This document shows, one piece after another, positions 1 to 64,000 of a stretch of DNA of 64,000 nucleotides; positions within the stretch are counted from its first letter, which is position 1, and every line of letters starts with the position of its first letter. A program made the position numbers and the translations under genes. A model generated the notes under the pieces. The model did no database searches and was not told the origin of the DNA. It was given only the letters and a program-made list of their open reading frames with translations. The stretch covers positions 186,001 to 250,000 of the forward strand of contig JASANH010001463.1 of the NCBI GenBank assembly GCA_030248295.1, given 5' to 3'. This stretch comes from Mesodorylaimus sp. YZB2_4. Taxonomy: Eukaryota; Nematoda; Enoplea; Dorylaimida; Dorylaimidae.

Positions 1-84
1 GTTCCGGGTTGCGTCTTCTTACACGATCTTTTACAATATTGACACTGTGGCCGGGTGTACATAGTTTTTTCATGTTTTACTCAG

Positions 85-3000
85 GACCGTGTATTACCGC
101 ACATTGAAACCGGTACAACGAGAGCGTCGCCACACCACCTACAAATGCTGCCACGGTTGGAGCCACAAGGCAGGCGAATCTGGATGCTTACGACGTAAGT
201 GTACAAACCTATCACCAACGGCTCGTATATCATACAGTCGAGGAACTGGTGCCAGTCGCTCCTTCCTTTTACGGACGCGGTTCAACGAGCTGATTCGTCT
301 TGCGCCCGCGCCATCTGCTTTTTTACGGTTAGCTACCAGCAAAGCAAGCTTGGCGCGACCGCTTAGGCCAATCTCGGTGTTGGCCAGCCGAGTGAAAAGG
401 ACTGTATAATGGGCTAAAAAGGTGTAACGTTATTGAACCTGGCTCGGCGGGTGTCTGGTTTCCACCACTGCTATCACCTGACGCGGCCCCAGCCAGTCCA
501 TTTACGAAGCTTAAGCCTTTTTTAGTATCACCGAGGGTGTGCTAGCAGAAAAGTGCCTGGCGAGCTAAGGTGGTGGAAAAGTTTTCAAAGTCGAGTAAAC
601 TCTTAGAAAAATGTGTTTCCGTCAGCTGGTTTATTAGGAATTTTCTCTTATGATCAAATGGAAAGGCCAATTTTGCGTTGGCAATGAATGATGAGGGAAT
701 GAGAAAGAAAGAAGCAATTTTTTCTTTCCAGCAGGTCAGTAGCGAGTGGGCGGGAGGAGGCGACACAGAAAACATCGTATTTTTTCGCCATTTACCCATC
801 AAAGGAGAAAAGCGTGCACGGGCACACGCCCCAAATATGGTGCTGGGTGGGTCAGGAAATCGTTTCGATTTCTTATCTCGACTCCGACCTCTAATCCCTT
901 TTGAGCAAGGGGAATGCCGAAAACGCCAAATGGTCAGCGAGAGGCAAACGAGGGTGCTGACGTAAGGGCCAGGGAATGGTCAACCCACTGCCCGACGTCT
1001 GCCCTACCAAACCTGCCTCCCAAGACGCTGACTTTTTTCACGAGATTAGACTGACGCCGTCGTCTTTCATTTTTTCACGGCACATCGGTGCAATGAGACG
1101 GCGATGAGTGACTGGCCCCGGAGGGAAGATTGAACGGTGCTATTTACGCGCCCCCAAAGTGCGTCCCTTTGATGAGCATTCGATGAACTCGAGCGATAAG
1201 ACAATGACACTCGGGCCCCCATTCCTTCCCCAAAGACGTGGGAAGCCCGAAAATGGTCATCCGTTATGACCACTGCTCCCCGTACGATTCCACTCGTCTC
1301 CATTGCCAACCATGTCGGAAGTGTTTGAAAAAGCCAAGAAATGTTTGTTACACAGGCGAGATAATCGGATTACACGTTGTCTCGTCGGCGGACAACTCTT
1401 TTCGGTCCGCGAACCAGTTGTTCATACAGAACACGTTAGCAAGCTTGTTGACTTTTGTGCGGCAGATGCACCAATGTACAGGCAACGTCCAAGTACACAA
1501 AAGCGTACAGTCGAGTCGGGTTTACCCGAGCGGTTCCATCCTCTAACAACAGACCATCGAATAAAAACTGTCCTCTTTGACGACCCCATTTCGGACTCTC
1601 TGATTCGCTTTCGTTTAAGCCCCATTTCGTTTAGAAAACGTCGAAAAGCCGCAGTTTGAAACGCTTGTTTGCTACTGTGCTCGTGTAGAAAAAGCGTGCC
1701 AAAAACGTGTAGCTCAGCGAATTACGAACTCAATACACGGCCATTCAATGTTTGTCACGCTTCAAGCTTGAGCGATTATGAGCAAATAAAGATAGATTAT
1801 GACGCAGTGCGCTCACTATGCCACAATAGTTAGGTCTGGCATATGGATGAGGTATGCCGAGGAGAAGGCACGTGCCTAGTGACCTGATGTACGCGTTGCA
1901 CATGGCACCAGATAAGGCTAAAAAAGGGATGCCCCGGGCCTATTGTCCGCTTTCACGACTAGGACTTAAAAAAATGTGCAAACTTGGCTTCTTTTCTATA
2001 AAAACCCACCAATGACCTTGGTTTTAGTCACTTTTGCATCACTGATTGAGTCTCCATCCGTTCCACCAGTCAATTCCTCAGAGTACCCGGAAAGAGTTGC
2101 ATAGAGTCTAAATGACCATAAATGGCCAGCGTATGTCTTCATTTGGTGTTGGTGGAAGCCTTCTCGTTGTCCGAAGCGAAACACGAGCCTTGTTGCATTC
2201 GGGTCGTAGGCTATTCTAGAAATGTACATAAGCTGCCAGCATCTATTTCCTAATCGCCATTGATTACGTTAGCGGAAGTATTCGGTTTGAGGCCAATGTT
2301 ATAGTGGCTTGGGCCGTGGATTTATCGGTCGGAGGCTGGTATAAGCACGTGTCAGTACCGGAAACGTCAATATTGACCCAAAGGGGACCAGTGGTCATTT
2401 AGGCGCGACTCTAGACGCCATACTCGCCAATAGTCCGAACCAACCACTTTACATCGAACCCATTGAAACGGATAGAGGAAAAAGGAAAATCAAAAGGGGT
2501 GCTATCGAAATCATGAGGAACAGGTTTTTTTCTACCTCAGTGATTGTCCTTTTTGTCACGGCGGGACACTGTTTTATGAAGATTTCTTTCTTTGGTCTTT
2601 TTGATCGAATCCTCCTTTTATAGCAAATTGTACGTCGGATCTGTGTTATAATGGCGGAACGTGCGCTATGGGCGGCGGCGAGAGTGCAAACCTGGGCCTT
2701 CTGCGACAACAGCAGGCCGGTGGCGAACGTCTGTGCGATTGTCCGACTGGATTCCAAGGAGCGAGATGCCAATACGGTACGTTCAGCAGCATCTGCTCTT
2801 TGATTCCTCAATGCACTTTGCAACACTCAGCACTCATAGAAACAGGCTTGATTGATGTTCCGAAACCAAAAGCGCATTGATTAGGTTAGGGGGTGGACGT
2901 GGGGGGGGATCCTGTCAACTGTAGCAAAAGTAGTTATCGCATGAAAGAAATAGGGTTCAGTATTGCACTTGACAGAGTATCTCACTATGAAACTGTTTGT

Positions 3001-6000
3001 TACAAGGACAGAAATACTTTTTCGTGTCCTTTGAGAATGGGGGTAAATGGGTGAACGTTGTTCTTAATGGGTTTTTTTACGACTATCGTTTAGTCAACTT
3101 TGTTGATAAGGCGGTGTTGACGGAATTGGATGTGCGCGAAATCATTGCACGCACGCGGGGAGGAATGTACACACTACAACTACGCAGGCATGGCAAAAGC
3201 TGAAACGTTTTGAGTCTGATGAGAAGATTACGAAAAGAGATCAGAGCACAGGATTGCATTTCTTATCAGATTCTTTACCATCGACTGCATCAGCAGTGTT
3301 TTGAGATTCCCATGAAGTGAGGGGCAGTCCTAAAACACGCCTTTTTGACTACGCTATTCAGCCCACCCTGATCAGTTTGAAAAGGTCGTTTGAAAAAAAG
3401 GTTTCCAAAACGGGCTACGCACGTTAACACACGGTCTATTAAGATATATTACGATAATTTTGTTCGTGCAATGACGTTTAACGCATACATTCCAATATGG
3501 GGAAATTGTGGAAAATAGACGGTGCCGACGGGCGGACGCTAAACTTTGAGCGATTTGGTGCCGACTGGCGTCGAGGTCGTTTAGTGCCTGAGGCGAAATC
3601 GTGGAAAATCGGCGCCAAACACCCCCGTCGGTCTCCTGATCTTGATCTGTCTACAGCTTGCCCTACATAGACTTTGACTTGCACCGTACGAAACGGGCTC
3701 GCAAAGACTATTGCGGCCTAAGAAGTATAATCATTAAAATGATCGAAAAGTGTACATGCGCTCGTTAATACGCAATAGGTAGTATGAGGTGAGGAATAAT
3801 GGAAAAGGCGACGGACAAAAGTGATTGAGTCGTGGGAATGAGGCATGCCTGTCAAATGTTTAAAAGGCATGGATTTGAGTCCCCAAGTTCCATCTTGCAT
3901 GCTCCTTCATGAGCAGCTATAGCATCGCACTGACGAGCTGAAACTAGAAATACAATCCATCAGGGTCTAGCGCATGAGCGAATAGAAAAGCCGAGGGAAG
4001 AGCCTGAACAGGCGCCTGGGGGCAATGGGATGGTGGTAGATGCACCTGAAGGCAAACCTCATAGCCAATGTGTGTCCTATTGTTAAGCAGAGACCTAGCC
4101 CCACTCGTTGCTGTCCGACCATTTGGTTTGGGCTTAATGCCGAGAGGTAAGCCGGATCCACAGCCTCAAAAGGTCTGTGAGGAAGCCTATAACTGGCCAT
4201 TGTCGATATATTTACCTTATCCTGCAAGTTTGTCTGTCCAATGTCCATGCTGGCATCACCACTTTGTATAGCCGGCTGCTTTTTGGTGCAACATCTGCTA
4301 ACCAGAAGGAAAACTGTACTTAAAACGTGTTTGACTTTTGGGGAAAAGTCTGTCATAAGAGCACCTTGATGAGCGCGATATGACCTCAGTGGTCCAGGAT
4401 ACAGACTGTTCACAGAATCCGGGATTCCCCATCCTAAGCTAATATGCCGATGTTTTGCAGATGTGAACGAATGTTTGGCCTCGAATGGCGGCTGTGCCCA
4501 TGAATGTTGCAATGTAAGTGTCATACTGTCCACATTAGCTTCCCAGGCCAGTCTTGATTTCATTACAGACGGTGGGGACATTCTATTGTCGCTGTTGGCC
4601 AGGTTTCGAATTGGCTCCTGATGGAAAAACGTGCATTGGTATGGGAATATCCTGTACTCCCTCTCTCAAGTACCCCAACCCTGGTCTGTTTAGATGTGAA
4701 CGAATGCGAGCTTCAAAACGGAGGATGCGAATATCGATGCGTAAACACTGAGTAAGTATATTTTGGGAATTTACCTTTCTGATTAGTGCATACCCAACCA
4801 TTTCCGAATTGACGAGTTTTCTTTTCAACCTTTTCCAAAAGAGGTTGAACACTTTTCGAAAATGTCACCCGCTTGTCAAATATGTTTATTATGGACACGA
4901 TTATCGAGTCTGAGTAGTTGTCATTTTCCATTATTTTTTCACTTTTCAGGGGCGGATTTCGATGCGAATGCGGCCCGTCGAAACAACTGCATTCAGACGG
5001 AAGGCATTGTGTCGGTGAGTGCTCGTATAATGATGAGTCTGCATGGTGCGATTCCATCCAGTATATGATTCCGAGAAATCAGGTTGTATGGATGGATAAA
5101 AATGAAATTTCGCATTTTCACATAAAAACTTAGGTCCTGATTGTCGAACTAAGATCTTTTCTATTTCTTACATAAACAAGACCTTATTTGAAAGTCATAA
5201 AACTATGCGTAACCAATAGTAGGCGAAGTAAGACGTCATTGGGGTTTAGATGAAAAGAGGCGGCCGACACCAATGATCAAATGAATGAGAGTCAGTTTTG
5301 AAATGCGTGACGATGTAATCGGTGAAGAAAGGACGCGAAGTATGCATCATCTAGGGGACGGTCATTATGTATGTGGGACGGCTATTCCTATGATCATAAA
5401 TATCTCTTTCGCAAATTTCAACTTATGTTATCTCCAACTGGTTCTTGTCCATTACTTTCGGCCTGCCTCAAAAGGCTATGTCAACTTCGGGCACACGTTT
5501 CGGCCTTTTTTATGCCACTTTTGATAAATGAAGGTTATGTACTGTACATACTAAGAAAGGCGAGACAAAAATTTTGTTTGCAGGTAGTTTTTATTGACGA
5601 GAGGACATTCTTCGCCTGTCACTTTTTCAAAGGATCATAACAGGCGTGTCTAAGATAGGGGTGCAGGGAAAGGGAAATTAGGAGTGTGCATAATTGGAGG
5701 CAGCGGCAGTGAGTCGACTTCTGGACACTTTTTTGATAGAATTCATGCGCTAGATTCATACAAAAGCAGTGATTTGCATTTTTGAACAACTAGACTGTTT
5801 CTAAGTGTGCACTCGCTTCGAAGAAGCAAAAACTTTCCTTCCACCTCACTGAACAATTATACGATCATCAAAGCATAAATACAAGCGTTAACTTTTTGCA
5901 GACGAAAACACTTGTCAGTATAACAATGGGGGATGTGGTCAAATTTGCGAAGAAGAAGGGGGCAAATTTTTACGTTGCCGTTGTCACGCCGGATACAAAT

Positions 6001-9000
6001 TGGCCGACGACAAACGAACGTGTTTTGGTAAGCATAAGATAATTAATTCTGGTTTCTTTAATTTGGTCTGATTAGGTTTTGTTTTGACACATTTGCACGC
6101 ACGCTAGGCGCTATTGAGCGGCTGTTTGCGACGCGTTGGCTCGTCAATAATTCATTATAGGTACCTGTAATTAGGACCCCAATTGACTTTCTTTCTCCTA
6201 GTCCACGCAATTTCCTTCGTCTTCCTCCTGTTCTCTGAGAATACAGAATGAATAGGGGGGTACTCAATTAGATAATGAAATGAGGGGGACCAGATTCCAT
6301 GCTAGATTTCTTGTTTCTATGTTTCGGATGGACCTTGTTTCATGCGAATGCATTTCTGTCATTTATGCACTGCTGCGCATAGCCGATTTGACACCTTGCA
6401 TGTTATGAACGGGAGCCGGAAAGATGACGAACGAAAACATGTGGTTGAAGAGAGGGATGCTCAGGGGCCTATTGCCTTGTGTATTGGGAATACGTTTACC
6501 AAGTGATTGTTTGTCTGTCCTCCCGACAATGAGTGCTGCAAGGCAGTGCAGGGATTGTTATGAGCGCGAGGCAGCTCTAGCTACAGTGCAGCAGACAGGT
6601 TAGTACATTATCCCATTGGAAGGTCCTGTGCAAACCTGGGCTCGAACTGAAAAGTGAGAGAAGGATAGCGGCTCACTGCATCTCGTTTCGGAAGCTTGTG
6701 GGAACTTGGAGAAGCATTGCTGCCTTGACTCCTTTATGCGACAACTGCACTTTAAGAGCAGTTGAGCTTCAGAGATCTAGATTTATGCAGTGGCTGCAGT
6801 CCTAGAATGCGTAAAATTAAATTGGAACATTAACATTGCAGCACTTGACCCATGCCAAGAGAATAAAGGTGGTTGTCAGCATCATTGTGTCAATGATAAT
6901 GGACGAGCAAGGTGCCAGTGTTATCCTGGTTACCGCTTGGACAGGGACAGACGATCGTGCATTGGTATGTGTCTAGTACCACCAAGCCCTAAACTCTCTC
7001 AATCTACTGTATTGTTTCAGATTCTGACGAATGCGCACTGACTGGGCAGGGCGGCTGCGAACAGATCTGCGTCAATACACACGGCTCCTATACGTGTCGA
7101 TGTCATCATGGCTATGAGCTCGCATCTGATGGCAAGTCATGCCGACGTAAGTCGTACCTTTTTATGGCGCTCGTGCCTACCTCATGAAAGCATTCCTTAC
7201 TAAGTAGCACGTTTCAGGAATCAGGCCATCTTGCCGGCGAGATAACGGTGGCTGCGAGCAAACCTGTCAAGACACTAATGACGACGAGGGAGTGAAATGT
7301 TCTTGCCGACCCGGCTTTGACTTGGGACAGGATAAACGTCGATGCATAGGTAAGTAATGGGAAGCATAAATGGTCATTTCAGGTTCAGTCTGCATTTCTG
7401 TCAACTTACTAACGGTCGAAGCTTGTCTGTGGGTTGCTGCATATTGCTTGCTGCATGGATTGCTGTGCTCGGCTCGATTGAGAAGAGCAGCTTCGGTCTG
7501 ATTGTTTATGTCTTTCGTCCAGAATCAAGTACCAAGTGCACGGAGAATACTCGCAGCGGCTGCCACATTTCGTGCGCCAATGCAATAGATGGTCAAACGT
7601 CTTGCATGTGTCGGCCGGGTTACAACATTCTGCAAACAAAAGCTGGCCCTGTCTGTGTCGGTATGTGCTTTGTGTGCGCAGCAAATGCATGCTATCATGA
7701 ACGTGGTCCTAGTCCGGCCAGTGTACTGTAGCATGCATGAGCTGAAGGCAGTGCTAATCGCTTGCGAGTGTTCGTTTCAGCCTAACTAGCTCTGGTGTGC
7801 GTTTGCTAAGGTGGACAGTTTGTGCATTTGTTGTCGTGTCTAGATATAAACGAGTGCGCCGATCGAACGGCATGTTGCAAGCAATCGTGTTACAATATGC
7901 CCGGAAATTACAGCTGTGGCTGTTTTGCTGGTTATCGATTATCCCGAGATCGATGTGGATGCACTGGTATGCGTACTAGTCTCTGTCACAGCCGTGCTTA
8001 CACGCAGGAGCCTAGGCTTATTTCGGGTACACACCCCGGCCTAGTTTTCGCACTTTCTATCGCTAGATTTTTCCGCTTTGATTTTGAAATCTTATGAGTC
8101 GTTCTTCCTGGAACTTCTGTTCTTTTCGTAGTTCTGCTTTTAGTAGTTTAACTATTTCTCACCTTCGGTTTCTTCAATCAGTCTTTCTGTGTCGACGACT
8201 TCCTCTTTGACGTTCAGTTGCGTTCTTATCTCACTGCCAATCAGTTCACTGCTGCAGATATCGATGAATGTGACGAAGAGATATCGTGCTGCCAACATTC
8301 TTGCCGTAACACAGTCGGCAGTTACAAGTGCTCTTGTCCAACCGGACACCAGCTCGGTCCGGATGGATGTTCGTGCGTGGCTATCAAAGGTGCGCTACTT
8401 TGTGCGCTTTTCTTCGTTTATCTGATCATTTTTGTCTTAGTTAAAAATGTTAATCAATGCCGACGTCGGCGTCGTCGTGGTCGGGGCAACAGCACCGAGG
8501 GGGCTTGTTGCACTCAAATCTGTCGCTACACACCCGGAATCAATGTACAGGGTTACACTTGCGATTGTTACAGCGGGTACCGTCTTGCATCGGACGGGTG
8601 TCATTGCATTGGTACTGACTTAAGTCTTGATAGTTTGAATTTTTGAATTGATTGGTGGTTGTTAGATGTGGACGAATGCAATGAGCGAACAGCTTGTTGC
8701 CATCACACTTGTCAAAATGGTCCTGGAAATTATACATGTGGCTGCAGGCCTGGTTTCCGTTTGTCCTACGACGGATGCACGTGCTATGGTATAACATTTC
8801 GGTTACGTTTCAGTTCATTTTATGTTATTTGTTTGCAGCTTCCATGGTTTATTTGCTCACTGCACTGCTTGTGATTTTGTTGCAGACGTGGACGAATGCC
8901 TGGACAGGAATGGGGGATGTCAGCAGATATGTGAGAATACACCTGGCTCATTCACATGCCGATGTCAAAATGGGTTCCAGACAAGTCCTCTAGACCCACA

Positions 9001-12000
9001 TGTGTGCGAAGGTGCACATCCTGCTGCGGAATGTGTTATGACAGGGATGATAAACGAGTCTGTTATGCAGATATCGATGAATGCGCCAGCTCGAACAATG
9101 GCGGGTGCGATCATATTTGCGAGAATACAGTGGGTAGTTACAAATGCGAATGTCGCCCAGGATTCATCGTCGCTAGCGATGGCAGAATGTGTGAAGGTGA
9201 GCCAATCTTACCTTCGATTAAGTGCTAGAGATAAGATTAGATTTTGTAGACATCGATGAATGCGTGAATAACAATGCTGGTTGCGACCACGAATGTACGA
9301 ATGATCTTGGATCGTACAAGTGTTCGTGCAAGAATGGATTCACGTTATCGCACGACAGACATACCTGCGATGGTACGTTTCATGTTGTCTCACACAGGGA
9401 ATATCACAGTCAAGCCATCATGACTCGAGTGACCATCAGTACCCAGGTCGTTTTTAGCCATGCACCACTGACGATGAGGTAGCAACCTAGCATTCAAGCT
9501 GGGGTCCTCAAGAGAAGCACAGCTAACTGATTTGTGACATGGTGCGTAGATAAACAATATTTCTTTTTTTAGATATCAATGAATGTATTCATTCGAACGG
9601 CGGCTGTGAGCAAATATGCAAGAATGAACCAGGCAGTTACCGTTGCCAGTGCTTCCCAGGCTATTACCTCTCATCGGACACCAAGTCTTGTATAAGTAAG
9701 CTATTTGCCATAAATCTAGGTCAGCCCTGGCCTCTTTACAACAGTTTCTTTTTACATACTCAGCTCTTAGCTGGAGTCAGAGACAGCTTAGGCACGAAAA
9801 AAGTATGTCGTAAGTCGAACATCTCAAAATGTGTGAAGCACGCTGTTGCTTGCTGTGATTCCGCAAAACCCATTTTCTCTGCTCCCTTTCTTCAGAGTGT
9901 GTGTGTGTGCTTAGGCAATTCCTATCCTGCAATGATTTATGCACCGTAAGAGTAGAGTGTTCAGAGTAGCGTGCACGCGCTAGCCTGGTTCTGTCTCACT
10001 GTTCTCCTATTTCCTCTCCGCAGCTGATATAAATGGCGCCAAGAACGCTCTTCGATTCAACGACACAGTGACAATCGAGGCCACCGATTTCCAACACAAT
10101 ACCTCGAATGGCGATTACAGTTATTATCTCGAATGGCCACAAAAGTCCGCCGGAGTTGTCAACTTGCCATTAAACAATGGGCGAGGTTGGTTTGATTGTG
10201 GATCCGAGTCTTTCAAAGAACCTAGACTTTCAATATTGTCCGTGGTTTAGCTTTTACTGTAGCCAAATTCTGCTCTAGCTCTATTGCCTATTTTGCTTAG
10301 CATGTGACTCCAATATTTGATGCTTTTCCCGAAGAATCATGATTTGATGCTTTTCAGAATGCGATCCAGGTCGATTCGGTAAAGACTGTGAGTACACGTG
10401 CTCGCATTGTCAAAATGGAGGCCGTTGCAATCGTCGTCAAACTGGGTGCGAGTGTCGATCAGGATGGCTTGGGCTGATATGCAATGAAACTTGCCCCGAT
10501 GTAAGTCTTTTGAAATTCTGTGTTGGTGAATGAACTTGTCATCAGTTTTGATTTCAGGGTTTCTGGGGCGTTGGATGCAATAATTTATGCAGCTGTGGAA
10601 ACGGCGGTCTTTGCAATCCGATAAGTGGCGAATGCCAATGTCCTCCAGGTGTATCGGGCGAGAATTGCGAAACAGGTTGTCCACCAGGTATGCCCTGCTG
10701 CTGCATTTTCTATGTGTGTCCCCTCCATTGGTTGGTTTAGGGCGGTATGGCGAGCGATGCGATAAACCGTGCCCCATCTCATGTCCGAATAACATATGCG
10801 ATCGACTACATGGCTACTGTCCGTGCGAGCCTGGTAGATTCGGTCAACGATGCGACCAAGCGTGTCCGCCTTTCAAACATGGCCGAAACTGTCGTCACGA
10901 TTGCAAATGTCACAAGGACCACTCGCAAGGATGCGAGCCAACTACTGGAGAATGTAAGGCGGGATTGTGTGGTTTTATTGTTTCTATTAATCAAATCCAA
11001 TTTTAGGCATATGCAAGTCTGGCTTTCACGGTCCGTTTTGCAAGTTGCGTTGTTCCTCAGGCATGTATGGCCCAGGGTGTTTGAAGCGATGCGCATGCGA
11101 GCCAGGCGTGCCGTGCGATCCGGAAACAGGTCATTGCGAACCAAAATGCAAACCAGGCTACACAGGGGATGAATGCACGCAACGTAAGCATTGTGTATTG
11201 AGTAAATTCCTGTCTTGACTAGCCTTAGTTTTTTAGCTTGTCCATCCGGTCGTTACGGTTTGAATTGCGCCAACACGTGCAGCTGCCCTGCGACACAGTC
11301 GTGCCATCCAGCCACCGGGGCTTGCAGTTGTCCAGCTGGCTTCATGGGCGATCGGTGCGATGAACGTAAGTTTCTGTACAGCTTACTAAATAATTAGTCG
11401 CACTATGGTGTTTTCCAGCGTGCCCATCCGATCGCTATGGACCAATGTGCAGCCGCGAATGCGCTTGCAAAAATGGAGGTTCTTGCAATCCAAACGATGG
11501 GACGTGTTCCTGTGCCCCTGGATTTTATGGAGCTGCTTGCACGGAGAGTATGTTTGACCTTTTATGGCACTAGTGTCTAAATAAAGGCGGTCACTATGAT
11601 TCCAGAATGCCCACCTGGTCGCTACGGAAAAGATTGCATGCAATTATGCGAGTGCATGAACGGCGGAAAATGTGATCCTACAGATGGCAGCTGCACGTGT
11701 CCAGCTGGTTGGACAGGAGCTTTGTGTGACAAAAGTAACCATTCATTTGTTCCATCTGTTTAAAGCGTACACATACTTTTTGGTTGTTTCAGTATGCGAG
11801 AAGGGCACGTACGGCGTGGCGTGCGAGAAAAAGTGTCGCTGTCATCGAGAAGCGTCGTGCGATCCAGCAACTGGTGACTGTATATGCCCGCCGGGATGGC
11901 AAGGTGAACGATGCGATAGAGCGTGTCCAGAAGGCACGTTTGGTGCTGGATGTATGGGCGTGTGTCCTTGCAAGAATGGTGCAATATGCGATCCAATTTC

Positions 12001-15000
12001 TGGTAGGTTATGCTTGATAGAGACGACCCTGCATGATTGCTGCTGTTTGACTGCTGACGACGCATCAATGTTTCGTTTTACAGGACAATGCTCATGCATG
12101 CCCGGATGGCGGGGCCAAAGATGCGATAAGCCATGTCCTGATGGATTTTATGGTCGCGACTGCACACAAATCTGCGACTGTGGGAGTGGTAGGTTCCAGT
12201 TGTTGCCTTCTCCGTAATCCTGACCGCAATACAGTATTGTTTTCAGGCCTAGGTGACGTAAACGTTGTCCTAGCTCAATGCCATCATGTCACTGGTGAAT
12301 GCAAGTGCGATGCTGGCTGGACAGGAGCTGATTGTAGAACACCATGCCCCACGGGAAGTTGGGGCGTTGGATGTGCTAGTACTTGCGAATGCGCCAATGG
12401 TGCCCACTGCGATCCTGTAACAGGTATGACATTTTCAGTTGTTTTGGGACTGCGAAATAGCAGGTTCTTTACTTAGGCGATTGTACTTGTCCATCTGGTC
12501 TGATGGGCAAGAAATGCGACCAAGATTGTCCCGCAGGCTTGTACGGAGCCAATTGCGTTCAACATTGCCTCTGCCTCAACAATGGGACTTGCGACAGAAA
12601 GACGGGCGAGTGTTCTTGTCAGCCTGGCTGGCTAGGACCCGCCTGCGAGTTCTTATGCCCATTTGGGTACTATGGACTGGGATGCAGTCGAAAGTGTGAC
12701 TGTCAGAATGGGGCCGCTTGTCACTCTGTGACTGGACAGGTAAAGGGGCTTCACTGAGCCATCCATTCGCTTTGTCTTATGTGACGCCTTTTTAGTGTCA
12801 ATGCCTCCCTGGTTGGACGGGCGCGCAGTGTGAAAAACGTAAGTTAATCAGCCTCTAGCTGGTCTATCTCAGAGTAAGTGTTCTTACTTCATATTCAGCC
12901 TGCCCCGTCGGCCAGTTTGGACCGAATTGTGCGGAAGTATGCCAGTGCGAGCACGGGGCTTCGTGTAATCACATATCCGGTGTGTGTGACTGCACTGCCG
13001 GATGGCGCGGAAAACGATGCCACAGACCGTGCTTAAAAGGCTACTACGGTCGAAACTGCGCTCAAGTGTGTCGATGCCACGATCAGTCGCCGTGCGACCA
13101 TGTTACAGGTGCATCTTTAATTATAGGTCGAGTGAATGAAATGGTTGAGATTCTTCCCTTTCAGGCAAATGCTCATGCCCTCCTGGTTACACTGGCCCGA
13201 CGTGCAGTCAGCTGTGCCCTGTGGTAAGTAATGACCTCATCCAGGTGTCGATGTGTCGATCGATTAAACGATTGATTTAGGGACGATTTGGACACGAATG
13301 CGAGGGACGATGCGCTTGTGGACCCCATGCAGAATGTGATCCGATCACTGGTAAGCTATTCTCATATCATTCATTATCATGAGCCCACTCACTCGCGTCA
13401 ACTGTGCTATTTCAGGTCACTGCCATTGCAAGGCTGGTCAAACTGGCTCAGACTGCAAGACAGGTAATTTTTACATTGTACCCAAAAATGCCAGCAAGAC
13501 CAGTCTTTGCTTTAGGATGCATTCAAGGCAAATATGGTGTAAATTGCAAGGAGACCTGCGTGTGCAGGAACGGTGCAACGTGCAATCCAGATAATGGTAC
13601 GTTCGTACATCTTCTACGATCGTTCGCGTGTCTTCAATCTTTCGCTTTCAGGAAAATGCGTATGCCCGCCTGGCTATGTGGGTCCTCGTTGCGAGCACGA
13701 ATGCCCATCCAGTCGATATGGTCAGCGGTGCATGGAAGAATGTCATTGCCAGAATGGAGCCACTTGCAACAAGGTGACTGGTCAGTGCATCTGTCCTCCC
13801 GGATTTACTGGAGAGAAATGCCAGAATGTGTGCCAAGACAATCGGTATGGACCTGGGTGCACGGAGAAATGTAAATGCAAGAACAATGGACGATGCGATC
13901 CGGCGACAGGAGAATGCAAATGCACTTTGGGATGGATGGGACCGAGCTGTGAACAGGGTATGCAATTGGTTCAGTGGTATGCCATGGCATGAATTCCAAT
14001 AAGCACGTCAGTTTATTTCAGAATGTCCAAAAGGGAAATATGGGCCTGAATGCTCTTTGGAATGCCGGTGTCATAACAATGCTCCCTGCGACCGAATCAC
14101 GGGCTGTTGCGACTGCCCTGATGGATTCTATGGTGGCATGTGCGAGTTCAGTAAGTTGACGCATCAGGTGTTTTTGATGCTTTTATTTGGATCTCGTTCA
14201 TTTTAGAATGCCCGGACGGCTTGTACGGATGGTATTGCTCTAAGAGCTGCGATTGCATGAACGGAGCCACGTGCGATGCTGGGTAGGTCTAGTGCAGAGT
14301 AGTTTGGGTCTGTTTTGTACTTTTGCTGGGGATCTTCGATCTTCCTACTCTTTTAGAACTGGACGTTGTCTGTGCCCGCCTGGATTCATGGGAGACAAGT
14401 GCGAGAAAGAGTGTCCGCAGGGGCACTACGGAGCCAATTGTCGTTTGAGGTGCGACTGTGGCAACTTCACTTGCCACACAGTAACTGGACGATGTCAGTG
14501 TCCACTAGGATTCCATGGCTCTCATTGCAAAGAGGGTATTGGTAGAGGAGGGCATGTGTGTAGAGAGGTCTTCGAACCATTCCTTCATTATAGCTTGTCG
14601 GCCCGGCCTGTTCGGTCTCGGATGCGAACAGAGTTGTGAGTGCTACAACGGCGCTTATTGCGATGCGGTCAGTGGCATGTGCCGGTGCGCTTCTGGATGG
14701 CTGGGACCTACCTGTCAGCACATGGATTTCGGTATGTAATTGTCCAAATTCGCCAAGTGATTTGGCTTGGCCATCCTAACCTAAAATGAGCACCTATTAA
14801 TGTCAGCCAAAAACAAAGGCCGCCCGTGACCAGAGCCGTAAGCTATGTGTAACGCGGTCATTGTCTTCATACAGCTCTAGCCCTTTTGTTCGTCGTTGTG
14901 TCCATCACATGGTTTCCCCTTTAGAGCCTGTGTTCTGTCTTTCGCACAAACCCAGAATATACTATGGTTTCACCAAGACGTTGCGCCTTTCGTGACTGCC

Positions 15001-15122
15001 GCAAGTTTTTTTCCAGTTGTAACAAGAAACCATGACCGGCTCGTTTCTTTTTAGATCCCGACGTCTTGCCAGTCCGTGGGGATTTACCGGATTCATTTCG
15101 ATATAGAGCACGGACAAGATGA
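85..15122 (+). CDS. EMI and multi-EGF extracellular protein, MEGF6-like (5' end outside window)
   Basis: Large secreted or matrix protein; 43 exons keep one frame (about 1,857 residues here). Exon 85-194 is the end of an EMI domain (YKCCHGW). Exon 2624-2776 is an EGF module. Exons 4461-4513, 4569-4638, 4694-4751, 4950-5014, 5902-6027, 6842-6964, 7021-7146, 7218-7349, 7523-7660, 7844-7966, 8258-8389, 8441-8611, 8666-8788, 8886-9011, 9071-9196, 9250-9372 and 9573-9695 give calcium-binding-type EGFs (D[IV][DN]EC). Exon 10024-10185 is a Cys-free module. From 10358 to 14731 come MEGF/laminin-type repeats (CPxGxYGxxC): 10358-10500, 10558-10687, 10741-10953, 11007-11183, 11237-11365, 11419-11547, 11606-11734, 11793-12002, 12084-12188, 12247-12423, 12477-12739, 12796-12838, 12899-13108, 13165-13223, 13281-13350, 13416-13463, 13516-13596, 13652-13957, 14022-14150, 14207-14282, 14357-14535, 14594-14731. 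Last exon 15055-15122, stop TGA. Most introns are phase 1. No membrane segment seen. The long introns 195-2623, 2777-4460, 5015-5901 and 6028-6841 show nothing recognisable. Confidence 0.88.
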
Positions 15123-16058
15123 TTACGAGAGGACCATTCTCATGGCAGTGCATGCTTCGAACGTCTTCCATGTGCTGGCGCAGTTTAGAGATTACAAAGG
15201 AGTGAGTTGTGTTTTTGTGGTGGCTTTTTGTTTTCTGCTGATGCTTACCGAATCTTGAGATTCTAACATGACTTTGTTAATGGCATGCTTTTCATTTTTT
15301 AGTCCATGCTATGTGATATTGTTACAGTGTAAGTGTACTACGCAATGCATTGTATGAGCAAGGTTGTTCACTGTAACTTATTCTTATTATGCTCTCTGTG
15401 TACAACGTTGGGTTCATGTGCTAAGGCTGAGAGAACTTATCGTTCCTAATTGGGTGTGTCGTGGCGCTAGCATGTCGGCTATGTAGTGGTCTCGCTTATC
15501 ATGGTCCTATTTTTCCTTACTAAAGTATTCGAACTTGAAGATGTGCTATTTTTGTAAAAGCTTATTTCGTGCAGCTAAGTATTTTGCAGATATGTTATAA
15601 TTACCATGTGAAATAAAGCCGCTCATTGCCAGCAGGAAAAATTTGTATAAATTGCTGGCCAGGACACGGCATATTTGCATGTCTTGCGCGTGGTCTTTTA
15701 TATCCATCTAACCTTTGCTCTGCACGTTGGGACAGTTATGCAACACTGATCGTAAGTACATTTATCCATTTGAACTGTCAATCAAAAACGTAAGCGTGTG
15801 CGTGACAAGCACGTTCCAAAAGCTCCGCTCTCACTACTGCGTCAATGATATTGTTTATCGAGTTATATCAGTCGTGACCGCCGGATACGTGCCTAATATC
15901 AGTTCATATGACGGGTGCACGCTGGTACGACACGAATGGTATATAAATAATGTGCCTATCAGCTCATCGTTATCTTAAAGACCCAGTTTCACTGTTGCCT
16001 TTACGTGTCTCAAAGCAAATATCCTCGTCTCTTGCGTTACCGTAGGTGGACAGACAGT
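15123..16058. other. 3' UTR and intergenic stretch before the P450
   Basis: Apart from the AATAAA at 15612, no coding exon or repeat is recognised. The open frame at 15715-15978 resembles nothing I know and has no splice context. Confidence 0.4.
15612..15617 (+). terminator. Poly(A) signal AATAAA, EMI/EGF gene
   Basis: A canonical AATAAA lies about 490 bp after the proposed TGA stop at 15120-15122. It is the first such signal I noticed in this 3' region, so the transcript probably ends just beyond it. Whether it is used is inferred. Confidence 0.45.
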
Positions 16059-17832
16059 ATGTGGTCCTTAGAAAGTATTATTTTGCTGTTTGCTATAGCG
16101 ACAATTATTGCCATTGGCCTCTATTCGATTGTATGGTATTCACACACACCAGCACGCCTTCCTCCTGGTCCACTTGGTTTACCATTGGTCGGGTGTCTAC
16201 CTTACATCAAACCGGCCACTGCACATCTGACCTTGGAACAATGGAGGCAGAAATATGGGAACCTCATGAGCTTCTATATGGGCGATACATTAGTGGTCGT
16301 TTTGGCCAATTATGAGACTATCCGCGAAGCTCTGATCAAGCAGGGTGAAATATTCAATGGTCGAAATGTGATCAGGGCATTTCGGCCGCAAGGTATGGCG
16401 GAAGGATTAGGTAAGTCCCTGCTGTCAACGGCACAACTTGATAAGTGGGGCAGAGAATGGAGCACCGGGTCCTTGTAAGCTAATCCTGATCATGGAAGCA
16501 TAGAAAAAAAAGAATAAGGTATGGCGTGGGTACTGGAATATTGGGGTTGGATAATCAGGAGTGAGAACCATCCTATAGCCTTGCATAGCTGCGCCCTGAC
16601 TTCCAGACTGACCTCACTTTTTCTCAAGGTCTGACAGGAGCTGAGGGCGACCTCTGGAGGGAACAACGCGCATTCTGCCTGAAAGCCCTCAAAGATTTCG
16701 GCGCTGGTCGGTCGATCCTGGAACCAAAGATTCGTATCGAAGTACAATTTTTAATAGATGCAATTTCCAAATCTAATGGTCAACCGTTAGATCTGCAGCT
16801 ACTACTGCACTACGCTGTATCCAATGTGATTGTGCAGCTGGTTTTTGGGAAAAGATACAACTATGACGATCCAATTTACGTCAGTTATTTAGAGAAGCTC
16901 TCCTACCGTTTGACCCGAAGTGGTGTCAGTGCCATGTCCACAGTCAACTTCTTTCCAAGCATACTTGCACTGCAGTCAAAATCGAGCGTTCAGAAAGTGA
17001 TTGATGATTCGAATGTGGTCTTGGATTTCATAAGACAATTCATCCATGAAAAAGCAGCTTACTTTGATGCGGAAGCAGAAGTGACTGATTATATAAGTGC
17101 TTTCCTAAAAGCACAGAAAAATGGTGAAGGTCGTCACTTCTACGAAGATCAACTGGTCATAGCTGTGCAACAACTCTTTATCGCCGGTTCAGAAACTACG
17201 TCCACAAGCTTACGTTGGGCAATATGGTACATGGCCACGTATCCTGAATATCAAGAAAAGATTTATAAGGAAATCGTAGACACGGTCGGCACTGAGGAAC
17301 CTCCTCTTTGGTCCGACCATTCACGCATGCCATTCACAGAAGCTACTATTTACGAAGTACTCAGGCTATCTAGCCTAGCACCACTTTCCATAACACATCG
17401 GACCACGGAAGATACGGAACTGATGGGCTACAATATTCCTAAAGACTCCTACGTCATCCCATTCCTCTATGCCGTACACATGGACCCCACACAATTTCAC
17501 GAGCCCCGCGTATTTCGACCTGAACGCTTTATCGATAGTAATGGTCAGTTTGTCAAACATGCTGCCTGCATCCCATTTTCAGCAGGTACCCGACTCCCCT
17601 TGCTGTTAGTTCTTCCGCCAAAAGTCTAGACTCTGTTTTGATTTTAGGCAAACGGACTTGTCTGGGTGAATCATTGGCTCGAATGGAATTGTTCACGTAT
17701 TTCACAGCCATGATTCAAAAATTCCGTTTTCGCTTTCCGGAACATGTGCAAAGTAATGGAAAATGTCCGACCGTAGTCGGTGTTATCATCAGTCCTGCCT
17801 CGTTCAATGTTATTGCTGAGCCCCGTGTATAA
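16059..17832 (+). CDS. Cytochrome P450 (CYP2-like microsomal monooxygenase)
   Basis: Heme-thiolate monooxygenase, expected in the ER membrane facing the cytosol; substrate unknown. Three exons, 16059-16410, 16629-17585 and 17648-17832, join in frame to 497 residues, the usual length. The N-terminus has a hydrophobic anchor (about residues 4-24) and the proline-rich hinge LPPGPLGLPLVG. Further on are the C-helix WREQR, I-helix AGSETT, K-helix ExxR (EVLR), the PERF motif (FRPERF) and the heme loop PFSAGKRTCLG with its axial Cys (about residue 441). All key residues are present, so it looks active. I start at the ATG at 16059 because the membrane anchor follows directly; the frame stays open upstream to 16005, so a slightly longer N-terminus is possible. 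It converges with the MIG-18-like gene, 250 bp away. Confidence 0.93.
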
Positions 17833-18082
17833 ATGTAGCATTGATTGATCGATGAGCAGAGAATGATTTTCTGTGACCTTCTTGGCACAGTCTGTCTGAC
17901 TTTGCGTCTGGCCTTGACCTGTCATTGTATATCAAGCCCTGGTGTTTCAAACCAAAATGAACTGGGTGTTTTCAAGATTCTTCTGTGATAACCAAATTCT
18001 ACATCGCACAATATCAGAACACAAAAGCTCAGCATTTGCTGTTAGAAATGGAATGATCACATTTAAATTCAACATCAAAAGT

Positions 18083-19158
18083 TTAACAGTATCTCAATCC
18101 TAGACGGGATGCTTCATTGACATTATCCAAATTGAAACTACGTATTTGCAATCGGCCATTAGTATCTTTCCAACATCCAACTACCCCGCTGTCAAATATA
18201 CGATAACAGCCTGGATTCAGAGCGTGCGTACCTTGAGGGACGGAATAAAGGCATCGTAAATATTCCCTTCGCACACCATTCGGTTCGATCTTGCAAGTCG
18301 CTTCGTACTCGTATGGTTCATCGCCTTCGACCCACGTGCAGTTGATGCGGCGATCTAATCTGGCTCCGTTGTACATGGTTACGCAGGCGGCTGGCTTGAT
18401 TTTGGTTCGGTCATCATCGACCCAACATTCGTACACGACCTCATCGTGGGTTAATTGATCGCCGGCTCGCAGTTTATGCCCATCGAACAAGCATCCAATG
18501 ACTTTATGAATTATGGGTGCACCTCGATCATTGCCCGATGTAGTGCACATGTACCAAAGATTGTTGGACCTCGTAAACGTGTCTCCAACATCATATTGAC
18601 GTCCTTCGGAATAGCATCCACTCGGGACCATAACGAATGACGTGTCCTGTAGTTCCTTACACGAATATACCAAATCGCCCTTGTTCACTTTCTCGTTGAC
18701 AGCCACGCGTCGACGACTCTCATCAATGCATCCAGCTACTTCGACCGCCACAAAATCACGGTCTTTCTTGCAAATGTAGAAATTTTTTTGATCCTCCCAT
18801 TGCTCGTTGACCTGATATTCTCGACCGTTGTTTGCGCAGGATTTGTAGTGGAAGGAGAGATAGCCGTCGGCTCCAATCACGCATTGCATACGCACGCCAT
18901 CGCGGTCATCGTACGTTTCACCAACATTCAAGCGACGATAATCTTCGGCCAAGCAACCTTTTTGAATCAATTGACCATCCTGACACTCGTACCTGAAATG
19001 TCCTAAAATGCAATTGATCCTGGACCGCACAACATGCAGTCTTACCAATATCGACCCCGATCCACTTGCGAACCGTGTCGATAGCCACCGGAGCATGTCC
19101 TTTCTTGGCTGAGCACAAAACTCGTTCGTAGAAGAACAATGAAAATTGAAAGAATCAT
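18083..19158 (-). CDS. Secreted MIG-18-like protein with FN1-like repeats, copy 1
   Basis: Secreted cysteine-rich protein of the kind annotated in nematodes as abnormal cell migration protein 18-like (fibronectin type I-like domain). Exon 1 is 19046-19158 and exon 2 is 18083-18992, giving 340 residues after removal of a 53-bp intron. The signal peptide begins MILSIFIVLL, followed by CSGGYRHGSQVDRGRYWYEC. About six modules follow, each with a GC, a YxC and a GxxxxxGE-type turn (KGCLAED, SCANNGREY, GCIDESRRRV, GCYSEGRQYD, GCLFDGHKL). The C-terminus ends GLRYC. The start is fixed by the signal peptide and by alignment with the copy at 28130, which has its intron at the same codon (GRYW|YEC). MIG-18 in C. 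elegans acts in basement-membrane-dependent gonad migration; the role here is unknown. The family name is from memory. Confidence 0.75.
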
Positions 19159-19235
19159 TTCCAAGCTGAGGGTTACTGGCGCAGTGTCTCGAAAGGACGA
19201 CCGATGCAAGTGTGCCAACTTTGCAGATGTCAGCT

Positions 19236-19244
19236 CTTTTTATA
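19236..19244 (-). promoter_or_regulatory. TATA box, MIG-18-like copy 1
   Basis: On the minus strand the sequence reads TATAAAAAG, about 80 bp upstream of the ATG at 19158, a normal distance for a short leader. Copy 2 has a matching TATAAAAGG, which supports use by both paralogues. Confidence 0.55.
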
Positions 19245-21773
19245 GAGTCAATCCGATTGACAGGGCGAAAAAGGTGTGCCGCCTTTTGCACGCGTCTGTC
19301 TGCCTGTATACATAATTGGGCGATGACCTTACGCCCATGGGATATCTGATGAAGAAAAGGCCTGTCGTTGAGAAGTTATCGCTTTTAGCCATCGGTGATT
19401 TGAAGTTTTACTGCTCTTCTCCACTCCCTTCCTCCCACTATTCACAAGTACTCAACGCCTTGGGCCTCTAATGTACATACATTGCATGGTTGTCTCGTTA
19501 CGCTCGGGTTCATCACGGAACTTCTTGGAACGGTGGGCAAGTAAGACATTTATAAAATTACATGTTGCATTCTCGTCAGTCTTTCCGCACATCTCGCACA
19601 AAAAGCTTCCTTTGATCACATTCGTCTATGCAAAGGCCAGGCTTCTTTTCGTGATTGGTAAATGTTGAAATTGGCAATCTTATCGCGTGGGATAAAATGA
19701 TGACATCTATAGTAATCCCCAACGTGTCGAGGACTCTTGCCCGGGGGCACTCTTTCAACGCAGGAACTTTTATTCATAATGCTCGAAAAGAAATTTCATT
19801 CAAAGGCCTTTTTACACCCTTTACAATAAGCTTTTGTCGTTGTGCCCTCGGCAATCATAGAGTTTTGCACTTACCAGCCAGTAGGCCTTGTTTTTGCCGC
19901 CCTTCAGTGTTAGGCGACATTCAAAAAAAGAGATTTGCGTTAAAATCGCTTTGACGGGACGACCTCGGACCAACTGAATGACAAGACAGGTAGTCAATGG
20001 TAAACAAGGTTCTTCGATTGTTATCTTCAACCATGCTGTCTGGCGAGACATTGGTCGTCCATTTCTAAAGGAGTGCCCTAATAGGACAACTATGCGACAC
20101 TAAATTTTTTATGGTTTTCTTCTCTTGGCACTCTGCAGCGTAAGATTGATTTCGATTGGATAGATGCCCACGTTACGTTGTAAATGTTGTCTCTTGACAA
20201 ATGGCTGAATGGGTCCGCCAGTCATTGCCTTACGAGGTAAGATTAATGCGCGTCCGGACACTTGCTTTTATTCGGTTCAAGCGATGTGCAGAAATTAGCA
20301 AGAATCTACACTAAAAAACAGCGAAGCAAAGTGTGGTTTTGACTAAAGATGTACCAAAATGTTGCGCCAAAATACCTAGGTGGGCGTAGTGTGACTGGAT
20401 GCGTCTCATCATAGCTTAACACAAGGCTAGTACGCATACGCGAGTACGCCCGAAACACCCTCACAGACATTTCTTTCGTTCAGCTACAGGGCTACAGGGC
20501 GTAAGTTTGGGTTATGCTGCTCGGCATCACAGTGTACAGCAGTCCTGCACATTTGAGTTGTGCACTGGCCAATGCAAGCAGCACACATTCGTGCAGTATC
20601 CTTCCGTACGATCATTCCTCGAAACGACTCCCACAATGAACCATGCCATTGCACGATGCTGGCTTATTAAGCCTATTTATGGCCAGGTTCAGTATGTCAC
20701 AGAGTCATGCACCTGACCGCAATATGTCCATTAAAATTACCTGATGAACGCAGATTTTTGCACTGCGTATCTGCTCACTCAAAGATCGTGAATTGCACAA
20801 TGCGCTAGCAAACACCGCAGTCTCATGACAGCCATTGTTTGTAATTGATTAACGTTATTAGCCCAAAACAAACGTTCTGGCAAAGCAATGAACCAGTTTT
20901 AACCGAGTCTTAAACCCAACGCCGCCAACGACATTCATTGAGGATTATTCCAGCTTGCAGCTTTCCTCCCACCACACAAGTCGACATTAAAACCAGATGC
21001 AAAACTCAACTAATGACCTCCCCGCGTCATACAGTAGTGTGTCAAGACGGCATGGTACCAATGAGTAACTCATTTATTATCGGTGTTTTTCGAACTTCAA
21101 ACATCCGCGAGTGAATTATGCATGAATCCAAATTTAGTCTTGGACAGGCCTCGTCTGGGTGCAGCGCATTATTTCATAGCGTTATTGTTCAGGACAAGAA
21201 GGAGCGGCTGTCACCTATTATCACAGTTTCTTCGTCAACGTGGGCTTCTCTCCTCTCGGCTGACTGTACACTTATATGCAGCCGAGTGTGACAGATTGGT
21301 AAAACCTGTTTTATGGACCCTTGCACCAGAGGCTGCGCGCTCTGGGTCAATAGGCGAGTCACTGTCTTCAAGGCCGCTCCTTTTTTGTAATCTGGTTCGA
21401 TTTACTCTTCCACTTCATCACTATGCAATGAAGGGAAAATGGTGGTTGTGCTTTTGCAATAATTGCAATGTGATTGGAGCAAAATGAGACAAGAATTTTA
21501 AAGTTTCGATGCATGCGATGACTCGTGTGCTCTGCTAATTCTGGTGCGGTGCATACTAAATTTGCTACAACGAAAGACAAGGAGGTCTATAAAGTAAGTT
21601 TTAAAAGAAGAAAAGGCAATCAATTCGATAAAGGGCAAAGCAGAGTAATCGGCTTATAACCGCAAGTGCATCCTTTCTATACATGACATAGATTGTATGC
21701 ACCCATAGAAGCAACAAAGTGACTATTTTCTGTTGACTTTAGAAAAATGTAACCTAACGTCGCCAGACGCTGC
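19245..21773. other. Intergenic stretch, no gene recognised
   Basis: Only short open frames occur (for example 21083-21487) with no similarity that I recognise and no consistent splice pattern. Confidence 0.4.
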
Positions 21774-22870
21774 TTAGCAAGCGCGGAGGCCGGCGCCGGT
21801 TGCTGAGCTCACGGCGTTTTCACCTTGGAAGGATTGGAGTTTTAAAGTTTTGCCTTCTTGAACGCAACCGAAAGCAGCTTTCTCGATGACGCGGTAGCAG
21901 CCGGAGTCGATGTTGTAGACGCCATTGCCGACGTTGTAGCTGCAACGAACTTGGATCTTGGTGGCTCGGTTGGCGGCAGCATCGTGTTCGCATCGCCATT
22001 CATATTGGAAGGGGGCTTGACCTTCGATCCAGGTGCATCCAAGTTTGCGTTCGATGGTGGTGCTGCCGTCGTTTTGGATGCAAGCAGTGGCACGCACGTC
22101 ATTCTTGTTGGCGTCGATGGTGCATTCGTAGACGACGTCGTTCTCGTTGTAGCGATCGCCATCGTTCAAACGCTTACCATTGGCGAGGCATCCGGAAGCC
22201 TTGATATTGAATTTCTCGCGACCAGTTTGGGTGCAGGTGAACCAGAATTTGCCATCGTCGAAAGAGTCACCAGAGCCGTAGGCCTTACCATCTGAAAAGA
22301 AGTAGGGTGTCAGAAACGGCCGTCCGTATTACTGATGGATGGTAGCTAGAGCTTACCCTTCACGCATCCGCTTTGGACCAACTTGGCGCCATCGTTGACA
22401 GCCTCTTCGCAGGTGTAGACGGCGTTGTCCTTGTTGACCTTCTCCTTCAGGGCGACACGCTTGCCAGAATCCACGCAGCCTTCGGTGACGGCTGACAGGA
22501 CTGGTTCGGTTGGGTTAGATTTGCAGGTGTAGTAGTTGTTGCCATCTTCCCAGGATTCCGAGGCTTTGTGCTCTTGACCGTTTTTGACGCAGGCCGTGGG
22601 TTCGAAGCTCAATTGGTCACCAGAGGCGACGCATGCACGGCGGTAATATTTGTTGTCGTAGTGGCCTCCGACGGGGATGCGAGACAGATCTTCGGCGATA
22701 CAGCCCTTCGGCACCACGTTACCACCTTGACACACGTAGACGAGACGGCCGCGTTCGATTTCGGCTCCTTCAGCGTAGCCACCTGGACAGCTTCCACTGG
22801 TTTGGGTTGGCAAAGCCAACGTGGCGACCGAAGCGCCCAAGACGAACAGAACCACGGAGATGATCTGCAT
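21774..22870 (-). CDS. Secreted MIG-18-like protein with FN1-like repeats, copy 2
   Basis: Paralogue of copies 1 and 3. Exon 1 is 22357-22870 and exon 2 is 21774-22291, giving 343 residues. The signal peptide starts MQIISVVLFVLGASVATLA, followed by CPGGYAEGAEIERGRLVYVC and the same series of modules (KGCIAED, ACVKNGQE, GCVDSGKRV, SGCVKDGKAYG, GCLANGKRL), ending GAGLRAC. Upstream in-frame codons lack a good start, so I choose the ATG at 22868-22870 next to the signal peptide. Unlike copies 1 and 3 it has no intron in the GRYW region; its single intron falls between two modules (CVK|DGK). Codon use is strongly biased to C/G-ending codons, suggesting high expression; that is inference. Confidence 0.75.
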
Positions 22871-22974
22871 GATGAAAATGAATGAAGAATTCAAAGAACG
22901 GAAACGAGCAGTCGACTCGAAATTCTAGCGAAGACCGCAAGTGAAGTATGCATACCATCCGTTCGAGTTCGACT

Positions 22975-22983
22975 CCTTTTATA
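22975..22983 (-). promoter_or_regulatory. TATA box, MIG-18-like copy 2
   Basis: Minus-strand TATAAAAGG about 105 bp upstream of the ATG at 22870. It is nearly identical to the box in front of copy 1. Confidence 0.55.
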
Positions 22984-25900
22984 GTCGATTCGGAGCATGT
23001 CAGGCTTTGATAACCGGTCTTCATTTTTTCGACCCTTGTTCGAGTCGAGGTGCGGCCCGACAAGCAGTCTTACAGGCGCACCTTTACGTGGAAGTCTGCC
23101 ATATTACATCAACATCACCCTCCACTCCCTCCGCTCCCACGATCACTTTCATCGCCGACTTATCATGAGCAGTGGGAACTGGTTACTCGACAGGATGGGG
23201 CACGTGGACGAGAGAAGATGAATTGCTCCCGTTTGGCCGCGGGCAATCGTGCGCTTAGACAGGGACGGATTCAGGTATCGATAAAGTAAAATTTACGACT
23301 AGCCGAGGGGAAGGAAGTAACAGATGTGTGCTCATCAAGGGTGCGCCTGCTCGTGCCCTTTTTTAGCTCTTCGTTCTTTCGGCCTAATCGTAAGGTGCGC
23401 GATGGCGAGTGGGCAGCAGAGTTTTTGTCATCAACTGCACCCCTGTGCAATCAGGAATTTTGTATTACCTATTGCACAATCATTTAATGACCAGGCGCCT
23501 TTTGTTGATCGAACATCAACTTTACCTATTCGTCAAGCTGTATCCTGTAGATGCCGAGTAAACCGCAAAACAATGTACCTCAGAAGGCAGAATAAGTCTA
23601 GCATAAAGGTGTCAACTGCAGCGAACCAAGACAAGTGATGAAAAGTAGAGCGCATACCAAAAATAGTGACACAGTGCCCTGCTAGAGGGGTCAGACAAAG
23701 TTAGGTGATGAATAGCCAGGAGAGTGCCAGCGACCATCGCGGCCTTGAATCCTTATGATTTAGGTTTTATGTCAAAGTAGTCTTCAGGTGATAAAAATGA
23801 CACACTCGGCTCGTTGCCATAAGATATGGAACAAAAGCATCAATCGTGATTGTCCGATGACTTGTGCAATATTAAAAATTCAAAAGTAGGGCGTACATGG
23901 GCATTAAATTACTGCTGACAGTGGTTTTATTTGTGAGGGGCCAAGGAAGATCGATTATTCTCTCCCACTCACCATGGCTCACTAGGCGCCAGGGCTATAC
24001 TCGGGTCTTTTAGCTAGTCTCGCCTTGAACAAGAACTGTAAGAGTAATGAAGCTCTTGTTGGGGTGAAAAAAGGCGCCATTGAACCTCGTCTACCTATGG
24101 CAAATTGCGACGACGCGCATCGGAATTGCGTGGTGTGCGGCTCACTCTCTACAGTAGGGTGCTACCTGGGCGATTGGTAGGTCCCAAGCTCCAATTACAG
24201 GCACTTGATTTCTGTGTTTCTGTGCGCGCAGGTCCGCAATGCGCGCTGGACTAGCGCGCAGGTCCCGCGCGCATTGCGGTTCGACCGACCCTGTATAATG
24301 TCCTACAGAGGGCTTGGGAATTTGCAAGAGTATGTCATGTGAGTATATTAGTTGACAACATTTTTAAAAATGCCCTTAAGTCTTAGAAAAACCGCCGGCA
24401 GAATAAAAATTCCAGTCGCGAAGGATTTCAATGTGTATAGCAGTTATAGCAAAACTGATATATTGCAACAAATTGGGTTATAGAAATGCAAGAGTTGACA
24501 GGGCGAATAAGAACAAAGGACAAACACTCAATAACTAATACTGAGTTCATGTGACGAAGATCGAAAATTACGTTTTCGCAATTCAAGTTCTGTTTGCAGT
24601 TATTTATGTTACGAAAACAAATGACAAAGGCTTTGTGGAGAGAGTCAAGGAGCATGAGAAAGGAATGTGGTTCATCTGTTCCGGGCATGAACTGCGGTCA
24701 CGCGCAGATCATTTGTCTTGTTTAAGAGCGGTACGAATTGGGCCATGGCTAGTATTGCGCATAAGAGACCCGATCCGGTGCACCGGGTGTCCGTGATTGC
24801 GATGTACTTACGCATGCACGCTTTGCATGCATGCTCTATTATCACTATGATAACGCGGCAGATGCATTTGCTGCGCAAAAAGTAAGTGTGGGGTGATTAG
24901 CTTCACCTTTGCAATACTCGTAGTTTTGCGTACAGCATGGCTTGAAGGATATCACCACTGCGGAAGAGATATACTGGTACTGTAATTCTGTACGCTTTTG
25001 TTCCCTTCTGATGTCTCCTTGCGCGCGAGGAACAATAGGCCTGCCTGAACTTTATGAGGACTCCTTAAATTTTCTTATCAATTTCAGTCGGAATTTCGAG
25101 TTTTGGCCTCTTTTTCGTTGTCTAATGGGCTGCTCAGATCATATTTCTTGTAGCCAGCAGTTGGACTCCTCCCGGGGTCGTCAGTGGTAGAGGTCGGTTT
25201 GCAAAAGCCATAGGCGCTTGCGTGCTTTGCTCTCCAGGCCTTCAAAGACTGTCACCCGGTACCGCATATGTGCAAGGTGAAGAGATTGAAACCAAAATGG
25301 AAAGCAGTTCTGGCTGTTAAGCCCTGGCATGCGTGAGGGCTTACTCAAGCAATGTGATGGAGTCTGAGAGACCTTGATCGCTATCACATGGACAGCTGGA
25401 TATCTATTCGTACATGTATATGTAGAAAGCCGATGCCGCGATGCTGGTGGCTTCCCGGGGGGACCATAACCAGCCTGAGACCAAACCAAGGGCTTAGAGC
25501 TTCCATGTGGGCTCTCAAGACAAATAGGTAGCATTATAAGACGCGCATAGGGAATGGGTCGAACCTAGACCTTGCTCTGGCCACGAAAAGTATGGTCAGG
25601 CTTCTCTCCTGCTCCACCAAGGCAGATTTTTAAATGAGACTGAGATCAAAGTTTTTTGGTTATGTGAGGGGTAGCAGACGTTGCGCGGTATTGAGCTTTC
25701 GAATTTTCTTTTCTCCGCAGTGTCAGTTTACACGTCTGATCTCCGACTTAGTCCCTATCCGCCAAGTGCTGATTTGGTTTTATCTTCTGCAATCTATGCT
25801 TCTCAAACTTTTCATTTTTTAACAAATTTTGCGATGAAGGAACCGAGAATCATTTATTTTTAGCCCCACGTGCAAGCGCATCACAAAAAATTGCGTCGTG

Positions 25901-27953
25901 CCATTAATGCCAGTGCAGTGTCGTTGCTACATGCAGTAGCTACTGGAACGGCACTCCTCTCAATCCTATGCGCGACATGCAGCCTCCAAGAGTGGAAATT
26001 GGCGTTTTCTTGTACTCATAATGATACTCGTATGAGTGATATGAGCGGCATGAGTGGAGCTGGCAGGTCTAGTCATAAGCAATGCCGAACTGTTTCGTTG
26101 CGTAACCCTGCTTTCATCAGTTCTTTCAGGCCTGAATCAAGTAATCAAGGGCGTACGCAGGATGATGGCCGACAGAGAAGCTTGAAAAACTGCTGTTTTC
26201 CATTCTAACCTACAAACCTCCAAAAGACTCTTCACAACGCTGTCCTACTCGTAATGTAACCACGAGCCAAAATTGCTTGAAATTCAACCTTTTGTACACA
26301 GTCATTAAATTCGTAGTCTTCAAAGAATTGTTCAGATCATTTGCCTTCTTCACTACGATAACCTACAGTCTACAGTGCAACAATAAAAACGATAGGCAGC
26401 CGGATATCGAATTAAATCGCATAGTCGGTTGACACAATGCGTTTTTAAAGGGAATGGGATGCTCCTTGAAATTTAAACGACGCATCTGTTTTCCATTGAA
26501 TAGCGACAAAAGAGCCGCCTGAAGCAAGATTCAGTTGGCACAGAGATTGTGATAGGATTTTAAAATTCCACCGACCCACAAGACAATTTTTTGAACACAT
26601 GGATGAAGCACGATAGCAATATCGTTCAAACTGGTGACTATCTGTCCATAATTTGAATACACGCTTACAATTTCGTCAGTCGTCAGTCATCTTTCTCCAA
26701 CTCCACCAAGCCCTAGTGGGGAATAGGGATAAACACGGTGCTCGAATATAGGCATTCAGGGGAGGTGACTCTGTGATTGACCTCAATCTTTGGGACTCAT
26801 TTAAATTTTTTTACAGCAATAGCGATTTTTTTGCGGCTCGGGCTCTTTCTAGAGGGACCTGGGGAGATTTTACACCACACCGAAAACCCAGGGCAGCCAA
26901 TCAAGTCTTCCGACCTAGTCCATAGCTAAAACATCACCCTGACGGGTGGTGCACCCAGCTGCCCTGGTCATCTGCGGATGCATCCTGTTTCACAACGATC
27001 AGAAGACTCTGCTCTGATTTAGCTGGTGCTCGGGGTCGCGGTCTGACTGGCCCCACTTCTGGCGAAACTTTTTGGTCTGCTCCCTGGCTTTTGTGTATGC
27101 AATCCAGAAAGCAGAAATTCCTTTGATCAGGCATCCCAAAGTAACAAAAGTCTACGCAGGAGGGGTCAAACAAACACTGATGGACTAAATCGGACTTTGA
27201 ATTTGTAAGAAGATCTCAATTTAGAGTTGCTGAGGCAGAAGTTCGGCAACAGAGATAGCGAGCTTTGGAATCAACAGCCGAAGCAGCAACCACCTGGCCT
27301 ATCCAAATTTATTTCCTGCCTTCTGGGTCTTACACGTATGTCATTACCACTCCTTCTGCGCGGTTTCCTAAATCGCGTGCTCTGTTTTGGGAGTGCATTG
27401 AACCAAGTCCATTTATACATTTGTGTCAAAGTCTAATTGTAAGTCAAGCTCATGGTTCACGGCACAATGTTTCACCAACAGCAAGCCAGAATCCCAGCTC
27501 TTTTATCTTTCCTTTTGGGCGGAGTTCTGCTGGTTGCAATGACCATTTTTTTGTTCTTTCATTCGAAACCGTTTATTCTCGCCGCAGACAACCAGTCTCC
27601 GACATATTTGATGAATCGTTTTTTATAACCGAAGTCGCCCCACTTCCCATTGATTAAAACGAAGGTCAGGTGCGAATCCTGTTATCGATGATCGTAAATT
27701 AAACCTTCGTTCTGTTTACCGGCAGCTGGCGCACCTAGTTCGAGGTTTGGTCAAGCAAGGCCGCCCATGTTATCGATGAGTAAAAACTTGATCTTGCAAC
27801 GATGCCAAAAATGGATTCTTGCGGGAAGATGAATAGATTGCGCCCAGCTGTTTAGTTTTTGAGCTGCACCTTTCCAGGCCACCATGATCGAGGCCGATAC
27901 TGATGATTTAGTTGCTGTCAAAATAGTAAGACCAGTTCTCAGCTTTTCGGCAA
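22984..27953. other. Five-kilobase intergenic stretch
   Basis: No coding exon is recognised. It holds a perfect GC-rich hairpin (24234-24279) and one short copy of a dispersed repeat (23947-23990). Open frames such as 25870-26208 and 27265-27657 are not recognised and look like chance. Confidence 0.4.
24234..24279. repeat. Perfect 13-bp inverted repeat, GC-rich
   Basis: The arm CCGCAATGCGCGC at 24234-24246 is the exact reverse complement of 24267-24279, with a 20-bp loop that itself contains GCGCGC. No gene is adjacent. Confidence 0.8.
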
Positions 27954-28129
27954 TATAAACTCGACTCCGACAATGGGTCGGGTATAGATTTACAAGCGGC
28001 GTCCGTTCAACTGGGACAATCCGCTCGTTTCCGCCTGCTTTCTAAGCCAATTCAGAATTTCGCCAACGTTTCTCAACTTTCAACGATATTCTTCTTTATT
28101 CTTTGAGTCGGCATATTTCGCTTTCGAAA

Positions 28130-29181
28130 ATGATGAAATTCTTCTTATTGATCTTGCTTGCTGCGCTCTACGCCAGCAATGTGTCTGCCGACAGCAGCGG
28201 AAAACGTGAATGCCCTGGCGGCCATGCTCACGGAACCCAAGTAGAGGCTGGTCGTTATTGGTAAGCTGCACCCAATTTGGCCCTCCAATGCTCAGCTTGA
28301 CATGAGAATTCTCATTCAGGTACGAATGCCAAGACGGTCAAATGATGCCCAAGGGATGCTTGGCTGAAGATGGACATCGGGTTGACATCGGTAGTACGTT
28401 CGACACCAAGGACTACCGTATGCAATGCGTTCTTAGCCCGGATGGCTTCTTGACCATCGTCTTCAAAGCCTGTGTGCTAAACGGTGGCGAGCACGACGTC
28501 GGCTCGCAATGGGACGATGGCACGGCTCTCTACACCTGCGTCAAGGAAGGAAGCAATGTTCGCCTCGTTACGCTCGGTTGCGTCGACCAAGGACGACCAC
28601 TGAAGTTGGAAGAGCGTGTGGCCAAGGGCAACTTCCTCTACCAGTGCAAGAAAGCCACTGATGGCACCCCGAGAATTAACAAGGTCGGTTGCGTCCATGA
28701 AGGCCGCAAGTACACCATCGGAGAAACTTTCGAAGGACCCAAATTTTGGTACACCTGCACGGACAGCGGCGTCAAAGTCATCGGATGCATGTACGAGTCG
28801 CACCAACTCCGCGATGGCGACTACTTCACCAAGGACGGTATCATGTACGCGTGCAAGGTGTTGCAAGATAGCGCCGATTTCGAACCGTTCGCCTGCGTGG
28901 CCCACGAAAAGGGCGCCACCATCGAACGCAAGATCGGTTGCTTCTGGAGCGAAGGCGATTATGAATACACCTGCAAACCCGAAGGCAATAACAAATTAGT
29001 CAAGGCTCAAACACAATGCGTCTACCGAACAACATCTGGCTACTTCAAGGTTGAACCTGGCTGCGTCAAATTGGCCGGAACGACGGCCGTTGGCTGCAAA
29101 GAACTAGCCCCAGGCAAGTTGAGCATGGAAACCTACCCTGCTGATCAAATTGATCGATTGACCGGTCTCCGAAAATGCTAA
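28130..29181 (+). CDS. Secreted MIG-18-like protein with FN1-like repeats, copy 3
   Basis: Exon 1 is 28130-28260 and exon 2 is 28320-29181, giving 330 residues. The signal peptide is MMKFFLLILLAALYASNVSA; the mature protein begins near DSSGKRECPGG. The modules parallel copy 1 closely (KGCLAEDGHRVDIG, ACVLNGGEHDVG, GCVDQGRPLK, GCVHEGRKYTIG, GCMYESHQLRDG), ending TGLRKC. Two ATGs are adjacent (28130 and 28133) and either could be used. The 59-bp intron splits the same Trp codon as in copy 1, so these two are the closer pair, although they lie in opposite orientation 9 kb apart. A possible TATAAA sits at 27954, rather far upstream (176 bp). Confidence 0.78.
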
Positions 29182-29289
29182 GCAACATATCGCTTAGGAC
29201 GCATGATCGCTTTATGTAGGAACATCTCGACTTGTCCCTTCCTCTCATGCTTTCTCTCTTGTACACGCTAGCACCATCTACCTTCGGGA

Positions 29290-29295
29290 AATAAA
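29290..29295 (+). terminator. Poly(A) signal AATAAA, MIG-18-like copy 3
   Basis: AATAAA lies 109 bp after the TAA stop of copy 3, a typical 3' UTR distance. Confidence 0.55.
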
Positions 29296-29552
29296 ATTAG
29301 CACACAGCTTCACCTCTCGGTATGGTCTAGTGCACTGTGCATCGCAGCACCTGGTCCGTCTTGCGGTACTACGGTGACACATTGTACATCAACTGTGGGA
29401 AGCACCTGAGTGACTCCTGGGCGAGACCCAGCCATAAGCAACCCGTAGCCAAATGTCTTCCGCTGCGAGGTTTCGCAAGCGCGCAGACTACCGTGCTGTA
29501 GTCATATTACGGGTATGTCTTTTTCACGAGATGACGTCACGAAACAAAAGCA

Positions 29553-30232
29553 CCGCCTCCGTGTTCCTACAGTATATACCTCTAGCGACATGATATCTGA
29601 ACGCCTCGGAGGCGAAATAGATAAGTAGGTCCATCACCTATATTGTATACGCCTGCCAGTAGATGACCTCAACATCTAGCACACGTTTTCTTGGTAAACT
29701 TGCTATCAGCTCGACAAGCTGTGAAAACATTAGTCACGTCAATGTCAATGTCAATGTCAGATTTTCGGTGGGACAAGAGCCGACTATCGCGCAAGGTAGT
29801 AGTACTCAACCAGCTTAACCTGCACCAGACTAATCAAACAAGGAAGATAATCCCATGAATCCTTTAGTGACGGTTTGTATCAGAACTGACAGTTGTACAC
29901 ATACGCGAGGGAGCTCCTGATTGATGAAATAATCAAGGTTCCTGAGGTGCCATTCCTAGAAACAAACCAGACCAACATTGCTTCCTACTACGGCTCAATC
30001 GATGTTTCTTGGACGTATTGTGTAGGTACGCGATGAATTCGGTTATGCAGCTCCCCAACTTACGAAGTCAAAATCATGAGCATGAGGGCCTCTCTCATAT
30101 CCTTCTCACGCCGTCCCAACATTTTCTGCGCTTTTCTGGTTTAGAATACAGAGTCATTGTCAATTAACAGATGCGGGTGGAACAAGAGCCGACTGCCGCG
30201 CCAGCATTACAGATAGTATGTAGTACTCAACC
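29553..30232. repeat. Dispersed repeat, two partial copies
   Basis: The stretch 29739-29818 and the stretch 30155-30232 share a core (ACAAGAGCCGACT, then GTAGTACTCAACCA). The first is preceded by a TCAATG microsatellite. A third, more diverged copy lies at 36558-36760, where GTGTTCCTACAG also matches 29570. No coding sequence is seen in 29296-30281. Confidence 0.5.
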
Positions 30233-30281
30233 ACCAACGCCATCACAAAACTCGACCCAGGCTCGCCACATCAGATTCTGA

Positions 30282-32045
30282 TCACGCGGGTGACACTTGG
30301 GATGATGGTTTCGGTTCCACCTTTGGTTCCTTGGTTCCTTTCGAGACACCCAGGCGATTTTTGCGTCGCGGTGCTGGACAGCCTAAAAGCAAAACTGATT
30401 AGCAGATACTCGAAAATTCAGTTGTCCTGGACTCACTTCCTCGATCCCTGTAGAGAGCAGTGATGAAGTCGAGAACACGGTACACGACGACGACCTGCAC
30501 ATCGGGCTCGCCCATTCCGAACGCCTTCCAGCGGTGTCGGCGAATGAACTGGAAAATGCCGAGCACGTTTAACTTCCTCGCGTCCAACCACATCTCGTTG
30601 CCGATGTACGCGGCCGTAAAGCCGGCTGATCGTTCGACCCCGAGCGAGCAGTGGGCCATCAGGGCAGTCAGTCCTCTCTTGTCCATCTCGCGGTGCTGCG
30701 CGCGAACGTGGGCCACAGCGTCGGCCAGCTTTTCGATGTCTTCGTCGGAGGGAATCTTGTCGTCCGGCCACTGCTCGATGTGCACAAATTCCATCTGCGT
30801 ACAAGGACGGCTTGAAGACTGACTCGAAAAACGAGCACGACCACTCACCGTTCTCGATTCCTGGCCACGCTTTGCGGTCACGTGGTAAGACACAAACTCG
30901 TTCTGCGGGCCGTGCACGACTTCGTTATTTTGAATCGCGAATTCGCCGCACGCCATCGTTGCCCCCTTCGTCATGGGGATGTAGGGATCGATCTTGGACT
31001 TGCCCTTTTCCGTCAGCGGCCCCAACCAGACCACAATGCCAACCTGAAGAGGATGGCTAGGTCATGTTGGAGGCAGACCACGACTGACCCGCACTCACCT
31101 TTTCCTGCCAAATGGCTAGCCAGTGAGTCCCAAACTGAGCGGGAAGGGGCGCCTGGCATAACAACAGCTTGTTGCCGAAATAGTCGAACAGGCGGTTCAT
31201 GTGCAACATGGATTGCACGTCGGCGAGGATCACGCGGTTGTCCATTAGGAGCAGGACCTTGGGTGCTCGGCAGTCGGCGACTTTGCCCGCGCGGCCTTGT
31301 TGTTCGTCCGCCTTCTCCTTGGCTGCGTCAGCGATCGAGTGCAGATACCGAAGCATTTGCGTCGACGGTTGGCCCGGCTTGCACTTTTGTTGCATGGCAT
31401 CGATCTTAGTCTTCTCTTTCTTGAATCCGTCAAACTCCACCGCCCCCTTCCCGTTGCTCAGCTGCCGGAGAACATCGTGAGGATCCTTGGCCCCCACCTG
31501 GGCGCAATACATGTCTCGTCGAAGCTGCCTTTTATCTGAAACGTCCAAAAAGCAGCTGGAAAAGAGATTGCGCGGCGAGATGGCACTCACTTCCAAAGAA
31601 GAGGAGGGCCGCCGCAACGGCGAGGCCAATGATGATGATGACTGCGAACACGAGACCCACTATCGCGCCCGCTCCTGAAATCTAGGCTTTCGCTGAGGAA
31701 CGGCGGAGGGAGGGACACTCTGCAGCCCCCTTACCCAGAGAATGATGTGTCTTGATCTTGGTCGTCGAATTTGTCGTCAGGATCGACGCGGAGGACTGAT
31801 CTGAAAGATACGCGAGTGAGGCTCAGCATTAGGTCAATGAGTTTCCATTGAGGACACCATCACCTGGCTGTTTATCGGTGCTTGATATCGTGGACGCTTC
31901 AGCGCGGCTTATCGTCGAAGCTTAAAAAATGTCACTACTTAAAAAAAGAACCAGAATGTAAAATCGGCTTACCTAGCAAAGCGGCCAGAAACCATGCTTT
32001 CGAAAGGGCCGACAGCGTCAACGCAATCGACCAACACGAGTTCAT
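30282..32045 (-). CDS. Receptor-type protein tyrosine phosphatase, single catalytic domain
   Basis: Removes phosphate from tyrosine in membrane-proximal targets, if active. Eight exons (minus): 31973-32045, 31864-31920, 31735-31800, 31591-31674, 31099-31535, 30849-31043, 30437-30794, 30282-30382; all phases agree and give 456 residues. Order: signal peptide (MNSCWSIALTLSALS), a short Ser/Thr-rich ectodomain with no cysteines, a membrane helix encoded by its own exon (AIVGLVFAVIIIIGLAV, about 68-90), then a cytosolic PTP domain. The WPD loop (W313-P-D) and signature HCSLGVERS (Cys353, Arg359) are intact. The usual pTyr-loop NRY is not recognisable; DYINA reads DYFGN, TQGP reads CQAP, and the Q-loop is altered. 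It may therefore have unusual specificity or low activity. The start is divergent from the serpin, 265 bp away. The tail is basic. Confidence 0.88.
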
Positions 32046-32310
32046 GGCGTCCCATCCAAGAGTGACCCAGAAGAGTGGCTGCGATAAAAACAATGAAGGT
32101 TCCGAATGCTATTCCTAACGTGCCAGGAAAACTCGGTGACTGGCTGCGATTCGGAATCCAAAGCGTAAAGAGTGCAGACGGTGCAGCTGCCGATGCGTGG
32201 TCGAGCCAGTGCGGCACCGTGGGTAGCTAGCTTACGGCTGTTCGCTCTGCGACATGGCTCCGGCTCTCCGCCATTCGTGGACAGCAAGAACTGAGTAACT
32301 CGATCAATCT

Positions 32311-33011
32311 ATGGAAATATTTGTTCCCGACGATGCTGTGGCGGCACTTCTGGCATCAGGAGAACGCCGATCGATCGATGCGATCGGCGTTCTCCTGATT
32401 GTGTTTTTGTTCACTTGCTGCCGACCAGCTGACGAGACGGACAGGACCCTGCGCGAAGTCGTGAACAAAATGGGACAACATCCGCGCCGCAAGTCCTCTC
32501 GAAGTTCAGGCTCAAACAGTCAGAGCGAAAAGACGAGCACATCAGTTTCGCACGGGCCTTGCGAACTCGTGACTGCAAAGTTCGCCTTGGGCTGGTTCCG
32601 CGCTTCGGACGTGGTTGCGCGCGGGAACGAGCCGCTGACCATGGTCACATCGCCGTACGCCATCCAAACAGCGTTCGCATTGTGTTACCTCGGCTTGAGC
32701 GTCGAGCGTCGCGAGCAAATGGTGGCAGCATTGTTCCCAGGGTGTGGGTCGACGGGTGGCGAAGTCTTTGCGGTTCTCAAAACAATGACGAACGCGACCA
32801 AGTGGTGGCGACGCCAGTCCATGCACGTGGCCAATCGACTCTACGCTCCCAAGCAGAACCCGCGTGGCATCCAAGTATCGACGCAAAATATCAAAACTGT
32901 TTGGTGGGCAGCAGTTTCTGCAAGTCGACTTCGTCAAAAGTGCGCCATCGATCATTGACAGTATCAGTCGCTGGGCGACGGCCGTCACGAAAAAAACGGA
33001 TTACGCAGCTG
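32311..33011 (+). pseudogene. Serpin, 5' part only, one +1 frameshift
   Basis: Serine-protease-inhibitor fold, N-terminal half. Frame 1 from the ATG at 32311 gives a hydrophobic segment (IGVLLIVFLFTC, a signal or anchor), a charged Ser-rich stretch, then serpin helix A to sheet A (SPYAIQTAFALCYLGL, AANRLYAP-like VANRLYAP). Near 32855-32868 the similarity moves to the +1 frame (YRRKISKLFGGQQFLQVDF, then SRWATAVTKKTDY) and stops at a good donor at 33011|33012. No exon with the hinge and reactive-centre loop was found downstream; LTR debris starts about 30 bp later. Either a pseudogene cut by the insertion, or a gene with an assembly error and distant 3' exons. The first exon contains a perfect palindrome (separate entry). 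Confidence 0.7.
32355..32399. repeat. Perfect 19-bp inverted repeat inside the serpin exon
   Basis: ATCAGGAGAACGCCGATCG (32355-32373) is the exact reverse complement of 32381-32399, with a 7-bp spacer. It lies in the serpin open frame just before the hydrophobic segment. Confidence 0.9.
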
Positions 33012-33041
33012 GTAAGCAGTCTTGCGATCGAACTAATAAGG

Positions 33042-34330
33042 TGCTAATTCCCCCGTGCTAACTGGGTTGCCTCGAAAAAATTTTGCACAAGAAATTTTAG
33101 GGATGGCTCAGAATTAGTGCGTTTGTGTCTAGAGCGACTGTCTATATAAGGACGGGTCCGCGCTTGGATTGGAGTTCGCCATTCGGGTTGTCTCCTCGGA
33201 GAGTCTCTCTCTTTCCTCTTGCTGTTGTGCATGAAAAAGGAAAGGGACGAGTTGCGGGCCCTTGAGGTAGGACATTCCCGTGAACCGCCTTATTTTGGTT
33301 TACATTTGGCGAGCTTGGCAGGAGTGGGCACCGCTGTCCGCACCGCCTATCTTTGGAGTGAGTTAGAGACTGATGTCCGTACCGTTTGACTGCCTACTTT
33401 CTGAGAAAGTTGGCTGAGAAGGAGGCGATACCGTTTGCATCGTCACCTTAAGAGAAGTAGTTGCTTTCGCAACGGCGACGTTGAACGAACTTTTTTGGGG
33501 GTACGAATAGAAAGAACTGCCAAGGGGCAGGTTCATGAAAAAAGAGTGAAAACTCGTGGTCAGACTGGGAACTACGAGATGCCTGTGTTGAGAGATAACC
33601 CCTCGCAAGGTGCGGGTGGTGTAGGAAGTCCGGCTGGAGGAGGGAATCTACCCGAAAATGAGCAAGCCAGAGTAGGTGGTCTGAACAGGTTGATGGAAGA
33701 CTTGGCGCGTAGAGCCGCGACTGAAGCAGCGAATATGGTACCGAGTGAAGCTGCTAGGCCTGCACCAGTAGCTGGAAACCAGCACAAAAATAAGAATCTG
33801 TTTCCGAGTGTTAGCTTTTACTGGATTGCCCACCGGGTACACTCAACGAGAGCTGGTCAGACTAGAAAGTGGATTTTGAAAACTTTGCTGTCCGTATGCA
33901 GTTGACGGACGCAGGAAAGGTCGATAACATTCGTGTGTTGTTATCAGGGCCGCAAAAATCGCGTTCGGTGAGATTCGGGAAGGAGCTACCCAGTAACAGG
34001 CTACATCATGGCAGTATATAACTGAACGAATGACTGAAAGATTTTCGGATGAGCACTCGGAGAGTTCGAGTTTTTGAACCGGAACCCCAAGGCATTTGCC
34101 AATACGTTGAAAGAATTACCACATGAGGCGTTCAGAGATGAGACATTAGGAGAGAGAAATCGGAATTTGAAATCGCAGTTTCTAAGAGGATTGAGCTCAC
34201 GAGTTATGGGACAGCAGGTAAACGAATTTCCGCGCATCGCCCGTACGTGCAAAATGCTGATCCACCGTGGGGGGAGCGAGAGCTGCGACCGAAAGAGTCC
34301 ATCGGCTCAGCGATGGTATGCAAATTTTGA
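33042..34330 (+). mobile_element. LTR retrotransposon remnant: 5' LTR, primer site and broken gag
   Basis: A candidate LTR (about 33042-33304) has a TATATAAGG promoter near 33142 and ends in ACA. It is followed by a primer-binding-like sequence, TGGCGAGCTTGGCAGGA, at 33307. Downstream, an open frame at 33580-33905 starts MPVLRDNPSQGAGG. A second frame at about 34050-34270 reads like retrotransposon gag (FANTLKELPHEAF, then LKSQFLRGLSS). Frames are interrupted by stops and shifts. No protease or reverse transcriptase and no 3' LTR were seen, so this is the dead 5' part of a Gypsy-like element. The LTR left edge is uncertain. Confidence 0.5.
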
Positions 34331-36261
34331 ACCTTCTTTGGTTTTGTTCAGTTTGATACGCATACTGTGGGTCTTATCTGGGATGACTGCCCAACCTTTT
34401 TTCTGTGCGGTTCGGGAGGAGGAAGTTTTCCCGTCGAGGTTCCCAAATCCGTGACTTGCGACCTGTCTGCACCCGTACATTAGAAGGTAGTCTTCGCCTG
34501 GTGTTGCTACACGCAAAAATTCGCCACCACAAATTTCTTTCTAGAATTTGGCACCTGCCACCGTGGATGGAGAGCACATGACGAGCGATCTTGAAGATAT
34601 CACCGTATGCCCGATACGCACCTGAAGTTGTATCCTACCCACCAGCACAATTGTTCGGGATAGCACTGCTATATTGAGACCCAGATGTATGCCGGAGAGA
34701 ATAGGCGTGTATAATGAGTCGATTATGCATCTTCACGTTGCGATTGATTGGTTGAAATCCGCCTTGACAATCGATGAACGTGCTTACTTACGTGAGAAAA
34801 GTAAATTGCACGGAACTAAGCAAGGGCTCTGGGTATCGATACCGAATCAGGTTACGGCAACTCTCGCGCTCCAAAGCCATGAGCTCTAGGTCGAGGATGC
34901 TGATCCAAGAGCAGACGTTGAAACTGGACCCGATCCGGTCAATGCTAAGTTGCAGTATCTGGAAAGTATGCTCATGAAAATGAGCCAGCAGGTTTTCGAA
35001 AATTTGTGGTGTGAGCTTTGTCGCGCAGCACAAATTGGGCAGTTGTTACGTCTGGACCTAACCTTTGGTGCCGCGCACTATTGCAGCGAGAAGATACAAT
35101 ATTCATGCAGCACGCGCTGGCGATGCACTGATGATTTGGGCCTGCCAACAGATCAATTCTACAAAGATATACTGAACCAACCAAGTAGGTAACACGTGAT
35201 TTGCTGAAGTACCAGTCGAATTAGAGGGTCGCCTGTGGTTTATTATACCTAGTACAAGAGAGCTGTCACCAGTCGCATGCTCGAGTCCATGTGCATCTGA
35301 TATAAAGTCGATGGGCTTACATGAGGTAAGCAATGAATGACAACATAAAGACGGTACCGCGCCGGTGAAACAGTGGCCATTCCTGATCGCGACACACTGG
35401 CCTTTCCCAGAGCTTATTTTCGATGCTCGCAAGTTGTTCAAAGATTTACCAGTCGGAATGGAACCACGATCCAAATGTCACGCAATTATGCTTTCCGTAT
35501 CCATCGCATGGAGCAGCAACTCCACCGGTTGATGAGTTGTACAGCAAAAATGTCCTTCGACCCTGATACAGTCTACCGCACGCTAGCTGGGCTGGAAACC
35601 GGAATAGGAAATGCACTGCAGGGATTTGGGCCAACACCCGTTGGGTAGACGAGAGCAGGGAACGGCGGCGAGTCGTTAACCTTGCGCTTGACTGGTGATA
35701 GGGTACGGCCCTAGGCGGTCCATTTGTCACATCGCTTAACTGGTTCACTAATGGGTCAGTATTTTCGTCAGTGATGGGGATGGCGTCGGGGTCGGTGCTG
35801 TTGTTGTGTCTGTCTAATGCGTCGGCGAGTCGATAAAGTCAATAAATTCTTGTGCTCGCATGATGTCGTCGTCATCGTTATCAGTGGTGATTTCCGCTGG
35901 TGCACTTGGCGTCGAATGCACTCCCGTCTCCCGTGGTGGCGAGCTGTCGGTGGGGTCTGCTTCCGGTGCTATGGTTTCGCTGGTGTCCTCCAATACTTGG
36001 ATGATTGCGGCTGCTTGCTTTGATTTCGTGGTTGGAATTTCGCTGTCCAAGGTTCGGCTCGACGGCTTTATCCATCGAAGTAAAATTTTCTTTCTCTGGT
36101 CCACTTGACTGGTTTGATACAGTATTTCCTTGGCTGCGGTCAGATGGCGTTGAGGTAATGGTGCGGAGGGATTATTGTAGAAAGCTGGCGTGGGTAATAG
36201 CGGCCGACGTTTGGATGCGTAACCGTTCTGCTCCATCGGTTGCCAATTCTTGGCGCTCAAA
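34331..36261. other. Unassigned, probably decayed transposon sequence
   Basis: Fragments of open frame on both strands (34950-35192 +, 35373-35648 +, 35814-36269 - with an Asp-rich tail) suggest old element sequence. None matches a domain I can name. Confidence 0.3.
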
Positions 36262-36456
36262 TTATCCAATTATACAGTGGCGGTTCGAGCAATCTCCACG
36301 GCAATCTCGAGCCCAATGCCCATGTTGGCGGAACTTTCGGCATTCGTCGCTGTTCGATCGGCTTGGTTGATTTTGGTTGGACCGTTGTGGCGTGGACAGT
36401 GATTGATAGCGTGGTGCAGAGGTCAGTGCAAATTGTGGCTTGTGGTCAGTCTTCAT
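36262..36456 (-). pseudogene. gag-like zinc-knuckle fragment
   Basis: A minus-strand frame carries CRKFRQHGHWARDC, which matches the CX2CX4HX4C knuckle of retroviral-type nucleocapsid except that the second Cys is Phe. A polar SQN-rich stretch precedes it. It is oriented opposite to the LTR/gag remnant upstream, so it comes from a different insertion. Confidence 0.35.
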
Positions 36457-36966
36457 AACCAGCTTCCAAGGTTTGCTTGCGAGGTCTCGCCAGCAGGTCG
36501 TCGAATGCTGTGGATTATATCATGCCGTCTTACCGAAGAAGGAAGCAGGAAACGCTGCCTTTGTGTTCCTACAGCGCACTCTAGTGGAACGCGTCGCAGG
36601 CGACATGGATGAGCGCACTGCACGCATATTGTACACAACATTCCAGGTAGCATGAGCGCTCTGGCAAGTTTGGCTCCCAATTTTTAGAATGCAGCCAGTC
36701 TGACAAGTCTTGCCAAAACAAATTGTCTCTAGGCAAATGTCAAGAAACAGATTTTGGTGGAGCAAGAACCAGCTAGGAAGCTCAAGCACCCTAGCCAGCC
36801 AGCACTTACGATCAGCCGGCTTGATTTGCCTTCGACATGAAGTATTTAAATGCAATTTCAACGCCTAGTCTGGAGCGCATCAAAGAGCCCGACCTGATAA
36901 TTTCTATAACCAGTAGTTGTGCCTGTTGGTGTTGGCAGGTCTTTATGTGTTCCAGACCGAGGAGTA

Positions 36967-37658
36967 AAGAGGTGGCTTCGATTTCGACATCTGGCTACCC
37001 AGCAGGAGTAATGGATTTGGTGGTCTCGTAAGGGACCAATACTGGACTTGGCTTGGCGCTTTGGTGGCGGCAGGAGCGGCGAGGGGGGGGGGGGGCTTGG
37101 GAAAGCGATAGCGCTTGCCAAATATGCGGCAAAGAAGGTCATTTCGCTCGGGACCACCCTAGAGGCGTCGGCTATGGACCGCGGACATGCCGCAAGTGCA
37201 ATCAAAAAGGCCACATCGCGCGTGAGTGCACAGCTGGATATCCCACCACTCTACGATTCTCCAGTTCGACAAACGCCTGCTCGGGAAACTCAGGTCAGGT
37301 GATAAACAGTTCCATAGATACAAATCTTTCACGTCTCTCTAGCACCAGTGTTTGCGCATGCTCCTGTTGGCCTTTACCTGTCTTCGAGGCCAAGGGTTCG
37401 GCAGAAGTAAACTGACGATGAGACTAGGAGCAGAGAGGTGGCTTCGATTTTGACATCAGGCGAACCTGGCTTCAGTACCTGATGTGATGAGGACGGCGAT
37501 GACTGGTGGTTTTGGTGGTAGCAGTGGAAGCGGGGCCAGCGCCAGACTTCGCGGAGGAGGCTTTGGTGGAGGTAACCGCAGCGGTGGGGGAAAAAGCGCC
37601 ACGAAAATACGGCGAAGAAGGTCATTCTGCGCAGGACTGCCCCGAAGGCTGAATTGAA
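36967..37658 (+). pseudogene. Gly-rich and CCHC zinc-knuckle fragments, duplicated (GLH/Vasa-like or gag)
   Basis: Two diverged tandem units begin with the same coding run (RGGFDFDI at about 36972 and 37433). Unit 1 can be spliced over a 46-bp intron (37029-37074) into ERRGGGGAWE, followed by two knuckles, CQICGKEGHFARDH and CRKCNQKGHIARECTAG; the final Cys of the first is His. Unit 2 reads TGGFGGSSGSG and GGGFGGGNRSG, then a damaged knuckle in another frame (EEGHSAQDC). FGG-rich stretches beside CCHC knuckles are typical of nematode GLH/Vasa helicases; a retroelement gag is the alternative. No helicase motifs follow, and stops precede each unit, so these are fragments. Confidence 0.4.
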
Positions 37659-39239
37659 AGAATAACTCATTTTACTAGTTCCTCATTCTCGCAAGAATCG
37701 AGATACTCACTTTTTCACTAACGCATTTTTTATTTTTTTGTTTTTTTAGTAATCAGAGCCAAGGCGGACAAAGCACACAATTGAGAGCAGGAGCGTCGAA
37801 GCAGGTATCAGCTCAGGAGCATGCGATCTAAACAAAAAAAATCAAAAAATCCGAAGCTCAAAGCCACTGTTTTGCCGATTATCGGTAATCGTGAGGGACA
37901 AAATGACGATGCCGAAGACAACGAATCAGCTTGAGGTTAAGATGGCAATAAGTAAGAACAGGGATTGAAAATGTTCCGCGCTCATGTTGGTTTTTCGTCA
38001 TTTAGCTCGAAGCCAGAACTGGTAATTTGCATGTCGGTGTCAACGGCTAATAATCGTGTAGAAATTATTGCCGCAATTTCTTCAACGGGCAAATTGTTTC
38101 TTGAACTGATACAGCGCCACTGGTGCGTCGCAGTAGCTCCTTCATACTCTGGTAAGCAACAGGATGGACTCGAAATGATATCAGTTTGGGCAGCTATCGC
38201 ATCCAATCATGTTGACAGATTTGGCGATTCTCGATGAGCCAGACGAATTGGCTAAACAAACCGGGGCCTTGCAGTCGTCTAATGAATCTAAAATTTCGTC
38301 ACACGCGTCACGCGCCAGTTCGCTTCCTTGGTCGAACGTTTTTCAGCGATTTTTTGCAATATCTGATCGATCTGATTGAAATCCGATTTTCTCCAGAATG
38401 GTAAAATCTAGCGAGCTCGGTGAGCGTTTATGTGAAGGAGGAGGGTCTTTGCTATCGAATGGCCTTAGTCCGACATTTCTGCCGCTAGCTCGTAGAGGAA
38501 ACAAGCGAGGAAGATGAATCACCGCTGGCAGGCTGCGAGCTGAATCTTTGAGAGGTCGTCCTTCGATAACGAAGGGGTTGCACAGGAATTGCCGATTTAG
38601 AATCTTAGCTTGACATGTCTACTTGCTATGTTCCAAAAATTATCCAAATCGGACAATGCACTTTGGAATGGCAGGTGTTCGAAATTACCTCACTTCGAGT
38701 GAGGAAATCAGGACTAAACTTTGGAGTGGATTTGTACAAGTTGGCTGCACATTGGAGAAATAATTTTTTTGTTTGAAAGAGCGCATTGCGTTGCATCAAG
38801 TTTTTTCCTACTATTTCTGCAGAAACTGCTTCTGAGTCGAGAAAACAAGCGAGGAAGAATTTTATCATCGTTTTTTGCCTTATTCCCTCGTGTGTGCGCC
38901 GTGCGATTTGAAACTAGCGCGTACTGTAGGCGTACCTGCGAATCTTAACGAAGTGTGCGCGTCAGACAAAGACGTGGATGGACGGGATCTCGACTTTGGG
39001 TCGGGATCGAAAACTATATCTAAAGTCGTGTGAACTTTTGTGTATCAGGTGCAAACTTTGTTGAACGCCTGGTCAAAAAGGTTGTTGATTTCGTTCGGCT
39101 TCGTTGTTTTCGTCGTAGTTTTGGAAGGTGAAAATTTAGGTTTCCGCCACGTGTACTGTCAGTGGATGCAGTTTTGTTTTCCCGATGACGAATTTCATTT
39201 CTCACGTGTGACGATCGTAGAAACGCGAATTAGCCAATC
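37659..39239. other. No feature recognised
   Basis: Open frames such as 37965-38237 and 38721-38948 have no recognisable similarity and no convincing splice sites. Confidence 0.35.
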
Positions 39240-39675
39240 TTTGTTTGTTTGTTTTATATAAGTCGAAGTCCGTTTTGCCTGTAGCCGGCCAGCAGTCAAA
39301 CCTTTTAAGCAGGGCTGTACGGGGGCCGGCACACACAGCAGCTTCCCTCTGCGTGCCTCCTCTGGGAGCACCTCAACGCGAAAGCATCCTGGACTGGACA
39401 CCGACTTCCTCGGGCGATGGCGGGCGGGCGTTGAACCCTGTCGGTGTTCGACAACCGGGACTGTCCCCTCGTTTGGGTTCCGTCTCTCCACTTGGAGCAC
39501 ATCGTCGGTTCCGTCCGGGTGAGTCACCTGCGGCCTGCCGTGCAAGGTCAGCGAGGGTTTATGGTTCGCAAACCGACCACCATCACCGGGGATCGAACAC
39601 GGGACGAGCCCAGCCACTCGCGCCCAAGTAATACGGAGAGACGAATGCCGAACTGCTGTACCACCCCGCGGCCGC
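39240..39675 (-). mobile_element. tRNA-derived SINE, long body (family 2)
   Basis: Read on the minus strand, the head at about 39675-39588 resembles a tRNA: a GGGTGGTACAGCAGTTCGG A-box-like stretch and a GTGTTCGATCCCC B box. A unique body of about 330 bp follows, ending in a short tandem tail of AAAC units (39240-39256), as expected for SINE retroposition. It has no protein-coding logic, although open frames run through it. Confidence 0.55.
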
Positions 39676-39862
39676 AGCCAATTTTTGTGATGTTTTAGTC
39701 ACGTGGGTAAGTTTGTTTCCTTGTTGGTGCCTTCGTGTTTATTTTGCGCGTGAATGTGAGTTGGGGCGCTAAAGTTTGCTTTTTCGGTCAATTTTTTTCC
39801 ATGCTTTTTTTTGTGTTAGATGAGGCAAAATCAGTTGGTGTCTGCTTGTCTTCAATATGTCG

Positions 39863-40030
39863 AGGCAGACGCCTAACCGGTTGGGCGTCTGCCTCTCACG
39901 CCAGGTGCGCACTTAGAGGGGAGGGTTCGATTCCCGCCTGGGCACAAAATGATTGTCAAATATGTGTTCCTTAGCCCTCGAGTGCGCTATATAGAGCTTG
40001 GCTGTGGATAAAATATGACATGACATGACA
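39863..40030 (+). mobile_element. tRNA-Glu-like SINE (family 1), copy 1
   Basis: The head carries an anticodon-like loop CTCTCAC (anticodon CTC, Glu) and a GGTTCGATTCC B box (39924-39934). The body shares CCTCGAGTGCGC with copy 2, and the tail is the repeat ATGACATGACATGACA. The left end forms a hairpin, GGCAGACGCC with GGCGTCTGCC. Copy 2 lies at 47857-48022 in the opposite orientation. Confidence 0.65.
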
Positions 40031-40422
40031 ACCAGCTGGTCCGGGGGTGGCCAGTTTAGGATCCCATTTGGCTTTTTGTAAGCAATGCTTACAAAAACCG
40101 GCTGTCTTTCTTCAAAACCAAATTTGCTGAGGGTGCTGCTCGATTGTCATGCGGGTTGGGCTGACAAACATGATTGAGAAATTAATTTCTTCCTGGTAAT
40201 GAGCGGATCATGTCTAATCATTATCCTCGTTCGGACTCTCAGCGTTGCTCAGATTTCAATATGACTTTCTTGCTTTGTAGTTTTTTGGCGCTTTTCTCAT
40301 GCTCGGGGAGAAGAACATGCAATACACGCCTGCTGATCATTTGTTTTCAGTCGACTTGTACAGCTGTTGTCCACTGCTGCTACAGGCATTCAGTAAGGCC
40401 AGGTAAGATGTTTCGTGTCCAC

Positions 40423-40461
40423 TTACGATCTCCAGTGCTCGAAAGCGCTGGAGATCGTAGG
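40423..40461. repeat. Near-perfect hairpin, CGAA loop
   Basis: Arms of about 17 bp (TACGATCTCCAGTGCT and its complement, one mismatch) enclose a CGAA tetraloop. It sits about 60 bp before the first recognisable piggyBac coding sequence. Confidence 0.7.
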
Positions 40462-40523
40462 TGGTGCGCTTGTGATTATGTACTGTAGAGCGCGCGACTT
40501 CACGCTGACCTGAATGGTTTTAG

Positions 40524-41935
40524 ATTCATGGAGCTCTGCCGTTTTTTACGCTTCGACGACACGGAAAATCATCCTGCGAGCGAAGATGAGTCGATTGCAC
40601 ATGGTCGTCAAGCTGGTCGAGGAATTCATCGATGATTACGGATCTTGTTTTATTCCCGGGCGCTACATCACTGTCGATGAAGCCCTCGTCGATTTCCGGT
40701 AAGCTTTCTATTAATCAGCGTGGCTACGCAACTTCTCAATTGACTACATTCTTTTAGAGGTCGTGTTGGTTTTAAAATGTACATGCCAACGAAACCAGCT
40801 AAATATAGTATTAAAATTTTCGTATTAGCTGATGCCAGAACCAACATCATGCTGCGCGCCTACATTTACTCCGGCAAAGATGATGGTTCTGAACCTGAAG
40901 ACGTTCAAGTTGACGAACGAGACAAGGTCGGCGACAACGAAGGTGAAGGCACTTTAGACGTTGGTGCTGCTACTGAAGTCCTTTTGAAGCTTGTGAAAGA
41001 TTTCGGGCGCTCTGGGCGCGTGGTCGTTTTTGATCATTGGTTTACCGCGATCGCATTGGCATTGGAGCTTCGTCGGCGTGGGCTGGATTGTGTCAGAACA
41101 ATGAGAGGAACGGCTCGTGGTATTCCAGTCGCATTAAAACGACTTGATTTTCATTAGTATACGATGGAAAATCGGTGGTAGCGAGGACCAATTGTGAAAG
41201 AAGAATTTATGAAGCGTACGGTGAACTGCATCCGGCGGATACCCAGGCTCGTAGATGTCGAAAAAAGGCGAAACTCGTGCCGTTGGACCTGCGCCGCAGG
41301 ATCGTCGTGACCCTTTAGAAACTAGGAGACGTCCGTCGTTGGTCCTGCGACTAGGTGGCAGTGGGCGATATGAGGTCGATCGTACGGGTGGTGTCGTCAG
41401 TGAGGTCGTGAATGAAGCCATGTTGGCTTCTGTCGAACAATCAGCCTCTACGAGTGACAAGAATATAGCTGGGGCGTTGTCGAACGAGGCACACACGGCA
41501 TTTCTGTTCGGTGGTCCTATTACTTTGTGCAAGTACGTTGCGAAGAAAGACAAGGGGAAATCGCCCGTCTACATATTGGCCACTGCGCATCACGACGACA
41601 TCGGAGAAAGAGGGACGTCCGAAAATCTCCAAATGTTGCTATTTATTGAAGCCGGGCGGTGATGTTATTCTAAGATCCTCGGGTTACATAGTGCGCTTCG
41701 TGGTAACGACGTTGGTCATTGCAGGATCAAATGGTTTCCGAATATTCCTGTCGGCGGGCGTGTTATCGATGTGCAATCCGAGTTTTCTAGTGGTTATCAG
41801 ACGTTGCCTCATTGACTGTTTGCGAAGCTTTCATTATTGCGAGTCGGGGATCTGAAGAAGCGTCAATGACGAGGCGAGATTTTTTGCGACCTTTGGCTTT
41901 GGCCCTTACGAAACTATTGGTCAAGAGAATAAAGC
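40524..41935 (+). mobile_element. piggyBac-family transposase, decayed, contains an intron
   Basis: DDE-type cut-and-paste transposase. In order: FMELCRFLRFDD (40528 on), a +1 frame change near 40595, VDEALVDFRGR with the first catalytic Asp, then GFKMYMPTKPAKYSIKIF, VVFDHWFTAIALALEL with the second Asp, and RGTARGIP. A GT-AG intron of 55 bp (40703-40757) splits FR|GRVGF. After a stop at 41155, further family-like pieces appear (DKGKSPVYILATAHHDD at about 41550, then a DFLRPLALALTKLLV-like run near 41875). The MGGVD region and third Asp were not found. Frameshifts and stops mean it is not functional. Terminal inverted repeats and TTAA flanks were not identified. Confidence 0.75.
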
Positions 41936-42814
41936 TTTCGATCCTTTGCGGCGCAGAGAGCGAGCCCTAATGTGGATTGTTGCTGGTATTCAGAAGCATC
42001 GCAGCGAGTTCGCCACTCGCAAACGTTCGGTGGACGAATCGTTGACAGTTCAGCAGCGAGAGCAGCGACCGCGAAAAGAAGGAACGGTGCCGATGATACC
42101 AGCGCGTTGACAGATTGTTCGCTTGTGGCTTCGACGTAGTCGTCATGCGAACGACTGTCTTCAAGAGCCTCGGCGTCTTCTGGTAGATCATCAAGGCTTT
42201 CGACGGCTGCTCGTATTGGCTCGTCTTATTTCCAAACACCGAAAACGTCTCGAAAGTCGGCTGGTGAAACTGGGAAACCCGATCAACGGCGGCGGTCGCT
42301 TTGTTACGTGGAATCTTGTCGAAAAATTAGACGGCACGCAACTTGGCTGTGTGAAATCTGTCTGCATGACTCACGGAGAGGCGATGTTCAGCATCAAAGG
42401 CAAGATAGAATCTGTGGCCTGCAAAACTGACGACGTCGAAGCTCATTGCCGCATTCATCGTCAGAAGCGCCCGCTGAGAAAACGTGGCGAGAAATTCAAT
42501 AATATGTTGTCCTGAGTTGATGACATGGGTGAGGAGGGAGGATCTGGTGAGTAGTGTTTGTTTTGTATAAGTGGCCATTGTCTGCGTTTAGTGCTTCTCC
42601 GCGCTGCCTTAGTTTCTGATTGCTCGAGAAGTAAATTTTTTGTTGCTTTGTTCGCCCTTTCTCGTTGCCCGATGTGGTCTCGTTGTATCTGCGTGCAACC
42701 ATTACTTTCTATGGCTAATACATGTTGCTATTTGTGGTTCAGTTTTTTCTAGACTGCCTTTCAGTGATTCTAGTTTCGAACAAGCGGTTGACAGTCGACA
42801 GGCGCACGATTAAA

Positions 42815-45283
42815 ATGACGAGTAAGTTGCCTTTTGACAACTTGAATTTTCGTGGTTTAAAATTGTTGAATTTTTAGCATTTGCGTGCGCTGGCGATTTT
42901 TTTGTTCAGCAAGTCTGGCCCACCACGCGCAGTACACATGTGAGCATTTCCTTAGCTGTGGCAAGAGTCTTCTTTCCGCTACACCTCCACTTTTCTTTCC
43001 AGGTGTACGCTGCACAAGTGTTATCTTGCGCAGTATTTTACGTGCAACTAGTTTCCGAGTTCGACAAATTGATGGACGTTGAAGACGAAATGAAGTAATA
43101 ACTTGCTTGTTCGCATCCAGTACAACACATAGCCTGTCTGTACGCAGATCGATGTTGGATGACAAATCGGTGGAGGCTATGTTCCGATTTGCCGAAGGCA
43201 CGGTCTGTCGCAATCTTCCCTGTGCGATGCCTACGGATAAGGACGCGGACGGTCGTGTCAGATACGTGCGTGGGATGATTGTCGAAATGAATGGAAATAA
43301 TGTAACAGTAAGCCATTTTTATGATCGGGGTTGTAGGAGAAGCCAGGCGGTGGGACATCAGGGTTTCTAAAGCGACTCGAAGTGTGGATAGTACCAGGCT
43401 TTTTTTGCTCTTAGGTTGAACAAGTCGACTACGGGAGGACTGTCGTCGTCGAGTTGGATAAGTTGCGGCGCCTGGAAAAGAGACACCTGAGATTTCCACG
43501 GCAGGCGATATGCGTCGGGTTGGCCTCGGTCGACGGAGCAGACGTGCCTGAGGCAAGAAATGCTGATGCCGATGTTTGGACACTCTTTTACACTATGACA
43601 ATTCGTTTTCAGGATGAGGAGATCGCGAATGCATTGACTACAATTTGTGGCAAAAACGTTTTATGGGCCAGCTTCCATGAGAAGAAAGTGAGTTTCGCTT
43701 TATGCACATTCCAGCCAGCTGATACTGAATTCTCCCGTTTTCAGGGTCCAGTCATCTTAATCTTTTTGGACCCCCCGATATGTCTTTTGGAACTCGAAGA
43801 AAGAAGGCACATCGAGATGCCGATGGCCGTGTGGCGGTCCTTGCACGCGGCGCATCTTCTTCGGGAAGACGACGCCACTCGAGGCCCTGCCGAAACGGTG
43901 AGGGACTCGAGCTCAGCGGAGTCTTTACCGAAGGAAGATTGGTCTCGTTGCGAGCCAATCGATATCGATTTTCGATTTGTGGAACGGGTCGTCGAGACGG
44001 TGGTTAAATTCCATTCGAAGAAGGACGAAAATGTGCAAGATATTGTTGGTTACCTGCAAGACTTGTTATCAAAGAACGATTCGTTTTCGGGTGCCACCGT
44101 GATGCCGTTCGGTTCAGCCGTGTATAAAGGGTCAGTGGATGGTAGCAACTTGGACATCACGATCAACTTCGAACGTTTTTTTGTAAGTGTATCCATAGGG
44201 GTGAATGAACCTCTTTTTCAAAACAGAGATTGCTTCTAGGAAGAAAAGATGATAGTCTCTTTGTTATATCGACTGAGCGAGAAATTACGAGGCGACAGTC
44301 GAATACGAGTCCATGATTTAATCAGCGGAGCAAACGTGCCCAGTATCAAAGCGGTTGATCGCAAGACGAACATGGAATTGGATATCACAATTAATCGCAT
44401 AGAAGTGAGTGTTGACGCGGTAAGCAGGTCCAGATCGAACTTGAAAAAGATCGGTTTCCTTCAGGGCGTTCGATTCGCTCACTTGATGAAGGCGATATAT
44501 ATTTGCGATCCGACGTTCAGTCCTTTATTATACGCTCTAAAAATAATATTGAAGAAATGCGACGTCTATGGCGGAGGCGAACTGGTCGGCCACATAAGCT
44601 CGGCTGCGATTTGCGCCCTTGTCGTGCATTACTTGCAAATAGCTGGGCATTTTGGTCCAATCGATCCGACTAAGGTAAGGGTGTGTGCAGTTGTCAACGC
44701 GGGGTGGGGCACCGTATGCCGTTTGTTGCAGGCGAGAATCCCAGGTGAAACTGACAGTAGCCCGTCCGATGTCGCCGTCTTCAATCGCGCGAGGATCAAC
44801 GAAGAAAAGGCGCACGTGAGCCATGTACTTCGCGAGCTGGTGAATTATTACACGAGTTTCGATTTTGACCACAAGGTATGAATTCTATCGGAACGTTCGA
44901 TAGGACCTATCTGCCAGTGATATAATTTGCTCTCAGATTGTGTATTTGAACCAGTTGGAATTGGTTGATGTCGGCAGAAACAAAGCCAACGACCATTTGA
45001 AACTGATGGACCCTTTCGGTGGGGAAAATTTGGCGCGATGTACATCGGCAGTTGGTATGTGGAACTCAAAACTTCCTTGGTGATGTATCATGAATGAGTC
45101 GCGGCATGTACACTTTCAGTCCTGCGTCGCGCAAGGGACGCGTTGAAGTGTCTCGCCGATAGACTGAATTGGGGGGGAGACGATCGAGTTGAAAGTGTTT
45201 CACAAAACTGGCCGCAACACTCTCACAGTACTTCGAAAACAGCACAAGGCATCCATCGCAAGCGGATCAGCGCCCGCAATTGA
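42815..45283 (+). CDS. Tudor domain fused to PAP/TUTase-type nucleotidyltransferase
   Basis: Eleven exons in one frame give 610 residues: 42815-42821, 42878-42939, 43003-43094, 43148-43307, 43415-43687, 43745-44182, 44240-44404, 44465-44674, 44732-44875, 44937-45054, 45120-45283. Residues about 20-195 form an extended Tudor domain: FYVQLVSEFDKLM, then YVRGMIVEM, VDYGRTVVVELDKLR and FPRQAICVGL. Residues about 290-400 are a nucleotidyltransferase core (FGSAVYKG, SNLDITI, later ELDITINR), followed by the central domain (LLYALKIILKK, SSAAICALVVHYLQ) and a PAP-associated domain (YYTSFDFDHK, DPFGGENLAR). These families add U or A tails to RNA; Tudor domains bind dimethyl-arginine tails of Argonaute/PIWI proteins. 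The first catalytic Asp of the DxD pair is Asn333; Asp335 and Asp392 remain. A short first exon coding only Met-Thr is the least certain part. Confidence 0.82.
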
Positions 45284-47856
45284 ACATTATGCTGCAAAAC
45301 TGGAAAATTATCGAAGAAAAAAACGACCCCAAACCATGGATAAGTAAGCGGCATTTCCCATTGATGCAGGTATGAAATCTCGACCGAACACCCAGGCACC
45401 ATTTGACACCAATTTCTGTTTCCTGGTTTAGTGGCGTTCCCGGTTATTCAAAACGACCAAAACGTGGTGATCATCAATTTTAGACCGTGGCTTACGTCGA
45501 CAATCAAGGGCAATATTTAGCTCATTGGTCGGAAAGGTAGTTGGAGTATGTAAGACGGATGGTTTGTTTTAGCTGTAAGGGGGTGTTACCTGTAAGGAGG
45601 TGGTTTGTTTCGAATCGCATTCACTCAAAATTTTGGTTCATGTTTTCGAGTTGGTTGACTTACGCATGAGTGCATGGAGGCAATATTTGGAATGAGTTTA
45701 GTGTGCGTACGTTTTGTGCATGTGTGCTGTACATTTGATGATGTGCGATGTACAAGGGGTCGTACAAAGACACTAAGCATTACTGCTGAAGCTACCATCC
45801 TTGAGCAAACGGACAGAGAAGGGCAAGCAAGCCACATGCCCACACAAGGATAGACAGTTGCATTATCACGTGTTGAAAACTTCCAACACCTACAATGATA
45901 AGTTAACAAGATCTGATGATAACCACGACACATATGATGCCACGAAAGCCAATAATCAAACACAACGATCATGGGGGGGGGGGGGCAAGGCGTCAGAGTC
46001 TGACTAACTCACCGCCAGGTCCGACCGAACCAGGATCGAAATAAACCACAGCTTTCTTGCTGCTAGTCAGGCTAGACCAGAAAAGTTGTAGCAAAGCTCC
46101 ATAGCTTGTTCGATTACAGTGAAGATCAAGTGACGCACGATAATTCCTAGTTTATGACTCTTTTCACCAGAAGTCATTTTTACTATATAATAACTTTTCT
46201 ATTTTTGCGCTGTCAGTCAGCGTGAAATAATACAAGGCATAGGGGTTGGTCCTGTTTCGGCTCGGTCTGATTCAGTTCGGTGGTTTGGTCGAAGTTGGCC
46301 GTCGGCTTGGTTCAACCATCTTACTGTGACTGTCGGAGTGAGACGGTGGAACCAAGCCGACGGGATGCAGCGCTTTATCAGGTCTGCTAGAAACAACAAG
46401 CCCAGTATCTCATCTGGAGGATGGAAGCTGAGCGGGTGGACTCAAGTCTGTTGGCACCACGATATAAATCGATACAGTAGCAAGTAAGCAGTGTTTAGTT
46501 GACCAGAATGCGATCCTACAATCATTTATTTAGGACTTACGTCGGCAAGCTGGTGACAGTTCGCGCCAGGAAATGGCAATTATGGCTGAACGAGACGAAG
46601 CTTTGACGCAAAGAATTGAAGATCAGAATAGAGAAGAAAGTTTAGGAGGCCGAAAATGGAATATAAAATTTGGTTTCTCCTTCCAGAAAACAGCGAGAAT
46701 TACGCAACAAAGACTCCAGCAAAAACCGAAGAATGAAGCGCTGACTCAGGAAGTCAACGAAAAAATGACACTAGAAGAACAAGAAATCGGGTGGGTGGTA
46801 CTCAAAGGCACTGGTTTCTGAATCAGATTGATCGAAAAGCGAATTGGGTATTAATCAATCTTCTTTTAATTAAAAAGGTTGATTCGACTCGATTCAAAAA
46901 GCTACTACAGTTTTCAAATCAGAGTTAGTCGATCTCTGGACCAGCATCGAATTTTCGAGAGTTGGACGTTGGAGACAGTGCAGTAGTTCCACAAAACATG
47001 GGCTGGCTAAAAAAGCACTGATGTGTTGACAATGGCTGGATGCTACAGTAGATGTCCTCTAACTCGGGTTCAAGTTTTCCGAATTCAAACTTCTTGTTAA
47101 AAGTGTTTCACGGCACAGTCTGCGTCCCTTACCGAAATCACATAATTGAAATTATAAATACGTGGGGAAAAGAAAACAGGATAGCTGTTCGCCTGCAATT
47201 TATTTACAGCACTTCTGAGGCTCAAAAAAAGTCTTGAAAATATCTGCCCTGACTAGGCATTAGATGGCAATTCAATGCAGCACAATAATTGACCCTCATT
47301 AGCTTGTGAGCGAAATTCTCAGGAACAAAGAGAAGAATCTTGCTAGTGTACTTGCCTACAGTAATTTTTTTTTCAAGGCTTGTAATCAGGCAAGAGAAGA
47401 ACGGGAGGAAGGGGAAACTGGTGGTAGGTTAGAGGCGCTAGAAGGAGAGGAGGAGGAGACAGTTTCCAGCTGAATTATACGTCAGTGTTTTATTCATTTC
47501 TCGTTTTATTGTTCCTCCTTTTTTGTTGTTAGAGTTTCACGTTCCTATTTTATATTCCCGTTTTCGCTTTGTCTTTGAGTTTCCCGCTGGTTTTTTACCC
47601 GACTTGCTTTCTATGGTTTTCGAGTTTCCGTGTTCTGTTCTTGCATTTTCACATGTAGAAGATGTTTTTATTTTGTCACTGACGTGAGTACTAGCAAAGG
47701 CAATAAACTCATCATACAGTTGGTGATGGGCAAACCTCCCGTCCGCCGGCTGTTTGACGAGAAAGTTCGCCGCTAGCAGGGAGCTCACTCGCTAGCCTAT
47801 CTGGGAGCACGAGGACCCCAGGAGCTCAAAATTCGGGGCTGGCGTGAGATGTGACT
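45284..47856. other. Intergenic stretch with minor repeats
   Basis: No recognised gene. It holds a poly-G run near 45974 and a 38-bp stretch (46925-46962) that recurs at 56943-56978. A charged open frame at 46573-46821 (82 codons) and another at 47052-47237 are not recognised. Confidence 0.35.
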
Positions 47857-48022
47857 TGTTCATGTTCATGTTTTACCACATCACCAAACGCTAATGCGCA
47901 CTCGAGGATGAAGGGACACATTTTACACGAAATGATTTACCGGCCCGCGAGTCGAACACTCGCCCGTAACTGCGCACCGGGCGTGAGAGGCAGACGCCTA
48001 ACACACTAGGCCGCGAGGCCGG
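47857..48022 (-). mobile_element. tRNA-Glu-like SINE (family 1), copy 2
   Basis: On the minus strand the acceptor-like arms pair CCGGCCT with GGGCCGG. The anticodon-like loop is CTCTCAC, and a GTTCGACTC B box follows. The body shares CCTCGAGTGCGC with copy 1, and the tail reads ATGAACATGAACA. The T-arm is shifted by two bases relative to a real tRNA and the anticodon stem is mismatched, so it is a SINE head, not a tRNA gene. Confidence 0.65.
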
Positions 48023-49285
48023 TATTTATTGATGATCTGATGGAGGAGTTCTCTTGGCACTATTTCATTCAGTCTTTAGTTCTCATCTGCACCTAACGTT
48101 ATAACTGGGTCGGGGACTACCAGAACCTAACGGCTGACGCGTACTCCCAAATTGACAGCCCATACAGTTTTTGTGCGTTGACAATAAACTAAACCTGCGG
48201 CGCTGGACTTCGTGGAATGCTGCAGTTGGGCTTCCCTCTAGCAAGGATGAGCCATAGATCACACTAATAGGAAACAGGCCTGATAAAACGAGGTTAGGCG
48301 GGGAATGTTGGCACTCTGATCCAAACAAGGGACCTGACAATGAGTGAGGGCATTAGCGAGGGGGCATGAGTGAGGGTACGTGACTGATGCTGACAGGCAA
48401 AGGTGCGAAGTTTTCACTGAAATATTCTTAGCACACATACCTGGGATTAAAATGATGTCTTTTCTGTAATCTGTCTGGCAGTTCTGGATGCAGCCGCAGC
48501 ATGCAGCAGAAACGCTTGCACTTACTTGATGACGATTTTCTTGTGGTTTGCTGCATGGAATTCATCCCCAAATCATAGAACCTGATAAGTGAGTGGTCGT
48601 CATTCAGATGGTGCGCAGTACTATCTGAAGCAAGTACAATGGCATTAGACTGCCGCCTCGGCAGATGGTCTTACCGTTAGCCCGCACGTCGTCAACAGGT
48701 AATATGCACCGTACATTGTAGTGGGTAGCGCACAAAAGGCATGGTGCTCACAATGTGATGCGGTTGACTTGGTGAGTGACAAGAATTCAGTTCGCTGCTC
48801 TGCTTCTGACCGACCCTCGATGTTCTTAACGAGAGCAAGTCTTTCGTACATACGGTTTTGTCATCTAATCAATTTGCTACGTCACCCTCATATTATAACC
48901 TGTTTTCTTTCATAATATACACGCCCTCCACGTTACCGCATAGGCCGCGTGTACATTCCCAAAGAAAACAGATAGTACTCACATCCACCTGTCACCCATC
49001 ACCCTCACATACACTACGGATAAACCACTGCAAGTTCTTCCAGACCAGACGAACGCCTTATTGTACCTTCAAACAGTACTGCTCATCAAACTGTGCAGCC
49101 GCGCTGTTTCTGGCTGGGTGACACACAGGCTGGTGTAGATTGATGGTTATGCTTATCACGCACTAATGTTCAAGGAAGCAACGAACGATTGATTCCAGGA
49201 GATGGTTTCACAGCCCACACTTCATCACACATGGCGAGCACAGTACAAAACATCAAGCGCACATGATGGAAGAACATCACCGCAA
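48023..49285. other. No gene recognised
   Basis: Contains the small foldback element at 48900-48971; nothing else is supported. Confidence 0.35.
48900..48971. mobile_element. Foldback mini-element, copy 1
   Basis: Ends are CTGTTTTCTTT and AAAGAAAACAG, an exact 11-bp inverted pair. The inner parts (ATATACACGCCC and GCGTGTACATTC) extend the pairing to about 26 bp. A second copy lies at 54246-54304. Confidence 0.6.
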
Positions 49286-51622
49286 CTAAAAATAAGATTC
49301 TTCCCTGCGATAGTACCGGTGCAAGAAGCCGAAGATATGATGGACGTTCGGACGCGCATCGGGCCGATATTCGCAGCAGCTGACTAGCAACTGATACACG
49401 TCCTCAGGCATCGCGGGAGGCCGTGGCAGGTGTTTGCGTTCTTTCAGGACGTACGCCCTCGTCTCCTGGGTCGTCATCCCTGAAATGGCCATTGGCCAGC
49501 TACTCTACGGATCACAGATATGACTCACGCACCGCTGTACGGGTCGCCGCCGTGCGTGAACACTTCGTACAACAAGATTCCGAACGACCAGACATCAGAC
49601 GCACCTGAACAGGCGAGGCACTGAATAAGCATTTCTGGAACAGGTCAAGGCAACTCACTCGAAAACCTTCCTTCGGTCAATGTTTCGGGAGCCAACCATT
49701 TCGTGGGCACGTTTATCGCTCGCTCTGAAACCAAAGAAAATACGCATTGCTCCTGAGCGAAATGAAATATCGCTAACTTTCTTTGACGGATTTCCCCCGC
49801 TTGATCATATGAACCAGCCCGAAATCGGCAATCTTCACTTCGAATCGCGTTTGTTCTTTCCCGTGTGCCGCCTTGGTCAGGCTGCCGCTGCTCGAGTCGC
49901 TTGGATGAGTCGAGTCGATGCAAGGACTCGGTTGTTTTCCACTGATCGATTCTTTCTCGCTGAGTGAGCACGGGATTTCCACTTCTTGAATGAGCACGTT
50001 TCGAGCCGCCAGATCGCGATGGACCACTTTTTTGTCTTCCAGGAAACGCATTCCTTCGGCCACCTACAATGTCAAAAAATGGTGACTTTGGATGGCACCT
50101 TCTTTTCTGTCAGAAATTCTCATCAATTTTGATGATTATTGGCTACCTGGCGGGAGATTTCGATCAGCTGGGCTTCGGTCAGGAATCGTTTCTCTTGCGC
50201 CCTTCGTCGCAAGTAGCATCGCAGCGACCCATCCTTGACGAACTCGGTGATGATGTAGTACGGCTCGTCGGCACTGACCACTCCGAGTAACTTGACCAAC
50301 CGCTCGTGTTTTAGATTCTTCATGGCCACAGCCTCGTGCAGAAAACTGTCGAGCTCGGCCAAACCCTTCTTCAGTTCTTTGATGGCCACTTGAAGCTTCA
50401 CGCCCGCCGTCGGTTTCCAGTAGCCTGAAATAAAAAGCAATTCTTGCACGGCGGAACGGCTTTTAGGCCAGGCTACCTCGATAGACCACGCCGTAGAATC
50501 CTTTTCCGATCTCGGACTCGAGTTGGATTTGGCTGCGCGGGATTTCCTGCCAGTGCTTTTCGATTTCGGCCGACAGAACACTTTTTGTTGGTGGCTTTTT
50601 CGGCGGGGGTCCCTTCAACGTGCATCCCAGAGCGGTGCTGTTGTCTGCGAAAAGTCAAAGGTGTTTGATGAGGAGCGAACCACGACCGCGAACCATGCTT
50701 ACCTTGCAACTTGCGGATCAATGCCTGCACTGTGGGGGCCTTCACTCCGCCCACGCTGTAGTCACGACCAATCGAATCTTGCTTCGTACAAATGCGGAAA
50801 TGCTTGACTCGACCTCCGCGGCTGACCGCGATCGCGTATTGTGGCACTAAAATCACAGTTTAGGAAAATTTGCTGAAAAGGGTAACCTCAACGGCTTACC
50901 GTCGTCCACATCAGCTCGCATCCTCACCAAGAATGCGCCATTCGGACGACCTCGCATGATCGCTTCGGCTTCTTCTCGACCGATGATACCGAAGAAAAAT
51001 CTGAAAATTTCTCTTTAGCGTCAATTAGGCATCAAGGAATGAATCGACTCACTGTTCAGCTTCCAACGACCCGAGAGGCGCCACGAAGTTGCGAGGTATG
51101 TAGCCCGTGCCAGTCCCCGCTGATTTGCTGTTTTTTTCAGACTGGTCGGTAGTTGATCGACCGACGCTCGCATCTTCGCTCTTCACCTGAGTCACGAACA
51201 GCCATTCGGGGCCCCTAAAACTCTCGTTTAGAACCTCTGATTACGAGAATGAAGCAGTACATACGCATCGCATTCGTCGCCAAGTTCCCTGAAAATGTCA
51301 CCTCTGCGGAAAGTCAGTTCGGCTTTGCTCAGTTTCTCATAGTCCCACAAGGCGATGTACTGCCGCGCAGACTTTTTCTCTCCTACAATCGGGGATTGAA
51401 ATGATCAAACACTCTTAGTTACCCAGTGCGCTTACGGATGGTGTCGTCGGATAAGGTGGCTCCCAGAGATTGACTTCTGGATTTGTGGGCGCCCGTCTTC
51501 GAGTCGCTCGGCAGTGACATGCTTTCATCAGCACTCACGCTCACTGATTTTTCGGCGGCTCCTCGTTGCGTCTTTCCAATCGCCGTCTTTTCTTCGTTTT
51601 GATCTGAGCAACAGCACCCCAT
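49286..51622 (-). CDS. Src-like non-receptor tyrosine kinase
   Basis: Membrane-anchored cytosolic tyrosine kinase, 591 residues from eleven exons (minus): 51436-51622, 51265-51382, 51053-51214, 50900-51000, 50703-50846, 50477-50644, 50147-50424, 49778-50063, 49659-49724, 49533-49604, 49286-49479. It begins MGCCC, suited to N-myristoylation and palmitoylation, then a Ser-rich unique region, SH3 (YIALWDYEKLSKAELTF, IPRNFVAPL), SH2 (FFFGIIGREEAEAIM, FLVRMR, YAIAVSRGGRVKHF) and the kinase: GKGFYGVVYRG, VAIKEL (Lys309), alphaC Glu324, HRDLAARN, DFG (466-468), KWLAPE, SDVWSFGILLYE. About 45 extra Ser-rich residues sit between HRDLAARN and DFG. The activation loop (IKRGKSVKEKRAINVPTKW) lacks the autophosphorylation tyrosine. 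The tail ends ESYF; a Tyr527-like YQPGE is not obvious. The start is fixed by the MGC motif. Confidence 0.92.
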
Positions 51623-51891
51623 CAGCTCCGCCAGCAGACAACCGCACGCAAGATGGCACAGTCACGAATGACTTTTGAAACTCGAAGTGCCTGAAGTCGA
51701 CAAGCAGTGTAAAGGGGAGTGGGGTTGCGGCGAGGTCATCTGCATGGATCCATGCATTCTAGAGTGCCCATGGTCAACTGTGTGTGTGTGTGTTTTTCGA
51801 TCCAAACGTTAGACATTGCAACCGCCCAGCAGACGAAGGAGAGAATGCGACCGATCGAAGTCCGCGAAACAGGCAAGTCTTTCGACCATAT

Positions 51892-51980
51892 ACCTGCAGC
51901 TGAAAGATCAACAGGAGTGGTTGATGTCTCCTAGCTATGGGAGATCAATAATTCTCTCCTTCTCGCCATGGCTCGCCAGG
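51892..51980. repeat. Dispersed repeat family, copy 1
   Basis: CTGCAGCTGAAAGATCAAC through GAGTGGTTGATGTCTCC to GAGATCAATAATTCTCTCC matches 62203-62282 along its length with scattered changes. A shorter match (GATCGATTATTCTCTCCC) lies at 23947-23990. Type of element unknown. Confidence 0.5.
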
Positions 51981-52238
51981 CAATGAGGTTGCAGCAGAGA
52001 GGCAACGCAGGAGATGGTCACCAGTTTGTGATCATAACTATCATCGATCATATCCCAGTTGAACAAAATACAGTGCAGGAAGTTGTGGTTGTCAGAACAG
52101 GATTGATCCCCAGTCAAGTCTTTAGGCAACGTTTCTCGTTATTTCCGCATGCTTTCATCTATCCTTTTGGTTGTCGATAAGGCACCTGCACCCCCACTAT
52201 AACTGAAGAAGTATAAGACGATATGTGTGACGAATCTT

Positions 52239-52300
52239 GTGACTTTGACAGCTTGCGGGTGCCTGAAATTCTTTGGGGTGTGTTAGGGCAGGTGGCGTGG
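52239..52300 (+). repeat. Dispersed LTR-like repeat, copy 1
   Basis: TGTGAC, GCTTG, GGTGCCTGAAATTCTTTGGGG and TTAGGGCAG line up with 57253-57325. The other copy continues into a TATA-like GAGTATAAG, so the unit may be the left part of an LTR; that is inference. Confidence 0.4.
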
Positions 52301-53307
52301 TGGGCAGAGTCAATGTCCCAGTGAGTAGGTTAGTGAATAAAAGTCTCCGATATGCCACATCTGATTATTATTTTATGTAATCTTCGAAAACATCAAAGCC
52401 TTTCAGGGCTCAGCTGTCAAAATACTATCGACCTTTGCCCCTAAAACCAGCGAATAGAAACACTGCAGTTGGCAATTTTTCTTGATATTGGTTTGGTACA
52501 CAGTACAGTACAGTAATTACGGGTATATGTGGTGTCAAGGCAAACAGCTTGCCGAGTCAAGTCGGTTACAGGCCTGTTTATTGGACGAAGAAGACAAAGC
52601 GAGGGGTAACCGCGAGCGTGCGTGATAGGAATGTTTTATTAGAATTCATTTGCACGCTGTTCCCGTCAATGTATTGCTCGCTAGTGATTTTCACAGAGTC
52701 TTATTATTCAAGTACGCCCCACTGTTTGATTAAACATCAGTTCTCATCTCAAAAATAAAGCAAATGACAAATGAATTGTGTAACCTTTTCTTGACCCAGC
52801 AGTCACTCGCATCTGAAGGACCTTTGTTGACCTGTTCATCAAGAATTTGCGATGGGGATAAGCTGAATCCTAGGTGCACTCTGCTTTTTTACACCGGCAG
52901 TTCTTCTTTTCGGCCGCGAGCCCTCGATTCTTTGTTTTCAGCATGCACCCACCACCAACTAGTTTTGCGAGGCATGCTCTCCGCAGGGATATTAATACGA
53001 GTACCTGTTCTTGCACCAGAGTAGTGTTCTGGATGAATGTCTTCGAGTGTGAGCTGTATACATGCTGTATATAAATATTGTATATATTGTATATATTGTA
53101 CATACTGTACAGTTAACATGTGTTTGTCCAGTGGCCATTACGTGGCTCACGTGAAATTGAAAGAATGTTAAACGAATGGTGAGAATGGTGCCAGTTCGAC
53201 GTCAGGCAAGTGGAATTATGTCAGCGCCACACATGTCTCCGAAGTGGCCGAGAGCAGAGTGTTGGCAGCCGAAGCTTACTTGCTTTTTTATGAGTGCATT
53301 TTCTAAT

Positions 53308-53376
53308 ATTGAGCGCGTGATCTTTTATCGATCCGATACAGATTGGTCATGCGCTCAATCTATATATCGGATCGAT
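53308..53376. repeat. Interleaved inverted repeats (A-B-A'-B')
   Basis: Arm A ATTGAGCGC (53308-53316) pairs with GCGCTCAAT (53351-53359). Arm B ATCGATCCGATA (53327-53338) pairs with TATCGGATCGAT (53365-53376). The order A-B-A'-B' would give a pseudoknot if transcribed. Confidence 0.7.
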
Positions 53377-53697
53377 TAATGAGCATACGATAGATCAATC
53401 AACGATCAAACAAAAAAATCAACGATAATCGATGCAATTTCCAATCTTACTTGTCGAAAAATAAGAAATAAGTGGGATTTCATAGTTTGAAGAAATTTCG
53501 ATCAGCAAGAACCTGCCTGAAAGTTGGAGATTCTCGAAAGGTATTGTCTGCGCTTCGCTAACGGCATCGAATAAGTGCAGCACTTTGGCCTTGATCAATG
53601 AGAAAGTAGGTAATTAATTTGATGTGCTCTTTTTTGTATGTTTGGAAAGCGCAACTGCGATTTGAAGATGCAACTGCGTTGCTGGAATCGCCTTTTG

Positions 53698-53889
53698 GGC
53701 ACTTTTGCTGTTTGGTCCCCAACATGAGTTAGCTTAGGCTGGTATTAGACTTAGGCTTAGGCTTAGGCTGGCATATTACTTGGGCTTAGACTCATACTAG
53801 GCTTAGGCTTAGTCTGGTATAATAATTAAGCTTAGGCTGATATTAGCCTCCAGCCAGCCTTCGCCTGGGGACCAAACGGCAAAAGCGCC
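53698..53889. mobile_element. TIR element with TTAGGC arrays, copy 1
   Basis: The left end GGCACTTTTGCTGTTTGGTC matches the reverse complement of the right end (GGCGCTTTTGCCGTTTGGTC) at 18 of 20 bases. The interior is built from CTTAGGC and GGCTTAGACT units in one direction. There is no coding sequence, so it is a non-autonomous MITE-like element. Copy 2 is at 58524-58660. Confidence 0.65.
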
Positions 53890-54245
53890 GAATTTTGTGC
53901 CCACGCAGCACTCGTATGTTCTGATCGTTGATGGGAACGGACTCAATCGAAAGTTGTCACCAACCGAGCAGGCCTGCACGTGGAGCAAGTCACTGCCAGC
54001 GAAAGTAGGTTGCAGGAACTGGTGTTTTTTATGGAGTTTACACGTGCACCCTTTGTATTTTCAGAAGAACTCGTCGGCTCGAGTGTTGATCTCTGATTGT
54101 GGTGATGACAAACGTGCGAAACCAGATTTCACTGGTTAGTTTAGTGTTCATCTTATGCATTTTGTGACTGTTTTTAGCAAAACAGTTCTGATGTCTGCTT
54201 TTTTTAGGCTAGTTGTCACTACTGTTAATATCCATATCTACTATA

Positions 54246-54304
54246 TGTTTTCTTTGGGAATGTACATGCGGCACGTGAAGGGCGTGTATTCTCAAAGAAA
54301 ACAG
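54246..54304. mobile_element. Foldback mini-element, copy 2
   Basis: TGTTTTCTTTGGGAATGTAC at the left and GGGCGTGTATTCTC then AAAGAAAACAG at the right reproduce the arms of the element at 48900-48971 in inverse orientation. Confidence 0.6.
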
Positions 54305-54399
54305 GTTTATACATTATCTTTTCACAACCGAGATTTTGATTAAAAAAAGAATATTTTAAGCGCTTTTGAGATTTGAAAATCGGTGTGGCGCTAGGAGTG

Positions 54400-54655
54400 C
54401 ATACTTGTATGTGACATATGCACCAGTGCAGCAACCTTGACCATTTGCAGGATTCAAATCACTCTCACTCTTATGTCAGCGGGCCCGTACAATTAGATTG
54501 ACAGCGGTGTCGCTGTTATGTGATAGGACTTTCTTGTATGCGTGTCCTTCGCCTCACGATCAGACACGTTTTATCTTATTGAGAAACTGGCTTTTGCTCA
54601 CAAACTAGCTTGTTTTATAGTGGTTTAGCTGTAGTAGTTTTCGTTGACTGTAAAT
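54400..54655 (+). repeat. 5' flank of the MBD gene, duplicated inverted at 63290-63545
   Basis: The reverse complement of this stretch aligns with 63290-63545 over about 250 bp. Shared runs include CATACAAGAAAGTCCTATC, GTCAAGGTTGCTGCACTGGT, AAACAAGCTAGTTTGTG and GTAGTAGTT-like sequence. The duplication reaches the start of the MBD gene, so it may contain its promoter. Confidence 0.65.
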
Positions 54656-56808
54656 ATGGACCGTAAGTACGCACCTTTTTGAATATTGCCTCATCACTGT
54701 AAGTTAAGATCTTTTCGTTAGACCTCGTTTAGGCATTTAGAGCCGACTTCGGAGAGGTAAGCTAGGGCTATCGCGTTTGTGTTCCTGCGGCAGATGGGAC
54801 GACCGCAGATCGGCTGACACAGGAGACAGGCATGCCTGTTCTCCCTCGACCTGCTTGTCTGCACTAATGGGGGTCAGAGAAGGGGCTGACAAGAACCTCG
54901 AATGTGCACTCTTTGTCTTAGTAGCTCCAACAATGATCTGAGATGGTGTTTTGCAGGACCTCTCAGAGGGCATTGACAGAGTTTGAAAAGGGCACTCTTT
55001 ATTATTGTCCATTGAACCTTCCTTTTCCGACCTGTTTTCCCACCACGTCAATGAAATGGCTTTTGCTTTTGCCGATCCAAAGGCAAGGATAAAGAGCATG
55101 GCGAGTTTAGAACCACGCCTCCGACTAAAACATAAACCAGAGGGGGTTTCTTTCAAGCCAATCGCTTACCCGCCATAACCCACCAGGCACGAAGGATAAA
55201 TAAGTGTCATACCTGCCTGCTCCGAGTTCCAGTATATCTCAACAAGTGCTAGCTGATGGTCCCACTGACTGTTCTTACAGGGCATCTCCGGCATTTCAAA
55301 CAAATTCTCTTTTCCAGCAACACGACCTGGACCCAGTTGTCGCCGCCAAGGCCAAAAGTATCGCCCAAATCGCAATGACATCTGCGAGGCGCAAAACTCT
55401 CTGCAAGCCATTCCAACATGGCTGGTTCAGAGAATTAGTGGTAGAGGGGCCAAATCGATCTTTACTACAAGCATCACGCGCACAAGACCATGAGATCACG
55501 CCCCCAGGCCAAGAAGTATCTGGAAAATGTACCAAAGATCGGCCTTTCGATTGACAATTTTGATTCTCGACGACATTTAATCCACGACATCTGGCGTTGG
55601 GCCGCGTTTTGAAGGAGTCCTAATCGCTGGTACTGATACGATCATTAGTCCTGAAAAATCAAAGGCTGGAAACAAGAAAAAAGGCAAAGGAGATGGAAAA
55701 AAGTAAGATTTATGAGTCTTCAGGGGAGGCGCGTCCTTGGCAACCTCTTAGGTGACTAAGCTTGGGGCTGTGCGTTGACCTCTTCCAGGTAGACTGATGA
55801 GTCCTACCTTGGGTTGCCACCAGGGTCAGATTGGGCTATCACCAGTGTCGAGAGATCAACTTGATGCTAGCTGGGTTGCGAGGTCTGAAGCACCGGCTGG
55901 CAACAAACCCTTTTTTAACCTCAAATAGCTGAATCCATGAAAGAGTTCTGACCAGTCAAAGCAAGCTGACCCATTCTTTCTATGCAGCGGGAACATTTCT
56001 TTTCTTTGGGGGGCGTGCATCGAAGCTTCTTGGGCGATCGCAGATGCTTAGCAATTTGCGCTCACAAATCTTTTTTCAGGCATGTGGCAGAGGCAGAAGT
56101 TGTTCAAGTCGCGGTAAGTCCTGTGATTAGAGTTTTATTTTTCTGTCATTAAGGCTGAGACACGTTATTTCAGGTCTCGCCAACAAATGACCTATCGCCC
56201 GCAACACCTGCTGATCAGGTAGGATCCCCCCCCAGGAGTCGTCCTCAGGTGAGCAAACACTCGACAGACCATAATTAAATGTTATGATCGGTTCTTTCCC
56301 GCGAGTGAGTCAACTATTCTTGCGGGATGGCGAATTCGGGCAAGAACTTTTTTCTAATAAAAGACAGGATGTGAAAACTGTTTTTTTCAGACAGGTTGAG
56401 CGAGTGGACGTAGTGGAGAAGGAGGATCCTCCTGGCGAGAAGGAGAATACGGTAGAGGATGCCACTCCCGCATTGACGGCCATATATTCGAGACAACCGC
56501 CTGTGGCCGGCCAAGTGAGTTGAGTGCCAGTGACCATCGGATGTCAATTCTGACGTGTGCCCGCTGACTCCCTCCTACGAGCCTCAGCCCTGGTTTTCAC
56601 GGGACACGTTATTTTTCCTGACGCCTGTAATTCCAGAGGACGACGAGGTAAAAGGCGGGATAGCCCTACATTGAAGAAGATAGTGGATCCAGGCTGACGA
56701 GAGGAAGCGCTTTTTCAGGTCCTGCTATACCCGTCTAGCCCGGTGCCTCCACCTGAAGTTGAGCCGAGGAAGAAGACAACCGATGCGCTAGAAAGAGAAG
56801 AAGCAAGG
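54656..56808 (+). CDS. Methyl-CpG-binding-domain protein, two apparent +1 frameshifts, 3' end not found
   Basis: Chromatin protein candidate. Proposed exons: 54656-54662, 54741-54756 (16 bp), 55281-55702, 56080-56113, 56174-56218, 56395-56514, 56588-56647, 56719-56808; phases agree except inside the third. The start is MDQPTSERASP. The MBD is split over two frames: CKPFQHGWFRELVVEG (frame from 55281), then DLYYKHHAHKTMRSRPQAKK and LSIDNFDSRR one base later; the change falls at a GGGG run at 55446-55449. A second +1 change between 55575 and 55590 restores SGVGPRFEG and a Lys-rich run. Compare the MBD pattern GWxRE, YYxPxGKxxRS, LxxFDFR. Later exons code an acidic, Pro-rich region ending in TTDALEREEAR. 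No last exon or stop was found before 57 kb. Pseudogene or base errors. Confidence 0.6.
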
Positions 56809-58040
56809 GTAAGTTCCACTTAAAGACTCGGGGTTAGAAAGGAGTTTGATCGAATAGCTCATCGAGTATTTGACCAATCGATCAGTATTTGACCAAAATC
56901 GATCAGCTCGATATTATCTCTGCTCGAAAAAGCTGCTTGGTCTCTCTCTGGACCAACATCAACTTTTCGAGACTTGAACTAACAACAATAAGGGGGGAGG
57001 TGGGTAGTGCTATAAGACATGGATTGGTTGATTCTAAAATGTCTGCTGGCAAAAAAGCACCCGTGTGGGCAAGGATTGAATGCTGGGTCTTCTACATTAA
57101 AGACGAATTGCACTCTAGAATCGATTTCGGAAGATTGAAAGAGCATGATATTCAGATTCAGCATCCATGTAAAATAGGGGATAGCCAAAATTTAGGACCA
57201 TTATTTAGAAAGTCAAAATTCTCATTTCCCAATGGTCCCCCCCCCCCCCTGTTGTGACCATTACCGCTTGGGGGCGCCTGGAATTCTTGGGGGTGCGGCT
57301 AGGGCAGTTCGTTCGGTAGGGAGGAGCCAGGGGAGTATAAGAACAGACCTCCAAGGGAGGTCGGGGCTCTCCCTTGCTTGTTTTCACTCGATTCGTTTCG
57401 ATCTAGTTGTTCAGAATCCGTGGAAGACACCCTTTGTGCTTGTCCAACCAATTTTGTAGAACTGTGGGGCGGCCTGATGCATCGCGGACTTCGATTAGCA
57501 TACTCTCAAGGAGCCTCTGCGGTCGTCGTTTCCTTTGGTTCCAGGCGTGCGAACGGCAGCCAGGCTGGTATCATTGCATAGAGCAGTTGCTGGCACCCTT
57601 CGGAGGCGCGGCATACACACCCGAGGAGTTGTTCAGGAGTCCGGGTCCAAGTGATCGAGAAGCCTTTCTACCAGGCTGAGGCTGTTGAAGACCTTGCGAA
57701 GCTCGCTCGTATGATCAGATCATGACTGCTGGCTGGTGATTACAAAGCGAACCTGGGCCCAAAATTTTTAAATAAAAAGCTGTTCAGTTTAAGATCATTG
57801 TCATCCGCTCGATGATTTTGTGCTGCTTGTGCTTCTGAAATAATGTTTATAATAGGCTCAGCAGGCTAGAGGGGTGGGGACGCCTTTTTCGTCCTGTATG
57901 GATGACCCGCCGACCGCTTTAGTTAGAATCCTGGAACAGTGCTCATCAGCGAGTGCGAAATACTTGCGGCCTCGCCCACGAAGGCCACGTTGGCTTTCGT
58001 CGGCCCTTTGGCTGGCACTTGGTCGAATCAGTTGTTGAAG
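56809..58040. other. Possible 3' intron of the MBD gene, repeat sequence
   Basis: Holds a 36-bp match to 46925 (56943-56978), a poly-C run (57239-57249) and the LTR-like repeat (57253-57325). A promoter for selenoprotein S should lie near its right edge, but no TATA is evident. Confidence 0.3.
57253..57325 (+). repeat. Dispersed LTR-like repeat, copy 2
   Basis: Aligns with 52239-52300 (TGTGAC, GCTTG, CCTGGAATTCTTGGGGG, TAGGGCAG). Beyond the shared part are GAGTATAAGA and AATAAA near 57771, which could be the promoter and poly(A) signal of a solo LTR. Confidence 0.35.
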
Positions 58041-59251
58041 ATGGATCCGACGAGCGATGTGGGAAACGGAGGGGTCGAAGGAGAATCGACTAATTTCCCA
58101 GATTTTCGTGCGGCAGGTCAACTAACTTATTATTTTCTGTATTTTTGATGGATAAAATAGCTTTTTTCAGTTTTTACTTTCCTTGCTGATTACGGTTGGT
58201 TTTTATTGATCGGAATCGCCCTTATTGTCTTCATCTGGCAGAAATATGTTTCCGATCAATTGGCTCAAATTTCTACGAGAAATCAAGACTCTATTTCGGT
58301 ATCGATAGTGAAGAAAAATGGTAACAAAATGAGATTCTCTTGTAAATCGAAATTTCTGATTTAGTGCTGTCTGGATTTTGGAATAGGTCTCACTCCAAGA
58401 AAGTGCCTATTCTTGCGCACGAAGTTCCAATTTCTGCCCTAGTTTCTTGTTATTAATGCGTGGCATATAGTCTCGATTTTTATTGGGCCTCTTTCATTTT
58501 CAAAATTCAAAGGTTTTCCGTTTGGCGCTTTTGCAGTTTGTCCCCCCAACCTCTTAAATCCAGTCCACCCTAGCCTATAAGCCTTAGGCTAAGACTAGGC
58601 CTAAATCCAGCCTATCCTAGCCGAAGCCTAAGCCTATTGGGGGACAAAGTGCAAAAGTGGAAAAGTTTTTCTCAAAGTATTAGAGTTCTTATGTTAGGCC
58701 TCATTTATTTTCATTCTGTGCATTTTGTCTCTCAAAACCACCTTTTTCCTGTTACATTTTACATTTCGGCATTCACTCTTTTTTAGAAGACGCCAATTCT
58801 ATTCTTTCCCGCCACGAAGCCATGCTAGCTGCACGCCAGCGAATGCAAGAAGAACAAAATCGTCTTTCCGCTTTAGCCAAGGAAGAAATGGCAAAAGTAA
58901 GCAACAAAGTTTTCTAAAGCTATCAGTTAACAAATTGATATTTCCAGCGCGAAGAGGAAAAACGGCGGCAAAAAATCGAGGAATGGGAAATTCACAAAAA
59001 AGGAGGCGGATATCATAGCAAAAGTCACATCCCTGAAGAACAGCCGTCGCCTTCGTCCACGAGTCAACTGAAAAAGCCACAAGCTAAAAAGCCGTTACGT
59101 CAAAGTGGTAAATTTTTTAACGAACTCATAAGCTTCAAATATTCAGTTTGTTTTCTCCTTTCTAGATTACAGTCCCTTATCCGGTGGTGGTGGCAGCTGC
59201 AACTATCGTCCGAGTCGACGCGGATTCGGTGGAGGTGGCGGATGAGGTTAA
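58041..59251 (+). CDS. SELENOS: Selenoprotein S (VIMP), Sec codon TGA at 59243-59245
   Basis: ER-membrane protein of the ERAD retrotranslocation machinery that partners Derlin and p97/VCP. Five exons, 58041-58116, 58171-58320, 58787-58896, 58948-59107 and 59166-59251, give 193 residues including selenocysteine (human about 189). A short lumenal/N-terminal part is followed by a membrane helix (WFLLIGIALIVFIW, residues about 33-46), a coiled coil rich in Arg/Glu (RHEAMLAARQRMQEEQ, REEEKRRQKIEEW) and a Gly-rich tail (YSPLSGGGGSCNYRPSRRG). The frame then reads GGA TGA GGT TAA: exactly the family ending Gly-Sec-Gly-stop. A SECIS candidate follows about 65 bases later. The donor of exon 1 (GTCAAC) is weak. 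The TIR element copy 2 sits in intron 2. The 3' end converges on the neuraminate lyase gene. Confidence 0.9.
58524..58660. mobile_element. TIR element with TTAGGC arrays, copy 2
   Basis: Left end GCGCTTTTGCAGTTTGTCCC; right end GGGGGACAAAGTGCAAAAG. Pairing is about 18 of 20. The interior contains CCTTAGGCTAAGACTAGGCC and AAGCCTAAGCC. Inserted in intron 2 of selenoprotein S. Confidence 0.65.
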
Positions 59252-59291
59252 AGCATGGGCGATGGTTGAGAGCTATCGCCCAAATATGCTG

Positions 59292-59371
59292 CATTTGGCA
59301 CCCTTTTTATGACGTTATTCGCTGAAACGGTTGCTGCTGCTGCGAATAGCTGATGCAGGGCCCCTCATCTG
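59292..59371 (+). promoter_or_regulatory. SECIS element (candidate)
   Basis: The eukaryotic SECIS core is present: ATGA at 59309-59312, then 12 bases, AAA at 59325-59327, and the opposing TGAT at 59351-59354. Helix II pairs GTTATTCGC (59314-59322) with GCGAATAGC (59342-59350), nine pairs with one G-U. A weaker lower helix can form between CCCT and AGGG. Distance from the TGA codon is within the range known to work. Confidence 0.82.
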
Positions 59372-59373
59372 TA

Positions 59374-59379
59374 TTTATT
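59374..59379 (-). terminator. Poly(A) signal AATAAA, neuraminate lyase gene
   Basis: Minus-strand AATAAA 58 bp beyond the TAA stop at 59437-59439. It lies only 20 bp from the SECIS core on the other strand, so the two 3' UTRs probably overlap. Confidence 0.55.
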
Positions 59380-59436
59380 GCCTTCAAATCCCTTTGCTCT
59401 ACTGTTCAACAAAATAACTTCGCCTTGCTGGGTTCA

Positions 59437-61974
59437 TTAAATTATATCTTTGAAGCGAATGGTTTCTAGCTTTGTTTTTAGTTCTTCCACTTTCTCGTTA
59501 CTGATCGGTGTAATTGGTTTCCTCGTTGGTCCGAGATTGATCCCCGGAAAATATTTAGGAACAAGCGCTTTCAAAGTCGCTATAAGGATATTGGTGCCAC
59601 CTGGAAATCGGAGTCATTGGTTTCAGATCGTAAGGAGGCTGTAATTTTCGAACACTTACTGATAACGCCCGTTAGAGTCATGAATTCATTGACATGGATC
59701 TAAAAGAGATCGAACAAGTCAGCCATGGTCAGGAAAGGGCTGGGTATTAATCTTGGTTTTATAGGTTCCAAAATCGGGAAAAACCCGAACCTGAGATCTT
59801 ACCTGCTCTCCTCTCGCTTTCTTCAAATCCCCGTCATCGAATGCTTTGATCAATCGATTACACGGTTTACCCACAATATTGAACGTTATCCCAATGAACC
59901 CATTCAGACCCATGCTCAGGGCGCCCAGTATCATCTGCAAGGAAATTAGGGTAAAATGTAGTCAGATGGGAGACTGTTCTACGCACCCCATCCGATCCAA
60001 TTAGGACATCGTAGTTGGAATCGAAGAGGAGACTGGCACTCACTGCATCGTGCAGATCGGATGCTGTGAACTTGGCACCGACCAGAGTTGGAATCTTGCC
60101 ATGTGCCTCCTTGAAGAAATCTGTGAGTCGTACTGAAACAAATGGCAATTTTTATGGCCAGTTGTCAGACAGGCAGACAGGGTCACCAGTCCTTGATAGC
60201 GCCCATGGCGTCTCACAGAAAAGCAAATTTGCCCCCCCCCCCCCCTATGATACTGGACTTAGAAATTACCACTCAAAGTATTTTATATAAGTTTTAGTAA
60301 TCATAGAACACTGACTTTAAATGCTTCGAAAAACGGTTTACCAAGAAATTTAAATTTAATAATGGCGGGAAAATGTGCACAACTTATTCTTGGCATCCAA
60401 ACCTTGCCCTTGTGCTCATGATTTTGTATTTTTCTACTGTGATTTTGTATCCAATCAGGACATCGTAGTTGGAATCGAAGAGGAGACTAAGCAAGGCATA
60501 CTGATGTTTATGCTCGACGGGATCTGTCATAAATCAAACAGGAAACCAGCACGTATGTGCCTGTGTTCGGGTCTCTCTGGAAACGCATTCTGTAGCACCT
60601 CAAGTCTTTGCCAGGTACATGCGGTCACTATGGGTGTAGAGTACATGCGAGGAAAACTTCGGTTTCGTGCCCACATAAACATTCTGCACCTAGTTTTCAT
60701 TCAGTGAGATCGAACATGGGTTCAGGACTGTTGCAGCCAGGCTAATCTGGTCGCTTGTATTATTTCACCACTTCGAAGTTAAACCCCCTTGAATAGTTGT
60801 ATGACCCTTGTGGTCGAATTAGTATGATTTTCGACTTGCATATTGGATGCCCCGGGTTCGAATCTCGGTTGCCCCGAGTCTTTATCGAGAAAAAATACGT
60901 GAATAAATACTGAAGCTGAAAAATGGAATAAGTGGAATGCACGAGTCTCGGTAGGTTCCTGACGACGCATGTGCAACGCTCATGCTTGCAGTGACACCTG
61001 TGCAAGATACCTTCCCCCAGTGACGCTCAATCGCAGCCGCTCGATCCCTGGGCCGTACGAGATCCCGCATTCTCCCCTGAGCGGGATCGACGATGAGGAC
61101 ATTGCACTCCTGGAATCCTGACATACCCACTACCAGTGCGGCTGGCCGTTCCTGGAACCCACCAGCAACACTAGATATGGCAGGGCCCGCGTAAGCTGAG
61201 AGGGAGACCGTATCGCCAGGCGTGAGGGCGGCCCAGCGGGTCCATGATGGAAGAGAGGAGTCCTTATCGTTTTGCATTCCTGCTCCATCGACTCCGCGAA
61301 ACTCAAGTGCTGTAGTGGCGTTCAGTTTAAATAAAGTGCGCACAATTTTCTCATGACGGAATGTTTTGTGCGATGCTTGGAAGTTTTTGGTGCGAGGACT
61401 TCAGGCATCAGTAGGAGTCTATTGGGTTTTCGCACATTAAATGGAGCTCAAGGCGTAGTGGCAACCCTGCAGTGTCCTTATGTAGGTCGCCTCTGATTGT
61501 GTTTTGATTACATCAGATTTCCAATCTAATCTGGGCTCTGGTTTCCTCTACCTCTGACGTGATGTAGCTTATTAGTAAGTGCCCTGACAATAGAGACGTG
61601 GCTCAAGAACACTCTACACTTACTGTTTATGCCAGTTTGAGCAGGTATATGATAGTACATAAACGGGGTGTTCATCGCTTCCTTGGCCGCCTCGGCGCAG
61701 TAATCGACCAGATCGCCTGAAACATTGAAAAATTGAAATTCTATTATGACTAGGACAGGAAATAGTCAGAGCACTCACTCAGAGTGCTTGGTTTGAAGTA
61801 CGTTGGCCCAACGACTGCCACTGCATCCACACCCAGTCCAGCAGCGTGTCTTAGCTAAATCGGTACAGACTCCATCATTGCAGGGTGGCATGGCTAGCAA
61901 AGTCAGGATGGCTCACCAAATCTTTCGTTTCCGTCAAGTTTCCACTGCCGCAATGCACTATGATACGATCCAAT
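59437..61974 (-). CDS. N-acetylneuraminate lyase (sialic acid aldolase), N-terminal exons missing
   Basis: Class I aldolase of the DHDPS/NAL family that splits N-acetylneuraminate into N-acetylmannosamine and pyruvate in the cytosol. Seven exons (minus): 61917-61974, 61779-61854, 61624-61716, 59987-60132, 59803-59934, 59660-59699, 59437-59600; phases agree, 236 residues. Motifs: IIVHCGSGNLTETKDL, AVAVVGPTYFKP, the catalytic-Tyr motif YYHIPA, the Schiff-base Lys in LVGAKFTASDL, GALSMGLNGFIG and a C-terminal LGPTRKPI. About 60-65 residues with the GTTGE pyruvate-binding motif are absent. I saw no matching exon between 61975 and 64000, so the 5' exons lie outside the window or are lost. The 1.5-kb intron 60133-61623 holds repeats and a copied exon piece. 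Confidence 0.85.
60449..60488. repeat. Copied fragment of a neuraminate lyase exon
   Basis: These 40 bp match 59995-60034, inside the exon 59987-60132, at 39 of 40 positions and in the same orientation. It lies in the adjacent intron and keeps no splice sites. Confidence 0.85.
60786..60925 (+). mobile_element. tRNA-derived SINE-like sequence (family 3)
   Basis: A TGGTCGAATTAGTATG A-box-like stretch, a CTTGCAT loop (Ala-type anticodon TGC) and a GGGTTCGAATC B box (60854-60864) are followed by an A-rich tail. The anticodon stem does not pair, so it is not a functional tRNA. Lies in an intron of the lyase gene. Confidence 0.45.
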
Positions 61975-63289
61975 CTGAAAAGGGTCCGCTATGATGGCAA
62001 TCTTCAGGGGCAAATGGAACAATTCATGGCGAGCCTTGACAGTTTTACTTGTAAACAGTAGTCATGGCGGTCGGGAGATCGATACTCTTGGCTCTGGTTA
62101 CATACTGTAAGAAGCTTGGTAGGCGCAGGAGAGCATGCCAATGACTGAAGTCGGTGGCATAAAAGCTCCGAGTGGAGCAAGGAAAGTCCTGCGACTACAC
62201 TGTACCTGCGGCTGAAACATCAACCCGAGTGGTTGACGTCTCCGAGCCAAGAGAGATCGATTACTCTCTCCCACTCCAGGCCCCAGGGGCATATTTACCC
62301 TGCTAGGCAGACACGCGTCAAAGGCGGCGGCAGCGACTGCAACGAAATCGTGCTCGCGGTCGCAGAGCACGGGCCGCGCGTGGGAGCTCGCACGCTTAGA
62401 TAACACGACGGCAAGCACAACTTTTGTTCGATACTTATGCAATCGAGGAAATACCAAACTAATGAGCCTAAGCCCAAGCTGACATGAGAAAGGAAGTGAC
62501 AAGATATGAAAGACGCAAGGGAGTCAGGTACTGCGATATCCAGTAGGAATCAAACTCTTTTTTACCTACTTACAATTATTTACTGTCTGCGTCCAATTCA
62601 CGTTCACATTTGGAAGATGTAGAATTGCTTTGTTCTTCAGTTGTATTACATAGTTCGATGATGCAAACTCCTTCTGTAGACACAGAAAAAGTGACTCGTA
62701 GGCCTTGCATACTACTGTAGCTCATTTACAGGGAAGTCATTTCCCAGGGTGAGTCATAAAGCGGGCTCTGTGCTAATGATCTCTTAGTATTTGCACAAGC
62801 TGGACACAGACAGTGAATGATTGTGTAGGTTACATGGGTTTATTTTGTGGTGGATATCGCATTATCCAACTCCCTTGCTTTTTCTTTCATATCTTATCAC
62901 TTCCTTTCTCATCCTAGGCTTGGGCTTAGGCTCATTAATCTGGTATTTCACTATCGCAAGATAAAAGACTTTCTTAAAGCAGCGATCTGAGTCAAATGCT
63001 TTGGCGCTAAAAGCCTGAATAATGTCGAAGTACTTGAAGTAATGTATTGGTTTTCTTGTTCCTTTGGAAATTGACGTCGTAACTAAATTTAAAAGCCTGA
63101 AGCTGACAACAACCTGACAGAATAAAACTCTGAATGAAACTGCATTCATGTTAAAGAGAGTAACCAAGTTGAACTTGATGAGGAGTGCATTGGCCAATGC
63201 ATGAGGTGACCGATGTATACAGTCTACCAAAATGAGCAGCTGCCCTATGATACCTACTGTAGATTCGTGTCACTCCTGCCAAACGCGCT
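61975..63289. other. Upstream of the lyase exons; no gene recognised
   Basis: Contains a copy of the dispersed repeat (62203-62282). The open frames 62098-62502 and 62862-63230 on the minus strand are not recognised. Confidence 0.35.
62203..62282. repeat. Dispersed repeat family, copy 2
   Basis: Aligns with 51892-51980 (GCGGCTGAAACATCAAC, GAGTGGTTGACGTCTCC, GAGATCGATTACTCTCTCCC). Confidence 0.5.
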
Positions 63290-63545
63290 AGTGTAGCTTG
63301 CATGCAGTGGTCAACAACAACTACTGCAGATAAAACAAGCTAGTTTGTGTGCAGGAGCCAGTTTCACAATTAGATGAGATGTGTCAGATCGTGGGTCGCA
63401 GGACATGCATACAAGAAAGTCCTATCCTACATCAAAGCGACACTGCTGTTCTAATCTGAGGAACCGCTGACCTAAGGGTGAGAGTGACTTGGGTCCCGCA
63501 AAGTGTCAAGGTTGCTGCACTGGTGCCTATCTGTGATACAAGTGC
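63290..63545 (-). repeat. Inverted duplicate of the MBD 5' flank
   Basis: See 54400-54655. Homology ends near 63545. On the minus strand the copy would face unrecognised sequence, so no duplicate gene is visible. Confidence 0.65.
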
Positions 63546-63822
63546 GGACCCTTTTTTTTCTCGGCCCCCTCTTAGAAGCTCAGAAATACTCGTTCATCTT
63601 TTCTTCTACCTTGTTACAAAGTTTTTTAACTGAAGATGCTCTATACTGCAGTTTTATTTCCCAGAAATTTCCACTTAAATGCAGCTTTTATAGCATCATT
63701 TTATACATGTTTTTTAAAATTTTTCTTCTCGCTGCTTTAATAGGAGCTTAGACAGATAAGCAAGAAGCCAGTCAGTCCATCGTGTGGTGTCATGTGACAC
63801 CCATTACTTGTCTTGCCCCAGG

Positions 63823-63923
63823 TCCGACCGATATATCGGTTGACCGATAATATCGGCCGATAATTGCGTTATCGGTTATCGGCCGATACCGATAATTTGT
63901 GCTGCCGATAATGCCGATAATGT
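63823..63923. repeat. Palindromic CCGATAA/TTATCGG repeat cluster
   Basis: At least eight copies of CCGATA or its complement TATCGG occur in about 100 bp, several joined as TATCGGCCGATA. Such clusters occur in termini of hAT-type transposons; that link is inference. Confidence 0.6.
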
Positions 63924-64000
63924 AGATCTCCCCATCAATAAGAGTTTAGGGCGAGCGTACGGCCTGTTGATAGTGATTCTGACGAGAAGCAGGGAGCTAC

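Follow-up and report, generated by a model that had tools for sequence, protein, structure and literature searches.

A complete selenoprotein S gene with a penultimate in-frame UGA and a SECIS element in a nematode that probably retained a broad set of selenoproteins

Does a nematode encode selenoprotein S (SelS; SELENOS/VIMP) with its selenocysteine (Sec) in place, and if so, in what company? In C. elegans a complete Sec machinery serves a single protein, which makes this worm a textbook example of selenoproteome reduction. The question is raised by a locus in the stretch of 64,000 nucleotides analysed here (the window), where a first-pass annotation had proposed a SelS ending and a SECIS hairpin and argued that a second selenoprotein in a nematode would point to a later loss of the wider set on the C. 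elegans branch. Elsewhere in the window, a long series of EGF-like cysteine-rich exons (7354-14639, forward strand, read by eye) probably encodes at least one large extracellular protein with many EGF domains, and a Pfam DDE_Tnp_1_7 match (40744-41157, forward strand) is what we take to be a piggyBac-type transposase fragment.

Positions 58041-59251 of the forward strand hold a complete five-exon SelS gene, the exons having been joined by script with splice sites chosen by eye. Exon 1 (58041-58116), defined by splice-site and frame analysis, contains the start codon and the N-terminal segment. Exon 2 (58171-58320) contains the likely transmembrane helix DYGWFLLIGIALIVFIW, read by eye, and is matched in the genome search by positions 27-71 of the Pfam Selenoprotein_S profile (PF06936). 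Exon 3 (58787-58896), with RHEAMLAARQRMQEE in the coiled-coil part, and exon 4 (58948-59107), with EEEKRRQKIEEWE and a linker, are each backed by the PF06936 search of the genome, the gene model and a PDB match. Exon 5 (59166-59251), identified from the sequence, the gene model and the Pfam match, encodes in one frame DYSPLSGGGGSCNYRPSRRGFGGGGG, followed by TGA, GGT and TAA. The four introns (54, 466, 51 and 58 bases) are all of the GT...AG type and keep the frame, giving a spliced product of 193 residues that ends Gly-Gly-Sec(TGA)-Gly-TAA. The ending GGA TGA GGT TAA described in the first-pass annotation is thus confirmed, with the TGA at 59243-59245 as codon 192 of 193. The interval originally given for the feature, 59166..59354, covers the last exon and the SECIS element; it misses the rest of the gene, which begins at 58041.

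The assignment to SelS, also made in the first pass, is borne out by the spliced product, which matches PF06936 with 158.7 bits (cut-off 29.8) over residues 23-190 and profile positions 26-192 of 192. Six other Pfam families listed for the product are all under their own cut-offs, and none of the NCBIfam models, which were built for prokaryotes, scored above a cut-off. At E < 0.01 the product matches only two distinct sequences in the PDB, both named Selenoprotein S. In the 145 Mb assembly the locus is the sole place matched by PF06936 (E <= 0.001), in two exon-wise pieces of 46.0 and 25.6 bits. The protein has a hydrophobic stretch from residue 35, a putative transmembrane helix, and RHEAMLAARQRMQEE is a putative p97/VCP-binding segment, presumably containing the VCP-binding motif (both read by eye). 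An upstream cysteine, Cys177, accompanies the penultimate Sec192. The gene resembles known SelS in a putative hydrophobic helix near the N-terminus, a coiled coil, a Gly-rich tail that carries the Cys and the penultimate Sec, and a SECIS in the predicted 3'UTR (human features from PMC3628699). In human cells, according to the same paper, SelS sits in the ER membrane as part of the ERAD complex and interacts with VCP; it has a Cys174-Sec188 selenosulfide and a proposed reductase role. The spacing from Cys to Sec is 14 residues in the human protein and 15 in the nematode one. Within the known SelS family the gene is unexceptional. The surprise is its lineage: it occurs in a nematode, and this phylum is reported to have a reduced Sec set.

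The SECIS element of SelS lies at 59301-59361 on the forward strand, with core ATGACG (from 59309), AAA and CTGATG; a possible polyadenylation signal, ATTAAA, follows at 59436-59441 (motif match only). As first noted, the hairpin begins about 65 bases downstream (the first base of the core ATGA is 66 nt 3' of the TGA), and it has the AUGA quartet, the apical AAA, GA on the 3' side and a helix II paired at 9 of 9 positions. Its score is less comfortable. The full-length alignment to the Rfam SECIS_1 model (RF00031) reaches 27.3 bits against a gathering score of 35, and Rfam at the gathering threshold finds no match anywhere in the window. The E-value is 0.0022 in a 351-base stretch and 0.21 in the whole genome. 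Folding stability does not stand out from that of shuffled sequences (z -0.56; matched or exceeded by 52 of 200 shuffles), and the minimum-energy fold contains the expected 9-bp helix II. A relaxed test (ATGA...AA...TGAT, helix II with at least 8 of 9 pairs) gave two counts in the window, which we infer to be one element at two AA offsets; first-order Markov versions of the window gave a mean of 0.05, with any count at all in 3 of 60. The case for this SECIS is made by the hairpin, its position and the protein taken together, and a chance hairpin is rejected on four lines of evidence combined: the Rfam model, the pairing of helix II, the Markov controls and where the element lies.

A whole-genome search with SECIS_1, which allowed E-values up to 10 and scored 134 of 2823 candidates, returned five places, four of which sit downstream of TGA-containing reading frames: a SelL-like gene, two thioredoxin reductases (TrxR) and SelS. 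The fifth (contig C173, 22.5 bits) was dropped, as it overlaps what looks by eye like the coding frame of a channel. With the same settings 4 of 14 control genomes were matched, all of them prokaryotes and none above the cut-off. Only the SelL-like element, with 39.1 bits, exceeds the gathering score; those of the two TrxR genes (29.8 and 27.4) are below it, and the SelW and SPS2 elements described below are absent from the SECIS_1 genome listing. The low score of the SelS element is therefore not damning. A covariance model built from five of the genome's own elements (R1) was too narrow, missing SelS and SPS2, and was not used genome-wide. A search by SECIS pattern gave 41 places, 28 of them forward and 13 reverse, compared with 19 for the pattern read backwards. 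Helix II has at least 8 of 9 pairs in nine of the 41, and all nine are near a TGA-containing selenoprotein frame. The pattern had itself been derived from eight of these nine, picked partly by pairing, so that only the ninth, a SelW copy on contig C145, counts as an independent find. Two further places, both on C39, have identical matched letters and 7 of 9 pairs; one of these loci was inspected by eye and showed no selenoprotein. The remaining 30 have at most 6 pairs.

The motifs ATGACG, AAA and CTGATG are invariant in eight of eight elements (SelS, SelL-like, TrxR a, TrxR b, SelW 1-3 and SPS2), and the helix II arms pair at 69 of 72 positions. With one element per family (n=5), arms pair with their own partners at 43 of 45 positions and with another gene's partner at 1 to 6 of 9; the true pairing is the only one of 120 re-pairings to reach the sum of 43/45. 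This statistic describes the set and is no proof, since the elements were chosen partly by pairing; the Rfam match to the SelS element is independent of that choice. These comparisons bear on whether the TGA might be a plain stop, leaving a SelS that ends one residue short of the Sec, with a hairpin that is a relic or a product of chance. A SECIS below the gathering score, which alone is not significant genome-wide, would fit such a gene, and loss of two residues might be tolerated. Against this, the codon after the TGA is the family's final Gly and runs directly into TAA, the element keeps its quartet, apical AAA and fully paired helix II with a core common to seven other selenoprotein genes, and the genome contains Sec machinery. 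We regard a plain stop as highly improbable, and a TGA decoded as Sec as the better reading.

The first-pass annotation had proposed looking for such machinery, and tRNA-Sec, eEFSec and SPS2 were found. The tRNA-Sec matches RF01852 with 76.4 bits (cut-off 47) and has the anticodon TCA; ARAGORN independently calls a tRNA-SeC with anticodon tca. All 14 control genomes also matched RF01852, five of them above the cut-off, and a second match in the genome proved to be a tRNA-Leu. An open reading frame of 623 aa encodes the elongation factor eEFSec; alongside domain 4 (PF21131, 124.2 bits) it has the GTPase domain, domain 2 and domain III, and the PDB entry that it matches best is eEFSec (5izk, 555.8 bits). 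Contig C283 carries SPS2, with four exon matches to TIGR00476, none above the whole-protein cut-off, and a SECIS downstream. An upstream exon, without a Pfam match on its own, reads FRLTNLSDLRG-TGA-GCKVP with the TGA in frame, which we take to be the SPS2 active-site stretch with Sec. The host's SPS2 is thus apparently the Sec form. This is notable because, according to a 2015 survey (PMC4561486), SPS-Cys occurs within metazoans only in nematodes. A PF00586 hit on C13 looks by eye like GART and not like SPS.

SelS is one of at least eight distinct TGA-containing selenoprotein genes, or nine with a near-identical SelW copy; eight is a lower bound, counted over the SelS, SelL-like, SelW, TrxR and SPS2 families. 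Those with an in-frame TGA and a SECIS are, besides SelS, SPS2, a SelL-like gene with two Sec codons, two TrxR and three SelW with the near-identical fourth. At E <= 0.001 the genome has three Rdx (SelW-type) matches, each with one internal TGA, and the three spliced products contain the CxxU motifs CRGU, CSGU and CGGU. The fourth locus lies on C145; across 2,051 bases it shares 97.5% identity with the C65 locus, of which it may be a haplotype copy. The three SelW genes (L013, L014 and L015 on C44, C7 and C65) each have a second SECIS-like hairpin (ATGACGAGTT...CTC[CT]GATG) that precedes the canonical element by about 100 bases. It is conserved among the paralogues, its AAAA is farther from the quartet than usual, and its scores with model R1 are weak (10.9-11.7 bits, E 0.36-0.56); it may be a tandem SECIS or a duplicated relic.

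The SelL-like gene (L001, C82:433.8-434.5 kb) contains FYG-TGA-GA-TGA-EKF, an in-frame UxxU with two TGA codons. It passes the Pfam models AhpC-TSA_2 and AhpC-TSA, and it is called SelL-like because its score with NF040769 (SelL_rel_redox; 88.3 bits, E 4e-25) is under the model cut-off of 120. The two TrxR genes, L009 (C1:543 kb) and L010 (C1:785 kb), end TGC TGA TCG/TCT TAA, that is, Cys-Sec-Ser. In one of them, which was assembled by eye, the N-terminal part is Grx-like. The best match of this TrxR in the PDB is B. malayi TrxR (670.5 bits), followed by cytoplasmic TrxR1 (648.0), with about 40 more query residues aligned to the Brugia chain. The Grx part may account for the whole score difference, and the Brugia lead is therefore weak evidence of kinship.

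The significance of this gene set depends on the host, which we take to be a nematode by its cuticle-collagen content, not by rRNA. The assembly has 133 Col_cuticle_N matches (E <= 0.001), a domain not known outside nematodes, and all three loci that were read have Gly-X-Y collagen repeats; this agrees with the phylum assumed in the first pass. The contig, or the whole assembly, might instead be non-nematode, as a contaminant or as another ecdysozoan with a full selenoproteome. Contig C67, which carries SelS, has no cuticle-collagen match, and the small Brugia lead of the TrxR, perhaps due to its Grx part, does little for a nematode origin. SL1 RNA was not found in the genome either, a null result that is uninformative because no control genome matched. 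Set against these points, five of the ten contigs with Sec-related genes (C1, C3, C7, C44, C65, C67, C75, C82, C145 and C283) have a cuticle-collagen match, and those five hold tRNA-Sec (C75), eEFSec (C3), the SelL-like gene (C82), TrxR (C1) and one SelW (C44). The SECIS core of SelS on C67 is the same as on C1, C7, C44, C65, C82 and C283. The window itself has a cluster of three genes with repeated Fn1_2 (PF23003) domains, a family biased to nematodes (18083-19375 and 22346-22924, reverse strand; 28306-29181, forward strand). A non-nematode source is thus very unlikely.

We conclude, with a probability of about 0.92, that the locus is an intact nematode SELENOS/VIMP gene whose UGA would be read as Sec under direction of its SECIS, in an animal that appears to retain a broad ancestral selenoproteome. 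The SECIS in the 3'UTR of the SelS mRNA would recruit eEFSec with Sec-tRNA, presumably with SBP2; UGA codon 192 would be read as Sec, one Gly added, and translation would end at UAA. Homology predicts that SelS is anchored in the ER membrane and has a helix in the cytosol and a flexible tail, whose Sec192 could form a selenenylsulfide with Cys177. By analogy with the vertebrate protein, it may act in ER-associated degradation. The retained set would comprise SelS, the SelL-like protein, three or four SelW, two TrxR and the Sec-form SPS2. SelS, which the first-pass annotation saw as a second selenoprotein, is one of a broad set, not a stray extra. Its idea of a later loss of the wider set on the way to C. 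elegans is strengthened, as a SelL-like gene, SelW, Sec-form SPS2 and two TrxR accompany SelS.

Taskov et al. reportedly stated in 2005 that some other nematodes have more selenoproteins than C. elegans, and the existence of nematodes with more than one is therefore probably not new. The breadth of the set, with SPS2 in its Sec form, may be new for a nematode; among the titles and abstract openings covered by a literature search, none described SelS, SelL or Sec-SPS2 from a nematode. It is likely that one nematode lineage escaped the Caenorhabditis-type collapse, keeping SelS, a two-Sec SelL-like protein, multiple SelW, two TrxR and a Sec SPS2, all with AUGA/AAA SECIS elements, and that the collapse and the change of SPS2 from Sec to Cys took place within Nematoda and can be dated by sampling. 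If so, the selenoproteome was reduced inside Nematoda, and this animal would provide a close comparison for why, and in what order, selenoproteins, the Sec of SPS2 and parts of the machinery were lost.

Like C. elegans and C. briggsae, the host has a Sec insertion system and a Sec-containing TrxR; unlike them, with one reported selenoprotein each (PMC2375036), it has at least eight TGA-containing genes, including Sec SPS2. The Grx-like N-terminal domain in at least one of its two TrxR is shared with filarial worms, whereas the Cys-Sec-Ser end differs from the GCUG of filarial TrxR (PMC8914392). SelS (in 3 of 6 species), SelL, SelW, TrxR and SPS also occur in the cnidarian, mollusc, annelid and other invertebrate sets of PMC3473315. 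That survey stresses massive selenoprotein losses in nematodes and insects, in contrast to the broad set of this nematode.
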